Origin: Methyloversatilis sp. RAC08
GTDB taxonomy: Bacteria > Pseudomonadota > Gammaproteobacteria > Burkholderiales > Rhodocyclaceae
Length of the DNA: 64,000 nucleotides
Assembly (NCBI RefSeq): GCF_001713355.1
Contig: NZ_CP016448.1
Coordinates: 3,410,001-3,474,000 of the forward strand
Reading direction: 5' to 3'
The position numbers and the translations under genes are program-made. Below the pieces are notes generated by a model. It was not told the origin of the DNA. It saw only the letters and a list, made by a program, of their open reading frames with translations, and did not search any database. The stretch's first letter is position 1; each line of letters opens with the position of its first letter. Below are positions 1-64,000 of this stretch, one piece after another.

Positions 1-268
1 CGATGCGGGCCGGATCGGCGCTCAGCGCATCCAGCAGATCGACCTTCTCGTCGTCCGGCGCACCGCTGCCATCATCGAGCAGCTTCGCCAGCAAGGCGGC
101 GCGCGGGTCTTCGGGCGCGTTCTTCAAAGAGTCCTGCAGCAAGTTTGCAAATGCCGTCGCGGCGTCTTCGGGCGACGCATCGGCACCGATGCCGCGCGCT
201 TCGCCTACCGGGCCGCTTGACGCGAGCGGCGTGGCGGACGAGGGCAGGCTGAGCTTGATGTCTGACAT
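1..268 (-). CDS. fliK: Flagellar hook-length control protein FliK, N-terminal part (cut by window edge)
   Basis: The reading frame opens with ATG at 268 (protein begins MSDIKLSLPSSATPLASSG) and runs off the left edge without a stop, giving about 89 residues. A GGAGG ribosome-binding site lies 8 nt upstream. The visible part is low-complexity, Ala/Ser/Asp-rich and typical of the disordered secreted N-terminus of FliK, the molecular ruler that sets hook length and switches export specificity through FlhB. It is the last gene of the leftward fliFGHIJ(K) run, 72 nt after fliJ. The identity rests mainly on position and composition, because the conserved C-terminal domain lies outside the window. 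Confidence 0.72.
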   Translation of the reverse strand, partial: MSDIKLSLPSSATPLASSGPVGEARGIGADASPEDAATAFANLLQDSLKNAPEDPRAALLAKLLDDGSGAPDDEKVDLLDALSADPARI

Positions 269-340
269 GGGAAATCCTCCGTTGATGGAGGGGTATAAGC
301 AGCTAGCGTGCCAGCCGCGGAGCTGCGCGGAGGTGCAGAG

Positions 341-778
341 TCAGTCGTCTGCAACCAGGCGACCCGAACGGTCGTCCGCCACGCGCTGCTCGGCCTTGGC
401 TTCACGCTTGACCAGCGTGGCCTGATGACGGTCGGACAGGGTTTCGAAGGCCTTTACGCGGGTGCGGGTGTCGAGCCACACGCGCTGGCCGGCTTGGGCG
501 CGGTCGCGCGATTGTTCGACCTGCTGCTGCTGGTGACCGATGGCGTCGTCGATGCGGGCGAGGAAGGCGGAGTAATTGCTCCACTGGCCCGGTGTCATGC
601 CGTTGCGCGCAGCGGCCATGAACTGGTCCTGATATTCCTTGCGGTAGTCCTCGAGCATCGTGAGCTTGCGCGACTGGTCGTGCTCGCTGGCGATCAGTGC
701 CGCCAGCGCGCGAGCCGACTCGTCCATGCGCGTCTGGCTCAGGTCGAGAATGGTCTGCAGTCGAAAGGGTTCAGCCAT
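341..778 (-). CDS. fliJ: Flagellar export chaperone/stalk protein FliJ
   Basis: This 145-residue protein is almost entirely charged heptad-like helix, with no signal peptide or membrane segment. Its N-terminus (MAEPFRLQTILDLSQTRMDE) is the usual FliJ start. FliJ forms an antiparallel coiled coil that inserts into the FliI hexamer like the gamma subunit of F1 ATPase, links it to FlhA, and helps recycle export chaperones at the cytoplasmic face. The length matches the family (about 145-150). It lies 78 nt after fliI and 72 nt before fliK in one leftward operon. The assignment is firm from gene order plus coiled-coil character; FliJ sequence conservation is low. Confidence 0.88.
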   Translation of the reverse strand: MAEPFRLQTILDLSQTRMDESARALAALIASEHDQSRKLTMLEDYRKEYQDQFMAAARNGMTPGQWSNYSAFLARIDDAIGHQQQQVEQSRDRAQAGQRVWLDTRTRVKAFETLSDRHQATLVKREAKAEQRVADDRSGRLVADD

Positions 779-856
779 GATTCAAAGGTCTCTCTTCGAC
801 GGCGCACTTTGCGTGCGGCCGGTCACGGCCGCCACTCGTGTCACCGATTTTTGCAA

Positions 857-2350
857 TCAGGGATTCAGACCGAAAATCTGGTGCAGCTTCATCACTGCGT
901 CCTCAAACCCTTCACGTTCATCCATGGCTTGCTGCAGAAATGCTTCCAGCGTCGGAAACATGTTCACCGCAAGATCGAGCTGCGGGTCCGCGCCCGGCGA
1001 ATAGGCGCCGACCGAAATGAGGTCGCGCGCGCGCTGGTAGCGCGACCACAGACCCTTGAAGCGGCGTACCAGATCGAAATGGCTGGGTTTCACGAGCCCG
1101 TGCATGGCGCGCGACACCGACTGTTCGATGTCGATGGCCGGATAGTGGCCCGCATCGGCCAGCTGGCGGGTCAACACGAAGTGACCGTCGAGAATGGCGC
1201 GCGCCGAGTCGGCGATCGGGTCCTGCTGGTCGTCTCCTTCCGCCAGCACGGTGTAGAAGGCGGTGATCGAGCCGCCACCCTCCGGCCCGTTGCCGGCCCG
1301 TTCGACCAGCTGCGGCAGGCGGGCGAACACGCTTGGCGGGTAGCCGCGGGTGACTGGCGGCTCGCCGATGGCAAGCGCGATCTCGCGTTGCGCCATGGCG
1401 TAGCGGGTCAGCGAATCCATGATGAGCAGCACATGGCGGCCTTGGTCGCGGAACCACTCGGCGACAGTGGTGGCATAGGCGGCGCCCTGCAGCCGCATCA
1501 GCGGGCTGGTATCTGCCGGCGCGGCGACCACGACTGATCGTTTCAGTCCGGCGGCGCCGAGAATCTGCTCGATGAACTCCTTCACTTCGCGGCCCCGTTC
1601 GCCGATCAGCCCGACCACGACCACTTCGGCCGACGTGAAGCGCGCCATCATGCCCAGCAGCACCGACTTGCCGACGCCGGAACCTGCGAACAGGCCGATG
1701 CGCTGGCCGCGGCCGACCGTGAGCAGCGAATTGATCGAGCGGATGCCGGTGTCCATCGTGCGGCGTATAGGCTCGCGCAGCAGCGGATTCACCGCGCGAC
1801 TGGCCACCGAACGCGAATGCCGCGTAATGACGGGGCCGAGACCGTCGAGCGGCCGGCCAGCGCCATCGACCACGCGGCCGAGCAGGGCGTCACCGACCGG
1901 CAGGTGCTTGGCACGGTCGGATGCACGCCGGCGCGGCTCGAGCCTTTCAGTCGGTGTGGGGCGCTGCGGTACCGCTTCGAGCGGAATCACTTGCGCGCCG
2001 GGCGCAAGCCCGACCACGTCATCGGTTGGCATCATGAACAGCTTGTCACCGTGGAAACCGACCACTTCGGCTTCGCAACTGTTGCCGCCCGGCACCATGA
2101 TGCGGCAGCCGGAGCCCAGCGGTAGCTTCAGTCCGGCAGCTTCCATCACCAGACCGTTGATGCGGGTCAGCCGCCCCGCGTGCAGGTACGGGTTGACGCG
2201 TCCGGCCAGCGTGCCGCAGTCGGTCATGAAACCCGACCACTTCGCGACGTGCGGGTTCGATACCGCCGGTGCGGTCGCCTCCGGCGACGCGGTGTCCGGC
2301 GTATCGTCGAGCGAGGCCTCGTCGGGCGCGGTATCCAGCGCGTCAGTCAT
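857..2350 (-). CDS. fliI: Flagellum-specific ATPase FliI
   Basis: This 497-residue protein is the ATPase of the flagellar type III export apparatus and is related to the F1 beta subunit. A Walker A loop ([20 protein letters not shown]) lies near residue 220. It is followed by the Walker B region [18 protein letters not shown] and the signature [20 protein letters not shown]. It is slightly longer than E. coli FliI (457), with about 40 extra acidic and Pro/Ala-rich residues at the N-terminus before the region that contacts FliH. The start ATG at 2350 overlaps the end of fliH by 8 nt, which indicates translational coupling. It supplies energy and unfolds or dissociates chaperone-substrate pairs at the C-ring. 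Confidence 0.97.
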
Positions 2351-3047
2351 GTTCTATCCAGTCCGCGTCATCGATCAGCGCCTCGACGATGCGCGTCCAG
2401 CGCGTGGCCAGCGTGGCGTCTATGTGGCTGCCACCGGCTTCGATCTTGCAGCCGCCGCGCGCGATCGCGGTGTCTTCGAATATGCGGTGGCCGGCGTGTG
2501 CCAGCTGGTCACCGGCATGCGAGCGCACGAGTGATGCGTCGTCCGGGTTCAGATAAACCGCCGTGTGCTGATGCGGCAGCTGGTTGATCGCTTCGCGTAC
2601 AACCCCGACGATCACTTCCGGTTTGACCGCGATCGCCTGCCGTACCACCTGGCGGGCAATTTCCACGCCCAGGTGCAGTACGCCCTGCGCCACCTCGGTG
2701 TCGAGCGACGCCAGTGCTTCGTCGAGCTGTTCGATGACGCTGTGCAGGCGCATTGCCTCCATGCGCACGCGCGCCGTACCTTCTTCGTAGCCGGCGGCAT
2801 AGCCTTCGCGGTGGGCGTCGGCCTGCAGCTTCTCTAGCTCGTCGGCCGTGGGCAGCTTGAAGTCGGGTTGCGTCTCGCTGTCCGCTTCGGCTATCGCGTC
2901 TGTTGTCGGTGCCGGCGTTGCGGATGCGCGGCCCCGCGACCCGCCCGGAGCATCCTCAATGCCCGCAGTCGGCGCGATGCCCTGGTCGAACACTTCGAGC
3001 TTCCAGTGCGTGAAAGCGAGTGCGCCGTCCGATGTCATCGGCTGCAC
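2343..3047 (-). CDS. fliH: Flagellar assembly protein FliH (FliI regulator)
   Basis: This 234-residue cytoplasmic protein has an acidic, Ala/Asp-rich N-terminus, a coiled coil around residues 70-125, and a conserved C-terminal region ([20 protein letters not shown], then [13 protein letters not shown]) similar to V/F-ATPase peripheral-stalk subunits. FliH dimers bind FliI, hold its ATPase in check and dock it to the C-ring protein FliN. The start is probably GTG at 3047; ATG at 3038 in the same frame is a real alternative because an AGG precedes both. It lies 28 nt after fliG and overlaps fliI by 8 nt. Confidence 0.92.
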
Positions 3048-3075
3048 CTGCCTTTGTCGTCCGCATTGAACCGGA

Positions 3076-4074
3076 TCACAGCATTTCCTCGCCGCCCTTG
3101 CCGCCCATGACGATCTGGCCTTCTTCTGCCAGACGACGTGCGATCTTCAGGATTTCCTTCTGTTCGCCCTCGACCTCGGACAGTTTGACCGGGCCACGGC
3201 CCTCGAGGTCTTCGCGCAGGGATTCGGCGGCGCGCGACGACATGTTCTTGAAAATCTTCTCGCGCAACTCGGGCGAGGCGCCTTTCAGTGCCAGTACCAA
3301 CTGGTCGCCGCTGACTTCGCGCAGCAAGGTCTGGATGCCGCGGTCGTCGATGTCGAGCAGGTTCTCGAACACGAACATTTCATCGACGATCTTCTGCGCC
3401 AGTTCCGCGTCGTATTCCTTGACCGCATCAAGGATGGCCGATTCATTCGCGCTGCCGACAAAACCCAGTATTTCGGCGGTCGCCTTGATGCCGCCGAGCG
3501 CGGTCTTCTTCATCTTGGCCGAGCCCGCCAGCACGCGCGACATCGCGTCGTTCAGTTCCTTCAATGCCACCGGTTGCACGCCGTCCAGCGTCGCGATGCG
3601 CAGGATGACGTCGTTGCGAAGCCGTTCCGCAAACAGTTTCAGCACCTCGGCGGCCTGGTCGAACTCCAGGTGAGTCAGGATGGTGGCGATGATCTGCGGG
3701 TGTTCGTTCTTGATCAGGTTGGCGATGGTGGCGGCGTCCAGCCACTTCAGGCCTTCGATGCCGGCAGTGTCCGAGTCGTTCAGGATGCGCGACAGCAGGT
3801 GGCCGGCGCGTTCTTCGCCGAGCGCCTTCGTCAGCATGTTGCGGATCAGCGTTTCGTCGGCCGACACGCGGCTGCCGGCCGACGTGGCTTCGTCGAACAG
3901 GTCGAGCACTTCGGTCACCCGTTCGCGCGGCACATTGCGCAACCCAGCCATCGCGGTGCCGATCTTCTGCACCTCGCGCGGCCCGAGATGCTTGAGCACC
4001 TCGGCCGCGGCATCCTCGCCCAGCGTTACCAGAAGCAGCGCGCTGCGTTCGATTCCAGCATCATTCATCGCCAT
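3076..4074 (-). CDS. fliG: Flagellar motor switch protein FliG
   Basis: This 332-residue protein has the full FliG architecture: an N-terminal domain that binds FliF, a middle domain with the EHPQIIATILTHLE region (around residues 125-140) that contacts FliM, and a C-terminal domain ending with the charged torque helix (SSRAAESLREDLEGRGPVKL) that meets MotA. It forms the top of the cytoplasmic C-ring and converts stator motion into rotation. The start at 4074 overlaps the fliF stop by 14 nt; a second in-frame ATG lies at 4068. The length is normal for the family. Gene order fliF-fliG-fliH-fliI-fliJ is the standard one. Confidence 0.97.
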   Translation of the reverse strand: MAMNDAGIERSALLLVTLGEDAAAEVLKHLGPREVQKIGTAMAGLRNVPRERVTEVLDLFDEATSAGSRVSADETLIRNMLTKALGEERAGHLLSRILNDSDTAGIEGLKWLDAATIANLIKNEHPQIIATILTHLEFDQAAEVLKLFAERLRNDVILRIATLDGVQPVALKELNDAMSRVLAGSAKMKKTALGGIKATAEILGFVGSANESAILDAVKEYDAELAQKIVDEMFVFENLLDIDDRGIQTLLREVSGDQLVLALKGASPELREKIFKNMSSRAAESLREDLEGRGPVKLSEVEGEQKEILKIARRLAEEGQIVMGGKGGEEML

Positions 4075-5779
4075 TCACCCAGTGCTTGATCACTTCCGCG
4101 ATCGCCTTCGGATCATTCTTCGCCATCGTGCGGGCGGCTTCGAGCTTGGTTTCGAACTCCAGTGCTGCGCGCGCCTCCGGTGACAGTTCGAGCTGCGCTG
4201 CCGCGCTGCCGGGCAGGGCTATCGGCTGGCCATCGGCATCCAGCGTGACGTCGCGCACGTCGTCCTCGTCGCGCTCGACCGGTTCGGTCAGGGTGCGCAC
4301 CAGCGGCTTGAGCACACCGAACAGCAGGTAGGCGGCGACGCCGGCGACCAGCAGGTACTTCAGCAGGTCACCCGCCATGGCCGTCAGTTCCGGGTCCTTC
4401 CAGATCGGCGTATCGATCACTTCCTGCTGTATTTCGGTGAAGGGGGCAGATGCCACGTTCAGCGTATCGCCGCGCGCTTCGCTGAAGCCCATCGCCTCGC
4501 GCGTCAGGTCGTTGATGCGCTTGAGTTCGGCGTCGGTCAGCGCCACGGGCGTGGCGTTTCCCTTGTCATCGGTCTTTACCTTCTGCGCCACCAGCACGGC
4601 CACCGAAAGCCGGCGGATCTGGCCGGTCGGCTGGCGCACGTGCTGCACCGTCTTGTCCAGCTCGAAATTGGTCGTCGAATCCTTGCGCGTGTTGATCGGT
4701 ACCATCGGCGGGGCGCCAGGGGCGCCTTCGGCTGCCGGCGTTCCCGGTGCCGGCGGGGTGGTGATCGGTGCGGTGGCCGGGGTCGGCGGCTGATTGGTCA
4801 GCGCGCCAGGCACGCCACCGGCGGCCGGCTGGTTGCTGATCGATTCGCTCATCTGCTGGCTGCGGATTGCGGCGTCCGGCGTCGGGTTCGGCTTGTAGGT
4901 TTCGGCCGTCTGTTCGGTCTGGCTGAAGTCGATGTCGGCGGCGGTCTGCACGCGGTAGTTGCCGCGTCCCATCAGTGGCTCCAGCATGGCTTCGATGCGC
5001 CGGATGGTGGATGCCTCGATCTCGTTCACATATTTCAGCTGGGTCGGGTTGAGCGTTGCGCCATCCTTCATGTCGCGGTTGCCGGACAGGAGGTTGCCGT
5101 TCTGGTCGAGTACCGACACGTTTTCGGTGGCCAGCTGCGGCACGCTCGATGCCACCAGATGCACGATGCCGCCGACCTGCTCCGGACTCAGCGTGCGACC
5201 GCCGAGCAGACCGAGCACCACTGATGCCGACGGCTTCTGGTCGTCGCGCAGGAAGGCGCTCTGCTTCGGAATGGCCAGATGCACGCGAGCGTTGTCCACT
5301 GCCGCCAGGGTGCCGATCGTCTGCGCCAGCTCGCCTTCCAGCGCACGTTGATAGGTCACCTGCTCGGAAAACTGCGACTGCCCCATCTTCTGCTTTTCCA
5401 TCAGCTCGAAGCCGATCGAACCACCGCGCGGAAGGCCCTGGGCGGCGAGCTTCAACCGTGCATCGTGGACGAACTGCGACGGCACCAGAATGGCGTGACC
5501 ACCTTCGGAAAATTTGTACGGCACGTTCTGCTGCTGCAGCATCGCGACAATGGCGCCGCCGTCCTTGTCGTTGATGTTGGAGAACAGCACTTCGTAATTG
5601 GGGCTGCTACTCCACAGCGTGAGGCCGACCAGCAGCGCGATCGCCATTGCGAGACCGCCGGCCAGTCCCATCTTCTTCTGCATCGGCAGGGCAGCCAGCC
5701 GCTGCTGGGCGAGCGCAAGCGGGCTGGACTCCCCGGCGAGGGCGGTGTTCGGATCAAGTACGGCGTTTGCAGCGGCCAT
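4061..5779 (-). CDS. fliF: Flagellar MS-ring protein FliF
   Basis: This 572-residue protein forms the membrane and supramembrane ring on which the basal body and export gate are built. A first membrane helix (residues about 40-60, MAIALLVGLTLW), secretin-like ring-building motifs (residues about 70-230, including GSIGFELMEKQKMGQSQFSE), a Pro/Ala-rich loop around residue 330-350, a second membrane helix (YLLVAGVAAYLLFGVLKPL) and a FliG-binding cytoplasmic tail can all be seen. The ATG at 5779 (MAAANAVLDPN) is chosen because the upstream open frame is Arg/Ala-rich and unlike FliF, and a GAGACG sequence precedes this ATG. A weak sigma-54-like element (GG-N10-GC spacing) lies at 5814-5827 on this strand, but it is too poor to call. 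Confidence 0.96.
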   Translation of the reverse strand: MAAANAVLDPNTALAGESSPLALAQQRLAALPMQKKMGLAGGLAMAIALLVGLTLWSSSPNYEVLFSNINDKDGGAIVAMLQQQNVPYKFSEGGHAILVPSQFVHDARLKLAAQGLPRGGSIGFELMEKQKMGQSQFSEQVTYQRALEGELAQTIGTLAAVDNARVHLAIPKQSAFLRDDQKPSASVVLGLLGGRTLSPEQVGGIVHLVASSVPQLATENVSVLDQNGNLLSGNRDMKDGATLNPTQLKYVNEIEASTIRRIEAMLEPLMGRGNYRVQTAADIDFSQTEQTAETYKPNPTPDAAIRSQQMSESISNQPAAGGVPGALTNQPPTPATAPITTPPAPGTPAAEGAPGAPPMVPINTRKDSTTNFELDKTVQHVRQPTGQIRRLSVAVLVAQKVKTDDKGNATPVALTDAELKRINDLTREAMGFSEARGDTLNVASAPFTEIQQEVIDTPIWKDPELTAMAGDLLKYLLVAGVAAYLLFGVLKPLVRTLTEPVERDEDDVRDVTLDADGQPIALPGSAAAQLELSPEARAALEFETKLEAARTMAKNDPKAIAEVIKHWVNGDE

Positions 5780-5916
5780 GTTTCGTCTCGCGCAGGTGAC
5801 GGATGAGGGGTCTGCGGCAGGCAGACCTTGCAGGATGAGACGGATTGTCGGCGTGCCTCGCGCGAGCCGTTCCGCGGATAAGGCGGGTTTTTGGGCGGCT
5901 GATCCGCCCGAAAACG

Positions 5917-5932
5917 TGGCCTGCGCCTTGCT
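5917..5932 (+). promoter_or_regulatory. Sigma-54 promoter of flrBC
   Basis: TGGCCTG-N4-TTGCT has the invariant GG (5918-5919) and GC (5930-5931) exactly 12 nt apart, as RpoN requires. Transcription would begin near 5943, about 36 nt before the flrB ATG at 5979. In Vibrio and Pseudomonas the homologous flrBC/fleSR operon is sigma-54 dependent and activated by FlrA/FleQ. No such activator gene lies in this window. Confidence 0.75.
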
Positions 5933-5978
5933 ACGCTGGCACGGTCGATCAATTCCTGCGCCTGCCGGCGTTCCGTAC

Positions 5979-7226
5979 ATGGCCGAACCCGCTGCTGCCA
6001 CTGCTGCCGTCACCGCCGCCACTGCCGCGGACGCGCCGCGCATTGCGCCGGAGGAAGCAGCACGCCTGGCCGAAGCCTTCCGCCTGTTCAATGCCGCATC
6101 GGCCGAGCTGTCGGAAGCCTACGGCACGCTGGAACGACAGGTCGCCAGCCTGACCGAAGAGCTGGCTGAGGCGAATGGCGAGTTGCGTCGCCAGTACGAA
6201 CAGAAGGCGCGCCTGACCGACCGCCTGACCACCCTGCTGAACCAGTTGCCGGCGGGCGTCGTCGTGGTCGACGGTGCTGGCGGAATCGAACAGGCCAATC
6301 CGGTGGCGTTCGACATGGTGGGTGCTCAGGCAGGTCAGTCGTGGTCGTCGTGTACTGGCCGGCTGGTTCAGGCCGATGCCCCCGCTGAATGGGACTGCAC
6401 CGACAGCGAAGGTGCGCATCGCCGGCTGTCGGTCAGCGACGCGCCGCTGACCGGCGAGAACGCCCGCATCGTGCTGCTGCACGACATGACGCGCCAGCAC
6501 GCGCTGAAGATTGCCGCCGCGCGCAACGAACGTCTGGCCGCGATGGGTGAAATGGCCGCGTCATTGGCGCATCAGCTGCGCACACCGCTGGCCGCCGCCA
6601 CGCTGTACGTCGGCACGCTGATCGGCCGCGAACTGCCGCCGGCCGACATGCGTTCGATTGCGTCGCGCGCGCAGGACAGGTTGCGCCATCTCGAGCGGCT
6701 GATCCGCGACACCTTGATGTTCGCACGCGGCGAAGTGCTTGGCCGCGAGGCGATAGACGTCGCCGGCCTGCTCGAGGAATTGCGCCACACGGTCGAGCCG
6801 GTGGCGCGCGCGGCCGGTGTCGAACTGATGGTCGATGACGCATCGGCAGCAGGCACGGTGTCGGGCGATCGCAAGGCGATTGCCAGCGCGCTGGTCAGCC
6901 TGCTCGAAAACGCGGTGCAGGCCTGCGGCACGGAGGGTGAAGTCGGCCTGTCGGTCGGCATCGACGGCAACCGCCTCGGTTTCACCGTGCGCGACACCGG
7001 GCGCGGCATCGCGCCGGAGATTCAGGAAAGACTGTTCGAGCCCTTCTTCACGACCCGTGATGAAGGAACCGGACTCGGGCTGGCGATTGCACGCGGTGTG
7101 GCGCGCGTGCACGGCGGCGACATCGAATGCGTGTCCGCGCCCGGCGCGGGCAGTCAATTCACGCTGCGCCTGCCGATCACGGCCGGTAGCGGTGCCCCGG
7201 AAGACATGCTGGAGAAGGTGCAATGA
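5979..7226 (+). CDS. flrB: Flagellar sensor histidine kinase FlrB/FleS
   Basis: This 415-residue soluble histidine kinase starts at ATG 5979 (MAEPAAATAAV). It has an N-terminal helical/coiled-coil segment (about residues 20-80), a PAS domain (LLNQLPAGVVVVDGAGGIEQ, about 85-170), a HisKA domain with the phospho-accepting His in SLAHQLRTPLAAA, and a HATPase domain with the N, G1 and G2 boxes ([32 protein letters not shown]). There are no membrane segments, so it senses a cytoplasmic signal, probably basal-body assembly state as proposed for FlrB/FleS. Its last bases overlap the start of flrC (ATGA), so the pair is translationally coupled. Confidence 0.92.
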   Translation: MAEPAAATAAVTAATAADAPRIAPEEAARLAEAFRLFNAASAELSEAYGTLERQVASLTEELAEANGELRRQYEQKARLTDRLTTLLNQLPAGVVVVDGAGGIEQANPVAFDMVGAQAGQSWSSCTGRLVQADAPAEWDCTDSEGAHRRLSVSDAPLTGENARIVLLHDMTRQHALKIAAARNERLAAMGEMAASLAHQLRTPLAAATLYVGTLIGRELPPADMRSIASRAQDRLRHLERLIRDTLMFARGEVLGREAIDVAGLLEELRHTVEPVARAAGVELMVDDASAAGTVSGDRKAIASALVSLLENAVQACGTEGEVGLSVGIDGNRLGFTVRDTGRGIAPEIQERLFEPFFTTRDEGTGLGLAIARGVARVHGGDIECVSAPGAGSQFTLRLPITAGSGAPEDMLEKVQ

Positions 7227-8629
7227 GCGAAAAGCTGAACATCCTGGTGGTCGAGGACGAACCGAATCTGCGCGATGCGCTGTGTCTGGCTATCGAATGC
7301 GCCGGCCACCGCGTGATCGGTGCGGCGGACGGCCCGCAGGCGTTGCGCATGATCGAGCGCAACACCGGCGAGCACGCGCTGAATCTGGTCATCACCGACC
7401 TGAAGATGCAGCCGATGGATGGGCTGACGCTGCTGCGCGAAATCCGCGCGCGCGAAGCGGCGCTGCCGGTGCTGTTGATGACGGCCTTCGGCGATGTCGA
7501 GAAGGCGGTTGCCGCGATGCGCGCCGGCGCCTGCGACTTCCTGCTCAAGCCTTTCGAACCGGACGTGCTGCTCGCCCACATCGATCGCTATGCCGCACCG
7601 GTGGTGACGCCGGCCGACATGGTGGCCGAGGACGCGCGCACCCGGCAGGTGCTCGGTCTCGCCGCGCGGGTCGCCCGCTCCGAAGCCACCGTACTGCTGA
7701 CTGGCGAATCCGGCACCGGCAAGGAAGTATTTGCGCGCTACATCCACCAGCAGTCGGCGCGTGCCGCGATGCCTTTCATCGCGATCAACTGCGCCGCCAT
7801 TCCCGACAACCTGCTCGAAGCGACGCTGTTCGGCTACGAGAAGGGCGCGTTCACCGGGGCCGCCGCCGCGCAGGCCGGCAAGTTCGAACAGGCCAATGGC
7901 GGTACGCTGCTGCTGGATGAAATTTCCGAAATGCCGCTGGCGCTGCAGGCCAAGATGCTGCGCGTGCTGCAGGAGCGCGAGGTGGAGCGGGTCGGCGGCA
8001 AGAAGCCGATTCCGCTCGACATCCGCGTGCTGGCCACCAGCAACCGCGATATGGAAGCCGAAGCGCGCGCCGGCCGCTTCCGCGAAGACCTGTACTACCG
8101 CTTGAACGTGTTCCCGATCGGTATTCCGTCGCTGCGCGAACGGCCGGGCGACATCGTGCCGCTGGCGCGCCACTTCCTTGCCGGATGCGCGAAGGCGCAG
8201 GGCCGCGTGCTGCGGCTCGGCAATTCGGCGGCGGCAATCCTTGCCGGTCACGACTGGCCCGGCAATGTGCGTGAACTGGAAAACACCGTACAGCGCGCGG
8301 CCATCATGGCGCCTGATGACCTGATCGAAGCCGAGCACATCATCCTTGGCGGCCAGCGTGGTCTGTCGCGCCCGGTCGCGGTGCCCGCTCCCGCCGTGGA
8401 GTCGGTCATGCCGACGCCCGCGGCCAACGATGCACCGCCCAGCGCCACGCCCGACGCGCCCCTTAAGGTCAGGTCGGTGCGCGACATGGAACGCGACCTG
8501 ATACTGGAAACCCTCGCCGCGGTCGGCGGATCGCGCAAGAAGGCGATCGAGAAACTGGGTATTTCCGAGCGCACGCTGCGGTATAAACTGGCGCGCTACA
8601 AGGCGGATGGATTGCTGCGGGAAGGTTGA
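7223..8629 (+). CDS. flrC: Sigma-54-dependent flagellar response regulator FlrC/FleR
   Basis: This 468-residue NtrC-family activator has three domains. A receiver (residues 5-120) carries the phospho-acceptor Asp in VITDLKM. A central AAA+ ATPase has Walker A GESGTGKE, the sigma-54 contact loop GAFTGA and an arginine-finger region FREDLYYRLNVFPI. A C-terminal Fis-type helix-turn-helix (LAAVGGSRKKAIEKLGISER) binds DNA. FlrC switches on middle flagellar genes together with RpoN. Its predicted target in this window is the sigma-54 promoter just downstream, before fliE. It is coupled to its kinase gene by a 4-nt overlap. Confidence 0.95.
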   Translation: MSEKLNILVVEDEPNLRDALCLAIECAGHRVIGAADGPQALRMIERNTGEHALNLVITDLKMQPMDGLTLLREIRAREAALPVLLMTAFGDVEKAVAAMRAGACDFLLKPFEPDVLLAHIDRYAAPVVTPADMVAEDARTRQVLGLAARVARSEATVLLTGESGTGKEVFARYIHQQSARAAMPFIAINCAAIPDNLLEATLFGYEKGAFTGAAAAQAGKFEQANGGTLLLDEISEMPLALQAKMLRVLQEREVERVGGKKPIPLDIRVLATSNRDMEAEARAGRFREDLYYRLNVFPIGIPSLRERPGDIVPLARHFLAGCAKAQGRVLRLGNSAAAILAGHDWPGNVRELENTVQRAAIMAPDDLIEAEHIILGGQRGLSRPVAVPAPAVESVMPTPAANDAPPSATPDAPLKVRSVRDMERDLILETLAAVGGSRKKAIEKLGISERTLRYKLARYKADGLLREG

Positions 8630-8646
8630 AGATTCCTTGCAGTGTG

Positions 8647-8663
8647 TTGGCGCGGGAATTGCT
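8647..8663 (+). promoter_or_regulatory. Sigma-54 promoter of fliE
   Basis: TTGGCGCG-N4-TTGCT matches the RpoN consensus almost perfectly, with GG at 8649-8650 and GC at 8661-8662. The predicted start near 8674 leaves a leader of about 100 nt that contains a GGCGGCA/TGCCGCC hairpin (8709-8727) before the fliE ribosome-binding site. The promoter begins only 18 nt after the flrC stop. Confidence 0.85.
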
Positions 8664-8776
8664 AATGAATCATCAACCGGGTCGAATCCCCTGAATGGGT
8701 GGTCCGCGGGCGGCATTTTTTGCCGCCTTGCGGCGCAGCGCAGGGCAGTCAAGCCGAACTGCAATGGAGGAAAGTC

Positions 8777-9094
8777 ATGAATACCAGCCTGAACCAGATG
8801 ATCACCGAACTGCGCTCCACCGCGCAGGTCGCTGCCGGCAAGCCTGCCGCTCAGGCGGGCGCCGATTCGGGCGCTGACTTCGGTGATGCGCTGAAGAATG
8901 CGATCGAGCAGGTTAATGCGGCTCAGGCGCAAGCCAGGCAGATGTCGGAAGGTTTCATCACCGGCACTTCGGAAGCCAATCTGCAGGACGTGATGATCGC
9001 GTCGCAGAAGGCCAGCCTGTCCTTCCAGCAGATGGTGCAGGTGCGCAACAAGCTGGTGAATGCCTACCAGGACATCATGAACATGCCGGTCTGA
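8777..9094 (+). CDS. fliE: Flagellar hook-basal body protein FliE
   Basis: This 105-residue protein is chosen to start at ATG 8777, which has a GGAGG sequence 7 nt upstream. The C-terminal half (EANLQDVMIASQKASLSFQQ, then VQVRNKLVNAYQDIMNMPV) is the strongly conserved FliE signature. FliE sits between the MS-ring and the rod and is the first rod-type substrate exported. In many bacteria fliE heads the fliEFGHIJ operon. Here it is a separate single-gene unit on the opposite strand from fliF, separated from it by flrBC, with its own sigma-54 promoter and terminator. Confidence 0.96.
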   Translation: MNTSLNQMITELRSTAQVAAGKPAAQAGADSGADFGDALKNAIEQVNAAQAQARQMSEGFITGTSEANLQDVMIASQKASLSFQQMVQVRNKLVNAYQDIMNMPV

Positions 9095-9113
9095 TCGATC
9101 GGATCGCGCAGGC

Positions 9114-9140
9114 AAAACCGGCTGTTGGCCGGTTTTTTTT
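9114..9140. terminator. Bidirectional Rho-independent terminator after fliE
   Basis: A perfect AAAACCGGC/GCCGGTTTT stem with a 5-nt loop (TGTTG) is followed by a run of eight T on the plus strand. The complementary strand also ends in four T, so it can serve both fliE and the convergent PEP-CTERM remnant. Confidence 0.9.
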
Positions 9141-9146
9141 CGCCTG

Positions 9147-9537
9147 TCAGCAGCGGCGCAGTGCCAGCAGCGCAAACAGGCCGCCGGCGAGCAGCACCGA
9201 CGGGGCAGGTTCCGGTACGACGCGGACATAGGCCTGACGGCAGTCGAAGCCGGAATCGCCGAGTGCGGAGTAAGAGTAAGCATTGATCGGTGCGCCTTCG
9301 GCCTTTGTCAGCAACACGACGGGGGGGGCGCTGCTGCCTGGCGCCCGGTCGTTGAGCGGGCCGCCGAACCGCCGGGCGTGGCGGTTCGTTCGGCCCGTCG
9401 GCAAATCTCGAAAGCGACGAACTTGTCGTACCGGTTGAGCAGCAGGCGGCGTGGACACCTGTGCTGCCCAGCGCGCAGGCGACCATTGCGCAGCCGAGTC
9501 GGCACGTGCACGCCTGCGGAATCGGGATCGAGAACAC
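9147..9537 (-). pseudogene. Frameshifted PEP-CTERM protein
   Basis: The 3' end encodes a convincing PEP-CTERM tail: VPEP, a hydrophobic stretch (APSVLLAGGLFALLAL) and a terminal RRC. It is preceded by a plausible extracellular segment (GAPINAYSYSALGDSGFDC). A plausible signal peptide (LGCAMVACALGSTGVHA, then CC) lies at the 5' end in a different frame from a GTG at 9537. The two halves are joined only if the frame shifts, most likely near a run of eight G at 9321-9328. The single uninterrupted frame (9147-9668) has a start region that looks nothing like a secretion signal. It is either a decaying gene or a base-count error in the G run. No function beyond exosortase-dependent surface anchoring can be proposed. 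Confidence 0.5.
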
Positions 9538-10007
9538 GGGCCGCCCGTTCCGGAACGAGAGCGGAGAACGATGTCATTCAAGCCCCCAAGCGTGCCGCAC
9601 TCATCGGGCCAGGCGAAACGACTGAGTCGTTGCGCCAAGACCGTGATGCGTTCTGGCGCCGACTGCAAGCGTCCAGATCAAATCTGCGGATGTCACAGTT
9701 GACAATGATTCTCATTTAACAGATTCTTCGGTCGCCCGCGCTACTGCCCACGAGCTTCGTTGGAGCAGTCACGCGGCACCCGCTAGCCAGGCGTCGACAA
9801 CCCCGTCCGTCACCCAGCGAGTCCTTCGCCAGCCACCGCCCGAACCGCACGGGCGCGCAAGCCGTCCGTTCCGCCGCACGCGCCCGACCCGCCAGCCGCG
9901 ACCGCATCGGTCCGCCAGCCTCCGACTGCACGCCTCGTCGCGCCGCACCGCCATTGCATGGCGGGCAGCGAAGTGCAGAAAACCATCAAGCTCAATGAGG
10001 TGACACC
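9538..10007. other. Intergenic region with possible Fur box, otherwise featureless
   Basis: This stretch between two PEP-CTERM loci is GC-rich. Its open frames are Arg/Pro-rich and have no recognisable start signals. The only clear element is the Fur-like site at 9701-9719. The last bases (from about 9998) contain the GAGGTGA ribosome-binding site of the gene at 10008. Confidence 0.6.
9701..9719. promoter_or_regulatory. Candidate Fur box
   Basis: GACAATGATTCTCATTTAA matches 13 of 19 positions of the classical Fur consensus, with the core AATGAT..TCATT intact. It stands out as an AT-rich patch in GC-rich DNA. It lies about 165 nt upstream of the leftward broken PEP-CTERM gene and about 290 nt upstream of the rightward PEP-CTERM operon, so either could be iron-regulated. 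fur itself is encoded at 50.2-50.7 kb. Confidence 0.5.
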
Positions 10008-10760
10008 ATGACCATGCGCAAACATGCCCCGTCTGCAGCTGCAGCCCTGATGCTGGGAGTCCTGCTGACCGCGGCTCCGGCGCACGCCGTGACGATAGAC
10101 GTGACCGAGGACGTGATGACGTCTTCCTTCTTCCAGGGCGCAAACGCCGTGCGCGGCTACGCGGGTGACAACCGGCCGGTGTTTCGCGTATCGACCGGCA
10201 ACCCGTTCGGCACGGTCGGCGCCGAAACCATCTATCTCGCATTCGATTACGACTTCTCGTCCTTCACCGGTCCGGTCAGCGCCGTGCTGACGGTGCAGGC
10301 AACGAACGGCGGATTCGGCGCCGATGCGAGCGCCGACAGCCCCTTCACCGTGTCGGCACATGGCCTGGCCGCGAATCCGCTCACGGCCATCACCGATGAC
10401 ACGAATCCGGGCGGCAGCGTGAGCTGGCTCAACTTCTACAACCAGAGCATCCTGCCGGCCGACCTCGCAGCGCGCAGCGTCGTGACCGGGTCGGGCGCGG
10501 TCACCTTCGATGTATCGGCCCTCGTCAATGGCTGGGTCAGCGGAAGCAATGCAGTGCAGGTAGTGGCATTGACCGGCCTCAACGACAATTCGGGCAACGA
10601 GTTCCTGCACGGTTTCCTGAACAACACCGAAGCGCCCGGTTCGGTCTTCCTGACCGTTTCCGCGGTGCCGGAACCCCAGACCTACGCAATGTTGCTCGCG
10701 GGACTTGGTCTGCTGGGTGTGGCGCGTCGCGCTCAGCGCGTCGCCGGGGGCAAGCGGTGA
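10008..10760 (+). CDS. PEP-CTERM sorting-domain protein
   Basis: This 250-residue secreted protein has an N-terminal signal peptide (RKHAPSAAAALMLGVLLTAA, cleavage after AHA), a beta-rich middle with a DNRW-like carbohydrate-binding style (VTFDVSALVNGWVSGSNAVQ) and a C-terminal PEP-CTERM signal (VPEPQTYAMLLAGLGLLGVARRAQR). PEP-CTERM proteins are exported by Sec, then cut and anchored by an exosortase, usually together with exopolysaccharide production. The start is supported by GAGG upstream. It is first in an operon whose genes overlap by 4, 8 and 4 nt. The molecular role is unknown; the fold of the middle part suggests a surface binding or structural protein. Confidence 0.85.
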   Translation: MTMRKHAPSAAAALMLGVLLTAAPAHAVTIDVTEDVMTSSFFQGANAVRGYAGDNRPVFRVSTGNPFGTVGAETIYLAFDYDFSSFTGPVSAVLTVQATNGGFGADASADSPFTVSAHGLAANPLTAITDDTNPGGSVSWLNFYNQSILPADLAARSVVTGSGAVTFDVSALVNGWVSGSNAVQVVALTGLNDNSGNEFLHGFLNNTEAPGSVFLTVSAVPEPQTYAMLLAGLGLLGVARRAQRVAGGKR

Positions 10761-11542
10761 GCGGCATGATCGTTCCGGTACGAAGGTTGGTCGGCGCGCT
10801 GAGCCTCGCCGGACTGTTTGCTGCGGCACCCGCACAGGCCGGCCACTACCCGATGTATGCAAGCTGGGACCAGCCGGACGGGCCGGGCAGCGACCTCACG
10901 TTGAGCTACAGCTTCAGCAATCTGCTCGACGGAGGGCTGCGCGATGCCGCCGGCGTGGCGCTGCCGGCGTCGCTGCTGCGCAGCGCCTTCGAGCAGGCGC
11001 TGTCGGATTACGCGGCAGTGCTGCCCATCCATTTTGTCGAACTGGCCGATAGCGGGCCGCTGCCGGAAACAGGCGAGTACGACCCGACCGGTCTGGCCGA
11101 CATCCGCGTCGGTCTGGTCGCCGACATCAGCGATGCGAACGCCTACGCCTACTTTCCGTTTTCGGCCGCCAGCGGCCTGGCGGGCGACATCGTGTTCAAC
11201 GCCGGGCGCTTCGGCGCCGGCTGGACGCCACTGTGGTTCTACGCGGTGGCCCAGCACGAACTCGGGCATTCGCTCGGCATGGGGCATTACGACAGTGGCG
11301 ATGCGACGGTGGCAGCGTCATCGCAGTTCTCTGTCTACGAAGGGCCGGTGTTTGCGCTCGACGGCGAAATGGTCGTTGCGCTGCAGGGCGTCTACGGCGG
11401 CGGCAGGGGTTCGGTCACACCGCTGTCGGCGGTGCCCGAACCGCAAGCCTGGGCCTCGGTGCTGGGCGGCCTCTGCCTGGTCGCCGCGCTGGCACGTCGT
11501 GCCGCACACCCTGTTCGATACCGGGAGACCGCTGATGCGTGA
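10757..11542 (+). CDS. PEP-CTERM metzincin-like metalloprotease (matrixin type)
   Basis: This 261-residue protein has a signal peptide (residues 1-28), a catalytic domain with the zinc motif HELGHSLGMGH (His167, Glu168, His171, His177) and a C-terminal PEP-CTERM signal (VPEPQAWASVLGGLCLVAALARR). The motif fits HExxHxxGxxH of the matrixin/M10 group, including the preceding NAGRFG and WTPLWFYAVA segment. A clear Met-turn after the zinc site is not visible (the expected region reads DATVAASSQFSVY), so activity is uncertain. GTG at 10757 overlaps the previous stop (GTGA); ATG at 10766 is an alternative. It probably acts outside the cell, tethered to the envelope after exosortase processing. Confidence 0.82.
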   Translation: MSGMIVPVRRLVGALSLAGLFAAAPAQAGHYPMYASWDQPDGPGSDLTLSYSFSNLLDGGLRDAAGVALPASLLRSAFEQALSDYAAVLPIHFVELADSGPLPETGEYDPTGLADIRVGLVADISDANAYAYFPFSAASGLAGDIVFNAGRFGAGWTPLWFYAVAQHELGHSLGMGHYDSGDATVAASSQFSVYEGPVFALDGEMVVALQGVYGGGRGSVTPLSAVPEPQAWASVLGGLCLVAALARRAAHPVRYRETADA

Positions 11543-12515
11543 TCGCACATCGACATCACGACGTCACTCCGTTGCGATGCCAATCTTCGCATGGCTGCTG
11601 AGCGCAGCAGCGCCACCGGTCCTGGCACTCGAGATCGAGTTCGACTACACCTACGACACACGCGGATTCTTTACCGACCTGGCGACCGGTGCGCCGCGGG
11701 TCGACCGCCGCGCCTTGCTCGACATGGCCGCCTCCCATTACCGCGGCTTCACCGACACGCTGAGTGCGATCATGCCGGCTGAGGGTGACCAGTGGTCGGT
11801 CTCCTTCCTGCATCCGAGCCTGGGCGGGCCCGGCGTGACGCTGAACGACGTCGCCATCGAAGCCGACACCTTGCGCATCTACGTCGGCGGCTCGCCCTCC
11901 GCGCCGGGGGTGCTGGGCTTCGCCGGTACCGGCGTCAACCTGCAGGCCACCGGCAGTGCCGCCTTTGTCGACGCCGTCATGACGCGCGGCCAGCTCAATA
12001 CCACCGGCCCGCACGCGAGCGACTACGCCACCTGGGGCGGCTACATCTGGTTCAACGCCAGCAATGACTGGTACTTCGGTGCCGATGCCGCGGGTCTGTC
12101 GCCCGGCAGCCCTGACTTCCTGACCACAGCCACGCACGAAATCGGTCACATCCTCGGCTTTGGCGAAGCCGATTCCTGGCTGGCGCAGATCGATGCCGGC
12201 ACCGGTCTGTTCACCGGCACCGCGTCGCTGGCGGCGTACGGCGGCGGCGTGCCGGTCGACCGCTACGGCAGTCACTGGGCGGAGGGCACGATGAGCGAGC
12301 GCGATGGCCAGATGCAGGAGACGATGATGGATCCGAGTACCCCCTTCGGCGAACGCCAGTTGCCCACCGCGCTCGACTACGCGGGCTTTGCCGACATGGG
12401 GTGGCAGGTGTCGTCGGTGCCGGAGCCGGAAAGTGCCTTGACGCTGCTGGCCGGCCTGGCCCTGATCGGTCGGCGGGCGAGTCGCGCCGGCGTTCACCGG
12501 AGCGACACGCGATGA
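11535..12515 (+). CDS. PEP-CTERM metzincin-like protein, second copy type
   Basis: This 326-residue protein starts at ATG 11535, 8 nt inside the previous gene. After a signal sequence (hydrophobic residues 17-31) there is a domain with HEIGHILGFGEAD (His201, Glu202, His205). Position 211, where the third zinc ligand is normally His or Asp, is Glu. A Met-turn-like ETMMDPS follows at about 262-268, and then the family ending TALDYAGFADMGWQV. A VPEP-type PEP-CTERM tail closes the protein. Another conserved His in GSHWAEGTMS (247) could be the third ligand. It is clearly related in function but not close in sequence to the preceding protease. The operon context suggests the two act together on the cell surface. 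Confidence 0.82.
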   Translation: MRDRTSTSRRHSVAMPIFAWLLSAAAPPVLALEIEFDYTYDTRGFFTDLATGAPRVDRRALLDMAASHYRGFTDTLSAIMPAEGDQWSVSFLHPSLGGPGVTLNDVAIEADTLRIYVGGSPSAPGVLGFAGTGVNLQATGSAAFVDAVMTRGQLNTTGPHASDYATWGGYIWFNASNDWYFGADAAGLSPGSPDFLTTATHEIGHILGFGEADSWLAQIDAGTGLFTGTASLAAYGGGVPVDRYGSHWAEGTMSERDGQMQETMMDPSTPFGERQLPTALDYAGFADMGWQVSSVPEPESALTLLAGLALIGRRASRAGVHRSDTR

Positions 12516-12886
12516 ATCTGGATCCGGTCGAAATCAAGGCCTTCGTGCCGGCCACCGACTTCGAACTTTCGCGCAGGTTCTACCTGGCGCTCGGCTTCGA
12601 AGTGCCGTGGGCGGACCACCGGCTCGCGTACGTGCGCCACGGCCACGTGAGCTTCCTGCTTCAGGCGTCCGACGAGCCGGTGTTCGCCCGGCAGTTCCAG
12701 ATGCATCTGCTGGTGGCCGACGTGAATGCCTGGCACGCGCACGTCGTGTCGGCCGATATCGCCCGCCGCTTCGGCGTGTCTGTCGGTCCGCCGGAAGACC
12801 GTCCCTGGGGAATGAGGGATTTCGTTCTGTTCGATCCGGCCGGCGTGCTTTGGCGCATCGCGCAGAATCTCCCGCAAGCGGGCTGA
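12512..12886 (+). CDS. VOC-family (glyoxalase/bleomycin-resistance fold) protein
   Basis: This 124-residue cytoplasmic protein has the beta-alpha-beta-beta-beta pattern of vicinal-oxygen-chelate proteins: IKAFVPATDFELSRRFYLAL at the start, YVRHGHVSFLLQ in the middle, and WGMRDFVLFDPAGVLWRIAQ at the end with a metal-type Asp/Glu region. Such proteins include lyases, dioxygenases and antibiotic-binding proteins; the substrate cannot be predicted. The start ATG overlaps the upstream stop (ATGA), making it the fourth translationally coupled gene of the PEP-CTERM operon. This is odd because it has no secretion signal. Confidence 0.82.
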   Translation: MNLDPVEIKAFVPATDFELSRRFYLALGFEVPWADHRLAYVRHGHVSFLLQASDEPVFARQFQMHLLVADVNAWHAHVVSADIARRFGVSVGPPEDRPWGMRDFVLFDPAGVLWRIAQNLPQAG

Positions 12887-12946
12887 CGGTCATGCCTGTC
12901 GCTTGACGCCATCGCGGCCTACACTCGTGGCGGGAGGACGACAACG

Positions 12947-14302
12947 ATGAAGATTCGATTTCTGGGCGCCGCCGGCACGGTGACCGGCTCGCGTTACCTG
13001 CTGACGCACGAGGGGCACTCGCTGCTCGTGGACTGCGGCCTGTTCCAGGGCGTGAAGAACATCCGCAGCCGCAACTGGAAACCGTTTCCGGTCGATGCGG
13101 CCGGGCTGTCTGCGGTCGTGCTGACGCACGCCCATCTCGATCACTCCGGCTATCTGCCGCGGCTGATGCGCGAAGGCTTCGACGGACCGGTGTGGGCGAC
13201 ATCCGCCACGCGCGAACTGGTCGACATCCTGCTCGAGGACAGTGCCCACCTGCAGGAAGAAGACGCGCGCCACGCCAACAAGTACGGCTACAGCAAGCAC
13301 CATCCGGCCGAGCCGCTGTACACGGCCGATGACGCGCGCCACGCGATGAAGCATCTGCGCAGCACAGGCTTCGGCGAACCGTTTGCGATCGGCCCGTATC
13401 GCGTCACCTTCCAGCGCGCCGGGCACATCCTCGGCGCGGCCAGCGTCTGCATCGAATGTGCCGGGCAGCGCATCACCTTCAGCGGCGATCTCGGGCGACC
13501 GGACGATCCGGTGATGCACGCTCCCGAGCCACTCCCCGAAACCGACTGGCTGGTGGTCGAGTCGACCTATGGCGATCGCCTGCATCCTGAACATGACCCG
13601 TTTGCCACGCTGGCCGACATCGTCAGCCGCACCGCGGCACGCGGTGGCACGGTGCTGTTGCCGTCGTTCGCGGTCGGCCGCGCCCAGACGCTGATGCATC
13701 TGCTGGCCACGCTGATCGACGAACGGCGCATTCCCGACCTGCCGGTGTTTCTAGACAGCCCGATGGCGATCGACGTCACCGGTGTGTTCCGACAGTACCG
13801 GCACGAGCACCGGCTCAGCCAGCAGGCGTGCGACCGCATGCGTGACGCGGTCACCTTCACCCGCACGCCGGAAGAGTCGGAAGCGCTGTCGGGCAATCGC
13901 TACCCCAAGGTGATCATCGCCGGCGCCGGCATGCTCAATGGCGGGCGCATCCTGCATCACCTGCTGGCGTTTGGCGCCGACCCGCGCAACACGATCGTGA
14001 TCGCCGGCTACCAGGCTGAAGGCACGCGCGGCGATGCCCTGCTCAAGGGCACGCGCAGCCTGCGCATCTTCGGCCGCGATGCGCCGATCAGCTGCGAGGT
14101 GGCCAAGGTCGACGGCCTGTCGGCGCACGCCGACTACCGCGAGATTCTTGAATGGCTGCGCCCGGTCGGGCGTGCGCCGCGCCGTGTATTCGTGACGCAT
14201 GGCGAGGCTGCCGCGGCGGACAGCCTGCGCCAGAAGCTGGAACACGAGCTGGGCTGGTCTGCCGTGGTGCCCGAACAGGATGAAACTTATGTGCTCGACT
14301 GA
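12947..14302 (+). CDS. Metallo-beta-lactamase fold, beta-CASP family ribonuclease-like protein
   Basis: This 451-residue protein has the binuclear zinc site LTHAHLDHSGYLPRL (HxHxDH) near residue 62, further metal ligands in the FQRAGHILGA and TFSGDLGRPDDPV segments, a beta-CASP insertion in the middle, and the C-terminal VDGLSAHADYREIL motif. This is the CPSF73/Ysh1-like group with an RNA-specific metallo-hydrolase (RMMBL) C-terminal motif, found in many bacteria. Members act on RNA, but the bacterial substrate is not established. It starts 60 nt after the VOC gene with a GGGAGG ribosome-binding site. It may be co-transcribed with the membrane protein that follows 18 nt later. Confidence 0.88.
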   Translation: MKIRFLGAAGTVTGSRYLLTHEGHSLLVDCGLFQGVKNIRSRNWKPFPVDAAGLSAVVLTHAHLDHSGYLPRLMREGFDGPVWATSATRELVDILLEDSAHLQEEDARHANKYGYSKHHPAEPLYTADDARHAMKHLRSTGFGEPFAIGPYRVTFQRAGHILGAASVCIECAGQRITFSGDLGRPDDPVMHAPEPLPETDWLVVESTYGDRLHPEHDPFATLADIVSRTAARGGTVLLPSFAVGRAQTLMHLLATLIDERRIPDLPVFLDSPMAIDVTGVFRQYRHEHRLSQQACDRMRDAVTFTRTPEESEALSGNRYPKVIIAGAGMLNGGRILHHLLAFGADPRNTIVIAGYQAEGTRGDALLKGTRSLRIFGRDAPISCEVAKVDGLSAHADYREILEWLRPVGRAPRRVFVTHGEAAAADSLRQKLEHELGWSAVVPEQDETYVLD

Positions 14303-14320
14303 CGACCGGGCTGTGGGCGC

Positions 14321-15139
14321 ATGGACCCGGTGGCCGGTGGCTTGACGCTGCTGCGCGTGTTTCGTGCAGGGGCGGTGATCGGCGCGCTGTGGCTTGCGTT
14401 CGAAGTGCCCGTGCACGCGACCGATGGCGCGCCGACGATACCGGTCGCAGAGGTTGTCGTGGCGTCCGCTGCGACCGATTCCGTGGCCGATCCCGGCGCG
14501 GTCTGTCCGCCGACCGACGGCTGCCCGGCCTGTCCTCAGCCGCAGATCGTCTGTGTCTCGCCGTCCGATCTGCCTCCCGACCCGCCACCAGATGAACCTG
14601 TCTGGGCCCGATGGGGCAAGGATGCAGCCGGCGCGCTGCTCGGCATCCTGTTCGGTACGCTGCTGTCGCTCTACGTGACGGTGGTGTTCGACCGCTACAG
14701 GCGATTCCGCGAAACGCTGATCGACATCGCCCAGGCGCGCCTGCACAACGATGCCTACCCGACAGCCGCCACCGGACTGCAACCGGTGCGCGACGCCGCG
14801 CTCGCGTACGCCCAGCTGCTCGAGCGCAAGCAATGGACGCTCGATGCCGACGGCCATCTGGACGCGGCTGCCGAGGTCGGCAAGCTGACCGCATTCGCGC
14901 GGCTGTCTGCGCTGTGCATCGAAAACCTGCTGCTCGGCAATACGCGCGGACTGACGCCAGATGCCTATCTCGTCGCCTTCCAGGGGGAATACAACCGGAT
15001 CATTGGCAGGGACTTCGTGCAATTCGAACAGCGTCTCACGCCCGATCGGGGCGCCTTGCTGCGACCCTGGCCACGCCCGCCGGCACCGGTGGCGCGCAAG
15101 GTCGTTCCGGTGGATTATTTCAACCTGCTGCTCGGCTGA
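14321..15139 (+). CDS. Hypothetical membrane protein
   Basis: I do not recognise a family. The 272-residue product has an N-terminal hydrophobic segment (residues about 8-34, ending PVHATDG, possibly a signal peptide). A Cys/Pro-rich linker follows (CPPTDGCPACPQPQIVC and DLPPDPPPDEP), then a transmembrane helix (AAGALLGILFGTLLSLYVTVVFD, about 105-127) and a cytoplasmic helical domain rich in Ala, Leu and Arg. The four closely spaced Cys residues in the probable periplasmic linker could form disulfides or bind a metal. It begins 18 nt after the beta-CASP nuclease gene, so the two probably share a transcript. Confidence 0.65.
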   Translation: MDPVAGGLTLLRVFRAGAVIGALWLAFEVPVHATDGAPTIPVAEVVVASAATDSVADPGAVCPPTDGCPACPQPQIVCVSPSDLPPDPPPDEPVWARWGKDAAGALLGILFGTLLSLYVTVVFDRYRRFRETLIDIAQARLHNDAYPTAATGLQPVRDAALAYAQLLERKQWTLDADGHLDAAAEVGKLTAFARLSALCIENLLLGNTRGLTPDAYLVAFQGEYNRIIGRDFVQFEQRLTPDRGALLRPWPRPPAPVARKVVPVDYFNLLLG

Positions 15140-15172
15140 TCCGGGCTGTTGGCACGCATCGTCGAGCAAGAG

Positions 15173-15206
15173 CAAAAAAAGGCTTCGCACCCTGCGGCGC
15201 GAAGCC
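15173..15206 (-). terminator. Rho-independent terminator of the DUF4394 PEP-CTERM gene
   Basis: The stem GGCTTCGC/GCGAAGCC with a 10-nt loop is followed on the minus strand by a run of seven T. It lies 37 nt after the stop of the gene at 15244-16131. Confidence 0.88.
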
Positions 15207-15243
15207 TCTGAAGTTAGCGCGAACCGAAGCTCGCGCTACGTGC

Positions 15244-16131
15244 TCAGGCCTTGCTCATGCGACGACGCGCCATCATGCCGATCAGACCGAGACCCGACAG
15301 CAGCATGCCCCAGGTTTCGGGTTCCGGCACCGGTGCCATGAAGGATGCCGATGTGAAACCGCGCAGGTTGGCGTTCAGCGCGCCGTTGAACGTGGCCAGA
15401 CCGGTGCCCAGGTCAATCGAATAAAGCCCGCTGTCGCCGTTGTCCAGCGTCAGGGCTGCCCAGCCCATGCCGCTGGCGTCGATTTCGAAACCGTTGGCGC
15501 CGATCACGTTGCCCGAAATGCCGAGTGATCCGACCGTCGTGATGGTCGGGGCATTGAAGGCGGTCGGTGCGACGTGCAGCGTATCGGTCGTGGTGTTGAG
15601 GTAGTACAGCGCGGTCGATGCCGGGCCGCTCATCGCGGACGCGTCCGAGTTGGTGTAGGCGACAGCGCTGAAGCCGGACGGGATGACGCTGGCAGCATTG
15701 CCGACGACGCCCGTATTGACGTTGATCGCCAGGTTCTGACCGACATTGCTCACGTAACGCAGCGACGCCGCACCGGCGAAATCGGCAACCGGATTGAAGT
15801 CGATGCCGTAGGACAGCGAGGGATTGACCAGCGGGGTGTCGAGTGCCGCCATGAAGGTGGCCATGCCGCTCGACACGTCAAGCGTGTAGATGCGATTCAG
15901 GCTGCTGACGCCATACACCATGTTGTTGCTCGGGCGCAGATCGATGCCGAGGATGCGTTCGCCGGCGCCCAGGCCGGTGATCGACGTGAAAGTGGCCGCC
16001 GAAGTGTTGCTGCTGCTGATCATGCCGATTTCGTTTCCGGTCGTCAGACCGATGAAATCGGCAGCGCCGGCCGGGGTTGCGAGGGCGAGCGCGAGGGTGG
16101 ATGCCGCTGCCAACAGGGTTTTTTCGTACAT
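15244..16131 (-). CDS. DUF4394-type PEP-CTERM protein
   Basis: This 295-residue secreted protein starts at ATG 16131 (MYEKTLLAAASTLALALATP), which has a GGAGAGG sequence just upstream; the longer frame has no such signal. After the signal peptide, repeated beta-strand units (for example TSITGLGAGERILGIDLRPS and MVYGVSSLNRIYTLDVSSG) match the DUF4394 beta-propeller-like domain, which appears to consist of repeated Gly/Asp-rich blades. The C-terminus is a clean PEP-CTERM signal (VPEPETWGMLLSGLGLIGMMARRR). It is monocistronic with its own terminator. A role in surface or biofilm matrix is likely, but the ligand is unknown. Confidence 0.85.
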   Translation of the reverse strand: MYEKTLLAAASTLALALATPAGAADFIGLTTGNEIGMISSSNTSAATFTSITGLGAGERILGIDLRPSNNMVYGVSSLNRIYTLDVSSGMATFMAALDTPLVNPSLSYGIDFNPVADFAGAASLRYVSNVGQNLAINVNTGVVGNAASVIPSGFSAVAYTNSDASAMSGPASTALYYLNTTTDTLHVAPTAFNAPTITTVGSLGISGNVIGANGFEIDASGMGWAALTLDNGDSGLYSIDLGTGLATFNGALNANLRGFTSASFMAPVPEPETWGMLLSGLGLIGMMARRRMSKA

Positions 16132-16324
16132 GTCTGACCTCTCCGAAGAAAATGGTTGGGGAAATGGACGAGACCGCAACTCGAAAGCGCGTCGTCATTC
16201 CCACTACTCGGCAGAGGCTCAAACGGATGCAGGTATCACCGAACTTTCATGTTTCGAGGCAGAAAAATTCGAATCGGAGTAAAAAAACTTTTTACATCAG
16301 ATAGTTGTATTTTCATCTGAGCGT
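16132..16324. other. AT-rich intergenic region with short palindromes
   Basis: Between the divergent-tail response regulator and the DUF4394 gene lies an unusually AT-rich stretch (about 16255-16320) in otherwise GC-rich DNA. It holds a perfect GTAAAAA/TTTTTAC inverted repeat with a 3-nt spacer (16279-16295) and a CAGAT...ATCTG pair (about 16298-16319). It may be the promoter/operator of the leftward DUF4394 gene and/or the end of the response-regulator transcript. No standard sigma-70 pair is clear. Confidence 0.5.
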
Positions 16325-16768
16325 TCAGATTCGCGGTGGCGGCTCATTGATCAGCGCCCAGAAAATGCCCAGGCTGGTTACCGTGCGCGAAAACTGGTCG
16401 AAATCCACCGGTTTCACGACGTAGGCGTTGATGCCCAGGTCGTAGCAGCGGCGAAGGTCCGGATCTTCGCGCGAAGAGGTCATGATCACCACTGGAAGGG
16501 TGCGCAGGCTGTCGTCACGACGCATTTCGACCAGCATGTCGATGCCGCCCATGCGCGGCATGTTCAGGTCGAGCATCATGAACAGCGGTTGGCCACCTTC
16601 GCGCGTGGCGAAGCGGCCGCGCTTGTAGAGGTAGTCCAGCCCCTCGACCCCGTCGCGAACGACGACAATGTCGTTGGCGAGCTTGAGTTCGCCAAGGCTG
16701 AGCAGCATCAGTTCGACATCGTTGACGTTGTCTTCGACAACCAGAATGTCACGCAAGTGCAGGGACAT
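16325..16768 (-). CDS. Rcp1-type single-domain response regulator
   Basis: This 147-residue protein is a lone receiver domain. The acidic pocket is VVEDN, the phospho-acceptor is Asp67 in MMLDLNMP, and the signalling residues are the Thr/Ser in VVIMTSS and the Lys in YVVKPVDF. It has the longer alpha4-beta5 region typical of Rcp1 regulators that partner phytochrome-type kinases. There is no output domain, so it probably passes phosphate on or acts by protein contact. The start at 16768 has a GGAG upstream and lies 20 nt inside the 3' end of the kinase gene, making kinase and regulator translationally coupled. Confidence 0.9.
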   Translation of the reverse strand: MSLHLRDILVVEDNVNDVELMLLSLGELKLANDIVVVRDGVEGLDYLYKRGRFATREGGQPLFMMLDLNMPRMGGIDMLVEMRRDDSLRTLPVVIMTSSREDPDLRRCYDLGINAYVVKPVDFDQFSRTVTSLGIFWALINEPPPRI

Positions 16769-17948
16769 CGCTTGCTCCTGTGAAGGGATCTGCAGAACGC
16801 TCCACCGCGGCACGGACCCGCCGTGGCAAGGCGACGAAGAAGCTGGCACCTGCATTGGTTTCGCCGGTGGCCCAGACGCGGCCACCATGGCGCTCCACGA
16901 TGCGTTTCACGTTCGCCAGTCCGATACCGGTGCCTTCGAATTCGCTTGAATGATGCAGGCGCTGGAACACGCCGAACAGTTTGCCTGCATATTGCATGTC
17001 GAAACCGGCACCGTTGTCACGGATACGGAAAACGAGATCGTCGCCGCTGTCGTCGATGCAATCGACTTCGATCACTGCGGGTGCGCGGTCGCGCGAATAC
17101 TTCACTGCGTTGGCCATAAGGTTGTAGAAAACCTGGTAGAGCAGCTTCGGATCGGCCTGTACGTCCGGCAGTGCGCCGACTTTCAGTTCAACGACATGGC
17201 TGTCCATGTCGGGGGCAAGTTCTTCGGCCACCTCGGCGATCAGCGTGTTCATGTCGCAATGCTCCCGGCGCATTTCGGTGCGGCTGGCGCGTGAAAATGC
17301 GAGCAGACCTTCGACGATGTCGCTCAGGTGATGCACTGACGCCCGGATGCGCTCGATATAGCGCTGAGCCGGGTGGTCAGGCGGTGCCGGGTGCTTGTCG
17401 GCCAGCGCGCGCGCGAATCCTTCTATGTGCCGCAGCGGACCGCGCACGTCATGCGAGATGGCGTACGACAGCGATTCGAGTTCGTCGATCTGCTGCTTCA
17501 TCTGGCTGTTCAGCGCGCGCAGTTCGGCTTCGTACTGCTTGCGGCGGGTGATTTCAGCCTTCAGTTCGATGTTGGCCCGGCTGAGCGACTCGGGACTGGG
17601 CAGCGACAGCGCGATCGGGATCAGCCGCCACAGCATGATGGCCGTTCCGATCGATACGCCTGCGGTGAAAAGACGCAGCCAGCCGTCCAGCCAGAAATCC
17701 GGATACCACAGCGTCCAGATGTCCATCACATGGGTCAGGCCGCAGGCCATGATGAAGACGCCGAACATCACGAAGATCGGACCGAAACTCAGGTCCTCGC
17801 GACGGCGGACGAAGGACCACAACGTGATGGGTATCGAAAAGTAGGCGAGGACGATGAGCACGTTGGCCACTACGTGCAGCAGCAGCAAATCCTTCTGCCA
17901 GGAAAAACAGTAGCCGTGAGGCAACAGCGTCTGCAGGTCGTTCACCAT
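16749..17948 (-). CDS. Sensor histidine kinase with ethylene-receptor-like membrane domain
   Basis: This 399-residue kinase begins at ATG 17948, which has GAGG 8 nt upstream; ATG 17954 is in frame but too close to it. Three membrane helices (about 21-45, 54-80, 88-112) closely follow the plant ETR1 and cyanobacterial ethylene sensor domain: VLAYFSIP (with Tyr36, Ile39 and Pro40) and FIMACGLTHVMDIWT with Cys69 and His73, the Cu(I) ligands of ETR1. The residue in the place of ETR1 Asp25, at the identical 40-residue spacing from the Cys, is Asn29. A coiled coil leads to HisKA (His166 in YAISHDVRGPLRH) and HATPase (DNGAGFDMQYAGKLF, GTGIGLANVKRIVERHGG), typical of bacteriophytochrome-like kinases. 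Coupled to the Rcp-type regulator. Ligand is inferred, not shown. Confidence 0.88.
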   Translation of the reverse strand: MVNDLQTLLPHGYCFSWQKDLLLLHVVANVLIVLAYFSIPITLWSFVRRREDLSFGPIFVMFGVFIMACGLTHVMDIWTLWYPDFWLDGWLRLFTAGVSIGTAIMLWRLIPIALSLPSPESLSRANIELKAEITRRKQYEAELRALNSQMKQQIDELESLSYAISHDVRGPLRHIEGFARALADKHPAPPDHPAQRYIERIRASVHHLSDIVEGLLAFSRASRTEMRREHCDMNTLIAEVAEELAPDMDSHVVELKVGALPDVQADPKLLYQVFYNLMANAVKYSRDRAPAVIEVDCIDDSGDDLVFRIRDNGAGFDMQYAGKLFGVFQRLHHSSEFEGTGIGLANVKRIVERHGGRVWATGETNAGASFFVALPRRVRAAVERSADPFTGASDVPALA

Positions 17949-18081
17949 GTTCATTGCCTCGTGGTCTCGATCGTGGATGGCACGGCCTCCGCCATCATCG
18001 TAAGACCTTAGCGCACGCATTAGTTGCCGTCAGCAACCTAACGACCTGCAATACGGCGTGAATTCACATGTCGAGACCAGG

Positions 18082-18840
18082 TTACTCGACGCCTCGCGCA
18101 CTTGTACGTTCCTGCTCGATGCGCAGGATGTAACGCTGGATCAATGCATCGGCGGTGGCCGGCAGGCCGATGAACTGGCAACCGGCACGCAGTTCGCTGC
18201 CGCCGCGTTCGGTGACGCGGAACATGTTGCGCACCTGCAGCGTGGCGGTGATGGTGCCCAGTTCGGGCAACATGATCTGGCACTGGTCGATCAAGCTGTC
18301 GACCGACAGGTTCAGGCTGCTCGGTGGCGCCACCACGGCCAGTCCGCCACCCGAAATATCCACGATGTTTGCCTCCGTCATGCGTCCGTTGCCGTCACCG
18401 GTCGGGATCAGGCAGCGCAGGCGCGGATTGGGCGGCACGATGAGGCGATAGTAGTCACGCCGCTGCAGGCGCAGCATGCGCGTCGGCAGCGGAATCTCCA
18501 GCGCCTGGCCACCCTCGAATTCGACGCCGCGGCAGCGCGGTACCATGAATTGAACCTTCACCTTTTCCAGCGAGGTGAGGCAGACGAGTGGTGAGGACTT
18601 GAGCGCCTTTTCGAGGTGCTTCTCGTCACGCGGCGCATCGAGCACCACCGCGCCGCGCGCTTCGTCGATGTCCAGTAGAGCGGTCAGAAAGGGCTCGCTG
18701 GAACGGCCGGCATAGACCGAGATGTTGGCCTTCTGGTCCTTGATCGCGCGCAGGTAGAACAAGATGTCGGTCGTGCCGTCCAGCACGTAGCGGGCGAAGT
18801 CGTCGGCTTCTAGCAGATCGAACCGGATGTCCTCGGTCAT
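18082..18840 (-). CDS. ycgR: Flagellar brake protein YcgR (PilZ c-di-GMP effector)
   Basis: This 252-residue protein has an N-terminal YcgR domain (about residues 10-120) and a C-terminal PilZ domain. The c-di-GMP-binding motif is complete: RRDYYR (Arg-rich loop, around residue 127-132) and DISGGG (D/N-x-S-x-x-G). When c-di-GMP is bound YcgR slows or biases the flagellar motor by contacting FliG/MotA. It lies next to a second flagellar cluster (flhB-like, fliK-like, fliTSD) and about 6 kb from a diguanylate cyclase gene that could supply the signal. Length matches the family. Confidence 0.92.
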   Translation of the reverse strand: MTEDIRFDLLEADDFARYVLDGTTDILFYLRAIKDQKANISVYAGRSSEPFLTALLDIDEARGAVVLDAPRDEKHLEKALKSSPLVCLTSLEKVKVQFMVPRCRGVEFEGGQALEIPLPTRMLRLQRRDYYRLIVPPNPRLRCLIPTGDGNGRMTEANIVDISGGGLAVVAPPSSLNLSVDSLIDQCQIMLPELGTITATLQVRNMFRVTERGGSELRAGCQFIGLPATADALIQRYILRIEQERTSARGVE

Positions 18841-18907
18841 GGAATGCGTCCTGTCGGTGTGCCGCGCCTGATTGCGCAGGACTGCGGCGGTGCGTTGGAG
18901 GGCAAGG

Positions 18908-19207
18908 TCAGGCGGGCACCCTGATGGTCGATGGCGGTGCGGCGTTCAGGCCTTTTTCGACACGATAGATCCACGCCAGCAGTTCGGCTACGGCGACATA
19001 CAGTTCGGGCGGGATGCGCTGGTCGAGATCGAGTCCCATCAGCAGGGCGACCATTTCACGCGATTCATGCACGAAGACGCCAGCCTCCCGCGCACGCCGG
19101 ATGATTTCGTCGGCCACCAGCCCGCGGCCCTTGGCCACGACGCGCGGCGCGGCATCACCGGCACCGTAGGCCATGGCGACCGCCTGGGCGCGGGCAGATT
19201 GCGTCAT
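18908..19207 (-). CDS. FlhB C-terminal-domain-like protein
   Basis: This 99-residue protein resembles the cytoplasmic C-terminal part of FlhB (FlhB_C/EscU group): VAMAYGAGDAAPRVVAKGRG, IRRAREAGVFVHESREMVALLM, and IPPELYVAVAELLAWIYRVE. The NPTH autocleavage sequence of FlhB is absent, so it cannot undergo the specificity-switch cleavage. Such stand-alone copies (often called FlhX or YlqH) occur in several bacteria. They can replace or modulate the cleaved FlhB fragment at the export gate. It overlaps the upstream fliK-like gene by 4 nt, which ties it to hook-length control. Confidence 0.85.
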   Translation of the reverse strand: MTQSARAQAVAMAYGAGDAAPRVVAKGRGLVADEIIRRAREAGVFVHESREMVALLMGLDLDQRIPPELYVAVAELLAWIYRVEKGLNAAPPSTIRVPA

Positions 19208-20385
19208 GCCATCACCTGCGCGCCAGCAGGACCGGACGTGTCGTCCTCGGCCGCCTCGGTCGGCTCACCTTCGGTAATCGGTGCTGCATCGCCGAAGGTC
19301 ACCTGACCCAGACGCAGTCCGGCGTCGCTCATGCGCTGCTGCAGCTCGAGCAGGGCGCCGCCCATGCGCAGCCGCGCCTCCGGATCACTGGAAAAACTGA
19401 GTGCGATGCCATGGTCGCGCCACAGCGTCAGGGATGTTTCGATTTCCCCCAGACCGGGCAGCACCAGACGCAGACGCGAGGTCCAGGGTACATCGGCGTC
19501 TGCTTCTGCAGCGACCTCGTCGGCGCGTCCGTCGGCGCGCGGGTCATCGATCTCGATCTTCATCATCTGTCCGGGCCAGGCGAGTCCTTCCCAGGCGAGC
19601 GAGTGCTGTGACAGGCCCAGCAACTGGTTGTGCACCAGCGGTCGCAATTCGGCTGGCGTTGCGGAATCTGCGCGCGCGGCTTCGGCCTTTTCCGGGGCGG
19701 CTGCGTCGCTGATCTGTGCGAATTCGGCGCCGGCCCGCGCAAGCGTTGCGGTATCGGCGCGCTGCCCGGCGGCCGGCGTTGCACGGGTGTGTGGATCAAA
19801 GGCACGCTGCGGTTCGCGCTCGGTGGATTCGATCGTGCGCTCGCCGCTGACCCACTGCGCCTGGTGCGACTCGTAGAACAGGCCGCTCTGGCCGATCGCG
19901 CTCGCCAGCCGGCCGGCAATCAGTGGTGTCGCGGCGGCGTCGGTCACGTTGGCGCTCGCGCGCAGCATCGCCGGATCAATCAATGCCTGCCCGGCCGACA
20001 GGCGGGTCGGCGGTGGCGCCGGGCGGTCGAGCAGGGCGCTGATGGCACGCGCCGGCTCGCTGAGGCTGACATCGGCAGTTTCGCCGGCCGCGGAATCCGG
20101 GACCAGCGTGGCAATCAGTGTCTGCGCATTGCGCGAAACGTGGGTGAGGGTGACCGTGCTGCCTTCGCGCGCGCCCTGCGGAAGCTGCAGCGTGACCATC
20201 TGACCGGCCACCTGGGCGCGTGCGCGCCCGTCCTGCAGGTTCTGGATGATCTGTGCGGTGTAGCGTTCGCCGGGCTGGAATTCAGGCAGCTGTTCGCCGA
20301 TCGGGCTGACCGGACCGGCGACCTGCACCGAGCCGCGGGCCAGTTCCGCAAGACGTTGCGAGATGCCCGGCAGCAGGTTGTTCAT
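19204..20385 (-). CDS. FliK-like flagellar hook-length control domain protein
   Basis: The 393-residue protein has a Gln/Ala-rich, low-complexity N-terminal half and a C-terminal domain (about residues 265-370: PWTSRLRLVLPGLGEIETSL, then DHGIALSFSSDPEARLRMGG and LLELQQRMSDAGLRLGQVTF) with the features of the FliK C-terminal (Flg_hook) domain that binds FlhB. The true fliK is in the fliF-J operon at 1-268, so this is a second FliK-type protein. It precedes and overlaps the FlhB C-terminal-like gene by 4 nt, a pairing that suggests they interact as FliK and FlhB do. Confidence 0.8.
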   Translation of the reverse strand: MNNLLPGISQRLAELARGSVQVAGPVSPIGEQLPEFQPGERYTAQIIQNLQDGRARAQVAGQMVTLQLPQGAREGSTVTLTHVSRNAQTLIATLVPDSAAGETADVSLSEPARAISALLDRPAPPPTRLSAGQALIDPAMLRASANVTDAAATPLIAGRLASAIGQSGLFYESHQAQWVSGERTIESTEREPQRAFDPHTRATPAAGQRADTATLARAGAEFAQISDAAAPEKAEAARADSATPAELRPLVHNQLLGLSQHSLAWEGLAWPGQMMKIEIDDPRADGRADEVAAEADADVPWTSRLRLVLPGLGEIETSLTLWRDHGIALSFSSDPEARLRMGGALLELQQRMSDAGLRLGQVTFGDAAPITEGEPTEAAEDDTSGPAGAQVMA

Positions 20386-20389
20386 GCGT

Positions 20390-20689
20390 TCAGCCGTTTT
20401 CGGCCCGGCCTGCCGGCAGCTTGCCGAGGAACACCTTGACCTGTGCCATCCAAGGCTCGACGTGGCGGCGCACTTCGGCGTCGTGGGCGAGTATCTGTTT
20501 CATCAGCGCAACCTTGCGGGCGCGCTCGGAGGGCGAAGTCGCTTCTTCGTCGTTGTCGGCGATGCGCTGGCGCAGCGCGGACACGTCGAGTTCGAGCGTG
20601 ACCAGGCGGTCCCAGTCGTTGGCGCGCGCGGCATCAACCATGTGACTGGAGATCTGGTGCATGTCTTCGAGCAGGGGCAGTGAATTCAT
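20390..20689 (-). CDS. fliT: Flagellar protein FliT (FliD chaperone)
   Basis: This 99-residue all-helical protein (MNSLPLLEDMHQISSHMVDA) fits the FliT family by length, helical pattern and position after fliD-fliS. FliT is the export chaperone for the filament cap FliD and, in enterics, an anti-FlhDC factor. The sequence is only moderately similar to FliT, so identification rests on size, coiled-coil character and gene order. It stops 4 nt before the FliK-like gene, so the two are likely co-transcribed. Confidence 0.78.
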   Translation of the reverse strand: MNSLPLLEDMHQISSHMVDAARANDWDRLVTLELDVSALRQRIADNDEEATSPSERARKVALMKQILAHDAEVRRHVEPWMAQVKVFLGKLPAGRAENG

Positions 20690-20799
20690 GTCGTCGGGCC
20701 GTCGTGCAGGAGGTACCGGTTAGTCAATGAGCGTACAGGCGGGCAGCGGTTCGGAGGCGCACATGTAAGTGGTAATTACCGTGCAATTTCCGCTTTTGC
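20690..20799. other. Short intergenic region with perfect palindrome
   Basis: The spacer between fliS and fliT holds the 10-bp palindrome GGTAATTACC (20771-20780) flanked by CATGTA...TACATG copies (20762-20767 and 20800-20805). It could be an operator for a transcript starting at fliT. Nothing else is seen. Confidence 0.35.
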
Positions 20800-21213
20800 C
20801 TACATGGGCGCGCCTTGCGACAGCTTCTGCCTGATTTCTTCCCAGGCATCCTTCAATTCGCCCAGCAGGTGGCTGACTTCTTCCAGTGCGGCGCGGTCGT
20901 TGTGGGCATTGGCATGCAGCAGGCGCGCGCACATGTAGTCGTACAGGGCATACAGCCGCTGCGCCAGTTCGCCGCCGGCGTCCAGATCCAGACTCACCTT
21001 GAGGCCGTTGCCGATGATGTCGATGGCACGCGAAATCGACAGGCCCTTGCCCGCGGTTTCACCCATTTCCATCTGGTGGCTCGCGGTGGATACCGACATC
21101 AGCGCACCGTCGAACAACATCAGGATAAGCAGGTGCGGATCGGCTCCGGCTACCCGGGTTTCCATTCCGACCTGTGCGTAAGCCATGTGCGGATTCGAAA
21201 GCGAAGCAAACAT
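20800..21213 (-). CDS. fliS: Flagellar export chaperone FliS
   Basis: This 137-residue helical protein has the FliS signature: YAQVGMETRVAGADPHLLIL near the start, LMLFDGALMSVSTA, and the four-helix bundle that binds the flagellin C-terminus and prevents premature polymerisation. Length matches the family (about 130-140). It is 34 nt downstream of fliD, in the usual fliD-fliS order. Confidence 0.95.
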   Translation of the reverse strand: MFASLSNPHMAYAQVGMETRVAGADPHLLILMLFDGALMSVSTASHQMEMGETAGKGLSISRAIDIIGNGLKVSLDLDAGGELAQRLYALYDYMCARLLHANAHNDRAALEEVSHLLGELKDAWEEIRQKLSQGAPM

Positions 21214-21246
21214 GAAAGTCCCTTTTCCCCGGTCGTGGTGAGTGCA

Positions 21247-22665
21247 TCAGCTCGACGATATCGTCGGCAGATTGGCCAGTTGTTGCGTCAGATAGTTGCT
21301 GGTGGCGGTCATGTTGCTGATCAGTGTGTCGAGCGCGCTGAATTGCTTGCGGTAGCGCGCCTCGATCGTCAGCAGGCGGTCGGACATCGCTTCGGCGCGC
21401 TTCTCCAACGACTTGGCGGCTGCGGTCAACCCTTCGGTGCGGCTGGAAATGAGGCCGCCAGCGTCGATCATGTCGTCCATCAGGCCGGTCAGCCGGCTGC
21501 CCATGCCCTTGACGTCATCGAAGCCGCGGAACAGCTTTTCCACGTTTCCGTTGTCGAGCGCAGTCGTGAGTTTGGTCGAGTCGATTGCCAGCTTGCCGTC
21601 CTTCTCCACCGATACGCCGATGGACGACAGATTCAGGCCGGGGGCGATCGAGGTGCCGACCAGGGCACTCAGGCGGTTGCGCAATGCCAGCATCGTGCTC
21701 TCGCCATTCAGCGTGGCGGCTTGGTCGGTTTCCGTGTTGTAGCTGGTCTGCGTCTTGATGATCCCGAGTGCATCGTTGTAGGCCTTGACGAGACGCTCGA
21801 CGCCGCTGCGGGCGACGCTCGTGTCATTGGTGACGGAGACCACGGTAGGCGAGCCGACGTTGGTCTTCTTCAGGCTCAGCGTCACACCCTCGATCGCGTC
21901 GGTCAGCGTGTTCGTACTCGATGTGATGGCGATGCCATTGACCGTCAGCGTGGCGTCGGAGGCCGGAATCATCTGCGACAGGCGCGAGGTGCCGCCGGTC
22001 GATGCGTCGTAGATCAGGCGCGACAGTCCCGCGTCGTCGGTGTTGTTGCCGTCGTCGTCGGTGGCGGTGATCTTCACCGTGTTTTCGGTTCCGCCATCGA
22101 CCGAGCGCAGCACCAGGCGATGGCCGGTGCCGTCATTGACGAGCGAGGCGGTGACGCCCGCGTCGGCGTCGTTGATGGCGTCGCGCACGTCGGCCAGCGA
22201 CATCGCATCGCTGCCGATGGTGATGTTGACGGCGGCCTTGTCCGGGTTGGCGGTGAATGCGCCGGCGTCGTACTTGCCCAGCTGTATGGTCAGCGTGCCG
22301 CTGCCGACGCTGGCTGTGCTGCCCGCGAACTGGCCGGACGCAACCACTTGCGATTCAGCCAGCGTATTGACTTCAAGCGTGTAGTTGCCGGCAACCGCCG
22401 TTTGCGTACCGGCAACTGTTGCCACGTCGGCATTGCCGATGGCTGCCTTGCGTGCGGTAAAAGTTGCCGCATTCGACAGGGCGGTGGCGGCAGACTGGAT
22501 GGATGACAACGCACCCTTGATGGAACCGTAGGCGGAAATCTTCGCCTGTACGCCGGCTTCCTTCTGCGCGAGCAGCGTCAGCGGGCGCTGTTCGAGCGAC
22601 ATCAACTGCGATACGAGGCCTGAAACGTCAAGCCCGGAGCCGATTCCTGCGGAAGAGATGGCCAT
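21247..22665 (-). CDS. fliD: Flagellar filament cap protein FliD (HAP2)
   Basis: This 472-residue protein starts MAISSAGIGSGLDVSGLVSQ and ends with a coiled-coil region followed by TLISNMTATSNYLTQQLANL, both diagnostic for FliD. The D0/D1 helical ends flank beta-rich D2/D3 domains (about 100-330). FliD pentamers cap the growing filament and fold incoming flagellin. It follows flaG by 13 nt and precedes fliS by 33 nt. The start (22665) has a short spacer to a weak GAGGGGC upstream. Confidence 0.95.
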   Translation of the reverse strand: MAISSAGIGSGLDVSGLVSQLMSLEQRPLTLLAQKEAGVQAKISAYGSIKGALSSIQSAATALSNAATFTARKAAIGNADVATVAGTQTAVAGNYTLEVNTLAESQVVASGQFAGSTASVGSGTLTIQLGKYDAGAFTANPDKAAVNITIGSDAMSLADVRDAINDADAGVTASLVNDGTGHRLVLRSVDGGTENTVKITATDDDGNNTDDAGLSRLIYDASTGGTSRLSQMIPASDATLTVNGIAITSSTNTLTDAIEGVTLSLKKTNVGSPTVVSVTNDTSVARSGVERLVKAYNDALGIIKTQTSYNTETDQAATLNGESTMLALRNRLSALVGTSIAPGLNLSSIGVSVEKDGKLAIDSTKLTTALDNGNVEKLFRGFDDVKGMGSRLTGLMDDMIDAGGLISSRTEGLTAAAKSLEKRAEAMSDRLLTIEARYRKQFSALDTLISNMTATSNYLTQQLANLPTISSS

Positions 22666-22678
22666 GGTGACGGGCCCC

Positions 22679-23026
22679 TCAGGCCTTGCGCTCGATCAGA
22701 CCGCTCTGGCCCTTGCCGAGCGCGCGCGCAATGGCGATCAGTTCCTCAGACGGGATCTGCCGCAGGATTTCCTTGGTGCTTGAATCGATGAGTCTCACGA
22801 TTGTCTTCCCTGTTTCCTTGTCAATCGTGAAGAGCAAATTCTGGTCCACCGGCTGAATCTGGCGGCGGATTTCATCCACCGTCTGTTCGATCTGTTCGGT
22901 TGTGAGCGGGGTGTTCTGCGCGGGTTGTTCACGCACACTGGCGGGCACCACGACATTCACTCCGGTGCTCTGCGTGAGGGCCGGAGTGAGCGGTGGCGAG
23001 GTACTCGGGACTGGCTGGATCGCCAT
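22679..23026 (-). CDS. flaG: Flagellar protein FlaG
   Basis: This 115-residue protein has a variable Pro/Thr-rich N-terminus and the conserved FlaG core (QNLLFTIDKETGKTIVRLID, then STKEILRQIPSEELIAIARA). FlaG affects filament length and is encoded between flagellin and fliD in many polar flagellates. ATG at 23026 has AAGGGGAA upstream. It lies downstream of fliC beyond a GC-rich hairpin that may reduce read-through. Confidence 0.93.
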   Translation of the reverse strand: MAIQPVPSTSPPLTPALTQSTGVNVVVPASVREQPAQNTPLTTEQIEQTVDEIRRQIQPVDQNLLFTIDKETGKTIVRLIDSSTKEILRQIPSEELIAIARALGKGQSGLIERKA

Positions 23027-23049
23027 GACGATTTCCCCTTGCAGTTAGC

Positions 23050-23071
23050 GGGGCACGGCGAACCGTGCCCC
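23050..23071 (-). terminator. Hairpin between fliC and flaG (attenuator or weak terminator)
   Basis: GGGGCACGG/CCGTGCCCC is a perfect 9-bp stem with a CGAA tetraloop. On the minus strand it follows the fliC stop but is not followed by a T run. It more likely stabilises the fliC mRNA 3' end or only partly terminates, which would set the flagellin/FlaG-FliDS ratio. Confidence 0.6.
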
Positions 23072-23092
23072 GTTTCTTTCAGTTGCTTGTGC

Positions 23093-24586
23093 TTAGCCGC
23101 GGAGCAGGCTGAGCACGTTCTGCGGCAGCGAGTTGGCTTGCGCCAGCATCGCCGTACCGGCCTGCTGCAGGATCTGCGCGCGGGTCAGATTGGCGGTTTC
23201 CATCGCGAAGTCGGCATCCTGAATGCGGCTGCGGGCTGCGCTGACGTTTTCCGACGTGGTCTGCAGGTTGCTGATCGTGTTCTGCACGCGATTCTGGATG
23301 GCACCCAGCGAAGCGCGTTGCGTATTGATCGACTGCAGGGCAGCGTCGATGACGTCGATCGCGGCATTGGCACCGGTCTGGGTGCCAACGCTGATCGAAG
23401 CAACCGACGACAGCGCACTGGCGTTCGCCGTGGTGGCGGTGAAAAGACCGCCGGCCGACGCGCTGGTGACCGAGAAGGCGTCCGACGACGAGAACTTCAA
23501 CGTACCGCCGACCGTCGAGGAGTCGGTGGTCGCCGTCGCGCCTGTCAGGACGACTGCTGCACCGGCCGTTGCGCTGGTGAAGGCATTGCGACCCTGCAGG
23601 CTGATATCGCCAGCGCCAGCGAAGTCTGTGAGCGAGATGTCCGCGCCGCTTTCCGACTTCAGCGTGACCGAACCGCCGCTGACCGTTGCGGTGATGCCCG
23701 TGGTGGCCGCGTAGTTATTGATCGCGGTCGAGAGCGAACTCAGGTCGGAGGTATTGCCGATAGTGGCCGACACGGCGACACCGGTCGTGTTTTCGCCGAA
23801 CAGCGTGAAGGTGTAGGTGCCGGTGGCGGTCAGGCCGCTCAGCGTGGCTTCGGTCGCCGCCGTTGCGCTCACGCCGGTGGTGGCGCTCTGGGCATTGACG
23901 GACGCAGCGACAGCCTTGGCCGTATCGGCGAGATTCACTGCAACCGCTGCCGTGCCGAGCGAACCGGTCACGGTCAGATCTTCGGCCGCGACGACGGTGT
24001 TGGCGACACGGGCGCCGGCACCGGCGGCGAGGGCGGCTGCATTGTTCAGCGTGCCGTTGGCGCTGACGGTATTGGCACCGATATTGGTGGCCTTGGTGTT
24101 GCTGAGGCTGATGCCGATCGACTGGTTGGCGTTTGCGCCGACCTGGAAGTACTGGCCGGAGAACGAACCGTCGAGCAGGTTCTTGCCGTTGAACTGGGTC
24201 GTCGAGGCAACACGGTTGATTTCCTGTTGCAGCTGCGAAACTTCCTGCTGCAGGGCCTGACGGTCGCTGGCGCTGTTCGAGTCATTGGCGGCCTGAACCG
24301 ACAATTCACGCATGCGCTGCAGACCTTCGGTGATCGAACCCATCGCGCCTTCGGCAGTCTGCGTCAGCGAGATGGCATCGTTGGCGTTGCGGACAGCCTG
24401 GTTCAGACCGCGCACCTGGGAGGTCATACGCTCCGAGATGGCGAGGCCGGCGGCGTCGTCCTTCGCGCTGTTGATGCGCAGGCCCGAAGACAGGCGCTGC
24501 AGCGAAGTGGCGAGCGAACTTTGCGAAGAGTTCAGGTTGCGCTGTGCGGTGAGCGAGGGCACATTGGTGTTGATGAGTTGCGGCAT
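23093..24586 (-). CDS. fliC: Flagellin FliC
   Basis: This 497-residue protein has the conserved flagellin ends: INTNVPSLTAQRNLNSSQSS at the N-terminus and the C-terminal helix ending AMLAQANSLPQNVLSLLRG. The Ala/Thr/Ser/Gly-rich central part (about 170-400) is the variable exposed D2/D3 region. It polymerises into the filament after export through the type III apparatus with FliS. A GGAG ribosome-binding site lies 8 nt before ATG 24586 and a sigma-28 promoter lies about 83 nt upstream. It is the only flagellin gene in the window. Confidence 0.97.
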   Translation of the reverse strand: MPQLINTNVPSLTAQRNLNSSQSSLATSLQRLSSGLRINSAKDDAAGLAISERMTSQVRGLNQAVRNANDAISLTQTAEGAMGSITEGLQRMRELSVQAANDSNSASDRQALQQEVSQLQQEINRVASTTQFNGKNLLDGSFSGQYFQVGANANQSIGISLSNTKATNIGANTVSANGTLNNAAALAAGAGARVANTVVAAEDLTVTGSLGTAAVAVNLADTAKAVAASVNAQSATTGVSATAATEATLSGLTATGTYTFTLFGENTTGVAVSATIGNTSDLSSLSTAINNYAATTGITATVSGGSVTLKSESGADISLTDFAGAGDISLQGRNAFTSATAGAAVVLTGATATTDSSTVGGTLKFSSSDAFSVTSASAGGLFTATTANASALSSVASISVGTQTGANAAIDVIDAALQSINTQRASLGAIQNRVQNTISNLQTTSENVSAARSRIQDADFAMETANLTRAQILQQAGTAMLAQANSLPQNVLSLLRG

Positions 24587-24668
24587 TTTGTTTCTCCTGT
24601 CACGAAGTGGTGTGTAGTTACGGCGCTCCGGGCTGCATGGCCCGCTGTTGATGTCGCCGATGTTTGAA

Positions 24669-24695
24669 GTAACGGAGTTGCCGCTGCAAACTTTA
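24669..24695 (-). promoter_or_regulatory. Sigma-28 (FliA) promoter of fliC
   Basis: On the minus strand TAAAGTTT (24695-24688) is a perfect match to the FliA -35. It is followed after exactly 11 nt by TCCGTTAC (24676-24669), which matches 5 of 8 positions of GCCGATAA. The predicted start gives a leader of about 75 nt before the flagellin ATG. Confidence 0.8.
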
Positions 24696-24966
24696 GCGGG
24701 GCACCTTAATGAAAGCCTTTGTCGTCTTGGCTTTCAGGCGGCCGGCGATATGAAATGGCTTGCCCTTGCGGCATGTACGGGCGTTCATGCTCACGTGAGG
24801 TTGCCGCCGCAATCGTTTTTGCCTGCAAGGTCGGCCCGTTTTGTGCTCCGGACAGCGTGCCGGACCTGCTCCGGACTGTTACGGAATGTCAGCGGAGCGC
24901 GGCTGAGGGGCTGCTGACGGGCGGCTCAGTGTCCGCCGTGATGCATGACGCAACCAGGAATCTTTC

Positions 24967-25068
24967 GTTGGGCATCGCCTGCGGCTCACCCCAACCTACG
25001 CACACCCGACCGCACCGCCGCCGTGGAAAGCACTTGGGGGTTTGGGTGAGCCGCAGGCGATGCCCAAC
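24967..25068. repeat. Perfect 25-bp inverted repeat, REP/MITE-like
   Basis: The arms (24967-24991 and 25044-25068) read GTTGGGCATCGCCTGCGGCT(CACCC) and its exact reverse complement, with a 52-nt spacer. Each arm contains a GCCTGCGGC near-palindrome. Sequences of this kind (GTTGGG...CAACCTACG) occur as dispersed intergenic repeats in proteobacteria. Only one copy is in this window. Confidence 0.75.
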
Positions 25069-25262
25069 AACCAAACATCGATCCCGCATCACTTCTGCAT
25101 GGAAGGCGCTGGTAGCAGCGATGTCTGCCAATCTCTGACTGGGTGCGTGACTACACTGCGCTTCGTATGGCCATCCCGGAACAGGCAGCCCGGCGCGAAT
25201 CACGATTGAATGTTGTCGGCAACGGGAAACAAACGACGGGCGCGGCGACTGCCGCGCCCGGC

Positions 25263-27025
25263 TCACGCAGCGATCGGCTGTTCGGGCGCGATGACCACGC
25301 GATTCTTGCCGGTGGCCTTGGCCTGATACATGGCCACGTCAGCGCGCTCGATGGCCGACGTCTGCGGTTCTTCATGGCCGACCACGGTGACGCCGGCGCT
25401 GAAGGTGATCAGCAGCTTGTCGTTGTTGGCCAGGAAATAGCGCTTGGTAAGTTCGCGCTGCAGGCGCTGCAGCACGATGACCGAATCCTCGACCGAGGTC
25501 TCCGGCAGCAGTATGACGAACTCCTCACCGCCGTAGCGCGACAGCGTGTCGTGCGGACGCAGGCAGTCGCGTACCGTGCCGACCAGGTGCAGCAGCGCCT
25601 CGTCGCCGGTGTTGTGACCGTAGGTATCGTTGAGCCGCTTGAAGTTGTCGATGTCGAGAACGGCAAGGCACAACATCGAACCGCGCCGTGCGGCGCGCGA
25701 CACTTCCTTGGCATAGGACTCTTCCAGCCCCTTGCGGTTGAGTGCGCCGGTCAGCGGGTCGTGACGCATTTTTTCGCTGGTCTGTTCCAGTTCGACCTGC
25801 AGGCGCTGGATTTCGTTTTCTGCCGCACGCACGCGGTCACGCATGTTGTCGACCTCGGCTCGCGACTTTTCGGTCGTTGCGCGCATGGAGTGCGTGGCGG
25901 CGATCACTTCGGCGATGACGTCCTGCAGCGAACCGATGTCGTCGGCGGGCAGCGATCGTTTCCGCATAGCCTTCCATTTTTTCACCGAAGCCCGATGTGG
26001 CTTCGGTGAAGCTGCCGAGCTGCTCGACAAAACCCGCCAGCATCAGCTTGATCTGGTGCTTCGCGTCGTCGATGTTGCCGCGCAGCGAGCCCTGACGCTC
26101 GATCACTTCGCGCAGCCGGCGCTCCACTTCATCCAGTTCGCGCGCGCTCAGCGGGTGATCGCACAAGGCGCGCAGCGAATCGATCTGACCGCGCATCCAG
26201 CGGTCGTCCAGAACCAGTTCGCCGATATTCTTCAGCAGCAGGTCAAGCAGCGACAACAGACCGGCGCGGATTTCAGCCTGATCGTCGACCACCCAATTCA
26301 GGCGGTAGACGAGGTTGCGCAACTTGGACGCCAGATCATCGACGCCGCGCATGTCGCGCACGTCGCGCAACGCCTGGCCCAGCACGAGGGCTTCATCGCG
26401 CAGCTCAGGCGCCGAAATCAGCAGGCTGCCCACCACACCTTCGAGCGTGCTCGCGAACAGGTCGCGCAGCGCAGCGTCACTGTTGTCCAGCGCGGGGAAC
26501 GATAGTGTGGGTGCCATGGCCATGAGGCTCCGCCGCGGCGGCACCACTGCTCTCGCAGGATTCCCAGTTGTCTGCAAGCTTGCTCAGCCGCGCGTAGAGG
26601 ACGTCGAGCTCGCCGCTCGACGAATCCAGCAACTGCTGGATCACCACCTGCTTCTGCGAATAAGTCAGCGAGTCGTGATTGCGTTCGAACTGCTTGAACA
26701 GGTCCTTGAGCAGAGCCGTCCATTTGCGCTGGGGCGCCGCCTGCGCACGCAGCAGGCCGACCAGCGATCCACTGATCGCCGACCAGCTGCGGCTGACGAC
26801 AGCGCTTTCGAGCCGTTCGACGAATTCGATCTGCGATTGGTTGAGGCGGGGCAGGGTGCTGCAGACCAGCTTCAGCGCGCGTTCCGGGAACAGGTCGTCG
26901 GCCTTGGTACCGGCGATTTCGTGATAGAGCGACCGGTAATTTTCCGGTGTCGGCTGAAGCTGACGCATGGCGAGACGTCGCAAGGCTTCACGGGCGATTT
27001 CGAGCGGCTGCATGGCGTCAGACAT
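25263..27025 (-). pseudogene. Diguanylate cyclase (GGDEF), split by two frameshifts
   Basis: Three overlapping reading frames make one protein of about 586 residues. The N-terminal part (27025 to about 26520, MSDAMQPLEIAREALRRLAM) and the middle part (about 26520 to 25948, LREVIERQGSLRGNIDDAK) belong to a helical sensory region known in betaproteobacterial cyclases. The C-terminal part (to 25263) is a full GGDEF domain with RYGGEEF and an I-site RPHD five residues before it. Removing one base near 26522 and one near 25948 (a GGG run) restores the frame, giving ETIAAADDIGSLQ across the second junction. It may be a recent pseudogene or an assembly error; if intact it would make c-di-GMP, the ligand of YcgR. 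The middle part could also start at ATG 26520. Confidence 0.72.
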
Positions 27026-27143
27026 TTCAGTGGCAATTCACAGTCCGTAACGAATGCTTACAACGGCACGCGGACGACGGTCTTGAGGGCGGATCCGCAA
27101 GTTATTCCACATTTCGGAAGGGCGGCCGGGCGGCCGACACACC

Positions 27144-27782
27144 CTAGTCGGTCAGCCCGTGTTTGAGGCCGTAGTGGGTCAGCTCCGCATTGTTCTTCAT
27201 GCGCATCTTTTCAAGCAGCCGCGCGCGATAGACGCTGACCGTCTTGACGCTGAGGCTCAGCTCCTCGCCGATCTGCGTCAGCGTCTTGCCGGAGGCAATC
27301 ATCACCAGCGTCTGGTACTCGCGATCCGACAATTTCTCGTGCGGCGGCCGCTCGTCGTCGTCGGTGATGGCATTGGCCAGTTCCATGGCCAGCGTGGGCG
27401 AGACGTACTTCTTGCCGCTGGCGACCTGACGGATCGCGGTGACCAGCTGTTCGGGTGCGCTCTGCTTGGTCAGATAGCCGGAGGCGCCGGCTTTCAGCGC
27501 GCGGATCGCATACTGGTCCTCCGGGTGCATCGACAGCACCAGCACCGGCAGGCGCGGAAATTCCTTGCGCACGAGCTTGAGCGTATCGATCCCGTTGCGG
27601 TCGGGCATCGACACATCCATCAGCACGAGGTCGAAACTGCCGTCGCGCAGCTTGTGCATCGCTTCGACACCGTTCTCCGCTTCACCGGTGACGATGAGGT
27701 CCGGGCTGTCGGACAGGATCTGGCGCAGCCCGGAACGCACGATGGCGTGGTCATCTGCAATAAGTATACGGATGCTGCTCAT
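27144..27782 (-). CDS. LuxR/NarL-family response regulator
   Basis: This 212-residue protein has a receiver domain (residues 4-120; ADDH acidic pair, phospho-acceptor Asp in LVLMDVSMP, Lys in GYLTK) and a C-terminal LuxR-type helix-turn-helix (LSDREYQTLVMIASGKTLTQ, then LSVKTVSVYRARLLEKM). The start at 27782 overlaps the kinase stop (ATGA), so it is the partner of the kinase upstream. The target genes are not apparent. It resembles UhpA/NarL regulators that control transport, respiration or adhesion genes. Confidence 0.94.
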   Translation of the reverse strand: MSSIRILIADDHAIVRSGLRQILSDSPDLIVTGEAENGVEAMHKLRDGSFDLVLMDVSMPDRNGIDTLKLVRKEFPRLPVLVLSMHPEDQYAIRALKAGASGYLTKQSAPEQLVTAIRQVASGKKYVSPTLAMELANAITDDDERPPHEKLSDREYQTLVMIASGKTLTQIGEELSLSVKTVSVYRARLLEKMRMKNNAELTHYGLKHGLTD

Positions 27783-29347
27783 CGGGAAAACTCCAGTACG
27801 GTGCGGCGGCAGGCCGGCACCCTCAGCAGCAGGCGGGTACCGCCGTGTTCGCGGCTGCTCGCTTCGAATCGTCCGTTCAGGTGCACCACGCGCTCGCGGA
27901 TGCCGCGCAGGCCGAATGACTTCGGCTTGTTCAGGTCTTCCGGCGCCAGGCCGCGGCCATCGTCGCCCACCTCCAGCACGATGTCGTCGTCTTCCTGCGT
28001 CAGCCGCACCTCCACGGTGTGGGCACCCGCGTGCTTGGATACATTGGTCAGCGCCTCCTGGAACACGCGGAACAGCGCAATGGCGGTTTCCTCGTCCGGG
28101 TCGATGTCGTGATCGATGCACAGCAGCTCGCACTTCAGGCCGGTGCGGGCAGCGAAGTCTTCCGCATGGCTTTCGACAGCCGGAGCGAGGCCGAATTCCT
28201 TCAGGATGCCCGGGCGCAATTCGCGCGCGATGCGCCCGACCGTGGTGATCGCGTCATCCACGAGCTTGCCCATGCTGACCGAACGGGCCTTGATCGCGTC
28301 CAGATCCGCTGCCGTCTTGTTTGCCAGCAGCGACACTTCGAACTTCAGCGCCACCAGCAGGCCGCCGAGTTCGTCGTGGATGTCACGCGCAATGCGTTCG
28401 CGTTCCTCTTCCTTGGCGATCTGCAGGTGCGACGACAGCTCCGCCAGCTGGCCGCGCGACTGGCGGAGTTCGCGCTCGGTCAGCTTGCTCTGCGTGATGT
28501 TGGAAACGATGCCTTCCCAGATCAGCACGCCGGACGCGAGCACGCGCGGCGACGAGCGCAGGTTCACCCACTTGATGTCTTCATCGGGCAGGCGGATGCG
28601 ACCGTCCCAATTCACCGTGGCATGGGTGTGTGCCGACAGGTGCATCGCGCGGTCGAGTTCCGGCATGTCGTCCGGCAGGATCATGTCGAGAAAGCGGCGC
28701 GGCGCGGCCACCAGCTCGCCGGCCTTGAAACCGAGCAGCGCCAGGCAGCCTTCGCTGACGAACAGGAAGCGCCAGCCGCCATCCTCATGGCGCAGCAGCT
28801 GGAACACCATGCCGGGAATGTTGGCCGCCAGCGCGCGAAAGCGCGCCTCGCTGTCGCGCACGGCATCGAGCGCGCTGTGCCGTTCCGCCCGGTTGCGCGC
28901 CTCGCGCATTTCGCGCTCGACCGCCGGAATCAGCCGATCAAGCTTGCCCTTGCTGAGATAGTCATGCGCGCCCGCCCGCATCGCCGACACCGCAATGTCT
29001 TCCTCGATGACTCCGGACACGATGATGAAGGGCAGGTCGAGCTCCAGCTTCTGCAGGATGGACAGCGCCGCCATCGCCGAGAAGCGCGGCATGTTGTGGT
29101 CGGACAGCACCAGATCCCAGGTGCGCGACGCCAGCGCCTCGCGCAGTGAGCGCTCGTCTTCCACCCGTTGCGACCACACCTGGTAGCCGGCCGCCCGGAA
29201 GCGGTGCAGCAGCAGCAGCGCGTCGTCCTCCGAATCCTCGATCAGCAGCACATTCAGCGGACGAGCCGTCATCGGCGCGGCATCGGTCCCGGCCAGACGA
29301 TTTGCAGAGGAACCGGGAACGGGCACGGGCGTGACGGTATCGGGCAT
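27779..29347 (-). CDS. Hybrid sensor histidine kinase (REC-PAS-HisKA_3-HATPase), UhpB/NarX type
   Basis: This 522-residue soluble protein begins at ATG 29347 (MPDTVTPVPVPGSS); ATG 29272 is an alternative closer to the first domain. It has an N-terminal receiver (NVLLIEDSEDDALLLLHRFR, Asp in LVLSDHNMP), a PAS domain (RFRALAANIPGMVFQLLRHE), a HisKA_3 domain with the phospho-His in RIARDIHDELGGLLVAL, and a HATPase domain (EVGDDGRGLAPEDL). The N-terminal receiver suggests it is itself fed by another kinase. It is coupled to the LuxR-type regulator by a 4-nt overlap, so the signal ends in transcription. Confidence 0.92.
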   Translation of the reverse strand: MPDTVTPVPVPGSSANRLAGTDAAPMTARPLNVLLIEDSEDDALLLLHRFRAAGYQVWSQRVEDERSLREALASRTWDLVLSDHNMPRFSAMAALSILQKLELDLPFIIVSGVIEEDIAVSAMRAGAHDYLSKGKLDRLIPAVEREMREARNRAERHSALDAVRDSEARFRALAANIPGMVFQLLRHEDGGWRFLFVSEGCLALLGFKAGELVAAPRRFLDMILPDDMPELDRAMHLSAHTHATVNWDGRIRLPDEDIKWVNLRSSPRVLASGVLIWEGIVSNITQSKLTERELRQSRGQLAELSSHLQIAKEEERERIARDIHDELGGLLVALKFEVSLLANKTAADLDAIKARSVSMGKLVDDAITTVGRIARELRPGILKEFGLAPAVESHAEDFAARTGLKCELLCIDHDIDPDEETAIALFRVFQEALTNVSKHAGAHTVEVRLTQEDDDIVLEVGDDGRGLAPEDLNKPKSFGLRGIRERVVHLNGRFEASSREHGGTRLLLRVPACRRTVLEFSR

Positions 29348-29484
29348 CGGGCAGGTGGGTCTCCATCTGCGGCAAACGCTTGCACCGCGCTGACATGTGG
29401 AGACATGTTCATGATGATTCGAGTTTAATCCATGCCGGAAGCCCTGAGTCACCGATGCGCGCGCCATGCCCGGCAGACAGCAGA

Positions 29485-29490
29485 TATAAT
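29485..29490 (+). promoter_or_regulatory. Promoter -10 box of tRNA-Thr
   Basis: A perfect TATAAT lies 10 nt before the mature tRNA 5' end. A matching -35 is not clear. Confidence 0.6.
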
Positions 29491-29499
29491 CCGCCCCGC

Positions 29500-29575
29500 G
29501 CCGCTTTAGCTCAGTTGGTAGAGCAACCGCCTTGTAAGCGGTAGGTCGTCAGTTCGATTCCGACAAGCGGCACCA
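29500..29575 (+). tRNA. tRNA-Thr (anticodon TGT)
   Basis: The 76-nt cloverleaf has acceptor stem GCCGCTT/AAGCGGC, a D-arm with AGCTCAGTTGGTAGAGC, an anticodon loop CTTGTAA (anticodon TGT at 29533-29535, reading ACA and wobble ACN codons), a T-arm with GTTCGATTC, and an encoded CCA at 29573-29575. It is single, with its own promoter and terminator. Confidence 0.97.
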
Positions 29576-29588
29576 TGAATTCGATGGT

Positions 29589-29620
29589 CAAAGCCAACTC
29601 CCGTGAGTTGGCTTTTTTCT
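29589..29620 (+). terminator. Rho-independent terminator of tRNA-Thr
   Basis: AGCCAACTC/GAGTTGGCT stem with a 4-nt CCGT loop and a six-T tail, starting 14 nt after the tRNA CCA end. Confidence 0.9.
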
Positions 29621-29682
29621 TTGCGGGAGTGCCTTTTTTGGCCGTGCTTTTTGCTGCAACGCGGCCGTTTGCGTGGCCGACC

Positions 29683-29710
29683 GAAAAAAAAGCCCGCACG
29701 GGGCGGGCTT
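29683..29710 (-). terminator. Rho-independent terminator (minus strand)
   Basis: AAGCCCGC/GCGGGCTT stem followed on the minus strand by a run of eight T. It lies about 155 nt beyond the stop of the leftward gene at 29866-30303 and probably ends the lpxH-region transcript. The spacer (29711-29865) holds no convincing gene. Confidence 0.85.
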
Positions 29711-29865
29711 GCGGAAGGAGAGGGCCTGACTGCCCGGGAGCAGTCGCGACACCCTGACACTACGCGACGTGCCGGTGAGTGGCTGTTGCCAGTTGCAAGG
29801 AGGTGTTGCAGCGGCATGTGCGTGCGGGCCGACTTCCGGTCGGGCGCTCGGAGAGACAGAGCCAC

Positions 29866-30303
29866 TCAGCGCGGCTGCTCGGGCCCGCGGGCGATCAGCA
29901 TGTCGGCGACGGTCCGCACCGACGGCCAGTCCTTCATCGCTTCGATGGCCTGGCCGAAACCGGCGGCGGCGGATTGCTGCAGGGACTTCTCGGCCAATTC
30001 GAGCAGGCTGGCGGAGTATTCCTTCATCGCCCGGTTCTGCAGGGTGACGAAATTGTCGTACAGCGCGGCCGGGCCATCGACGGCCGGACCGGCCTCGGTA
30101 CCCGGAACCGGGGCCATGCCCTGCAGCAGCGAAAACACGAAGCGGCCGAGGGCGCGCTGGGCGTCGGCGGACTCGGGTTGGCCGAAGAATGCGGGGTCGA
30201 ACCGGATCGCCGGCGCGGCCGCGTCAGTGCCACGGCGGCATTCGATGCGGCCATCGGCAGCGAGGCGCAGCGTCAGTTCATCCGGAATGTCGGACAGGCT
30301 CAT
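29866..30303 (-). CDS. Hypothetical protein
   Basis: I do not recognise a family. The product has 145 residues when started at ATG 30303, which has AAGGA 8 nt upstream; ATG 30312 is also in frame. It is acidic and soluble, with a helical C-terminal half (LYDNFVTLQNRAMKEYSASL, then LELAEKSLQQSAAAGFGQAI). It follows lpxH by 12 nt and is probably co-transcribed with it. The amphipathic Ala-rich helices are reminiscent of phasins, but this resemblance is too weak to name it. Confidence 0.6.
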   Translation of the reverse strand: MSLSDIPDELTLRLAADGRIECRRGTDAAAPAIRFDPAFFGQPESADAQRALGRFVFSLLQGMAPVPGTEAGPAVDGPAALYDNFVTLQNRAMKEYSASLLELAEKSLQQSAAAGFGQAIEAMKDWPSVRTVADMLIARGPEQPR

Positions 30304-30315
30304 GGTGTTCATCCT

Positions 30316-31071
30316 TCAGGCGTGGCGCGGGTCGGGCACGATGCGGCCGTCGTCGGCCGTCGTGAAGGCGCGCAGATCGTGGTCGTCGGCTTCGAGCCAG
30401 CAGGCGCGGTCGCGCCAGTCGGCGATCACCCAGCGGTCGCAGGCGACGCCATCCACTTCGGGCGCGTGATGAGCCGGTCGATGCGTGTGGCCGTGGATCA
30501 GCAACGTGCAGTCATGGTGGCGCAGTACGGCGGCGATGGCTTCGCCGTTGGCATCCATCAATTCTTCGGCCTTGCCGGCGACGGCCTGCTGGCTGCGCCG
30601 GCGCAGGTCGGCGGCGATCGCGTGGCGCTCGGCGAGCGGGCGGGCTAGAAAGGCGCTCTGCCAGTCGGCACTGCGCACCATGCGGCGGAACTGCTGATAC
30701 GGCAGGTCGTCGGTGCACAGCGTGTCGCCATGCATCAGCAGCGCCTGCCGTCCGGCAATGTCGCACAGCAGCCAGTCACCATGCAGCGTGGCGCCGGTGG
30801 CGGCGGTGAAGCCGGCGCCGAGCAGGAAGTCACGGTTGCCCGGCAGCACATGGATGTCGGTGCCGGCCTCGCTCAGCGCGCGCAGCGCCGCGATGATAGG
30901 GCGGTGTTCCGGCAGACCGGCGTCTTCGTCGCCGACCCACACCTCGAAAAGGTCGCCCAGCAGGAACAGCCGCCGGGCGTTGCGCGCGCGGCCTTCGAGC
31001 AGGCGCAGGAAGGCCGCGTTGAGGTCTGGCGTGGCGGACGACAGGTGGAGATCGGAAGCGAACAGGTCCAT
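30316..31071 (-). CDS. lpxH: UDP-2,3-diacylglucosamine diphosphatase LpxH
   Basis: This 251-residue peripheral enzyme hydrolyses UDP-2,3-diacylglucosamine to lipid X and UMP in lipid A synthesis. The dimetal phosphoesterase motifs are all present: SDLHLS near the start, LGDLFEVWVGDED, PGNRDFLLG, LLMHGDTLCTDD and HGHTHRPAHH. Length matches (about 240-250). It lies between a hypothetical gene and ppiB, an arrangement common in Betaproteobacteria (ppiB-lpxH). Confidence 0.95.
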   Translation of the reverse strand: MDLFASDLHLSSATPDLNAAFLRLLEGRARNARRLFLLGDLFEVWVGDEDAGLPEHRPIIAALRALSEAGTDIHVLPGNRDFLLGAGFTAATGATLHGDWLLCDIAGRQALLMHGDTLCTDDLPYQQFRRMVRSADWQSAFLARPLAERHAIAADLRRRSQQAVAGKAEELMDANGEAIAAVLRHHDCTLLIHGHTHRPAHHAPEVDGVACDRWVIADWRDRACWLEADDHDLRAFTTADDGRIVPDPRHA

Positions 31072-31091
31072 GCGTCGTCGCGCCTGCGCGC

Positions 31092-31580
31092 TCAGGCCAC
31101 TTCGGCGCGTTCGATCAGTACGTCCTCGACCGGCACGTCCTGGTGGAAGCCCGAACGACCGGTACGCACGGCCTTGATCTTTTCGACCACGTCCATGCCT
31201 TCGCTGACCCGGCCGAACACGCAGTAGCCCCAGCCGTCCTGCGCCTGGTCCTTGTCGAGGAACAGGTTGTTGCCGACATTGATGAAGAACTGCGCGCTGG
31301 CCGAATGCGGGTCCGACGTGCGCGCCATGGCGACGGTGCCGACCGTGTTCGAAAGACCATTGGCCGACTCGTTCTTGATCGGCGCCTGGGCGTCCTTCTG
31401 CTTCATGCCGGGTTCGAAGCCGCCGCCCTGGATCATGAAATTGCCGATGACGCGGTGGAATATGGTGTTGTTGTAGTGACCTGCCTCGACATAGGCGAGG
31501 AAGTTGGCGACCGTCTGCGGCGCCTTTTCAGCGTCGAGTTCGAGCGTGATGACGCCGTGGTTGGTGTGCAGCTTGACCAT
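31092..31580 (-). CDS. ppiB: Peptidyl-prolyl cis-trans isomerase B (cytoplasmic cyclophilin)
   Basis: This 162-residue protein lacks a signal peptide and shows the bacterial cyclophilin core: [32 protein letters not shown] and [14 protein letters not shown]. It catalyses proline isomerisation during protein folding in the cytoplasm. ATG 31580 has GGAG 6 nt upstream. It is paired with a secreted paralogue 85 nt upstream. Confidence 0.95.
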
Positions 31581-31664
31581 GTGTATCTCCGTAAGCGGGG
31601 CCGCGCGGGGCGGCCGTGGGTGGGGGGCGAGTGGGAGCGAGTCGTGGCGACTGCGCGCCCGGGT

Positions 31665-32240
31665 TCAGGGCTGCGCTTCGACGACGCGCGCGGACTGGAT
31701 GACCACCGGCGTCAGCGGTACGTTCTGGTGCGGGCCGAAGTCGCCGGTGCGGACGTTGGCGATGCCATTGACCACTTCCATGCCCTTGATCACCTTGCCG
31801 AACGCGGCGTAACCGAAGCCGTCGCGCGACGGGTAGTCGAGCGAGCGGTTGTCGACCAGGTTGATGAAGAACTGGGCGCTGGCTGAATGCGGATCGTTGG
31901 TGCGCGCCATCGACAGATAGCCCGGTGCGTTGCGCACACCCTTGCTCATGGCTTTTTCGGCTTCGTTGCGGATCGGCGCGCCGGCTGCCTTCTGGTTCAT
32001 CTGCGCGTCAAACCCACCGCCCTGGATCATGAAGCCGTTCATCACGCGGTGAAAGATCAGGCCGTCGTAGAAACCGGACTTTGCGTACTGCAGGAAGTTG
32101 GCAACGGTGGCCGGCGCGGCGTCCGGGAACAGCTCGATCAGTATCGGACCCTGGCTGGTCTTGAGTTCGACCTGCGGATTGGCGGCGACAGCGGCCAGCG
32201 GGACAAGGCTGGCGAGCAGCGCGAGCAGAAACTTCTTCAT
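31665..32240 (-). CDS. ppiA: Periplasmic peptidyl-prolyl cis-trans isomerase (cyclophilin)
   Basis: This 191-residue paralogue of the adjacent ppiB starts at ATG 32240 with a clear signal peptide (KKFLLALLASLVPLAAVAAN), chosen because GGAG lies 8 nt upstream; the longer open frame is not plausible. The core motifs ([31 protein letters not shown]) are complete. It assists folding of exported proteins in the periplasm. The two tandem cyclophilins likely come from gene duplication. Confidence 0.94.
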   Translation of the reverse strand: MKKFLLALLASLVPLAAVAANPQVELKTSQGPILIELFPDAAPATVANFLQYAKSGFYDGLIFHRVMNGFMIQGGGFDAQMNQKAAGAPIRNEAEKAMSKGVRNAPGYLSMARTNDPHSASAQFFINLVDNRSLDYPSRDGFGYAAFGKVIKGMEVVNGIANVRTGDFGPHQNVPLTPVVIQSARVVEAQP

Positions 32241-32329
32241 GAGGATGACTCCGGGTTGGGTGATCGGGGATTCATGCGGGCATGCAAACGGGCGTGTCAG
32301 CCGGACAGACCGATGGCGGGCGGCCGGGT

Positions 32330-33559
32330 TCAGCCTTCGCCTTCGAACACGATGCGCCAGCGGCCGTCTTCCCGCTGCCAATACTGCTGCTTGATCATGC
32401 GGTTCGACAGATTGTCGCTGCGGTAGTCCTGTTCGAAAGTGACGACGACCAGGTCTTCGCGACCGGGGTTGCGGAAGGTGCTCAATTTGTCCACACCGAC
32501 CTTGATCCACTTCTTGCCGGCATTCACGGCGCGCTTCTGCGCGGCAAACGCTGCCAGATCCTTCTTGCCAGCGCTGAATCGCGCCGAATAATGCGACAGG
32601 AAGCGCTCGACGTCACGGCTTTCCCAGTCGCTGCGCCACTGTTCGTGCGCCTTGTTGAATTCGCTGCGTTCGGACTGCCAGTCGTCCAGCGACAGCCATT
32701 CCACCGAGTCGCTGATGATGACCGGCACCGACGCACCCTGCAGATGGTTGTTCAGCGCGAGGAAATCGGAATTGGCCAGCACGACGCAACCGTCGGACGC
32801 GCGCGGCGGACGCGAGAAGGTATCGGATGGCGTACCGTGCAGCCAGATGCCGTGGCCCTTGCGGCCCTGTCTGCGGTCCCACGCGTTCGGGTAATTGATC
32901 GGCAGCGCGCCGGCGCCATAGAAATCGGTCAGGCGTTCCGGTGGCAGGAAACCGGTGACCTGATAGACCCCCAGCGGCGTCTTCTTGTCGCCTTCGCGCA
33001 TCTTTTCGATGCCCAGCCGGCCATGCGACACGTAATAGTCGGCAATGAAGCGTGGCTGACCCGCGACGTTCTCGTACAGATAGAGCCGCGAGCGGCGAGT
33101 ATCCACCACCACCGCATGACGTTGCGACGCCTGCAATTGCAGCAGGTAGCGCGGCACGCGATCGACCGGTGGCTTGTCGCGGTAGGCGCGGATGCGCGCC
33201 ACGGCTTCATCGCGCAGGTCGGCCAGTCGCTCTTCAGGAGCGTTTGGCGCATTGCCTATCGTGGTCAGCGCGCTCGACCGGGCCATCAGCAGGTCGCCGC
33301 GAATCAGGTGGCCGAGCCGGAAGTTGGGCCAGATCTGCAGCAGGGCATCGACCTGTTCGAGCGCGAGCCCAAGCTTGTTGCGCTCGATCTGGCGGAACAC
33401 CTGTTCGAGCATCGGCTCCGGACCGCTGTCGGAGTAGCGCACAGCGTCGCCGGACTGACCCGAGCCGATGGCGAGCGGGACGATCAGCGACGACAGGCAC
33501 AGTGCGTTGCGCAGGACGCGCGCCACCGCGCGTCCGGAAAAATACCGCATCGCCGTCAT
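32330..33559 (-). CDS. L,D-transpeptidase (YkuD) with C-terminal NTF2-like domain
   Basis: This 409-residue exported protein has an N-terminal hydrophobic signal (LCLSSLIVPLAIGS). A TPR-like or helical region follows, then a YkuD catalytic domain (about 150-290) with the motif IWLHGTPSD..(13 residues)..SDGCVVL (catalytic Cys). A C-terminal domain of about 110 residues (FNKAHEQWRSDWESRDVERF to WRIVFEGEG) looks like the Cds6/NTF2-like fold. YkuD enzymes make 3-3 crosslinks or attach lipoprotein/protein to peptidoglycan. The next gene upstream (33556-34641) has the same type of C-terminal domain and overlaps by 4 nt. Confidence 0.9.
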   Translation of the reverse strand: MTAMRYFSGRAVARVLRNALCLSSLIVPLAIGSGQSGDAVRYSDSGPEPMLEQVFRQIERNKLGLALEQVDALLQIWPNFRLGHLIRGDLLMARSSALTTIGNAPNAPEERLADLRDEAVARIRAYRDKPPVDRVPRYLLQLQASQRHAVVVDTRRSRLYLYENVAGQPRFIADYYVSHGRLGIEKMREGDKKTPLGVYQVTGFLPPERLTDFYGAGALPINYPNAWDRRQGRKGHGIWLHGTPSDTFSRPPRASDGCVVLANSDFLALNNHLQGASVPVIISDSVEWLSLDDWQSERSEFNKAHEQWRSDWESRDVERFLSHYSARFSAGKKDLAAFAAQKRAVNAGKKWIKVGVDKLSTFRNPGREDLVVVTFEQDYRSDNLSNRMIKQQYWQREDGRWRIVFEGEG

Positions 33560-34641
33560 CCGCCGACGCGCTCCCGCTGGATCAGCCAGCGACCATCACG
33601 GCTCACCAGCAAGAGCGTCTTGGTGGTGGAGCTTTTCAGGCCGACGGCCTTGTAGTGCTGGCGGAAGCTCGCCTTGACGCGATCGGCGCCGTCTCGGCTG
33701 ACCTGCACGTTCTCGACGCGTACCTCGATCGCGCCAGGTTTGTCGATGCGTGCCCGGCGTTCGGCCTCCCACGCCTTGCGCGATTTCTTGCCGGGAACTT
33801 CGAAAGAGCTGTCGTAGTGCGCGAGGTAGGCGTTCACGTCCTTGCGCGCCCAGGCGGCGGCCCAGCCCTCGACAGTTCGTGTGATGTCGGCCACCGGCAG
33901 GCCGGCAGCGCCGTCGGCCGGTGAAATCGCAGCCGCAGCGGACGGGGGTGCTGCCGGTGTTTCCGTTGCCGTTGCAGCGGGCGGTGCGGTCTTTGCGGGT
34001 TCCGGCGGCTTGGGCGGGGTAACGGCGACCGGCGGCGTGACCGCTGCGACAGTCGCCGGCGGAGTTGCCGCCAGCGTGCTCGTGGACCCCGGTTTGCTGC
34101 CGCTGCGCGGGGTGTTGCCCACCATTTCGCGGATCAGGTTCAGTTTGCTCTGCGCACCGATGTTCGAAGAATCGAGCTGCAGTGCCCGGTCGTAGGCCTG
34201 GGTCGCCATGCGGGCGTAGATGTCGCCCAGATTTTCGTGTGCGACCGCGTAGCTCGGGTGGGTGCGGATGGCCATCTCGAGCGCCGTCTTGGCCTTGTCG
34301 AACTGCTTCTGCTGAGCGTAGAGCACGGCCAGGTTGTTGTAGGGCTCCGGCAGTTCAGGGTAGTCCTCGGTCAGCTTCTGGAACACCGAAGTCGCTTCCG
34401 GTACGCGACCCAGTTCGGTCAGGATCAGTCCCTTGAAAAAACGGCCCTGCGGATCGCGTGGCACCTTTGCAAGAAACAGGTCGATCTGTTCCAGCGCCTG
34501 CTGTGGCTGCTTTTGTCGCAGCAGCTTTTCGGCTTCCTGCACGCTGTTGGCGAAGGCCGGCTGGAGCGATACGCCGAGCATGATCAGGGCGGCTGCGAGG
34601 CGCGATGCGAGCGGCAGACGAAAACGTGTCGAAGAGGCCAT
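33556..34641 (-). CDS. TPR protein with C-terminal NTF2/Cds6-like domain
   Basis: This 361-residue exported protein begins with a signal peptide (LASRLAAALIMLGVSLQPAF, cleavage near ANS). It has about four tetratricopeptide repeats (residues 30-170; PYNNLAVLYAQQKQFDKAKT), a Pro/Thr/Ala-rich linker (about 190-245) and a C-terminal domain (VEGWAAAWARKDVNAYLAHY to the end) that matches that of the adjacent L,D-transpeptidase. It overlaps that gene by 4 nt. The pair probably works in the periplasm on peptidoglycan, with the TPR as scaffold. The exact role is unknown. Confidence 0.88.
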   Translation of the reverse strand: MASSTRFRLPLASRLAAALIMLGVSLQPAFANSVQEAEKLLRQKQPQQALEQIDLFLAKVPRDPQGRFFKGLILTELGRVPEATSVFQKLTEDYPELPEPYNNLAVLYAQQKQFDKAKTALEMAIRTHPSYAVAHENLGDIYARMATQAYDRALQLDSSNIGAQSKLNLIREMVGNTPRSGSKPGSTSTLAATPPATVAAVTPPVAVTPPKPPEPAKTAPPAATATETPAAPPSAAAAISPADGAAGLPVADITRTVEGWAAAWARKDVNAYLAHYDSSFEVPGKKSRKAWEAERRARIDKPGAIEVRVENVQVSRDGADRVKASFRQHYKAVGLKSSTTKTLLLVSRDGRWLIQRERVGG

Positions 34642-34792
34642 GTGTTAGACTTTTTGGCGTGAAACCGTCGTTTGACAGACCCGAATCTTATCAAGAAGGC
34701 GTGCCGACGTCCTGTTGTTGCGCCTGAATTCCGTACCGACCCGCCCGCGCGGTCTGCGCGTGCCCCAAGCACCCTCCGTTTGGCCCACACCA

Positions 34793-36174
34793 ATGCTCAA
34801 GATCTACAACACCATAGGCCGCGAAAAGCAGGCATTCCTTCCGATCGAGCCGGGTCGCGTGCGCATGTACGTGTGCGGCATGACGGTGTATGACTATTGC
34901 CATCTGGGGCATGCCCGTGTGATGGTGGTGTTCGACATGGTGGCACGCTGGCTGCGTGCATCGGACTATGCCGTGACCTATGTCCGCAACATCACCGACA
35001 TCGACGACAAGATCATCAAGCGGGCGGCCGAAAACGGCGAGTCGATGCGTGCGCTGACCGACCGCTTCATCGCGGCGATGCACGAGGATGCCGATGCGCT
35101 CGGCGTGCTGCGTCCCGATCACGAGCCGCGTGCGACCGAATTCGTGCCGCAGATGCAGTCGTTGATCGAGCGGCTGCAGGACAAGGGGCTGGCGTATCGC
35201 GCGGCGAGCGGCGACGTCAATTACAGCGTGCGCAAGTTCGATGGCTACGGAAAGCTGTCCGGCAAGTCGCTAGACGAATTGCGCGCCGGCGAACGCGTGG
35301 ATGTGATCGACGGCAAGCAGGACCCGCTGGATTTCGTGCTGTGGAAGCACGCCAAACCCGCGGAACCCGCCGACGCGAAATGGTCTTCGCCCTGGGGAGA
35401 CGGCCGGCCCGGCTGGCACATCGAATGTTCTGCGATGAGCTCACAGTTGCTGGGCGATCATTTCGACATCCACGGCGGTGGCGCCGACCTGCAGTTTCCG
35501 CACCACGAGAACGAGATTGCCCAGAGTGAGGGTGCGCATGGGCACACCTTCGTCAATTACTGGATGCACAACGGTTTCGTGCGTGTCGACGACGAGAAGA
35601 TGTCGAAGTCGCTGGGCAATTTCTTCACCATCCGCGAAGTGCTGAAGCAGTACGACCCCGAAGTGGTGCGTTTCTTCATCTTGGCGCGCGCACTACCGCA
35701 GCCCGCTCAATTACTCCGACGCCCATCTCGACGATGCCCGCGGCGCACTGAGCCGCCTGTACACGACGCTGAAGAACGTACCGGCCGGCCGATGCCCGTC
35801 CGGACTGGACAACGCCGGCCGGTCAGCGACTGCGCAATGCGATGGACGACGATTTCAATACGCCGGAAGCGATGGCCGTGCTGTTCGAACTGTCGAATGA
35901 CGCCAATCGCAGCGGCGACCCGGCCGTTTCGGGCGAACTGCGTGCGCTGGCCGGCGTGCTCGGTCTGCTGGAACGATCTGCGGAAGAGTTCCTCCAAGGA
36001 CGTGCGAAGGCAGGCGGACTGGACGATGCGCAGATCGATGCACTCATCGAACAGCGCATCGCAGCCAAGAAGGCGCGCGATTTTGCGACTGCCGACCGCG
36101 TACGGGACGAATTGAAGCAACAAGGCGTCATACTGGAAGACTCTGCCGCCGGTACCACCTGGCGACGGGCTTAG
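34793..36174 (+). pseudogene. cysS: Cysteinyl-tRNA synthetase CysS, with two apparent single-base frameshifts
   Basis: The protein starts [13 protein letters not shown] at ATG 34793. HIGH-type [11 protein letters not shown], zinc Cys in [11 protein letters not shown] and HIECSAMS, and [12 protein letters not shown] (KMSKS) are all intact. Near 35684 an extra G in TTGGCGCGCG shifts the frame (expected [15 protein letters not shown]). Near 35786 a second extra base in GGCCGGCC shifts it again (expected [20 protein letters not shown]). The remaining frame then runs to 36174 ([20 protein letters not shown]). Both shifts are single-base additions in GC-rich runs, and removing both gives a normal 459-residue enzyme. 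CysS is essential, so sequencing or assembly error is more likely than a real pseudogene. Confidence 0.9.
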
Positions 36175-36195
36175 CGGAATTTCACCGGGGGTAGG

Positions 36196-36924
36196 GTGCG
36201 CGCGATCACGATCAAGTCGGCCTGGCACGGCCACAGCGACTGCCAGAAATGCGGCGTGCGCCGCAGCGCACTGTTTGCCGATCTTGTCGAGTCCGATTTC
36301 GCGCTTCTGCACGACCAGATCGACGACTTCGATTACCCGTCCGGCGCAGTCATCTATCACGCAGGTGCGCACGGAGAGTGGCTGTTCACGGTGCGCAGCG
36401 GTGCAGTCAAGCTGGTGCGCTACGGGGCGGACGGCACCCAGCGCATCCTGCGCATCCTGGGTCGCGGTGACGTGTTCGGTCTCGAAGCACTGGTGAGTCC
36501 GGCCTATGACCACACCTCGATTGCGCTGTCACCGGTCGCGCTGTGCCGCATTCCGCGTGTGCTCGTCGAGCGGCTCAACCGGGATACGCCGCGCCTGCAG
36601 AAACCCCTGCTTGAACACTGGCATGCCGCGCTGGCTGAAGCTGACGCCTGGCTGGCCGAACTGACGGCAGGTCACGCCGACGTGAAAACCCGGGTCGTGC
36701 GCCTGCTGCTGCGCCTTGCCGATGATGTCGAACCGGGTCGGGCCATCCGACTGAGTCTGGAAGACATCGGCGCCATTCTCGGTGCTGCGCCGGAATCGGC
36801 AAGCCGCGCGCTCGGCATCCTGCGCCGCAGCAATCTTCTGTCCGACGCGCCTGACAGCCGCTACCACTGGCTGATCGATCGGGCGGGACTCAAAGCGCTC
36901 GTCGCACCACCCGCAGAGGACTGA
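36196..36924 (+). CDS. Crp/Fnr-family transcriptional regulator
   Basis: This 242-residue protein has an N-terminal DCQKCGVRRSALFADL, a cyclic-nucleotide-binding-type beta roll (GAVIYHAGAHGEWLFTVRSG and GRGDVFGLEAL), a dimerisation helix, and a C-terminal Crp-type winged helix (LSLEDIGAILGAAPESASRA). Only two of the N-terminal Cys residues of FNR are present (Cys16 and Cys19; the third is missing). One more Cys lies at about 117 (VALCRIP). So an FNR-type 4Fe-4S cluster is not certain. The start is GTG at 36196. It lies between cysS and pckG with its own frame; target unknown. Confidence 0.88.
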   Translation: MRAITIKSAWHGHSDCQKCGVRRSALFADLVESDFALLHDQIDDFDYPSGAVIYHAGAHGEWLFTVRSGAVKLVRYGADGTQRILRILGRGDVFGLEALVSPAYDHTSIALSPVALCRIPRVLVERLNRDTPRLQKPLLEHWHAALAEADAWLAELTAGHADVKTRVVRLLLRLADDVEPGRAIRLSLEDIGAILGAAPESASRALGILRRSNLLSDAPDSRYHWLIDRAGLKALVAPPAED

Positions 36925-36987
36925 TCCGCGCTGCGGCGCCGTCTGCCACACGCCTGCCGGCGCCAAGAGAATCGCAGCATTCGTGAT

Positions 36988-37006
36988 TCTTATAGCAGAC
37001 ATAAGA
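36988..37006. promoter_or_regulatory. Candidate operator palindrome upstream of pckG
   Basis: TCTTAT-N7-ATAAGA is a perfect 6-bp inverted repeat in an AT-rich patch, about 180 nt before the pckG ATG. The regulator that binds it is unknown; the preceding Crp/Fnr-family gene is one candidate, although the half-site differs from TTGAT. Confidence 0.45.
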
Positions 37007-37183
37007 TGCCGTTATCTATAAAGTGCGACCTCCGAAAGGAAGGCGCAGGTCACCCCGCCTGCGCCAGTACCTGTCCGATGCATGGGCCTACCCGGCCTGA
37101 TGCGGGTTTCGTTCAAACGGTTGAACCGGACGGTACGCGGCAGCTGCCGCGTACCGTCCAGTGTGGTTTATGGAGAGCGTCGC

Positions 37184-39049
37184 ATGAAAGTCGTCTTGTC
37201 GCCCGAGCAGATCCGCTCCGGCGAAATACCCGTTCCGGCATGGGTCAAGAGCCGCAAGCTGGTCACATGGGTCGCCGAAGTGGCGGCGCTCACCCAACCC
37301 GATGCCATCTTCTGGTGCGACGGTTCGGAAGAAGAGTACGACCGTCTGTGTGCCGACATGGTCGCATCGGGCACGATGAAGCGCCTCGATCCGGTCAAGC
37401 GCCCGAATTCCTATCTCGCACTGTCCGACCCGTCCGACGTCGCGCGCGTCGAAGACCGCACCTATATCTGCTCGGCGCGTGAGGAAGATGCCGGCCCGAC
37501 CAACAACTGGATGGCGCCGGCGCAGATGCGCGAAACGCTGACCGGCCTGTTCCGCGGCTGCATGCGCGGGCGCACGATGTACGTCGTGCCGTTCTCGATG
37601 GGCCCGCTCGGTTCGCACATTTCGCAGATCGGCATCGAACTGTCCGACTCGCCGTATGTGGCGGTCAACATGCGCATCATGACCCGCATGGGCAAGGCGG
37701 TGTACGACGTGCTGGGCAGCGACGGTGACTTCGTGCCCTGCGTGCACACGGTCGGCAAGCCGCTGGCGGCAGGTGAGAAGGATGTGCCGTGGCCGTGCAA
37801 CGCCACCAAATACATCGTTCATTACCCGGAAACGCGGGAAATCTGGAGTTTCGGCTCGGGTTACGGCGGCAACGCACTGCTCGGCAAGAAGTGCTTTGCA
37901 CTGCGCATCGCATCGACCATGGGCCGCGACCAGGGCTGGCTGGCCGAACACATGCTCATCCTCGGCGTGGAAAATCCGCAGGGTGAGAAGCACTACGTCG
38001 CGGCGGCTTTTCCGTCCGCCTGCGGCAAGACCAATTTCGCGATGCTGATTCCGCCCAAGGGTTTCGAGGGCTGGAAGGTCACCACCATCGGCGACGACAT
38101 TGCCTGGATCAAGCCTGGCAAGGACGGCCGTCTGTACGCGATCAACCCGGAAGCCGGCTACTTCGGCGTGGCACCGGGCACCAACCAGAACACCAACGCC
38201 AACTGCATGGCGTCGCTCGCGTCCGACACCATCTTCACCAATGTCGCGCTGACCGATGACGGCGACGTGTGGTGGGAAGGCATGACCAAGGAGCCGCCAG
38301 CGCACCTGATCGACTGGCAGGGCCGCGACTGGACGCCCGCCATCGCGAAGGAAACCGGTGCCAAGGCGGCGCATCCGAATGCGCGCTTCACGGTCGCGGC
38401 GACGCAGAACCCGGTCATCGACCCGGCCTGGGACAACCCGGCCGGCGTGCCGATCTCGGCCTTCATCTTCGGTGGCCGCCGGTCGACCACGGTGCCGCTG
38501 GTGACCGAGGCACGCAACTGGGTCGAGGGCGTCTACATGGCGGCCACGATGGGGTCGGAAACGACCGCCGCGGCGGCTGGCCAGCAGGGCGTGGTTCGGC
38601 GCGATCCGTTTGCGATGCTGCCGTTCTGCGGCTACAACATGAGCGACTACTTCAGTCACTGGCTCAAGCTCGGTCAGAGCATCGAAGCCAGCGGCCAGAC
38701 GCTGCCGCACATTTTCTGCGTGAACTGGTTCCGTACCGACGAGAACGGCAAGTTCGTGTGGCCGGGCTTCGGCGAGAACATGCGTGTGCTGAAGTGGATG
38801 CTCGACCGCGTGGCGGGCCAGGCGAACGGCATCGAGCACCTGTTCGGCACCACGCCGCGCTATGACGACCTGAGCTGGACCGGGGTCGATTTCAGCCGCG
38901 AACTGTTCGAACGCATCACCTCGATCGATCGCGCAGCCTGGCAGCAGGAGATCGAGCTGCACAACGAGCTGTTCTCGCGCCTGCAGAACCGTTTGCCGCC
39001 GGCCCTTTCTGCGGTCAAGGATCAGATCGAGAAAAAGCTGGTCGCGTGA
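37184..39049 (+). CDS. pckG: Phosphoenolpyruvate carboxykinase (GTP)
   Basis: This 621-residue enzyme converts oxaloacetate and GTP to phosphoenolpyruvate, the first step of gluconeogenesis. ATG 37184 has GGAGAG 7 nt upstream; the open frame continues further up but without such a signal. The GTP-type signature [17 protein letters not shown] (kinase-1a loop) lies near residue 280. [20 protein letters not shown] and the Mn/GTP-binding segments ([27 protein letters not shown]) are also present. The GTP-dependent form (not the ATP-dependent PckA) is typical of some betaproteobacteria. It ends with a strong bidirectional terminator shared with dnaJ. Confidence 0.97.
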
Positions 39050-39076
39050 TCCGGGCCTCGCCTTGACGCGAGCAAA

Positions 39077-39109
39077 ATGAAAACGCCCGCATGACGCGGG
39101 CGTTTTCAT
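39077..39109. terminator. Bidirectional terminator between pckG and dnaJ
   Basis: A 14-bp perfect stem (ATGAAAACGCCCGC/GCGGGCGTTTTCAT) with a 5-nt loop has T-rich tails on both strands. It serves the convergent pckG and dnaJ transcripts. Confidence 0.9.
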
Positions 39110-39140
39110 TTCCGGCTGCCCGAAACGGCAGCGCCGGGGC

Positions 39141-40274
39141 TCAGCCGGCGAAGAAATTCTTCATCTTGTCCATCCACGACTTGGCGCGCGGGCTGTGGCT
39201 CGCTTCGTCGCTCAGGTTGATGTCGTCGAATTCCTTCAGCAGTTCGCGCTGCCGTGCCGTGAGGTTGACCGGCGTCTCGACCACCACGTGGCACATCAGA
39301 TCGCCCGGGGTGCTGCTGCGCACGCCCTTGATGCCCTTTCCGCGCAGGCGGAACACCTTGCCGGACTGGGTTTCCGACGGAATCTTGATCTTGGCGGCGC
39401 CCTCCAGCGTCGGAATCTCGATTTCGCCGCCCAGTGCCGCGGTGGCGAAGCCGATCGGCATTTCACAGTGCAGATCGTCACCTTCGCGCTGGAACACGCT
39501 GTGCGGCTTGATGTGGATCTGCACGTACAGATCGCCGGCCGGGCCGCCACCCTGGCCGTGTTCGCCTTCGCCAGCCAACCGGATGCGGTCGCCTTCGTCG
39601 ATGCCGGACGGAATCTTCACCTGCAGCGTCTTGCTCGACTTCACGCGACCTGCGCCATGGCAGGTGCCGCACGGGTCCTTCACCATTTTGCCGGTGCCGT
39701 GGCATTTCGGGCAGGTCTGCTGGATCGAGAAGAAGCCCTGCTGCATGCGCACTTGTCCCACGCCATTGCAGGTCGTGCAGGTGACCGGCTTGGTGCCCGG
39801 CTTCGCACCGGTGCCATCGCAGGTTCCGCATTCGTCCATGGTCGGAATGCGGATGCGCGTGTCGGTGCCGCGGGCCGCTTCTTCGAGCGTGATTTCCAGG
39901 TTGTAGCGCAGATCGGCACCGCGATAGACACCGCTGCGACCGCCGCCAGCGCGGCCGCGTCCGGCCGCATTGCCGAAGATTTCGCCGAAGATGTCGCCGA
40001 AGGCATCACCGAAACCGGGGCCTGCACCACCGCCGCCACCCATGTTGGGGTCGACACCGGCGTGGCCGTACTGGTCATAGGCGGCGCGCTTCTGCCCATC
40101 CGACAGGATTTCGTAAGCCTCCTTGGCTTCCTTGAACTTGTCTTCCGCTTCCTTGCTGTCCGGATTGCGGTCCGGGTGGTACTTCATCGCCAGCTTGCGG
40201 TAGGACTTCTTGATCTCGTCGTCGGATGCGTCCCGATTGACGCCGAGAATGTCGTAAAAATCGCGTTTTGCCAT
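39141..40274 (-). CDS. dnaJ: Chaperone protein DnaJ (Hsp40)
   Basis: This 377-residue co-chaperone has a J domain with HPD ([10 protein letters not shown], about residue 33), a Gly-rich linker ([16 protein letters not shown]), four CxxCxGxG zinc repeats ([41 protein letters not shown]) and the C-terminal substrate-binding domain. It stimulates the DnaK ATPase. It follows dnaK by 104 nt, with a hairpin in the spacer, in the normal grpE-dnaK-dnaJ order. Confidence 0.98.
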
Positions 40275-40298
40275 TCGTTATCACCACAGATACGCCAA

Positions 40299-40337
40299 GG
40301 CACAGAGGAGCAGGGTGCGACCCTGCCTCTCTGTGCC
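40299..40337 (-). repeat. Long imperfect hairpin between dnaK and dnaJ
   Basis: GGCACAGAGGAGCAGGGT pairs with ACCCTGCCTCTCTGTGCC around a 3-nt loop with one mismatch pair. It may act as an mRNA stability or processing element that lowers dnaJ relative to dnaK. The CACAGAGG core resembles dispersed intergenic repeats found in some proteobacteria. Confidence 0.65.
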
Positions 40338-40378
40338 CCGGCGGTCAGGTCGCCATCGGCAACCGGAAGTCGCGCAGC

Positions 40379-42298
<1,920 letters not shown>

Positions 42299-42354
42299 GT
42301 TCGGGGTCCTCTATATATAAGTGTGTGTGTCGGGAGCGAATTGACCGCCTGGCG

Positions 42355-42384
42355 TGAAATGTGGGCGCATTCGCCCACATTTCA
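42355..42384 (-). repeat. Perfect 13-bp inverted repeat in grpE-dnaK spacer
   Basis: TGAAATGTGGGCG/CGCCCACATTTCA is a perfect stem with a 4-nt loop. On the minus strand the same DNA contains TTTCAAG read as CTTGAAA (42386-42380), followed after 14 nt by CCCACATT, a weak sigma-32 match. It may be an internal dnaK promoter, an RNA hairpin, or both. Confidence 0.6.
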
Positions 42385-42393
42385 AGGGGTCTT

Positions 42394-42927
42394 TCAGCTG
42401 GCCGCCCTGGAAACGATCACGAGAGCAGGGCGCAGCACGCGTTCATGCAGCAGATAACCTTTCTGCAGCACCTGGACCACGTGATTCGGCTCGCCTGGCG
42501 CCTCGATCTGGCTGATCGCCTGATGACGGTGCGGATCGAACTTCTCGCCCAGCGGATCGGTTTCCTCGATGCCCGCACCGCTGAAGGCCTGCTGCAGCTG
42601 CTTGAGCGTCAGTTCGACACCGGAGCGCAGCGTGGCCACGTCGGACGAGTGGTCGGCGAGCGCTGCCTCAAGGCTGTCCTTGACCGGCACCATGGCGTTG
42701 GCGAACTTTTCGGCGCCGAATTTGCCTGCCTTCAGCACATCCTCGGCTGCGCGGCGACGCATGTTTTCGGTTTCGGCCTTGGCGCGCAGCAAGGCGTCCT
42801 GCAGTTCGGCCACCTTCAGTTCGGCTGCGGCGAGCGCCTGGTCTGCAACGGGTGCCTGCGTGTCGGCGGCCGCTGCGGCATCGGCCGGCAACGTGTTCGG
42901 CAGGTCTTGCGGGGTCTGATCGGTCAT
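42394..42927 (-). CDS. grpE: Nucleotide exchange factor GrpE
   Basis: This 177-residue protein has an acidic Ala-rich N-terminus, a long coiled coil (LKVAELQDALLRAKAETENM, about 38-90) and the C-terminal beta domain with HQAISQIEAPGEPNHVVQVL and LLHERVLRPALVIVS. It releases ADP from DnaK and acts as a thermosensor. Its leftward transcript probably begins at the sigma-32 promoter 42961-42989 and continues into dnaK. Confidence 0.97.
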   Translation of the reverse strand: MTDQTPQDLPNTLPADAAAAADTQAPVADQALAAAELKVAELQDALLRAKAETENMRRRAAEDVLKAGKFGAEKFANAMVPVKDSLEAALADHSSDVATLRSGVELTLKQLQQAFSGAGIEETDPLGEKFDPHRHQAISQIEAPGEPNHVVQVLQKGYLLHERVLRPALVIVSRAAS

Positions 42928-42960
42928 GCAGCGATTTCCTCTGGCTTTCGGACCCGATGC

Positions 42961-42989
42961 ACTTGGGGCCGTCGTCGGGCGTTTTCAAG
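42961..42989 (-). promoter_or_regulatory. Sigma-32 heat-shock promoter of grpE
   Basis: On the minus strand CTTGAAA (42989-42983) and CCCCAAGT (42968-42961) are separated by 14 nt, closely matching the RpoH consensus. Transcription would begin about 25 nt before the grpE ATG. No CIRCE element is seen here. Confidence 0.82.
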
Positions 42990-43144
42990 CCCTGTCGATC
43001 CGCATGGTTCCTGCCCCGGGATCTGTTGCCATTAAGCCGCAGACCGCGCACCGGTTCAGGTCGGTACCGGGAAGTGCTTTTGTTCGTTTACGGCCGATGC
43101 CCTATCATTGCTGCTGTTCATGACGCCTCCATCGCACTGCAAGC

Positions 43145-44527
43145 ATGCTTGATCGCATCGGCAAATACAGGGTTATCCGGGAAATTGGCAAAGGCGCAAC
43201 GGCCACCGTATACCTATGCAAGGCCGATGACATCGAAGAGCTGGTCGCCGTGAAGCTGGTCGATTTCGGCGACAAGAACCGCGATCAGGGCAAATGGTCG
43301 CGCCGCATGCGCAAGCTGTTCCTGACCGAGGCGGCGATCGCCGCCAAGCTGAACCACCCGAACATCATCCGCATTTTCGACGCCCAGGTGGAAGAGGGGC
43401 GTGCCTATCTGGTGATGGAGTACATCGAGGGCGAAGCACTCGATCACTACTGCGAATTCAACAAGATGCTGCCGCTGCCGCGCGCCGTCAGCATCGTGTT
43501 CAAGTGCTGCATGGCGCTCGACTACGCATTCAAGCAGGGCGTCGTGCACCGCGACATCAAGCCGGCCAACATCCTGATCGGCGCCAACGACCTCGTGAAG
43601 GTGACCGATTTCGGGTTGGCGCTGAATGTCGCAAAGGAAAACGACAAGGATTCGACCTTCATCATGGGCGTGGGCTCGCCGGCCTACATGAGCCCGGAAC
43701 AGGTGAAGGGTTATCCGCTGAACCAGAAGACCGATCTGTATTCGCTCGGCGTGGTGCTGTTCCACCTGCTGACCGGGCGGCTGCCCTTCCGCGCCAAGCA
43801 TCCGGCCCAGCTCATCTACAAGATCATCAACGCCGATCCGCCATCCGCGTCGCAGTTGAATCCGGAAGTGCCCGAAGGCATGGACCGGGTGATCCGCAAG
43901 GCGCTCGAAAAGGATCTGTACTCGCGCTACAAGAACGGCGCCGAGTTCGCGAAGGATCTGTCGTCGGTACGCTTCAAGCTGCTCGACGACAACTACCGGC
44001 CCCCAGACACCACCCGTTTCACCATATTGCGCAAGATGGCTTTCTTCACCGAATTCGACGATGTCGAGGTGTGGGAGGTGCTGCGTTTTTCCGGCTGGCG
44101 CCAGTTTGCCGAGAACGCCGTGATGATGCGCGAAGGCGACACCGACAACCGCTTCGGCCTCATCGTGTCGGGGCAGGTCCAGGTCAGCGTCGGTGGCCGC
44201 CTGCTCGCCGAACTGGGTACCGGCGACGTGGTCGGCGAGATGGGCTATCTCGATCCGAAGCATGTCAGCCGGTCGGCCACGGTGATCGCCACCACCCAGA
44301 TCACCTTCCTCGAAATCAATCCGTCGGCGCTGACGCTCGCGTCCGAGGAATGTCTCGAACATTTCCGCGGCCAGCTGATCAGTACCGTCGTGCAGCGTCT
44401 GATCCGCGCCAATACCGCCCTCGCCGCCCAGGGCGAGGAAGTCATGCTGCCGACAGAGTCCGGTTTCTGCGTCGCTGGTGTGGGGCTTGATCTCGAACTG
44501 GCACCGGATCCGCCGCTCCGTCGCTGA
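43145..44527 (+). CDS. Serine/threonine protein kinase with cyclic-nucleotide-binding domain
   Basis: This 460-residue cytoplasmic protein joins a Hanks-type kinase (residues 5-275) to a cNMP-binding domain (about 295-415). The kinase has GKGATATVYLCK (Gly loop), VAVKL (Lys), VHRDIKPANIL (HRD), VTDFGLAL (DFG) and a SPEQ-type activation segment, so it should be active. The C-terminal domain keeps the Glu and Arg of the phosphate-binding cassette (GEMGYLDPKHVSRSATVIA), so cAMP or cGMP could regulate the kinase. There is no membrane segment. It is divergent from grpE, with 217 nt between the starts. Function is unknown; this fusion is uncommon in bacteria. Confidence 0.9.
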   Translation: MLDRIGKYRVIREIGKGATATVYLCKADDIEELVAVKLVDFGDKNRDQGKWSRRMRKLFLTEAAIAAKLNHPNIIRIFDAQVEEGRAYLVMEYIEGEALDHYCEFNKMLPLPRAVSIVFKCCMALDYAFKQGVVHRDIKPANILIGANDLVKVTDFGLALNVAKENDKDSTFIMGVGSPAYMSPEQVKGYPLNQKTDLYSLGVVLFHLLTGRLPFRAKHPAQLIYKIINADPPSASQLNPEVPEGMDRVIRKALEKDLYSRYKNGAEFAKDLSSVRFKLLDDNYRPPDTTRFTILRKMAFFTEFDDVEVWEVLRFSGWRQFAENAVMMREGDTDNRFGLIVSGQVQVSVGGRLLAELGTGDVVGEMGYLDPKHVSRSATVIATTQITFLEINPSALTLASEECLEHFRGQLISTVVQRLIRANTALAAQGEEVMLPTESGFCVAGVGLDLELAPDPPLRR

Positions 44528-44679
44528 ACGACGCCGCTTCGCGGTCCGGACCCACGTCACGACCTGTCTGTTTCATCGTGAAACGCAGCCGCTCAGGCCG
44601 CTAAAGTTTCGATCCTGCAGGCCGAAACTCTCCTCACAGGCACCCGGCCAACCCGGTGCTGATCGGAAGGAGACCGACC

Positions 44680-45213
44680 TTGAGCCGCAATTCAGTTTAT
44701 GGCATCAGCCGCGTGGATAACGAAGCCAGCCGGACGCATGGCTGGCTCGTGACCATCCAGCGACGTGGCGTGATACACCGCAAGCACTTCAGCGATGGCG
44801 TGTTCGGCGGCAAGCAGAAGGCGTTCACCGCTGCCAAGCAGTTCCGGGACGACATCATTGCAAAGTTTCCGCCGTTTTCGCTGCGGGAATATTCGAGCAT
44901 CGTCAAGAAGAACAATCGCTCCGGCGTCGTCGGGGTGTGCCGTTACTGTGCGTCGGAAACGCGCGACATGCCGGAAGAAAAACAGCGCTGGTTCTGGGTG
45001 GCTTCATGGCCACTGCCGTCGGGCCGGCGCAAGCGGGTGAAATTCTCGGTCAACAAGTACGGCGAAGAAGGTGCGTTCAAGATGGCACTGAAGGCGCGCA
45101 AGGACGCGCTCAAGAAGCTCGACGGCCAGTTCGATCCCGGCGCATCGCGCCGCGGTCGCCCGCGCCGTGCCAAGAACGACGAAACGCCGGTGGCCGAAGC
45201 GCGCGCTGCGTGA
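44680..45213 (+). CDS. AP2/ERF-like DNA-binding domain protein
   Basis: The start is TTG at 44680 (MSRNSVYGISRVDNE), because GGAAGGAG lies 7 nt upstream and no ATG fits. The 177-residue, basic product carries AP2-like strands (VDNEASRTHGWLVTIQRRGV, then GKQKAFTAAKQFRDDIIAKF) and a second copy-like segment (NNRSGVVGVCRY, then WFWVASWPLPSGRRKRVKFS, EGAFKMALKARKDA). The Lys/Arg-rich C-terminus (RRGRPRRAKND) has an AT-hook-like RGRP. It is likely a DNA-binding protein, possibly regulatory. It is monocistronic with a strong terminator. Assigned by pattern only; moderate certainty. Confidence 0.7.
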   Translation: MSRNSVYGISRVDNEASRTHGWLVTIQRRGVIHRKHFSDGVFGGKQKAFTAAKQFRDDIIAKFPPFSLREYSSIVKKNNRSGVVGVCRYCASETRDMPEEKQRWFWVASWPLPSGRRKRVKFSVNKYGEEGAFKMALKARKDALKKLDGQFDPGASRRGRPRRAKNDETPVAEARAA

Positions 45214-45226
45214 CCTTCGGTCAGCG

Positions 45227-45262
45227 AAAGAAAAAGGCGACCCGGGGGTCGCCTTTTTCTTT
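45227..45262. terminator. Bidirectional terminator between AP2-like gene and hemH
   Basis: A 17-bp stem (AAAGAAAAAGGCGACCC/GGGTCGCCTTTTTCTTT) with T runs on both strands separates the convergent genes. Confidence 0.92.
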
Positions 45263-45285
45263 GTCTCCAGCCGGGCAGTGCGCCG

Positions 45286-46383
45286 CTATTTCGGCGCACC
45301 GAAAGACTTCGCGCGTTCGGCCTGCAGCGCCAGCTGATCGGCGACCGGGCTCGCTTCGTCCCACCAGTGACCCAGTTCGCGTCGCACGATGCGGCCCAGT
45401 GCATCAATCCAGTCGGCACGCTCGTTCAGGCAGGCAATGTACTGGAAGGTCTTGCCGCCCTTGCCGATGAAGGCTTCGCGGTTTTCCACCGCGATCTCCT
45501 CCAGTGTTTCCAGGCAGTCGGCGACGAAACCCGGGCAGATCACGTCCACGCTCTGCAGGCCTTCCGCGGCGAGCTTCTCAAGCGTCGGCTGCGTGTACGG
45601 TTCGAGCCAGCGTGCCTTGCCGAAGCGCGACTGGAAGGTGACCAGATACTGATCCTTCGCCAGCCCGAGCGCCTCGGCCAGCAGGCGGCCGGTCTTGTGG
45701 CACTCGCAGTGGTAGGGGTCGCCCTGTTCCAGATGGAAGTGCGGCACACCGTGGAAGGACATGACCAGCTTGTCCGCCCGGCCGTTCTTCGCCCAGTGTT
45801 CGCGCACGCTGGCCGCGAGCGCGCCAACGTAACCTGCGTCTGCCGCGAAGGCACGCAGATAGCGCAGCTCCGGCAGATTGCGCCAGCGCAGCAGCGTATG
45901 CGCCAGTTCGTCGATCATCGAGCCGGTCGTGCTCGATGCCGCCTGCGGATACATCGGCAGCATCAGGATGCGCGTGCAGCCATCCATCTTCATCTGCTGC
46001 AGCACGTCGCCGATGGCCGGATTGCCGTAGCGCATGGCAAATCGCACATCGATGTCGGGCTGACCTTCGGCAATCATCCAGCCGCGCAGCAACTTGGCCT
46101 GGCGTTCGGTATGCACGCGCAGCGGCGAGCCTTCATCGGTCCACACCGAGGCGTACTTTTCGGCTGACTGTTTCGGCCGCACATTCAGGATGATGACATT
46201 CAGGATGAACCACCACACGGCCTTCGGGATCTCGACCACGCGGTCGTCCGACAGGAACTGCTTCAGGTAGCGCCGCAGCGACGGGGCATCCGGCTTGTCG
46301 GGCGTGCCGAGGTTTACCAGCAACACGCCGGTGCGCGCGGGCTGGCCATGGGTGTAGGTCGGTTCGGCGTTGAATCGTGACAT
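45286..46383 (-). CDS. hemH: Ferrochelatase HemH
   Basis: This 365-residue enzyme inserts Fe2+ into protoporphyrin IX, the last step of heme synthesis. ATG 46383 (MSRFNAEPTYTHGQPARTGV) is chosen over an upstream extension that has no family resemblance. The signature LVMSFHGVPHFHLEQGDPYH contains the catalytic His, and the conserved Glu lies near the C-terminus (DCLETLEEIAVENRE). It is followed upstream by hrcA, 58 nt away, on the same strand; hrcA-hemH is a common pairing in this class. Confidence 0.96.
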   Translation of the reverse strand: MSRFNAEPTYTHGQPARTGVLLVNLGTPDKPDAPSLRRYLKQFLSDDRVVEIPKAVWWFILNVIILNVRPKQSAEKYASVWTDEGSPLRVHTERQAKLLRGWMIAEGQPDIDVRFAMRYGNPAIGDVLQQMKMDGCTRILMLPMYPQAASSTTGSMIDELAHTLLRWRNLPELRYLRAFAADAGYVGALAASVREHWAKNGRADKLVMSFHGVPHFHLEQGDPYHCECHKTGRLLAEALGLAKDQYLVTFQSRFGKARWLEPYTQPTLEKLAAEGLQSVDVICPGFVADCLETLEEIAVENREAFIGKGGKTFQYIACLNERADWIDALGRIVRRELGHWWDEASPVADQLALQAERAKSFGAPK

Positions 46384-46441
46384 GGGCTCGTTGGGGTTGC
46401 GGTGCGCGCATCCATGGCGCGCCCGGTTCGGGTGGTTCGGG

Positions 46442-47461
46442 TCAGGTCTGGCTGAGCGCGCTCGACAGCAGCTTGGCGGTGACGTCGACAATCGGAATGA
46501 CGCGCTCGTACGCCATGCGGGTCGGTCCGATCACGCCGACGCTGCCGACCACCTGACCCTGTATTTCGTAGGGCGCGGTGACCACGCTGCATTCGTCGAG
46601 CGGTGCCAGGCCGGATTCACCGCCGATGAAAAGTTGCACGCCTTCTGCCTGCTGAGACAGATCGAGCAGACTGGCCAGCTGGGTGCGCTGGTCGAACAGC
46701 GAAAAAAGCTCGCGCAGACGGGACATGTTCGATGCCAGATCATCCACCGCCAGCAGATTGCGTTCGCCGGAAATGACGTACTGGCCCTTGTCGCCGGAAA
46801 AGGCCTCGTTGCCCGCCTGCAGCGCAGCCGCCATCAGCGACGTCAGATCGCCATGCAGCTTTTTCAGTTCCGCCTGCAGCCGGCCGCGGATTTCCTCGAA
46901 ATCGAAACCGACATAATTCTGGTTCAGGAAATTGGCCGCGCTGACCAGTTCGGCCGGCGAGAAATTGCGCTCGGTCAGCAGGATGCGGTTCTGCACCTCG
47001 CCCTGATCCGTCACGATGATCAGCAGGATGCGCTTGTCGGACAGGCTGAGGAATTCGATCTGGCGGATGCGCACCATCTGGCGGCGCGGTGCCACCACAA
47101 TGCCGGCGAAATGGGTCAGTTGCGACAGCAGTTGCGAGGCCTGACCGACCAGCACGCGCGGATCGGCCGGGCGCAGTTCGCCCTTCAATTCGCTGATCTG
47201 GCCGGGCTCCAGGGGCTGCACCGACAGCAGGCTGTCGACGAAGAACCGGTAGCCGCGCGGCGTCGGAACGCGTCCGGCCGAGGTGTGCGGGCTGGTGATG
47301 AAGCCCAGTTCTTCCAGATCCGACATCACGTTGCGTATCGTGGCCGGCGACAGGTCCAGTCCCGAATACTTTGAAAGCGTGCGGGAGCCGACTGGCTGGC
47401 CGTCGGCGATGTAGCGTTCGACCAGGGTTTTGAGCAGCAGTCTGGAGCGGTCTTCGAGCAT
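46442..47461 (-). CDS. hrcA: Heat-inducible transcription repressor HrcA
   Basis: This 339-residue repressor has an N-terminal winged helix ([20 protein letters not shown], then [20 protein letters not shown]) and a C-terminal GAF-like domain with the family's [15 protein letters not shown]. HrcA binds CIRCE and depends on GroEL for folding. No CIRCE element is seen before grpE or dnaK, where sigma-32 sequences are found instead. The likely target (groESL) is outside the window. Confidence 0.96.
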
Positions 47462-47605
47462 GACTTCGCGGTTTGGGTACGCTTCCGGCTTCAGATTCTA
47501 GAACGGTGCCGCGGGTGCGACGGTGTCAGGCCCGGATATTGACACAGGCCGGCCCGCTCTCGTCGGCTTCGCGGTCGATCGCGGCCTTTGTGGTTTAATT
47601 CGGCG

Positions 47606-48496
47606 ATGGATAAAACCCCACCGTCGTTCGGCTGCGTCGCCCTGATTGGCAAGTACCAGAGCGCGGAAGTGGGCGAATCGATGCGCACGCTCGCGCACTG
47701 GCTGCGCGATTCCGGCCGCGAAGTGCTGATCGAGCAGGATTCGGCAGATGCCTTGTCCGGCAACGATTTCGAGCCGGCTGCATTCGACGGCATCGGCCGC
47801 CGCGCCGGGCTGGCGGTGGTGATCGGCGGCGATGGTTCGCTGATCAGCGCGGCCCGCAAGCTGGCGCCGCACGATGTGCCGCTGGTCGGCGTCAATCAGG
47901 GCAGACTGGGTTTTCTGACCGATGTCGCCCGATCCAACATGCTGTCGGCGATGGAAGCCCTGATGGCAGGGCAATTCACCCGCGAGCGCCGTGCGCTGCT
48001 GCAGGCCGGCGTGCTGCGTGACGGGGAGTCGGTTTTTTCGGCGCTGGCGCTCAATGATGTCGTGCTGTCCAAGGGCGACCTGGGCCGCATGATCGAGTTC
48101 GAAGTCCGGGTGGACGACGAATTCGTATACAGCCAGCGCTCCGACGGGCTGATCATTTCCACGCCGACCGGTTCGACTGCGTATTCGCTGTCGGCCAACG
48201 GCCCGATCGTGCATCCGTCGCTCGGAAGCATGCTCATCGTTCCGCTGTGCCCGCACGCCTTGTCGTCGCGACCGATTGCGCTCAGTGACAGTTCGGTACT
48301 CGATGTCCGGCTGTTTCTGCGGCATGACGCGCGCGCCCATTTCGACGGCCAGGAACATTTCAATCTGCAGGGTGGCGACTGTCTGCGCATCGAGCGATCA
48401 CCCCATTGCGTGACCCTGATGCATCCTCCCGGCTACAGCTACTTTGCCATGCTGCGCGAAAAGCTCCGCTGGAGCGAAGCGCCGAAAGAGGCCTGA
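47606..48496 (+). CDS. nadK: NAD kinase
   Basis: This 296-residue cytosolic enzyme makes NADP from NAD and ATP. It has the GGDG motif (VVIGGDGSLISAARK), NQGRLGFLTD, and the NE/D-type loop followed by the DGLIISTPTGSTAYSLSANG signature. Starts at ATG 47606. It is divergent from hrcA (145 nt) and upstream of recN, a conserved gene pair (nadK-recN). Confidence 0.97.
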   Translation: MDKTPPSFGCVALIGKYQSAEVGESMRTLAHWLRDSGREVLIEQDSADALSGNDFEPAAFDGIGRRAGLAVVIGGDGSLISAARKLAPHDVPLVGVNQGRLGFLTDVARSNMLSAMEALMAGQFTRERRALLQAGVLRDGESVFSALALNDVVLSKGDLGRMIEFEVRVDDEFVYSQRSDGLIISTPTGSTAYSLSANGPIVHPSLGSMLIVPLCPHALSSRPIALSDSSVLDVRLFLRHDARAHFDGQEHFNLQGGDCLRIERSPHCVTLMHPPGYSYFAMLREKLRWSEAPKEA

Positions 48497-48550
48497 GCTT
48501 CTCCCGTTCCGCCCGACTTACATCACCGATCCGAATCCTCACTGCGCTGC

Positions 48551-50218
48551 ATGCTCGAACGCCTTTTCATCCGCGATTTCATCCTGGTCGACCAGCTCGA
48601 ACTCGATTTTTCGGCCGGCTTCGGTGCGCTGACCGGTGAAACCGGGGCCGGCAAGTCCATCCTCGTCGATGCGCTCGGCTTGCTGCTCGGCGCGCGCGCC
48701 GACGCATCGGTCGTGCGGCTCGGACGGGAGCGCGCGGAGCTGTCGGCCGAATTCATGCTGGCACCGGACAGTCCGGCGCGCGACTGGCTGGCTGCGCAGG
48801 ATTTCGAATGCGACGGCGACCGGGTCATCGTGCGACGGGTGATCGACAGCGGCAGCCGTTCGCGCGCCTGGATAGGCGGCGCGCCGGCCGGCATCGCCCA
48901 GCTGCGCGAACTGGGCGGACTGCTGGTCGACATCCACGGCCAGCATGCGCACCAGGCCCTTATGCGCGAATCGGCGCAGCGCGAGTTGTTCGACCAGCAT
49001 GCCGGACTGCAGGCCGAAGTCGCTGAAGTCACGAGGCTTTATCGGGAATGGCAGGCGCGCGAGCAAGCGCTGGTGCGCGCCGTGCAGGACAGTGATGCGG
49101 CGCTGCGCGAGCGCGAACGCATGCAGTGGCTGGTCGATGAGCTCACTGCACTGGCTTTCGAACCCGCCGCCTGGGCGGCGCTGCAGCAGGAACACAGTCG
49201 GCTGGCACATGTCACGCAACTGCTCGAAGGCAGTGCCGAGGCGCTCGCGTTGCTGGAGGAAGGCGAGGTGGCGCTGGATGCGCAACTCGCTCACATCGCT
49301 GCCGTGCTGGGCCGATTGCAGGGTTTCGATGCCGCGCTGGGCGAATGCTGCAGCCTGATTGATTCGGCCTCGGCCCAGGTTGGCGAAGCCGCACGCGCGC
49401 TGCGCGCCTATGCACATCGGCTCGATGCGGACCCGGCTGCGCTGGCACGTGCAGACGATCGCATCGCGGCCGTGCTCGGCGCGGCACGCAAGTACCGCTG
49501 CGCACCGGACGATCTGCCGTCGCTTCTGGCCGACAGCCAGCTGCAGCTCGACCGGCTGGCTGCCGACGCAGATCCAGCCCGGCTCGAGCAGGCGCGCGAT
49601 GCAGCGCGCTCCGCCTGTCTGCAGGCGGCGACACGGCTGTCAGCCGCGCGCAAGCCGGTGGCCGCGCGCCTGTCGGCCGAGGTGACTGCAGCCATGGCCG
49701 AACTGGCGATGCAGGGTGGCCGCTTCGAAGTCGCACTTCAACCGCTGGCTGAACCGTCCGCCACCGGACTGGAAGAGATCGAGTTCCGTGTTTCTGCCAA
49801 TCCGGGGCAGCCGCTGGCACCGCTGGCGAAAGTCGCGTCGGGCGGTGAATTGTCGCGCATCGGACTGGCGATACAGGTGATCGCCAGCGCGCGCAGCGGA
49901 ACGCCGACGCTGGTGTTCGACGAGGTCGATGTCGGCATCGGTGGCCGGGTGGCCGAGGTGGTGGGGCGTCAGCTGGCGCGGCTGGGCAAGGCGCGCCAGG
50001 TGCTGTGCGTCACCCATCTGCCCCAGGTCGCAGCCCGCGCCGACTGGCAATGGTCAATTGCCAAGCGCAGCCTGGCGGGTCAGACAGTCAGTGCGGTGAA
50101 CGCGCTCGATGCCGCGGCGCGGATCGAGGAAATCGCACGCATGCTGGGCGGCGAGATCATCACCGAAACGACGCGGGCGCACGCGAAGGAAATGCTGGGC
50201 GAGCGCCCGGCGAACTGA
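48551..50218 (+). CDS. recN: DNA repair protein RecN
   Basis: This 555-residue SMC-like ATPase has an N-terminal Walker A (LTGETGAGKSILVDALGLLL), a long antiparallel coiled coil (about 150-380), and C-terminal signature and Walker B motifs (ASGGELSRIGLAIQVIASAR and TLVFDEVDVGIGGRVAEVVG). It tethers broken DNA for recombination repair. The stop codon touches the stop of the convergent fur gene, leaving no spacer for a terminator. Confidence 0.97.
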   Translation: MLERLFIRDFILVDQLELDFSAGFGALTGETGAGKSILVDALGLLLGARADASVVRLGRERAELSAEFMLAPDSPARDWLAAQDFECDGDRVIVRRVIDSGSRSRAWIGGAPAGIAQLRELGGLLVDIHGQHAHQALMRESAQRELFDQHAGLQAEVAEVTRLYREWQAREQALVRAVQDSDAALRERERMQWLVDELTALAFEPAAWAALQQEHSRLAHVTQLLEGSAEALALLEEGEVALDAQLAHIAAVLGRLQGFDAALGECCSLIDSASAQVGEAARALRAYAHRLDADPAALARADDRIAAVLGAARKYRCAPDDLPSLLADSQLQLDRLAADADPARLEQARDAARSACLQAATRLSAARKPVAARLSAEVTAAMAELAMQGGRFEVALQPLAEPSATGLEEIEFRVSANPGQPLAPLAKVASGGELSRIGLAIQVIASARSGTPTLVFDEVDVGIGGRVAEVVGRQLARLGKARQVLCVTHLPQVAARADWQWSIAKRSLAGQTVSAVNALDAAARIEEIARMLGGEIITETTRAHAKEMLGERPAN

Positions 50219-50683
50219 TCAACCCGGTTCGGATCGGCCGGGTTCGCGCTGCGGCTTCTTCTTGTTCGGGCAGGCTTCGGTCGTGCAATTGGCGAAAATC
50301 GTCAGTGCGTGGTCGTGCACCGCGAAGCCGTGGTCCTTGGCGACCTTGATCTGGCGGCGCTCGATTTCGGCATCGTAGAACTCTTCCACCTTGCCGCACT
50401 GGATGCAGACGAGGTGATCGTGATGGTGACCTTCGTTCAGCTCGAACATCGCCTTGCCGGATTCGAAGAAGTGGCGTTCCAGCAGACCGGCATGCTCGAA
50501 CTGGGTCAGCACGCGATACACGGTGGCCAGACCGATGTCCATGTCTTCCTGCAGCAGCGCCTTGTAGACGTCTTCCGCGCTCATGTGGCGCACATCCGCG
50601 CGCTGGAACAGCTCGAGGATCTTGAGTCGCGGCAGGGTGGCTTTCAGGCCGATGTTCTTCAGGTTGTGCGAGTTTGCGCTCAT
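50219..50683 (-). CDS. fur: Ferric uptake regulator Fur
   Basis: This 154-residue repressor has an N-terminal winged helix ([40 protein letters not shown]) and metal-binding sites with [17 protein letters not shown] (Fur HHDH and CxxC) and C-terminal Cys/His. It represses iron-uptake genes with Fe2+. ATG 50683 ([15 protein letters not shown]) is the usual Fur start; a TTG at 50707 is also in frame. The Fur box at 9701-9719 is a possible target. fur is divergent from bamE, as is usual. Confidence 0.96.
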
Positions 50684-50691
50684 GGGCAAGG

Positions 50692-50719
50692 CTGACGGCA
50701 ATATCAAGGTCGCTATAAT
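50692..50719 (+). promoter_or_regulatory. Sigma-70 promoter of bamE
   Basis: CTGACG-N16-TATAAT (perfect -10 at 50714-50719) lies in the fur/bamE spacer. Transcription would begin near 50726, about 73 nt before the bamE ATG. Confidence 0.65.
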
Positions 50720-50798
50720 ATAGACTTTCGTCTCCCGTCCGGCGTCGCGCCGCGAACGGGCTGATCTGCCCGAAGCCCTAACCGAGTCCCGTCCAGCG

Positions 50799-51245
50799 AT
50801 GTCCTTCGCCCCCGTGGTAGTTGTCCGCTATGTTCTTGCCGCCCTTTTACCGGTGCTCGCGGGATGCACCAATGTGCCGTCGACGCTCGATGTGACCAAT
50901 CGTCTTAACCCGTTCCGCATCGATATCCGACAGGGCAACCTGGTGACGCAGGAAATGGCTTTCCAGCTCAAGCCCGGCATGTCGCGCGACCAGGTGCGTT
51001 TCGTGCTCGGGTCGCCGATGCTGGCCGACGTATTCCATCCGGACCGCTGGGACTATCTTTACTACTTCAAGCCGGGCAACAAGCCGGAAGACACCCAGCA
51101 GCGCCGCCTGATCGTCTATTTCGAGGATGACAAGCTGGTCAGCCTCGGTGGCGACGTGGTGGGTGCGGAAGAAGCCGATCTGAATCAGCCCGAGGCGCCG
51201 CGTACCCGCACGATAGATCTGGGCGAGGTCGTTGCGCCGAAATGA
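50799..51245 (+). CDS. bamE: Outer-membrane assembly lipoprotein BamE (SmpA/OmlA)
   Basis: This 148-residue lipoprotein has a signal peptide with lipobox LAGC (Cys at about 23), so it is lipid-anchored to the outer membrane. The BamE core ([20 protein letters not shown], then [31 protein letters not shown]) is complete. BamE stabilises BamA-BamD in beta-barrel insertion. It is upstream of dapB by 46 nt and may be co-transcribed. Confidence 0.95.
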
Positions 51246-51291
51246 CCCGACGCGGAGTCATCGCGGCACATTTCACGTTTGAAAGGATTCC

Positions 51292-52098
51292 ATGTCACCG
51301 ATGCGCATAGCGATCGCCGGGGCATCCGGCCGCATGGGCCGCATGCTGATAGAAGCGACGTCGCGTGATGAAGGCGCCCGTCTGGTCGCGGCCCTTGACC
51401 GTCCGGACTCGGCCGCCATCGGCGAAGACGCGGCCGCCTTCCTCGGCAGCCCGGCCGGCGTGCCGATCAGCAGCGATGTCGATGCGGCCCTGGCCGGGGC
51501 CGATTTCCTGATCGACTTCACCCGTCCGGAAGCCACGCTGGCCCACCTCGATGCCTGCCGGCGTCACAACGTAAAGATGATCATCGGCACGACCGGCTTC
51601 AGCGACGTGCAGCGCGCGCGGCTGGTCGAGGCATCGCGCGACATCGCCATCGTGTTCGCGCCGAACATGGCGGTCGGTGTGAATGCGGTGTTCCGGCTGC
51701 TCGACGTGGCTGCGCGCATCCTGAACAGCGGCTACGACGTGGAAGTGATCGAGGCGCATCACCGCATGAAGGTCGATGCGCCGTCCGGTACCGCGCTTCG
51801 CATGGGCGAAGTGGTGGCCGATGCGCTTGGCCGTTCGCTGGCCGACTGCGCCATCTATGGCCGCGAAGGGCATACCGGCGAGCGGCAGGACACGACCATC
51901 GGGTTTTCCACGATACGCGGTGGCGACATCGTCGGTGATCACACCGTGCTGTTCGCCGGTCTTGGCGAGCGCATCGAAATCACCCACAAGTCAGCCAGTC
52001 GCATGCCCTATGCGCTGGGCAGCCTGCGCGCCGCGCGCTGGCTGGTCAGCCGGGATAGCGGTCTGTACGACATGCAGGACGTGCTGGGACTGCGCTGA
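51292..52098 (+). CDS. dapB: 4-hydroxy-tetrahydrodipicolinate reductase DapB
   Basis: This 268-residue NAD(P)H enzyme makes tetrahydrodipicolinate for lysine and diaminopimelate. It has an N-terminal Rossmann GASGRMG motif, [17 protein letters not shown], the substrate-binding [20 protein letters not shown] (with the catalytic His/Lys pair) and a C-terminal fold. GAAAGGA lies upstream of ATG 51292. It belongs to the fur-bamE-dapB-carAB block. Confidence 0.97.
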
Positions 52099-52188
52099 GC
52101 AGTGGCTACCGAGCCGTTCGCCCCCCGGTTCTTCAGCCCGCCGTTGTACGGCCGTTAATTCAGCAGGTTCCACCTGCCCCGGATTTCC

Positions 52189-54774
52189 ATGCACCCAGCG
52201 CTGTCCTCCCTGTTGCTGCAGCACCTCGGTCTGCCATCGATCGATGAAGCCGCAATCGCGCAATGGCTTGCCGGCACGCCGTCTGCCGCTGCGCTGGCAG
52301 AGTCGCTGCAGCGCATCGACCAATTGCTCGAAGCGGGTGACACGACCGATGCCTCGCGCCACCGCTGGCAGTGGGCGCCCGCGAGCTCGCGTTTCGAAGT
52401 TTCGGCGGAGTTCAAGGCAGCACTGGGTTACGGGCCGACCGATCTGCCGGACTCGCTTCCGGTATGGCGCGACATCGTGCATGCCGACGAAACCACCGCC
52501 TTCGACCAGTGGCTCGAAGACCGGCTGGTCAGCATGGCGGACGATGCCTCGCTGGACTGCCGGGTCCGCCATGCCGACGGCCGTACGGTCTGGGTCAGGC
52601 TGGAAGCCGGTGCAACCGAGCGCGACGAACGCGGCCGCGTCATCCGGGTATCGGGTTATCTCGGCCAGCTCGACGCTCGCCGGCAGGCCGAAATAGAACT
52701 GCTGCTGGCCAAGGAAAAGGCGGAAGCGGCCAGTCGGGCAAAGAGCGACTTCCTCGCCAACATGAGCCACGAAATCCGTACCCCGATGAACGGCATCATG
52801 GGCATGTCCGAACTGATGCTCGATACCTCGCTCGACAGCGAACAGGCCGAATACGTACGTGCCATCAAGACCTCGGCGGATGCCCTGCTGGTCATCATCA
52901 ACGACATCCTCGACTTTTCGAAGATCGAGGCCGGCAAGCTCGCCATCGAACAGGTCGAGCATTCGGTCGGGGAAGTGGTCGGCGACGCTGCGCGCGGCCT
53001 TGCCATCGCGGCGCAGCACAAGGGGCTGGAGATGTACTGCCGCCTGTCGCCCGATCTGCCGGTGCGCATGCTCGGCGACCCCGGGCGCCTGCGGCAGATT
53101 CTGGTCAATCTGATCGGCAATGCCGTCAAATTCACTTCGCGCGGTGAAATCGAGATCGGCTGCGAGACGACAGGTACACCGGTCGGCTGCGGTAGCGAGG
53201 TCGAACTGCACATCTGGGTGCGCGATACCGGGATCGGCATCGACACCGCGAAGCAGTCCGTGGTGTTCGAAGCGTTTGCGCAGGCCGACACGTCAACCAC
53301 GCGGCGTTTCGGTGGCACCGGGCTCGGACTCGCCATCTGCAACCGTCTGGTGTCCCTGATGGGGGGGCGTCTGTGGTTGGACAGCGTGCCCGGGCAGGGT
53401 TCGACCTTTCATTTCACGCTGCGCGGCACGGTGATCGAACAGGCCACGCTGCCGGCGCACTTTCGCCGCTTCGCGGGTCGCCATGTGCTGCTGATCGAAG
53501 ACCACCTGCCATCACGCGGCGTCGTGGCGGCCATGCTGGGCGACATGGGCGCCTCGGCGCTGGCGGTCAACTCGGTTCAGGCGGCGCGCCAGGCACTCAA
53601 GCAGGCACATGAATCAGGGCGCCCCTTTGACATCCTGCTGGTTGACCGCACCTTGCCGGATGCCGACGCCTTCGATTTCATTTCCGCCTTCTGCGAGGGG
53701 CCGAACCGGCTCAACCGCGTCGTGATGATGTTCAGCGGTTCCAATCAGGCGGCCGACAACGCGCACGCCCGCTCGCTAGGTGTGCGCGGCCGCCTGCACA
53801 AGCCGTTTTCGGCCAACGAGCTTGCCGGCGCGCTGGCCGAGGCACTCGCGACCCAGCCGGACGACCTTGCAGCGGAAATGGACGACTTCGCTTTTGCCAT
53901 TGGCGACCTCGATATCGAGCGCTCGCTGGCGCACGAAGGTATCGGCAGGGCGCGCAAGCGGCGTGTGCTGCTGGCCGAAGACAATCCGGTCAATCAGCTG
54001 GTTGCCGTGCGGACGCTGGAACGCGCGGGATATGTCGTAACGGTCGCGTCCAATGGTCAGGAAGCGCTGGATCTTCTGGAGCGCGACCACTTCGAGGTCG
54101 TGCTGATGGACGTGCAGATGCCGGTCATGGGCGGCATCGAGGCGACGCGCGCCATCCGTGCGCGCGAGCAGCGACGTTCCTGGGTGGTCGATACCGATAA
54201 CGTCCAGCACATGCCCATCATCGCGATGACCGCCAATGCAATGAAGGGTGACCGCGAGCTGTGCCTGGAAGAGGGCATGGACGATTACATCAGCAAGCCG
54301 GTCAAGGCGGACGAACTTCTGGCGACGCTGGAGCGTGTGCTGTCGCGCAGCGAATCCGACGGCACGCCGGTCAATACCGATTTCAACGGTTTGGTCGTCG
54401 ATGCGGAGCCGGCCGAACCGCCGGTGATCGATATTTCGCACACGCTGGAAACGCTTGAAGGTGACCGCGCGATGGCCTTGCGCGTGATCGATGTGTTCCT
54501 CGGCGAGCTGCCGGAACTGCGCAGCGGCCTCAATGTGTGCATCCAGCTGAAGGACAGTGCCGGCGTCGCCCGCATCTGTCATCGCCTCCGGGGTTCCCTG
54601 TCGGTATTCGGCGCAGCGCGGGCCGAAGCGGCTGTATCGAAGCTCGAGGACAGCGCCCGGTTGGGCGACATGCCGGCGCTGGTCGGCCAGCACGAGCGGG
54701 TGGATGTCCATCTCGCCCGGTTGTCCGAAGCGCTGCTCGACGCGCGCGATGCGGTGATGGCGCCCGCGGCCTAG
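52189..54774 (+). CDS. Hybrid histidine kinase (PAS-HisKA-HATPase-REC-REC-HPt)
   Basis: This 861-residue soluble protein is a self-contained phosphorelay. It has an N-terminal helical domain, a PAS domain (about 60-165, ending [20 protein letters not shown]), HisKA ([20 protein letters not shown]), and HATPase ([20 protein letters not shown]). Two receivers follow: the first is degenerate at the acidic pocket (LLIEDHLPS; Asp in LLVDRTLPD), and the second is complete ([22 protein letters not shown]). The C-terminal HPt has [14 protein letters not shown]. There is no membrane segment. It sits between dapB and carA, which are usually adjacent in this class, so it is an insertion into a conserved block. 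Ligand unknown. Confidence 0.93.
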
Positions 54775-54827
54775 GAGCCTGCCGCGCAGACTCCTGGCTG
54801 GCTCCTGCCAGCGGGGCGCCCGCGAAA

Positions 54828-54857
54828 TTGCGCGGCGCACCACCGGCAAGGTATAAT
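54828..54857 (+). promoter_or_regulatory. Promoter of carA
   Basis: TTGCGC-N18-TATAAT (perfect -10 at 54852-54857) predicts transcription start near 54864, about 93 nt before the carA start. The leader begins with a 7-bp stem GCGGGAG/CTCCCGC (54868-54896). Confidence 0.65.
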
Positions 54858-54956
54858 TCGACGATCAGCGGGAGCGCCCAGACCGGCGTCTCCCGCTTCG
54901 CATATGTGGCGCTTGCGTGCGCCGCCGTCCCCCGAACAGATTTCAGGAGTAAATAC

Positions 54957-56099
54957 GTGTCCGCCCATGCGCCCGCGCTGCTCGCACTCGCCGATGGATC
55001 TGTCTTTCACGGCAAAAGCATCGGAGCGGAAACGATCACCACGGGCGAGGTGGTGTTCAACACCGCGATGACCGGCTATCAGGAAATCCTGACCGACCCG
55101 AGCTACACCCGCCAGATCGTCACGCTGACCTATCCGCACATCGGCAACACCGGCATCAACCACGAAGACGTCGAAGCCAGCCGCGTATTTGCCGCCGGTC
55201 TGGTCATTCGCGACCTGCCGTTGCGTTCATCGAACTTCCGCAGTCACCAGACGCTGGACGCCTATCTGCGGGAGCAGGGCATTGTCGGCATCGCCAATAT
55301 CGATACCCGCAAACTGACCCGCGTGCTGCGCGAAAAGGGCGCGCAGAGCGGTTGCCTGATGGCCGGCAAGGTCGATGCGGCCGAGGCCGTTGCCCAGGCA
55401 AGGGCGTTCGCCGGCCTGTCCGGCATGGACCTGGCGAAAGTCGTCAGTGCCAGGGAAGCTTACGAATGGACCGAGGGCGAGTGGCAGCTCGGCCGCGGTT
55501 TCGTGACGCCGGCGGCCATGCCGCGCCATGTTGTGGCCTACGATTTCGGCGTCAAGCGGAACATTCTGCGCATGCTTGCCAGCCGCGGCTGTCGGCTCAC
55601 CGTAGTGCCGGCGCAGACGCCGGCGGACGTGGTGCTGGCGATGAAACCTGATGGCGTTTTCCTGTCGAACGGCCCGGGAGACCCGGAACCTTGTGATTAC
55701 GCGGTGTCCGCCATCCGTACCTTCCTCGATCGCAGGGTTCCGACCTTCGGCATCTGCCTCGGCCATCAGCTGATGGGCCTTGCTGCGGGTGCCAGAACGT
55801 TGAAGATGAAGTTCGGCCACCATGGTGCGAACCATCCGGTGAAGGACAACGATTCCGGCCGTGTGCTGATCACCAGCCAGAATCATGGTTTTGCGGTGGA
55901 TCCGGCGACGCTGCCGGCCAATGTGCGCGTCACCCATGTATCGCTGTTCGACGGCAGCCTGCAAGGCATGGCCTGGACCGACCGTCCGGCCTTCTGCTTC
56001 CAGGGCCACCCGGAAGCCAGCCCGGGGCCACACGACGTGGCCTACCTGTTCGACCGATTCGTGAAGATGATGGAGGAGGGGTCAGGGGACAGAGGCTAG
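54957..56099 (+). CDS. carA: Carbamoyl-phosphate synthase small subunit CarA
   Basis: This 380-residue glutamine amidotransferase subunit releases ammonia for carbamoyl-phosphate synthesis. The start is GTG at 54957 ([20 protein letters not shown]), with AGGAG 7 nt upstream. It shows an N-terminal CarA domain and a class I GATase domain with the Cys in [15 protein letters not shown] and the His/Glu pair in [15 protein letters not shown]. Pairs with CarB, whose gene begins 85 nt downstream. Product feeds pyrimidine and arginine synthesis. Confidence 0.97.
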
Positions 56100-56184
56100 G
56101 GCCCGGGGATGCACGCGGGCGGCGCAGCCGCCCGGAAAGTCCACCCTGATCCCTTATCCCTGATCCACAGCCCCTCACAGACAA

Positions 56185-59400
<3,216 letters not shown>

Positions 59401-59401
59401 C

Positions 59402-59875
59402 ATGAGCGTACCTCTTACCGTGGCGGGTGCCGAAAAGCTGAAGCTGGAACTGCACCGCCTGAAAACCGTCGATCGCCCGGGCGTGATCGCCGCGATCGCC
59501 GAAGCGCGCTCGCATGGCGACCTGTCCGAAAACGCCGAGTACGACGCGGCGAAGGAGCGTCAGGGTTTTGTCGAGGGGCGCATTCAGGAAATCGAAGGCA
59601 AACTCGCCAACGCGCTGGTCATCGATCCGAAGACGCTGGATGCCGAAGGGCGCGTGGTCTTCGGCGCGACGGTCGATCTGGAAGATGTAGGGGCCGGCAA
59701 GCCGGTGAGCTACCAGATCGTCGGTGACGATGAGGCGGATCTGAAGTCCGGCATGATTTCGGTGAATTCGCCGATCGCCCGAGCGCTGATCGGCAAGTAC
59801 GCAGGCGATATGGCCGAGGTGCAGGCACCGGGCGGCGTGCGCGAGTACGAAATCGTGGATGTGCGCTACGTCTGA
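59402..59875 (+). CDS. greA: Transcription elongation factor GreA
   Basis: This 157-residue protein has an N-terminal coiled coil with the catalytic acidic tip ([20 protein letters not shown]) and a C-terminal FKBP-like domain ([20 protein letters not shown]). It stimulates RNA cleavage in backtracked RNA polymerase. It begins 1 nt after the carB stop and is likely co-transcribed. It is the last gene before the convergent yhbY. Confidence 0.97.
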
Positions 59876-59899
59876 AAAACCGCCTTCGCGGCCCGGTGC

Positions 59900-60355
59900 T
59901 TACCGGCCGCGCGCCTTGAAGGTGCTGGCGGGTTTGGCGTTGCGCGCCACACCGCGTCGGCCGGCGATCGGCTTGGCCGGCTTGCTGCGTGTCGGTACCG
60001 GCTTGCCGGCCGAAGGTTTGTCGCCCGCGTTTGCGCGTGTCTTGCGCACCGGTGCGGCAGGCGGTGCTGCCACGACATGCAGCGCCGGATTCGGACGGTA
60101 CAGCACAAGAATGTTGCCGATGCGCTGGATCGGGGCGGCGCCGAGCGCCTCGCAGGCCGCTGTCAGCCAGGCGTCGCGCTGTTCGCGCCCGGCGTCGAAC
60201 ACCCTCACCTTGATCAGTTCGTGCGAATTCAGCGCGAGCTCGATCTCCTTCAGAACGGCGTCCGTCAGCCCGTTCTGGGCAATCATCACGACCGGTTTGA
60301 GCGGATGGGCGCTGGCGCGAAGGGCGCGGCGTTCGTCAGGCGAAAGGGTCAACAT
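59900..60355 (-). CDS. yhbY: YhbY-family CRM-domain RNA-binding protein
   Basis: This 151-residue protein has a CRM domain (LSPDERRALRASAHPLKPVV, then MIAQNGLTDAVLKEIELALN, HELIKVRVFDAGREQRDAW) typical of YhbY, which binds the pre-50S ribosome. It also has a long basic Pro/Ala/Lys-rich tail (about residues 100-151) that is absent from the 97-residue E. coli protein. It is divergent from rlmE by only 34 nt, so both may share promoter elements; this pairing is conserved. Confidence 0.93.
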   Translation of the reverse strand: MLTLSPDERRALRASAHPLKPVVMIAQNGLTDAVLKEIELALNSHELIKVRVFDAGREQRDAWLTAACEALGAAPIQRIGNILVLYRPNPALHVVAAPPAAPVRKTRANAGDKPSAGKPVPTRSKPAKPIAGRRGVARNAKPASTFKARGR

Positions 60356-60389
60356 GTGCTTAATCCGTAAAGGCGCGCAAGTCTAAGTC

Positions 60390-61022
60390 ATGGCAAAGAA
60401 CAAAACCAGCCGCCAGTGGGTGCACGACCACATCAACGATCCTTACGTCAAGCAGGCGCAGGCGCAGGGCTATCGTTCGCGCGCCGCCTTCAAGCTGCTT
60501 CAGATCGATGAGCGCGACCGCCTGCTCGGCCCCGGCAAGGTGGTGGTCGATCTGGGCAGCACGCCCGGCGGCTGGTCGCAGGTGGCGGCGAAGAAGACCT
60601 TGCCGGGTGGTCGCGTGATCGCGCTCGACCTGTTGCCGATGGAGCCCGTGACCGGTGTTCATTTCATCCAGGGTGACTTTCGCGAAGACGATACGCTCGG
60701 CCAGCTGGTGACTGCACTGGACGGTCGGCCAGTCGGGCTTGTATTGTCGGACATGGCCCCCAATCTGACCGGAATAGCGCTGACCGATCAGGCCCGTTCG
60801 ATCCACCTGCTGGAACTGGCGCTGGAGTTTTCGCGCGAGTACCTGAAGAGCGGCGGTGACATGCTCGTCAAGGTGTTCCAGGGCACCGGCTTCGACGCGC
60901 TGCGGCGCGACATGGAACAGCTTTTCGATACCGTGTCCGTGCGAAAACCTGACAGTTCGCGCGACCGCAGTGCAGAGGTGTATCTTCTGTGTCGCGGCAG
61001 GCGCGGCGAGCCGTCTGCCTGA
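60390..61022 (+). CDS. rlmE: 23S rRNA 2'-O-ribose methyltransferase RlmE (FtsJ)
   Basis: This 210-residue enzyme methylates U2552 of 23S rRNA. It has the SAM-binding motif VVDLGSTPGGWSQVAAK, the catalytic Lys/Asp/Lys/Glu tetrad with Asp in LVLSDMAPNLTGI and Lys in MLVKVFQGTGF, and a basic N-terminus (AKNKTSRQWVHDHINDPY). It is heat-induced in E. coli with ftsH. It is 103 nt upstream of ftsH in the conserved rlmE-ftsH-folP-glmM order. Confidence 0.97.
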   Translation: MAKNKTSRQWVHDHINDPYVKQAQAQGYRSRAAFKLLQIDERDRLLGPGKVVVDLGSTPGGWSQVAAKKTLPGGRVIALDLLPMEPVTGVHFIQGDFREDDTLGQLVTALDGRPVGLVLSDMAPNLTGIALTDQARSIHLLELALEFSREYLKSGGDMLVKVFQGTGFDALRRDMEQLFDTVSVRKPDSSRDRSAEVYLLCRGRRGEPSA

Positions 61023-61125
61023 AAAGTCGTGCCCCGGACCCGGAACATAAAGCGCGTTGTCTGGTCTGTCTGTTGCTGCATTGATCCGGCCGGTTCCCCG
61101 GCCATCGTGATACTGAGGAACTGCC

Positions 61126-63012
61126 TTGAACAACATGTTCAAAAATCTAGCAATCTGGCTCGTGATCGGCATCGTGCTGATGACGGTTTTCAACCAGTTC
61201 AACCAGCGCCAGACTGCACAGGGCACGGTCGAATACTCCGAATTCCTTGACGAGGTCAAGGCAGGGCGCATTGCAAAGGTTGAAATCCAGGGCCGGACGC
61301 TGAATGCGGCGACCGTGGATGGCAAGCGCATCACCTCCTACGCACCGCCGCAGGACATCTGGCTGGTCAGCGATCTGCTGAAGAGCAATGTCAAGGTGGT
61401 CGCGAAGCCGGAGGAAGAACAGAGCTTCCTGATGAGCATTTTCGTGTCGTGGTTCCCGATGCTGCTGCTGATCGGCGTCTGGATCTTCTTCATGCGTCAG
61501 ATGCAGGGTGGCGGCCGTGGTGGCGCGTTCTCGTTCGGCAAGTCGAAGGCCAGGCTGCTCGATGAATCGACCAATACCATCACTTTCGTCGATGTCGCGG
61601 GCTGCGACGAGGCGAAGGAGGAAGTGGTCGAACTGGTCGAATTCCTGCGCGATCCGTCGAAATTCCAGAAACTGGGCGGCCGCATTCCGAAGGGCGTCCT
61701 GCTCGTGGGGTCACCGGGTACCGGCAAGACATTGCTTGCGAAGGCGATCGCCGGAGAAGCGAAGGTGCCCTTCTTCTCGATTTCCGGTTCGGATTTCGTT
61801 GAAATGTTCGTTGGCGTGGGCGCGGCACGCGTACGCGACATGTTCGAACAGGCCAAGAAGCAGGCGCCCTGCATCATCTTCATCGATGAAATCGATGCGG
61901 TCGGTCGTCAGCGCGGTGCCGGCATGGGCGGCGGCAACGACGAGCGCGAACAGACGCTGAACCAGTTGCTGGTCGAAATGGACGGCTTCGAAGGTCAGAC
62001 CGGCATCATCGTGATCGCTGCGACCAACCGGCCGGACGTGCTCGATCCCGCGCTGCTGCGCCCGGGCCGCTTCGACCGTCAGGTGGTGGTGCCGCTGCCG
62101 GATATCCGCGGTCGCGAACAGATTCTTGCGGTGCACATGCGCAAGGTACCGCTCGCACCGGACGTCAAGGCGGAAATCATCGCCCGCGGTACGCCGGGTT
62201 TCTCCGGCGCCGACCTGGCCAACCTTGTCAATGAGGCGGCGCTGTTCGCTGCGCGCGGCAACAAGCGCGTGGTCGACATGGAAGATTTCGAGCGCGCCAA
62301 GGACAAGATCATCATGGGTGCCGAGCGCCGCACCATGGTCATGGACGAGGAAGAAAAGCGGAACACCGCCTATCACGAGTCCGGCCACGCCGTCGTCGGC
62401 ATGCTGCTGCCCAAGTGCGATCCGGTCCACAAGGTGACGATCATCCCGCGTGGTCGTGCGCTGGGCGTGACGATGTCGCTGCCCGAAAAGGACCGCTACA
62501 GCTACGACAAGGAATACTGCCTGCAGCTCATTTCGATGATGCTGGCGGGGCGCATCGCGGAAGAGATATTCATGCACCAGATGACCAACGGGGCGGCGAA
62601 CGACTTCCAGCGCGCGACCGATCTGGCCCGCAGGATGGTGACGCAATGGGGCATGTCGGATCTGATGGGCGCCATGGTGTACGGCGAGGAAGAGGGCGAG
62701 GTGTTCCTAGGCCGTTCGATGGCCACCCACCGCAATATGTCGGAAACGACCATGCAGCGCGTCGATGCCGAAATCCGCCGCATCATCGATGATCGTTACG
62801 CCGAAGCGCGACGCCTGCTCGAGGAGAACCGCGACAAGGTCGAGGCGATGACCCAGGCGCTGCTGGACTTCGAAACCATCGACGCCGACCAGATCGATGA
62901 CGTGATGAACAGCCGGCCGGTCCGCCCGCCGAAGCCCACGTCGCGTCCGCCGAAGCCGTCGGCCGACAGCAATACGCCGGGCGCTGCCCCGAGTGCCGCC
63001 GCGCCGGCCTGA
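61126..63012 (+). CDS. ftsH: ATP-dependent zinc metalloprotease FtsH
   Basis: This 628-residue membrane protease begins at TTG 61126 ([20 protein letters not shown]), preceded by GAGGA 7 nt upstream; ATG 61135 is an alternative. It has two membrane helices (about 6-24 and 105-124), an AAA+ domain with Walker [19 protein letters not shown] and Walker [13 protein letters not shown], the pore FVEMF motif, and the zinc protease site HESGHAVVG. It degrades sigma-32, LpxC and damaged membrane proteins. Ends in a variable Pro-rich tail and a strong terminator. Confidence 0.98.
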
Positions 63013-63034
63013 CCGGCGCTGCGCTGCAACCCCG

Positions 63035-63066
63035 ACCGGAGGCTGATGCCTCCGGTTTTCTTTTGT
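63035..63066 (+). terminator. Terminator after ftsH
   Basis: ACCGGAGGC/GCCTCCGGT stem with a TGAT loop, followed by TTTCTTTTG. It lies 22 nt after the ftsH stop and overlaps the start of folP, which suggests partial read-through or attenuation of the downstream genes. Confidence 0.75.
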
Positions 63067-63073
63067 GAGCGCC

Positions 63074-63931
63074 ATGAACGCACCTTCTGCCGCCCGAAGC
63101 TTTCACTGCGGTGACTACCGCCTTCCGCTCGACCGCCCGCTGATCATGGGCATCGTCAATGCCACGCCGGATTCATTCTCGGGCGACGGCGTGGCCTTCG
63201 ACCTTGAACGCGCCGTGGCGCAGGCTCGACAGTTCATCGCCGATGGCGCCGATGTGCTGGATATCGGTGGCGAATCCACCCGTCCGGGCTCCGATCCGGT
63301 ATCTGCGCAAGAAGAGCTGAGTCGGGTCGTACCGGTCATCGAAGCGCTGTCCGGCCTGGGCGTGCCGCTGTCGATCGACACCTGGAAACCGGAGGTGATG
63401 CGGGCGGCTCTGGCCGCGGGCGCGTCGCTGGTCAATGACATCAACGGCCTGCGCGCATCCGGCGCGCTGGACGTTGTCGCGGCGACCGATGCCGGTGTTT
63501 GCATCATGCACATGCAGGGCACGCCGCAAACCATGCAGCTTTCGCCGAGTTATGCCGATGTATGCCGTGAGGTGACTGATTTCCTTCTGCAAAGCGCCCG
63601 GCGGGCGCAGGATGCGGGCGTTGACCGGTCGCGCATCATGCTCGATCCGGGTTTCGGTTTCGGCAAGACCTCGGCGCACAACCTCGAATTGATCCGGGGG
63701 CTGACCGATCTGGCCGGATGCGGTTACCCGTTGCTGGTCGGCCTGTCCCGCAAATCCGTGCTGGGGCGGCTGACCGGGCGTCCGGTCACGGATCGCGTGG
63801 CTGCCAGTGTGGCGGCGGCGCTTGCGTCCGTTGCGCGGGGTGCATGGATGGTACGGGTACACGATGTGGCGGCGACGCGCGATGCGCTGGCTGTCTGGCA
63901 GGTCGCAGGGGTTTTCCCGGACCGCCCTTGA
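63074..63931 (+). CDS. folP: Dihydropteroate synthase FolP
   Basis: This 285-residue TIM-barrel enzyme condenses p-aminobenzoate with dihydropterin diphosphate in folate synthesis and is the sulfonamide target. Motifs: MGIVNATPDSFSGDG, LDIGGESTRPGSD, IMHMQGTPQTMQ, MLDPGFGFGKTSAHNLELIR and GLSRKSVLGRLTG. ATG 63074 (MNAPSAARSF) is preferred, but a GTG at 63065 is possible; neither has a strong ribosome-binding site. It lies 13 nt before glmM. Confidence 0.95.
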   Translation: MNAPSAARSFHCGDYRLPLDRPLIMGIVNATPDSFSGDGVAFDLERAVAQARQFIADGADVLDIGGESTRPGSDPVSAQEELSRVVPVIEALSGLGVPLSIDTWKPEVMRAALAAGASLVNDINGLRASGALDVVAATDAGVCIMHMQGTPQTMQLSPSYADVCREVTDFLLQSARRAQDAGVDRSRIMLDPGFGFGKTSAHNLELIRGLTDLAGCGYPLLVGLSRKSVLGRLTGRPVTDRVAASVAAALASVARGAWMVRVHDVAATRDALAVWQVAGVFPDRP

Positions 63932-63944
63932 GGAGACGAACAAG

Positions 63945-64000
63945 ATGTCGAGACGTTATTTCGGTACTGATGGCGTGCGTGGCCGTGTCGGTCAGGCGCC
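63945..64000 (+). CDS. glmM: Phosphoglucosamine mutase GlmM, N-terminal part (cut by window edge)
   Basis: Only 18 complete codons are visible (MSRRYFGTDGVRGRVGQA). They match the invariant GlmM start (RYFGTDGVRG). GlmM converts glucosamine-6-phosphate to glucosamine-1-phosphate for peptidoglycan and LPS. It starts 13 nt after folP with GAGGAG upstream, in the conserved folP-glmM order. Confidence 0.93.
   Translation, partial: MSRRYFGTDGVRGRVGQA

Follow-up and report, generated by a model that had tools for sequence, protein, structure and literature searches.

A putative ethylene receptor of Methyloversatilis with natural Asp/Asn variation at the ETR1 Asp25 position, and the association of this residue with a helix-3 lysine across bacteria

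The freshwater bacterium Methyloversatilis sp. RAC08 carries a sensor histidine kinase of the ethylene-receptor family in which both copper ligands are kept and the residue at the ETR1 Asp25 position is Asn. Within the genus, one change at this key sensor residue, retained thereafter, has probably lowered ethylene sensitivity, and a low-affinity ethylene receptor is the most likely reading of the RAC08 kinase, one that we hold with modest confidence. What is new here is the Asn event within a single genus, its retention under selection, and the statistical coupling of positions 25 and 91 (ETR1 numbering) across bacteria; variants at this Asp are not new as such, because a 2026 review already reports natural ones (PMC13012798).

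Kinase gene and overlapping regulator gene

The window, i.e., the whole stretch of 64,000 nucleotides that was analysed, belongs to a genome of 3.94 Mb in a single contig. The kinase and regulator features are as follows.

16749 to 17948, minus strand: ETR1_N sensor histidine kinase, 399 aa (Pfam; matched over almost its full length in 11 other Methyloversatilis genomes)
17451 to 17453, minus strand: His166, putative phospho-acceptor in SYAISHDVRGPL (inside the HisKA match; residue read by eye)
16325 to 16768, minus strand: single-domain Rcp-like response regulator, 147 aa, with putative phospho-acceptor Asp67 read by eye (Response_reg, 59 bits; Rcp structures)

The kinase frame begins with the ATG at 17948 and its stop codon ends at 16749. 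A longer frame from an ATG at 18020 is the alternative; a GAGG lies 8 bases before 17948 (by eye), and the frame of one orthologue (L002/L091) measures 405 aa from stop to stop, about six codons beyond what the start at 17948 gives. The ETR1_N profile (PF25487) scores 126.9-130.7 bits against a cut-off of 27 (130.7 in the genome search, 130.3 for the sensor alone and 126.9 for the frame from 18020), and a profile search finds it once in the RAC08 genome and in none of 14 control genomes. In the frame from 18020, HisKA (41.0 bits) and HATPase_c (87.0 bits) also exceed their Pfam cut-offs, and with the co-encoded receiver they form an orthodox two-component pair. No PAS or GAF family of Pfam matches between the sensor and the kinase core, and no phytochrome photosensor is found among the Pfam matches of the kinase. 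Among full-length named matches to the kinase, the top four are all Methyloversatilis records, with identities of 72-96%.

The regulator gene starts at the ATG at 16768 and overlaps the kinase gene by 20 bases, including the kinase stop codon; Response_reg, which exceeds its cut-off, is its sole Pfam domain, with no output domain attached. Both the C-terminal kinase and the overlapping single-domain regulator proposed in the first-pass annotation are recovered. The annotation had also called the regulator Rcp-type, and this label is fair because, among characterised proteins, Rcp receivers (RcpA 88, RcpB 81 and Rcp1 70 bits) outscore the chemotaxis proteins that bear the name CheY, none of which exceeds 41 bits. 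The top solved matches are 5ic5 (162 bits, 'Candidate response regulator, CheY') and 5brj (157 bits, under a general depositor name); 3heb, also CheY-named, reaches 95 bits, and none of these three bears an Rcp name.

Sensor domain and its residues

The features of the sensor part of the kinase are listed below.

17601 to 17888 (genome 3427601-3427888), minus strand: sensor domain, residues 21-116 aligned to ETR1_N (Pfam, AlphaFold2)
17862 to 17864, minus strand: Asn29, codon AAC, at the ETR1 Asp25 position (alignment)
17742 to 17744, minus strand: Cys69, at the position of ETR1 Cys65, a Cu(I) ligand (alignment)
17730 to 17732, minus strand: His73, at the position of ETR1 His69, a Cu(I) ligand (alignment)
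17673 to 17675, minus strand: Arg92, at the position of AzoEtr1 Lys98 and ETR1 Lys91 (spacing from the ligand His and alignment)

A membrane domain of the ETR1/SynEtr1 type had been read from the sequence at the outset, and a profile search had been proposed as its check. That search bears the reading out: the sensor alone matches ETR1_N, every other Pfam family stays below its cut-off, and no unrelated three-helix family appeared. The AlphaFold2 model (12 sequences; mean pLDDT 81.7, pTM 0.63) has three long helices at residues 19-49, 56-81 and 85-115, followed by a further helix. Cys69 and His73, with the CxxxH spacing of the copper ligands, lie within the modelled helix 56-81 and align to Cys65 and His69 of ETR1, as the first-pass annotation had assigned them. 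Against the PDB, a sequence search with the sensor gave no match below E 0.32 and Foldseek gave none at E 0.001 or better; the Foldseek result is neutral, because the sequence search found no sensor of the ETR1_N family in the PDB.

We take the seven residues required for ethylene binding by ETR1 to be Asp25 and the equivalents of Tyr36, Ile39, Pro40, Ile66, Cys69 and His73 of the RAC08 sensor. Six of the seven are kept in RAC08, and Asn29 replaces Asp25. A set of seven required residues in ETR1, with D25, C65 and H69 named, is reported in the AzoEtr1 paper (PMC11819568). The placing of Asn29 at the Asp25 position, 40 residues from the ligand Cys, was part of the original claim and stands, the distance being that of D35-C75 in the published numbering of AzoEtr1 (PMC11819568), whose Asp35 is present in the sequence compared here. 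Similarly, Arg92 follows His73 by 19 residues, and its equivalence to Lys98 and Lys91 is drawn because the published AzoEtr1 numbers give the same 19-residue spacing between the ligand His79 and Lys98. We class the RAC08 protein as an ETR1_N member that would work like an ethylene receptor, its status as a functional receptor being putative.

The kinase-regulator pair within Methyloversatilis

One ETR1_N kinase is present in each of 12 of the 13 Methyloversatilis genomes (four loci of the family set, L002, L003, L004 and L009, are the genomes G008, G009, G010 and G005 and are counted once). The overlapping regulator accompanies it in the RAC08 window and in all 11 of the other kinase-bearing genomes, the same 17 coding bases being shared; in the thirteenth genome, G012, the ETR1_N profile has no match and no regulator exceeds 45% identity. 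Judged by this joint presence in 12 of 13 genomes and joint absence from G012, kinase and regulator are inherited together.

In 11 of the 12 genomes the pair adjoins the cluster fliD-fliS-fliT-fliK-like-flhB'-ycgR, directly after ycgR in eight and with an intervening PEP-CTERM gene in three. In G011 the pair lies in another context, with none of those flagellar genes inside the 13 kb taken. The closest gene of the cluster in RAC08 is the following.

18082 to 18840, minus strand: ycgR-like gene (PilZN and PilZ), upstream of the pair (Pfam above cut-offs, synteny)

On this gene the NCBIfam YcgR model reaches only 51 of 400 bits. Most of the Methyloversatilis genomes compared share the genes at 18082-22665 of the window (ycgR-like, flhB C-terminal-like, fliK-like, fliT, fliS and fliD); a genome announcement calls Methyloversatilis non-motile (PMC11556028). 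At 15244-16179 the window encodes a PEP-CTERM protein with DUF4394, a relative of which lies between ycgR and the kinase gene, rather than downstream, in G001-G003.

Asp/Asn change inside the genus

The codon at the Asp25 position is AAC (Asn) in six of the 12 orthologues (G000, G004, G005, G008, G009 and G010) and GAC (Asp) in the other six (G001, G002, G003, G006, G007 and G011). On a tree of kinase and regulator built without that column, a single D/N change suffices, and the Asn group has support of 90/91. The genus tree is unrooted, and we take the change to have run from Asp to Asn because Asp occupies the position in 171 of 199 distinct domains of the family. At the Lys91 position all 12 orthologues have an Arg codon, Asp and Asn species alike.

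The Asn receptors are under purifying selection and are not decaying, as judged from the substitution ratios. With mean pairwise dN divided by mean pairwise dS (NG86, 15 pairs per group, some with dS >1), dN/dS of the sensor comes to 0.114 among the Asn orthologues and 0.147 among the Asp orthologues; the corresponding values are 0.147 and 0.289 for the kinase and 0.105 and 0.237 for the regulator. In both groups the sensor value is below that of the kinase.

Proposed mechanism and alternative explanations

The proposed mechanism starts from features established at the level of sequence, namely the family assignment, the residues of the copper ligands, Asn29 and Arg92, the domains of kinase and receiver, joint inheritance and purifying selection. 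In a dimer, Cys69 and His73 would hold Cu(I), to which ethylene would bind inside the membrane, presumably more weakly than in Asp-bearing relatives because Asn29 stands at the Asp25 position and Arg92 at that of Lys91, the predicted partner of Asp25. The signal would run down the third helix directly into the kinase, no PAS or GAF domain intervening, and would alter autophosphorylation of His166 and then phosphotransfer to Asp67 of the Rcp-like regulator. Finally, the regulator, having no output domain, would act by contacting other proteins, perhaps in the control of motility or of attachment to surfaces, an output proposed because of the flagellar neighbour genes. A motility output is suggested by these neighbours and, by analogy, by the Synechocystis precedent (phototaxis and twitching); it is weakened because deletion of AzoEtr1 is reported to leave swimming of A. 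brasilense unchanged (PMC11819568).

It was suggested in the first-pass annotation that the Asn could alter affinity, and this agrees, by analogy, with published work on ETR1, in which the Asp-to-Asn form is described as a functional receptor with about 100-fold lower affinity (PMC13012798). Points against the low-affinity reading are the reported elimination of ETR1 binding by mutation of D25 (PMC11819568), by which the Asn form could be non-binding, the different context of the pair in G011 and the low scores of the AzoEtr1 regulator (28.5 bits) and of the AzoEtr1 kinase beyond the sensor (42.7 bits).

An unlikely alternative, yet the likeliest of those considered, is that the copper site serves another ligand, the Asn/Arg form having been retuned to another alkene, to carbon monoxide or to copper itself. 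Such a shift would fit a sensor that keeps both copper ligands but lacks the residue linked to high ethylene affinity, as well as the continued selection on the Asn group and the repeated Asp/Asn changes that the family tree described below needs. On the other hand, no alkene or copper enzyme is found among the nine neighbouring proteins scanned, and ETR1 with Asn is reported to function still as a receptor (PMC13012798).

Less likely still is that gas sensing has been lost and that the kinase is constitutive or driven by another cue, e.g., light or membrane state. The Asn form could be non-binding, because mutation of D25 is reported to eliminate binding in ETR1 (PMC11819568); SynEtr1 of Synechocystis is described as responding also to UV-A light, and the predicted output bridge between Asp and Lys is absent in the RAC08 sensor. 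However, the sensor has a lower dN/dS than the kinase in Asn and Asp species, and 19 of the 22 Asn rows of the family set keep all six of the other binding residues.

Coupling of positions 25 and 91 across the family

A bridge from the Asp at position 25 of ETR1 to a conserved lysine has been modelled (PMC13012798), and D25 is predicted to bond with K91 (PMC11819568). For the family as a whole, 236 domains were collected from genome profile searches, named loci and 13 plasmid records out of 19 (six records, from Azospirillum, were left out); in the cyanobacterial search, 33 of the 105 places listed, mostly lower-scoring, were not taken. Among 218 distinct domains, 199 had both copper ligands and both positions readable, and 19 distinct rows were dropped. 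Position 25 is D in 171 of the 199, N in 22, E in four, S in one and G in one. Lys stands at position 91 in 147 of the 171 D rows versus four of the 22 N rows (Fisher p = 3e-8 after clustering at 80% identity, with deeper relatedness unaccounted for). Split by locus origin, Lys accompanies N in 0/14 and D in 89/100 rows outside cyanobacteria, and N in 4/8 and D in 58/71 rows within them. An initial statement that Asn and Lys never occur together (no case among the first 105 domains) was dropped, as the larger set contains L193, L211, L243 and L256, all from the cyanobacterial search.

A sensor tree of 197 domains, with positions 25 and 91 removed and two gappy rows dropped, requires at least 11 D/N changes and at least 13 Lys/other changes. 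For the 191 rows with D or N, the dependent model of Pagel is preferred over the independent one (LR 26.0, 4 df, p 3e-5). The fitted rate of Asp-to-Asn change is about 3 to 10 times higher after Lys loss, and that of Lys loss is many times higher given Asn. Arg is already present in the Asp domains nearest to the Asn rows in three lineages, namely Methyloversatilis, L122/L123 (next to L127/L129/L137) and cyanobacterial rows (next to L252/L257). Loss of Lys before the appearance of Asn is not an obligatory order, because the four Asn and Lys rows have Asp and Lys in their nearest Asp relatives.

It is improbable, more so than either alternative above, that shared ancestry has created a spurious association and that the Asn is a neutral one-off. 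Such an explanation would be in keeping with the independent-pairs test on the sensor tree, which had no power (five supported pairs, median p 0.5), with the four rows that combine Asn and Lys, and with the weaker contrast inside cyanobacteria. Against it, an LR of 22-26 persists when Methyloversatilis (12 rows) or a second clade (five rows) is removed and on three tree methods, FastTree and PMSF among them, and none of 100 simulated null sets reaches 26.0, the highest being 13.0 in null fits that had fewer restarts than the real data. In a column control, the same fit against Asn was made for all 95 columns, apart from 25, that showed six or more departures; position 91 came first, the second-best column had an LR of 12.3 and the median was 2.4. 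These results support the joint evolution of Asn and loss of Lys91 that the model of an Asp-Lys bridge predicts, and the coupling across the family provides independent evidence that both residues would work together. As for a sensor that is an unrelated three-helix membrane module, e.g., of MASE type, its probability is negligible in view of the Pfam ETR1_N scores, and nothing in its favour was found, the sole MASE-named NCBIfam match being confined to the kinase part (residues 127-381, 79 of 560 bits).

Other forms of the sensor were also seen in the family set. Four domains (L114, L094, L143 and L152) have Glu at the Asp25 position, with Lys91 kept in three of them. Five ETR1_N-like domains (L145, L105, L146, L171 and L172; in open frames of 412-636 aa) are without the ligand Cys, the ligand His or both and are possible copper-free sensors. 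Cyanobacteria have up to nine ETR1_N matches per genome (G1397 and others), with at least one in 45 of 146 sampled genomes. In L306, on plasmid p2 of Novosphingobium sp. ES2-1, which is typed as conjugative, an ETR1_N kinase gene overlaps a response-regulator gene, and a type II Cas9 gene lies beyond a small hypothetical gene next to this pair.

Implications

The two primary papers on the Asn form of ETR1 are Azhar 2023 and Aman 2025. No statement on covariation of D25 and K91 was found in the literature searched, these primary papers lying outside that search, which also gave no paper for 'ethylene receptor' with D25N. Among the matches listed, K91 in connection with ethylene binding led to the AzoEtr1 paper only, and Methyloversatilis with ethylene led to none on a receptor by title.

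As a tentative generalisation, for which we would claim somewhat less than for the reading of the RAC08 kinase, bacterial ethylene receptors may repeatedly retune in two steps, the helix-3 Lys being replaced, often by Arg, and Asp changing to Asn, with the copper site intact and affinity low. The second step in Methyloversatilis, falling within one genus, would then provide a natural series of high- and low-affinity orthologues, mostly beside the same flagellar genes. The very high affinity of the receptors and the coupling of binding to output are understood mostly from plant ETR1. Methyloversatilis offers a natural Asp-to-Asn change in otherwise matching receptors, mostly in the same gene place and with the predicted bridge partner already changed; comparison of orthologues from Asp and Asn species would test, in a simple system of two proteins, both the role of the Asp in affinity and its bridge to Lys.

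Comparison with known receptors and regulators

AzoEtr1 was compared through the A. brasilense MTCC4039 sequence (L304), identified by its length of 525 aa and its Asp35, as published. Its sensor is 48% identical to that of RAC08 over 141 residues, and its kinase gene likewise overlaps a single-receiver gene (PMC11819568). Ethylene binding is reported for its first 130 residues, which bound 14C-ethylene in an assay that used the strain Sp245 version (PMC11819568). AzoEtr1 has Asp35 and Lys98, whereas RAC08 has Asn29 and Arg92; AzoEtr1 has a PAS domain, whereas the RAC08 kinase has no PAS match. Beyond the sensor the two kinases are only weakly similar, and the two regulators are distant.

Set beside RAC08 by its published description, SynEtr1 is likewise a bacterial ETR1-type sensor kinase, and it signals by phosphorelay to a response regulator, as is proposed for RAC08; it differs in that its regulator, slr1213, is described as raising transcription of csiR1 and slr1214. 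ETR1 of Arabidopsis, also compared by description, has a copper-dependent three-helix sensor, as is predicted for RAC08, and its Asn form is reported as weakened but functional (PMC13012798); it is a plant receptor, however, and its output is unlike that of the RAC08 kinase. Rcp1, RcpA and RcpB are single-domain receivers like the RAC08 regulator, which they match over nearly the whole domain, but the RAC08 partner kinase has no phytochrome photosensor in Pfam, and other, generally named solved receivers score higher.
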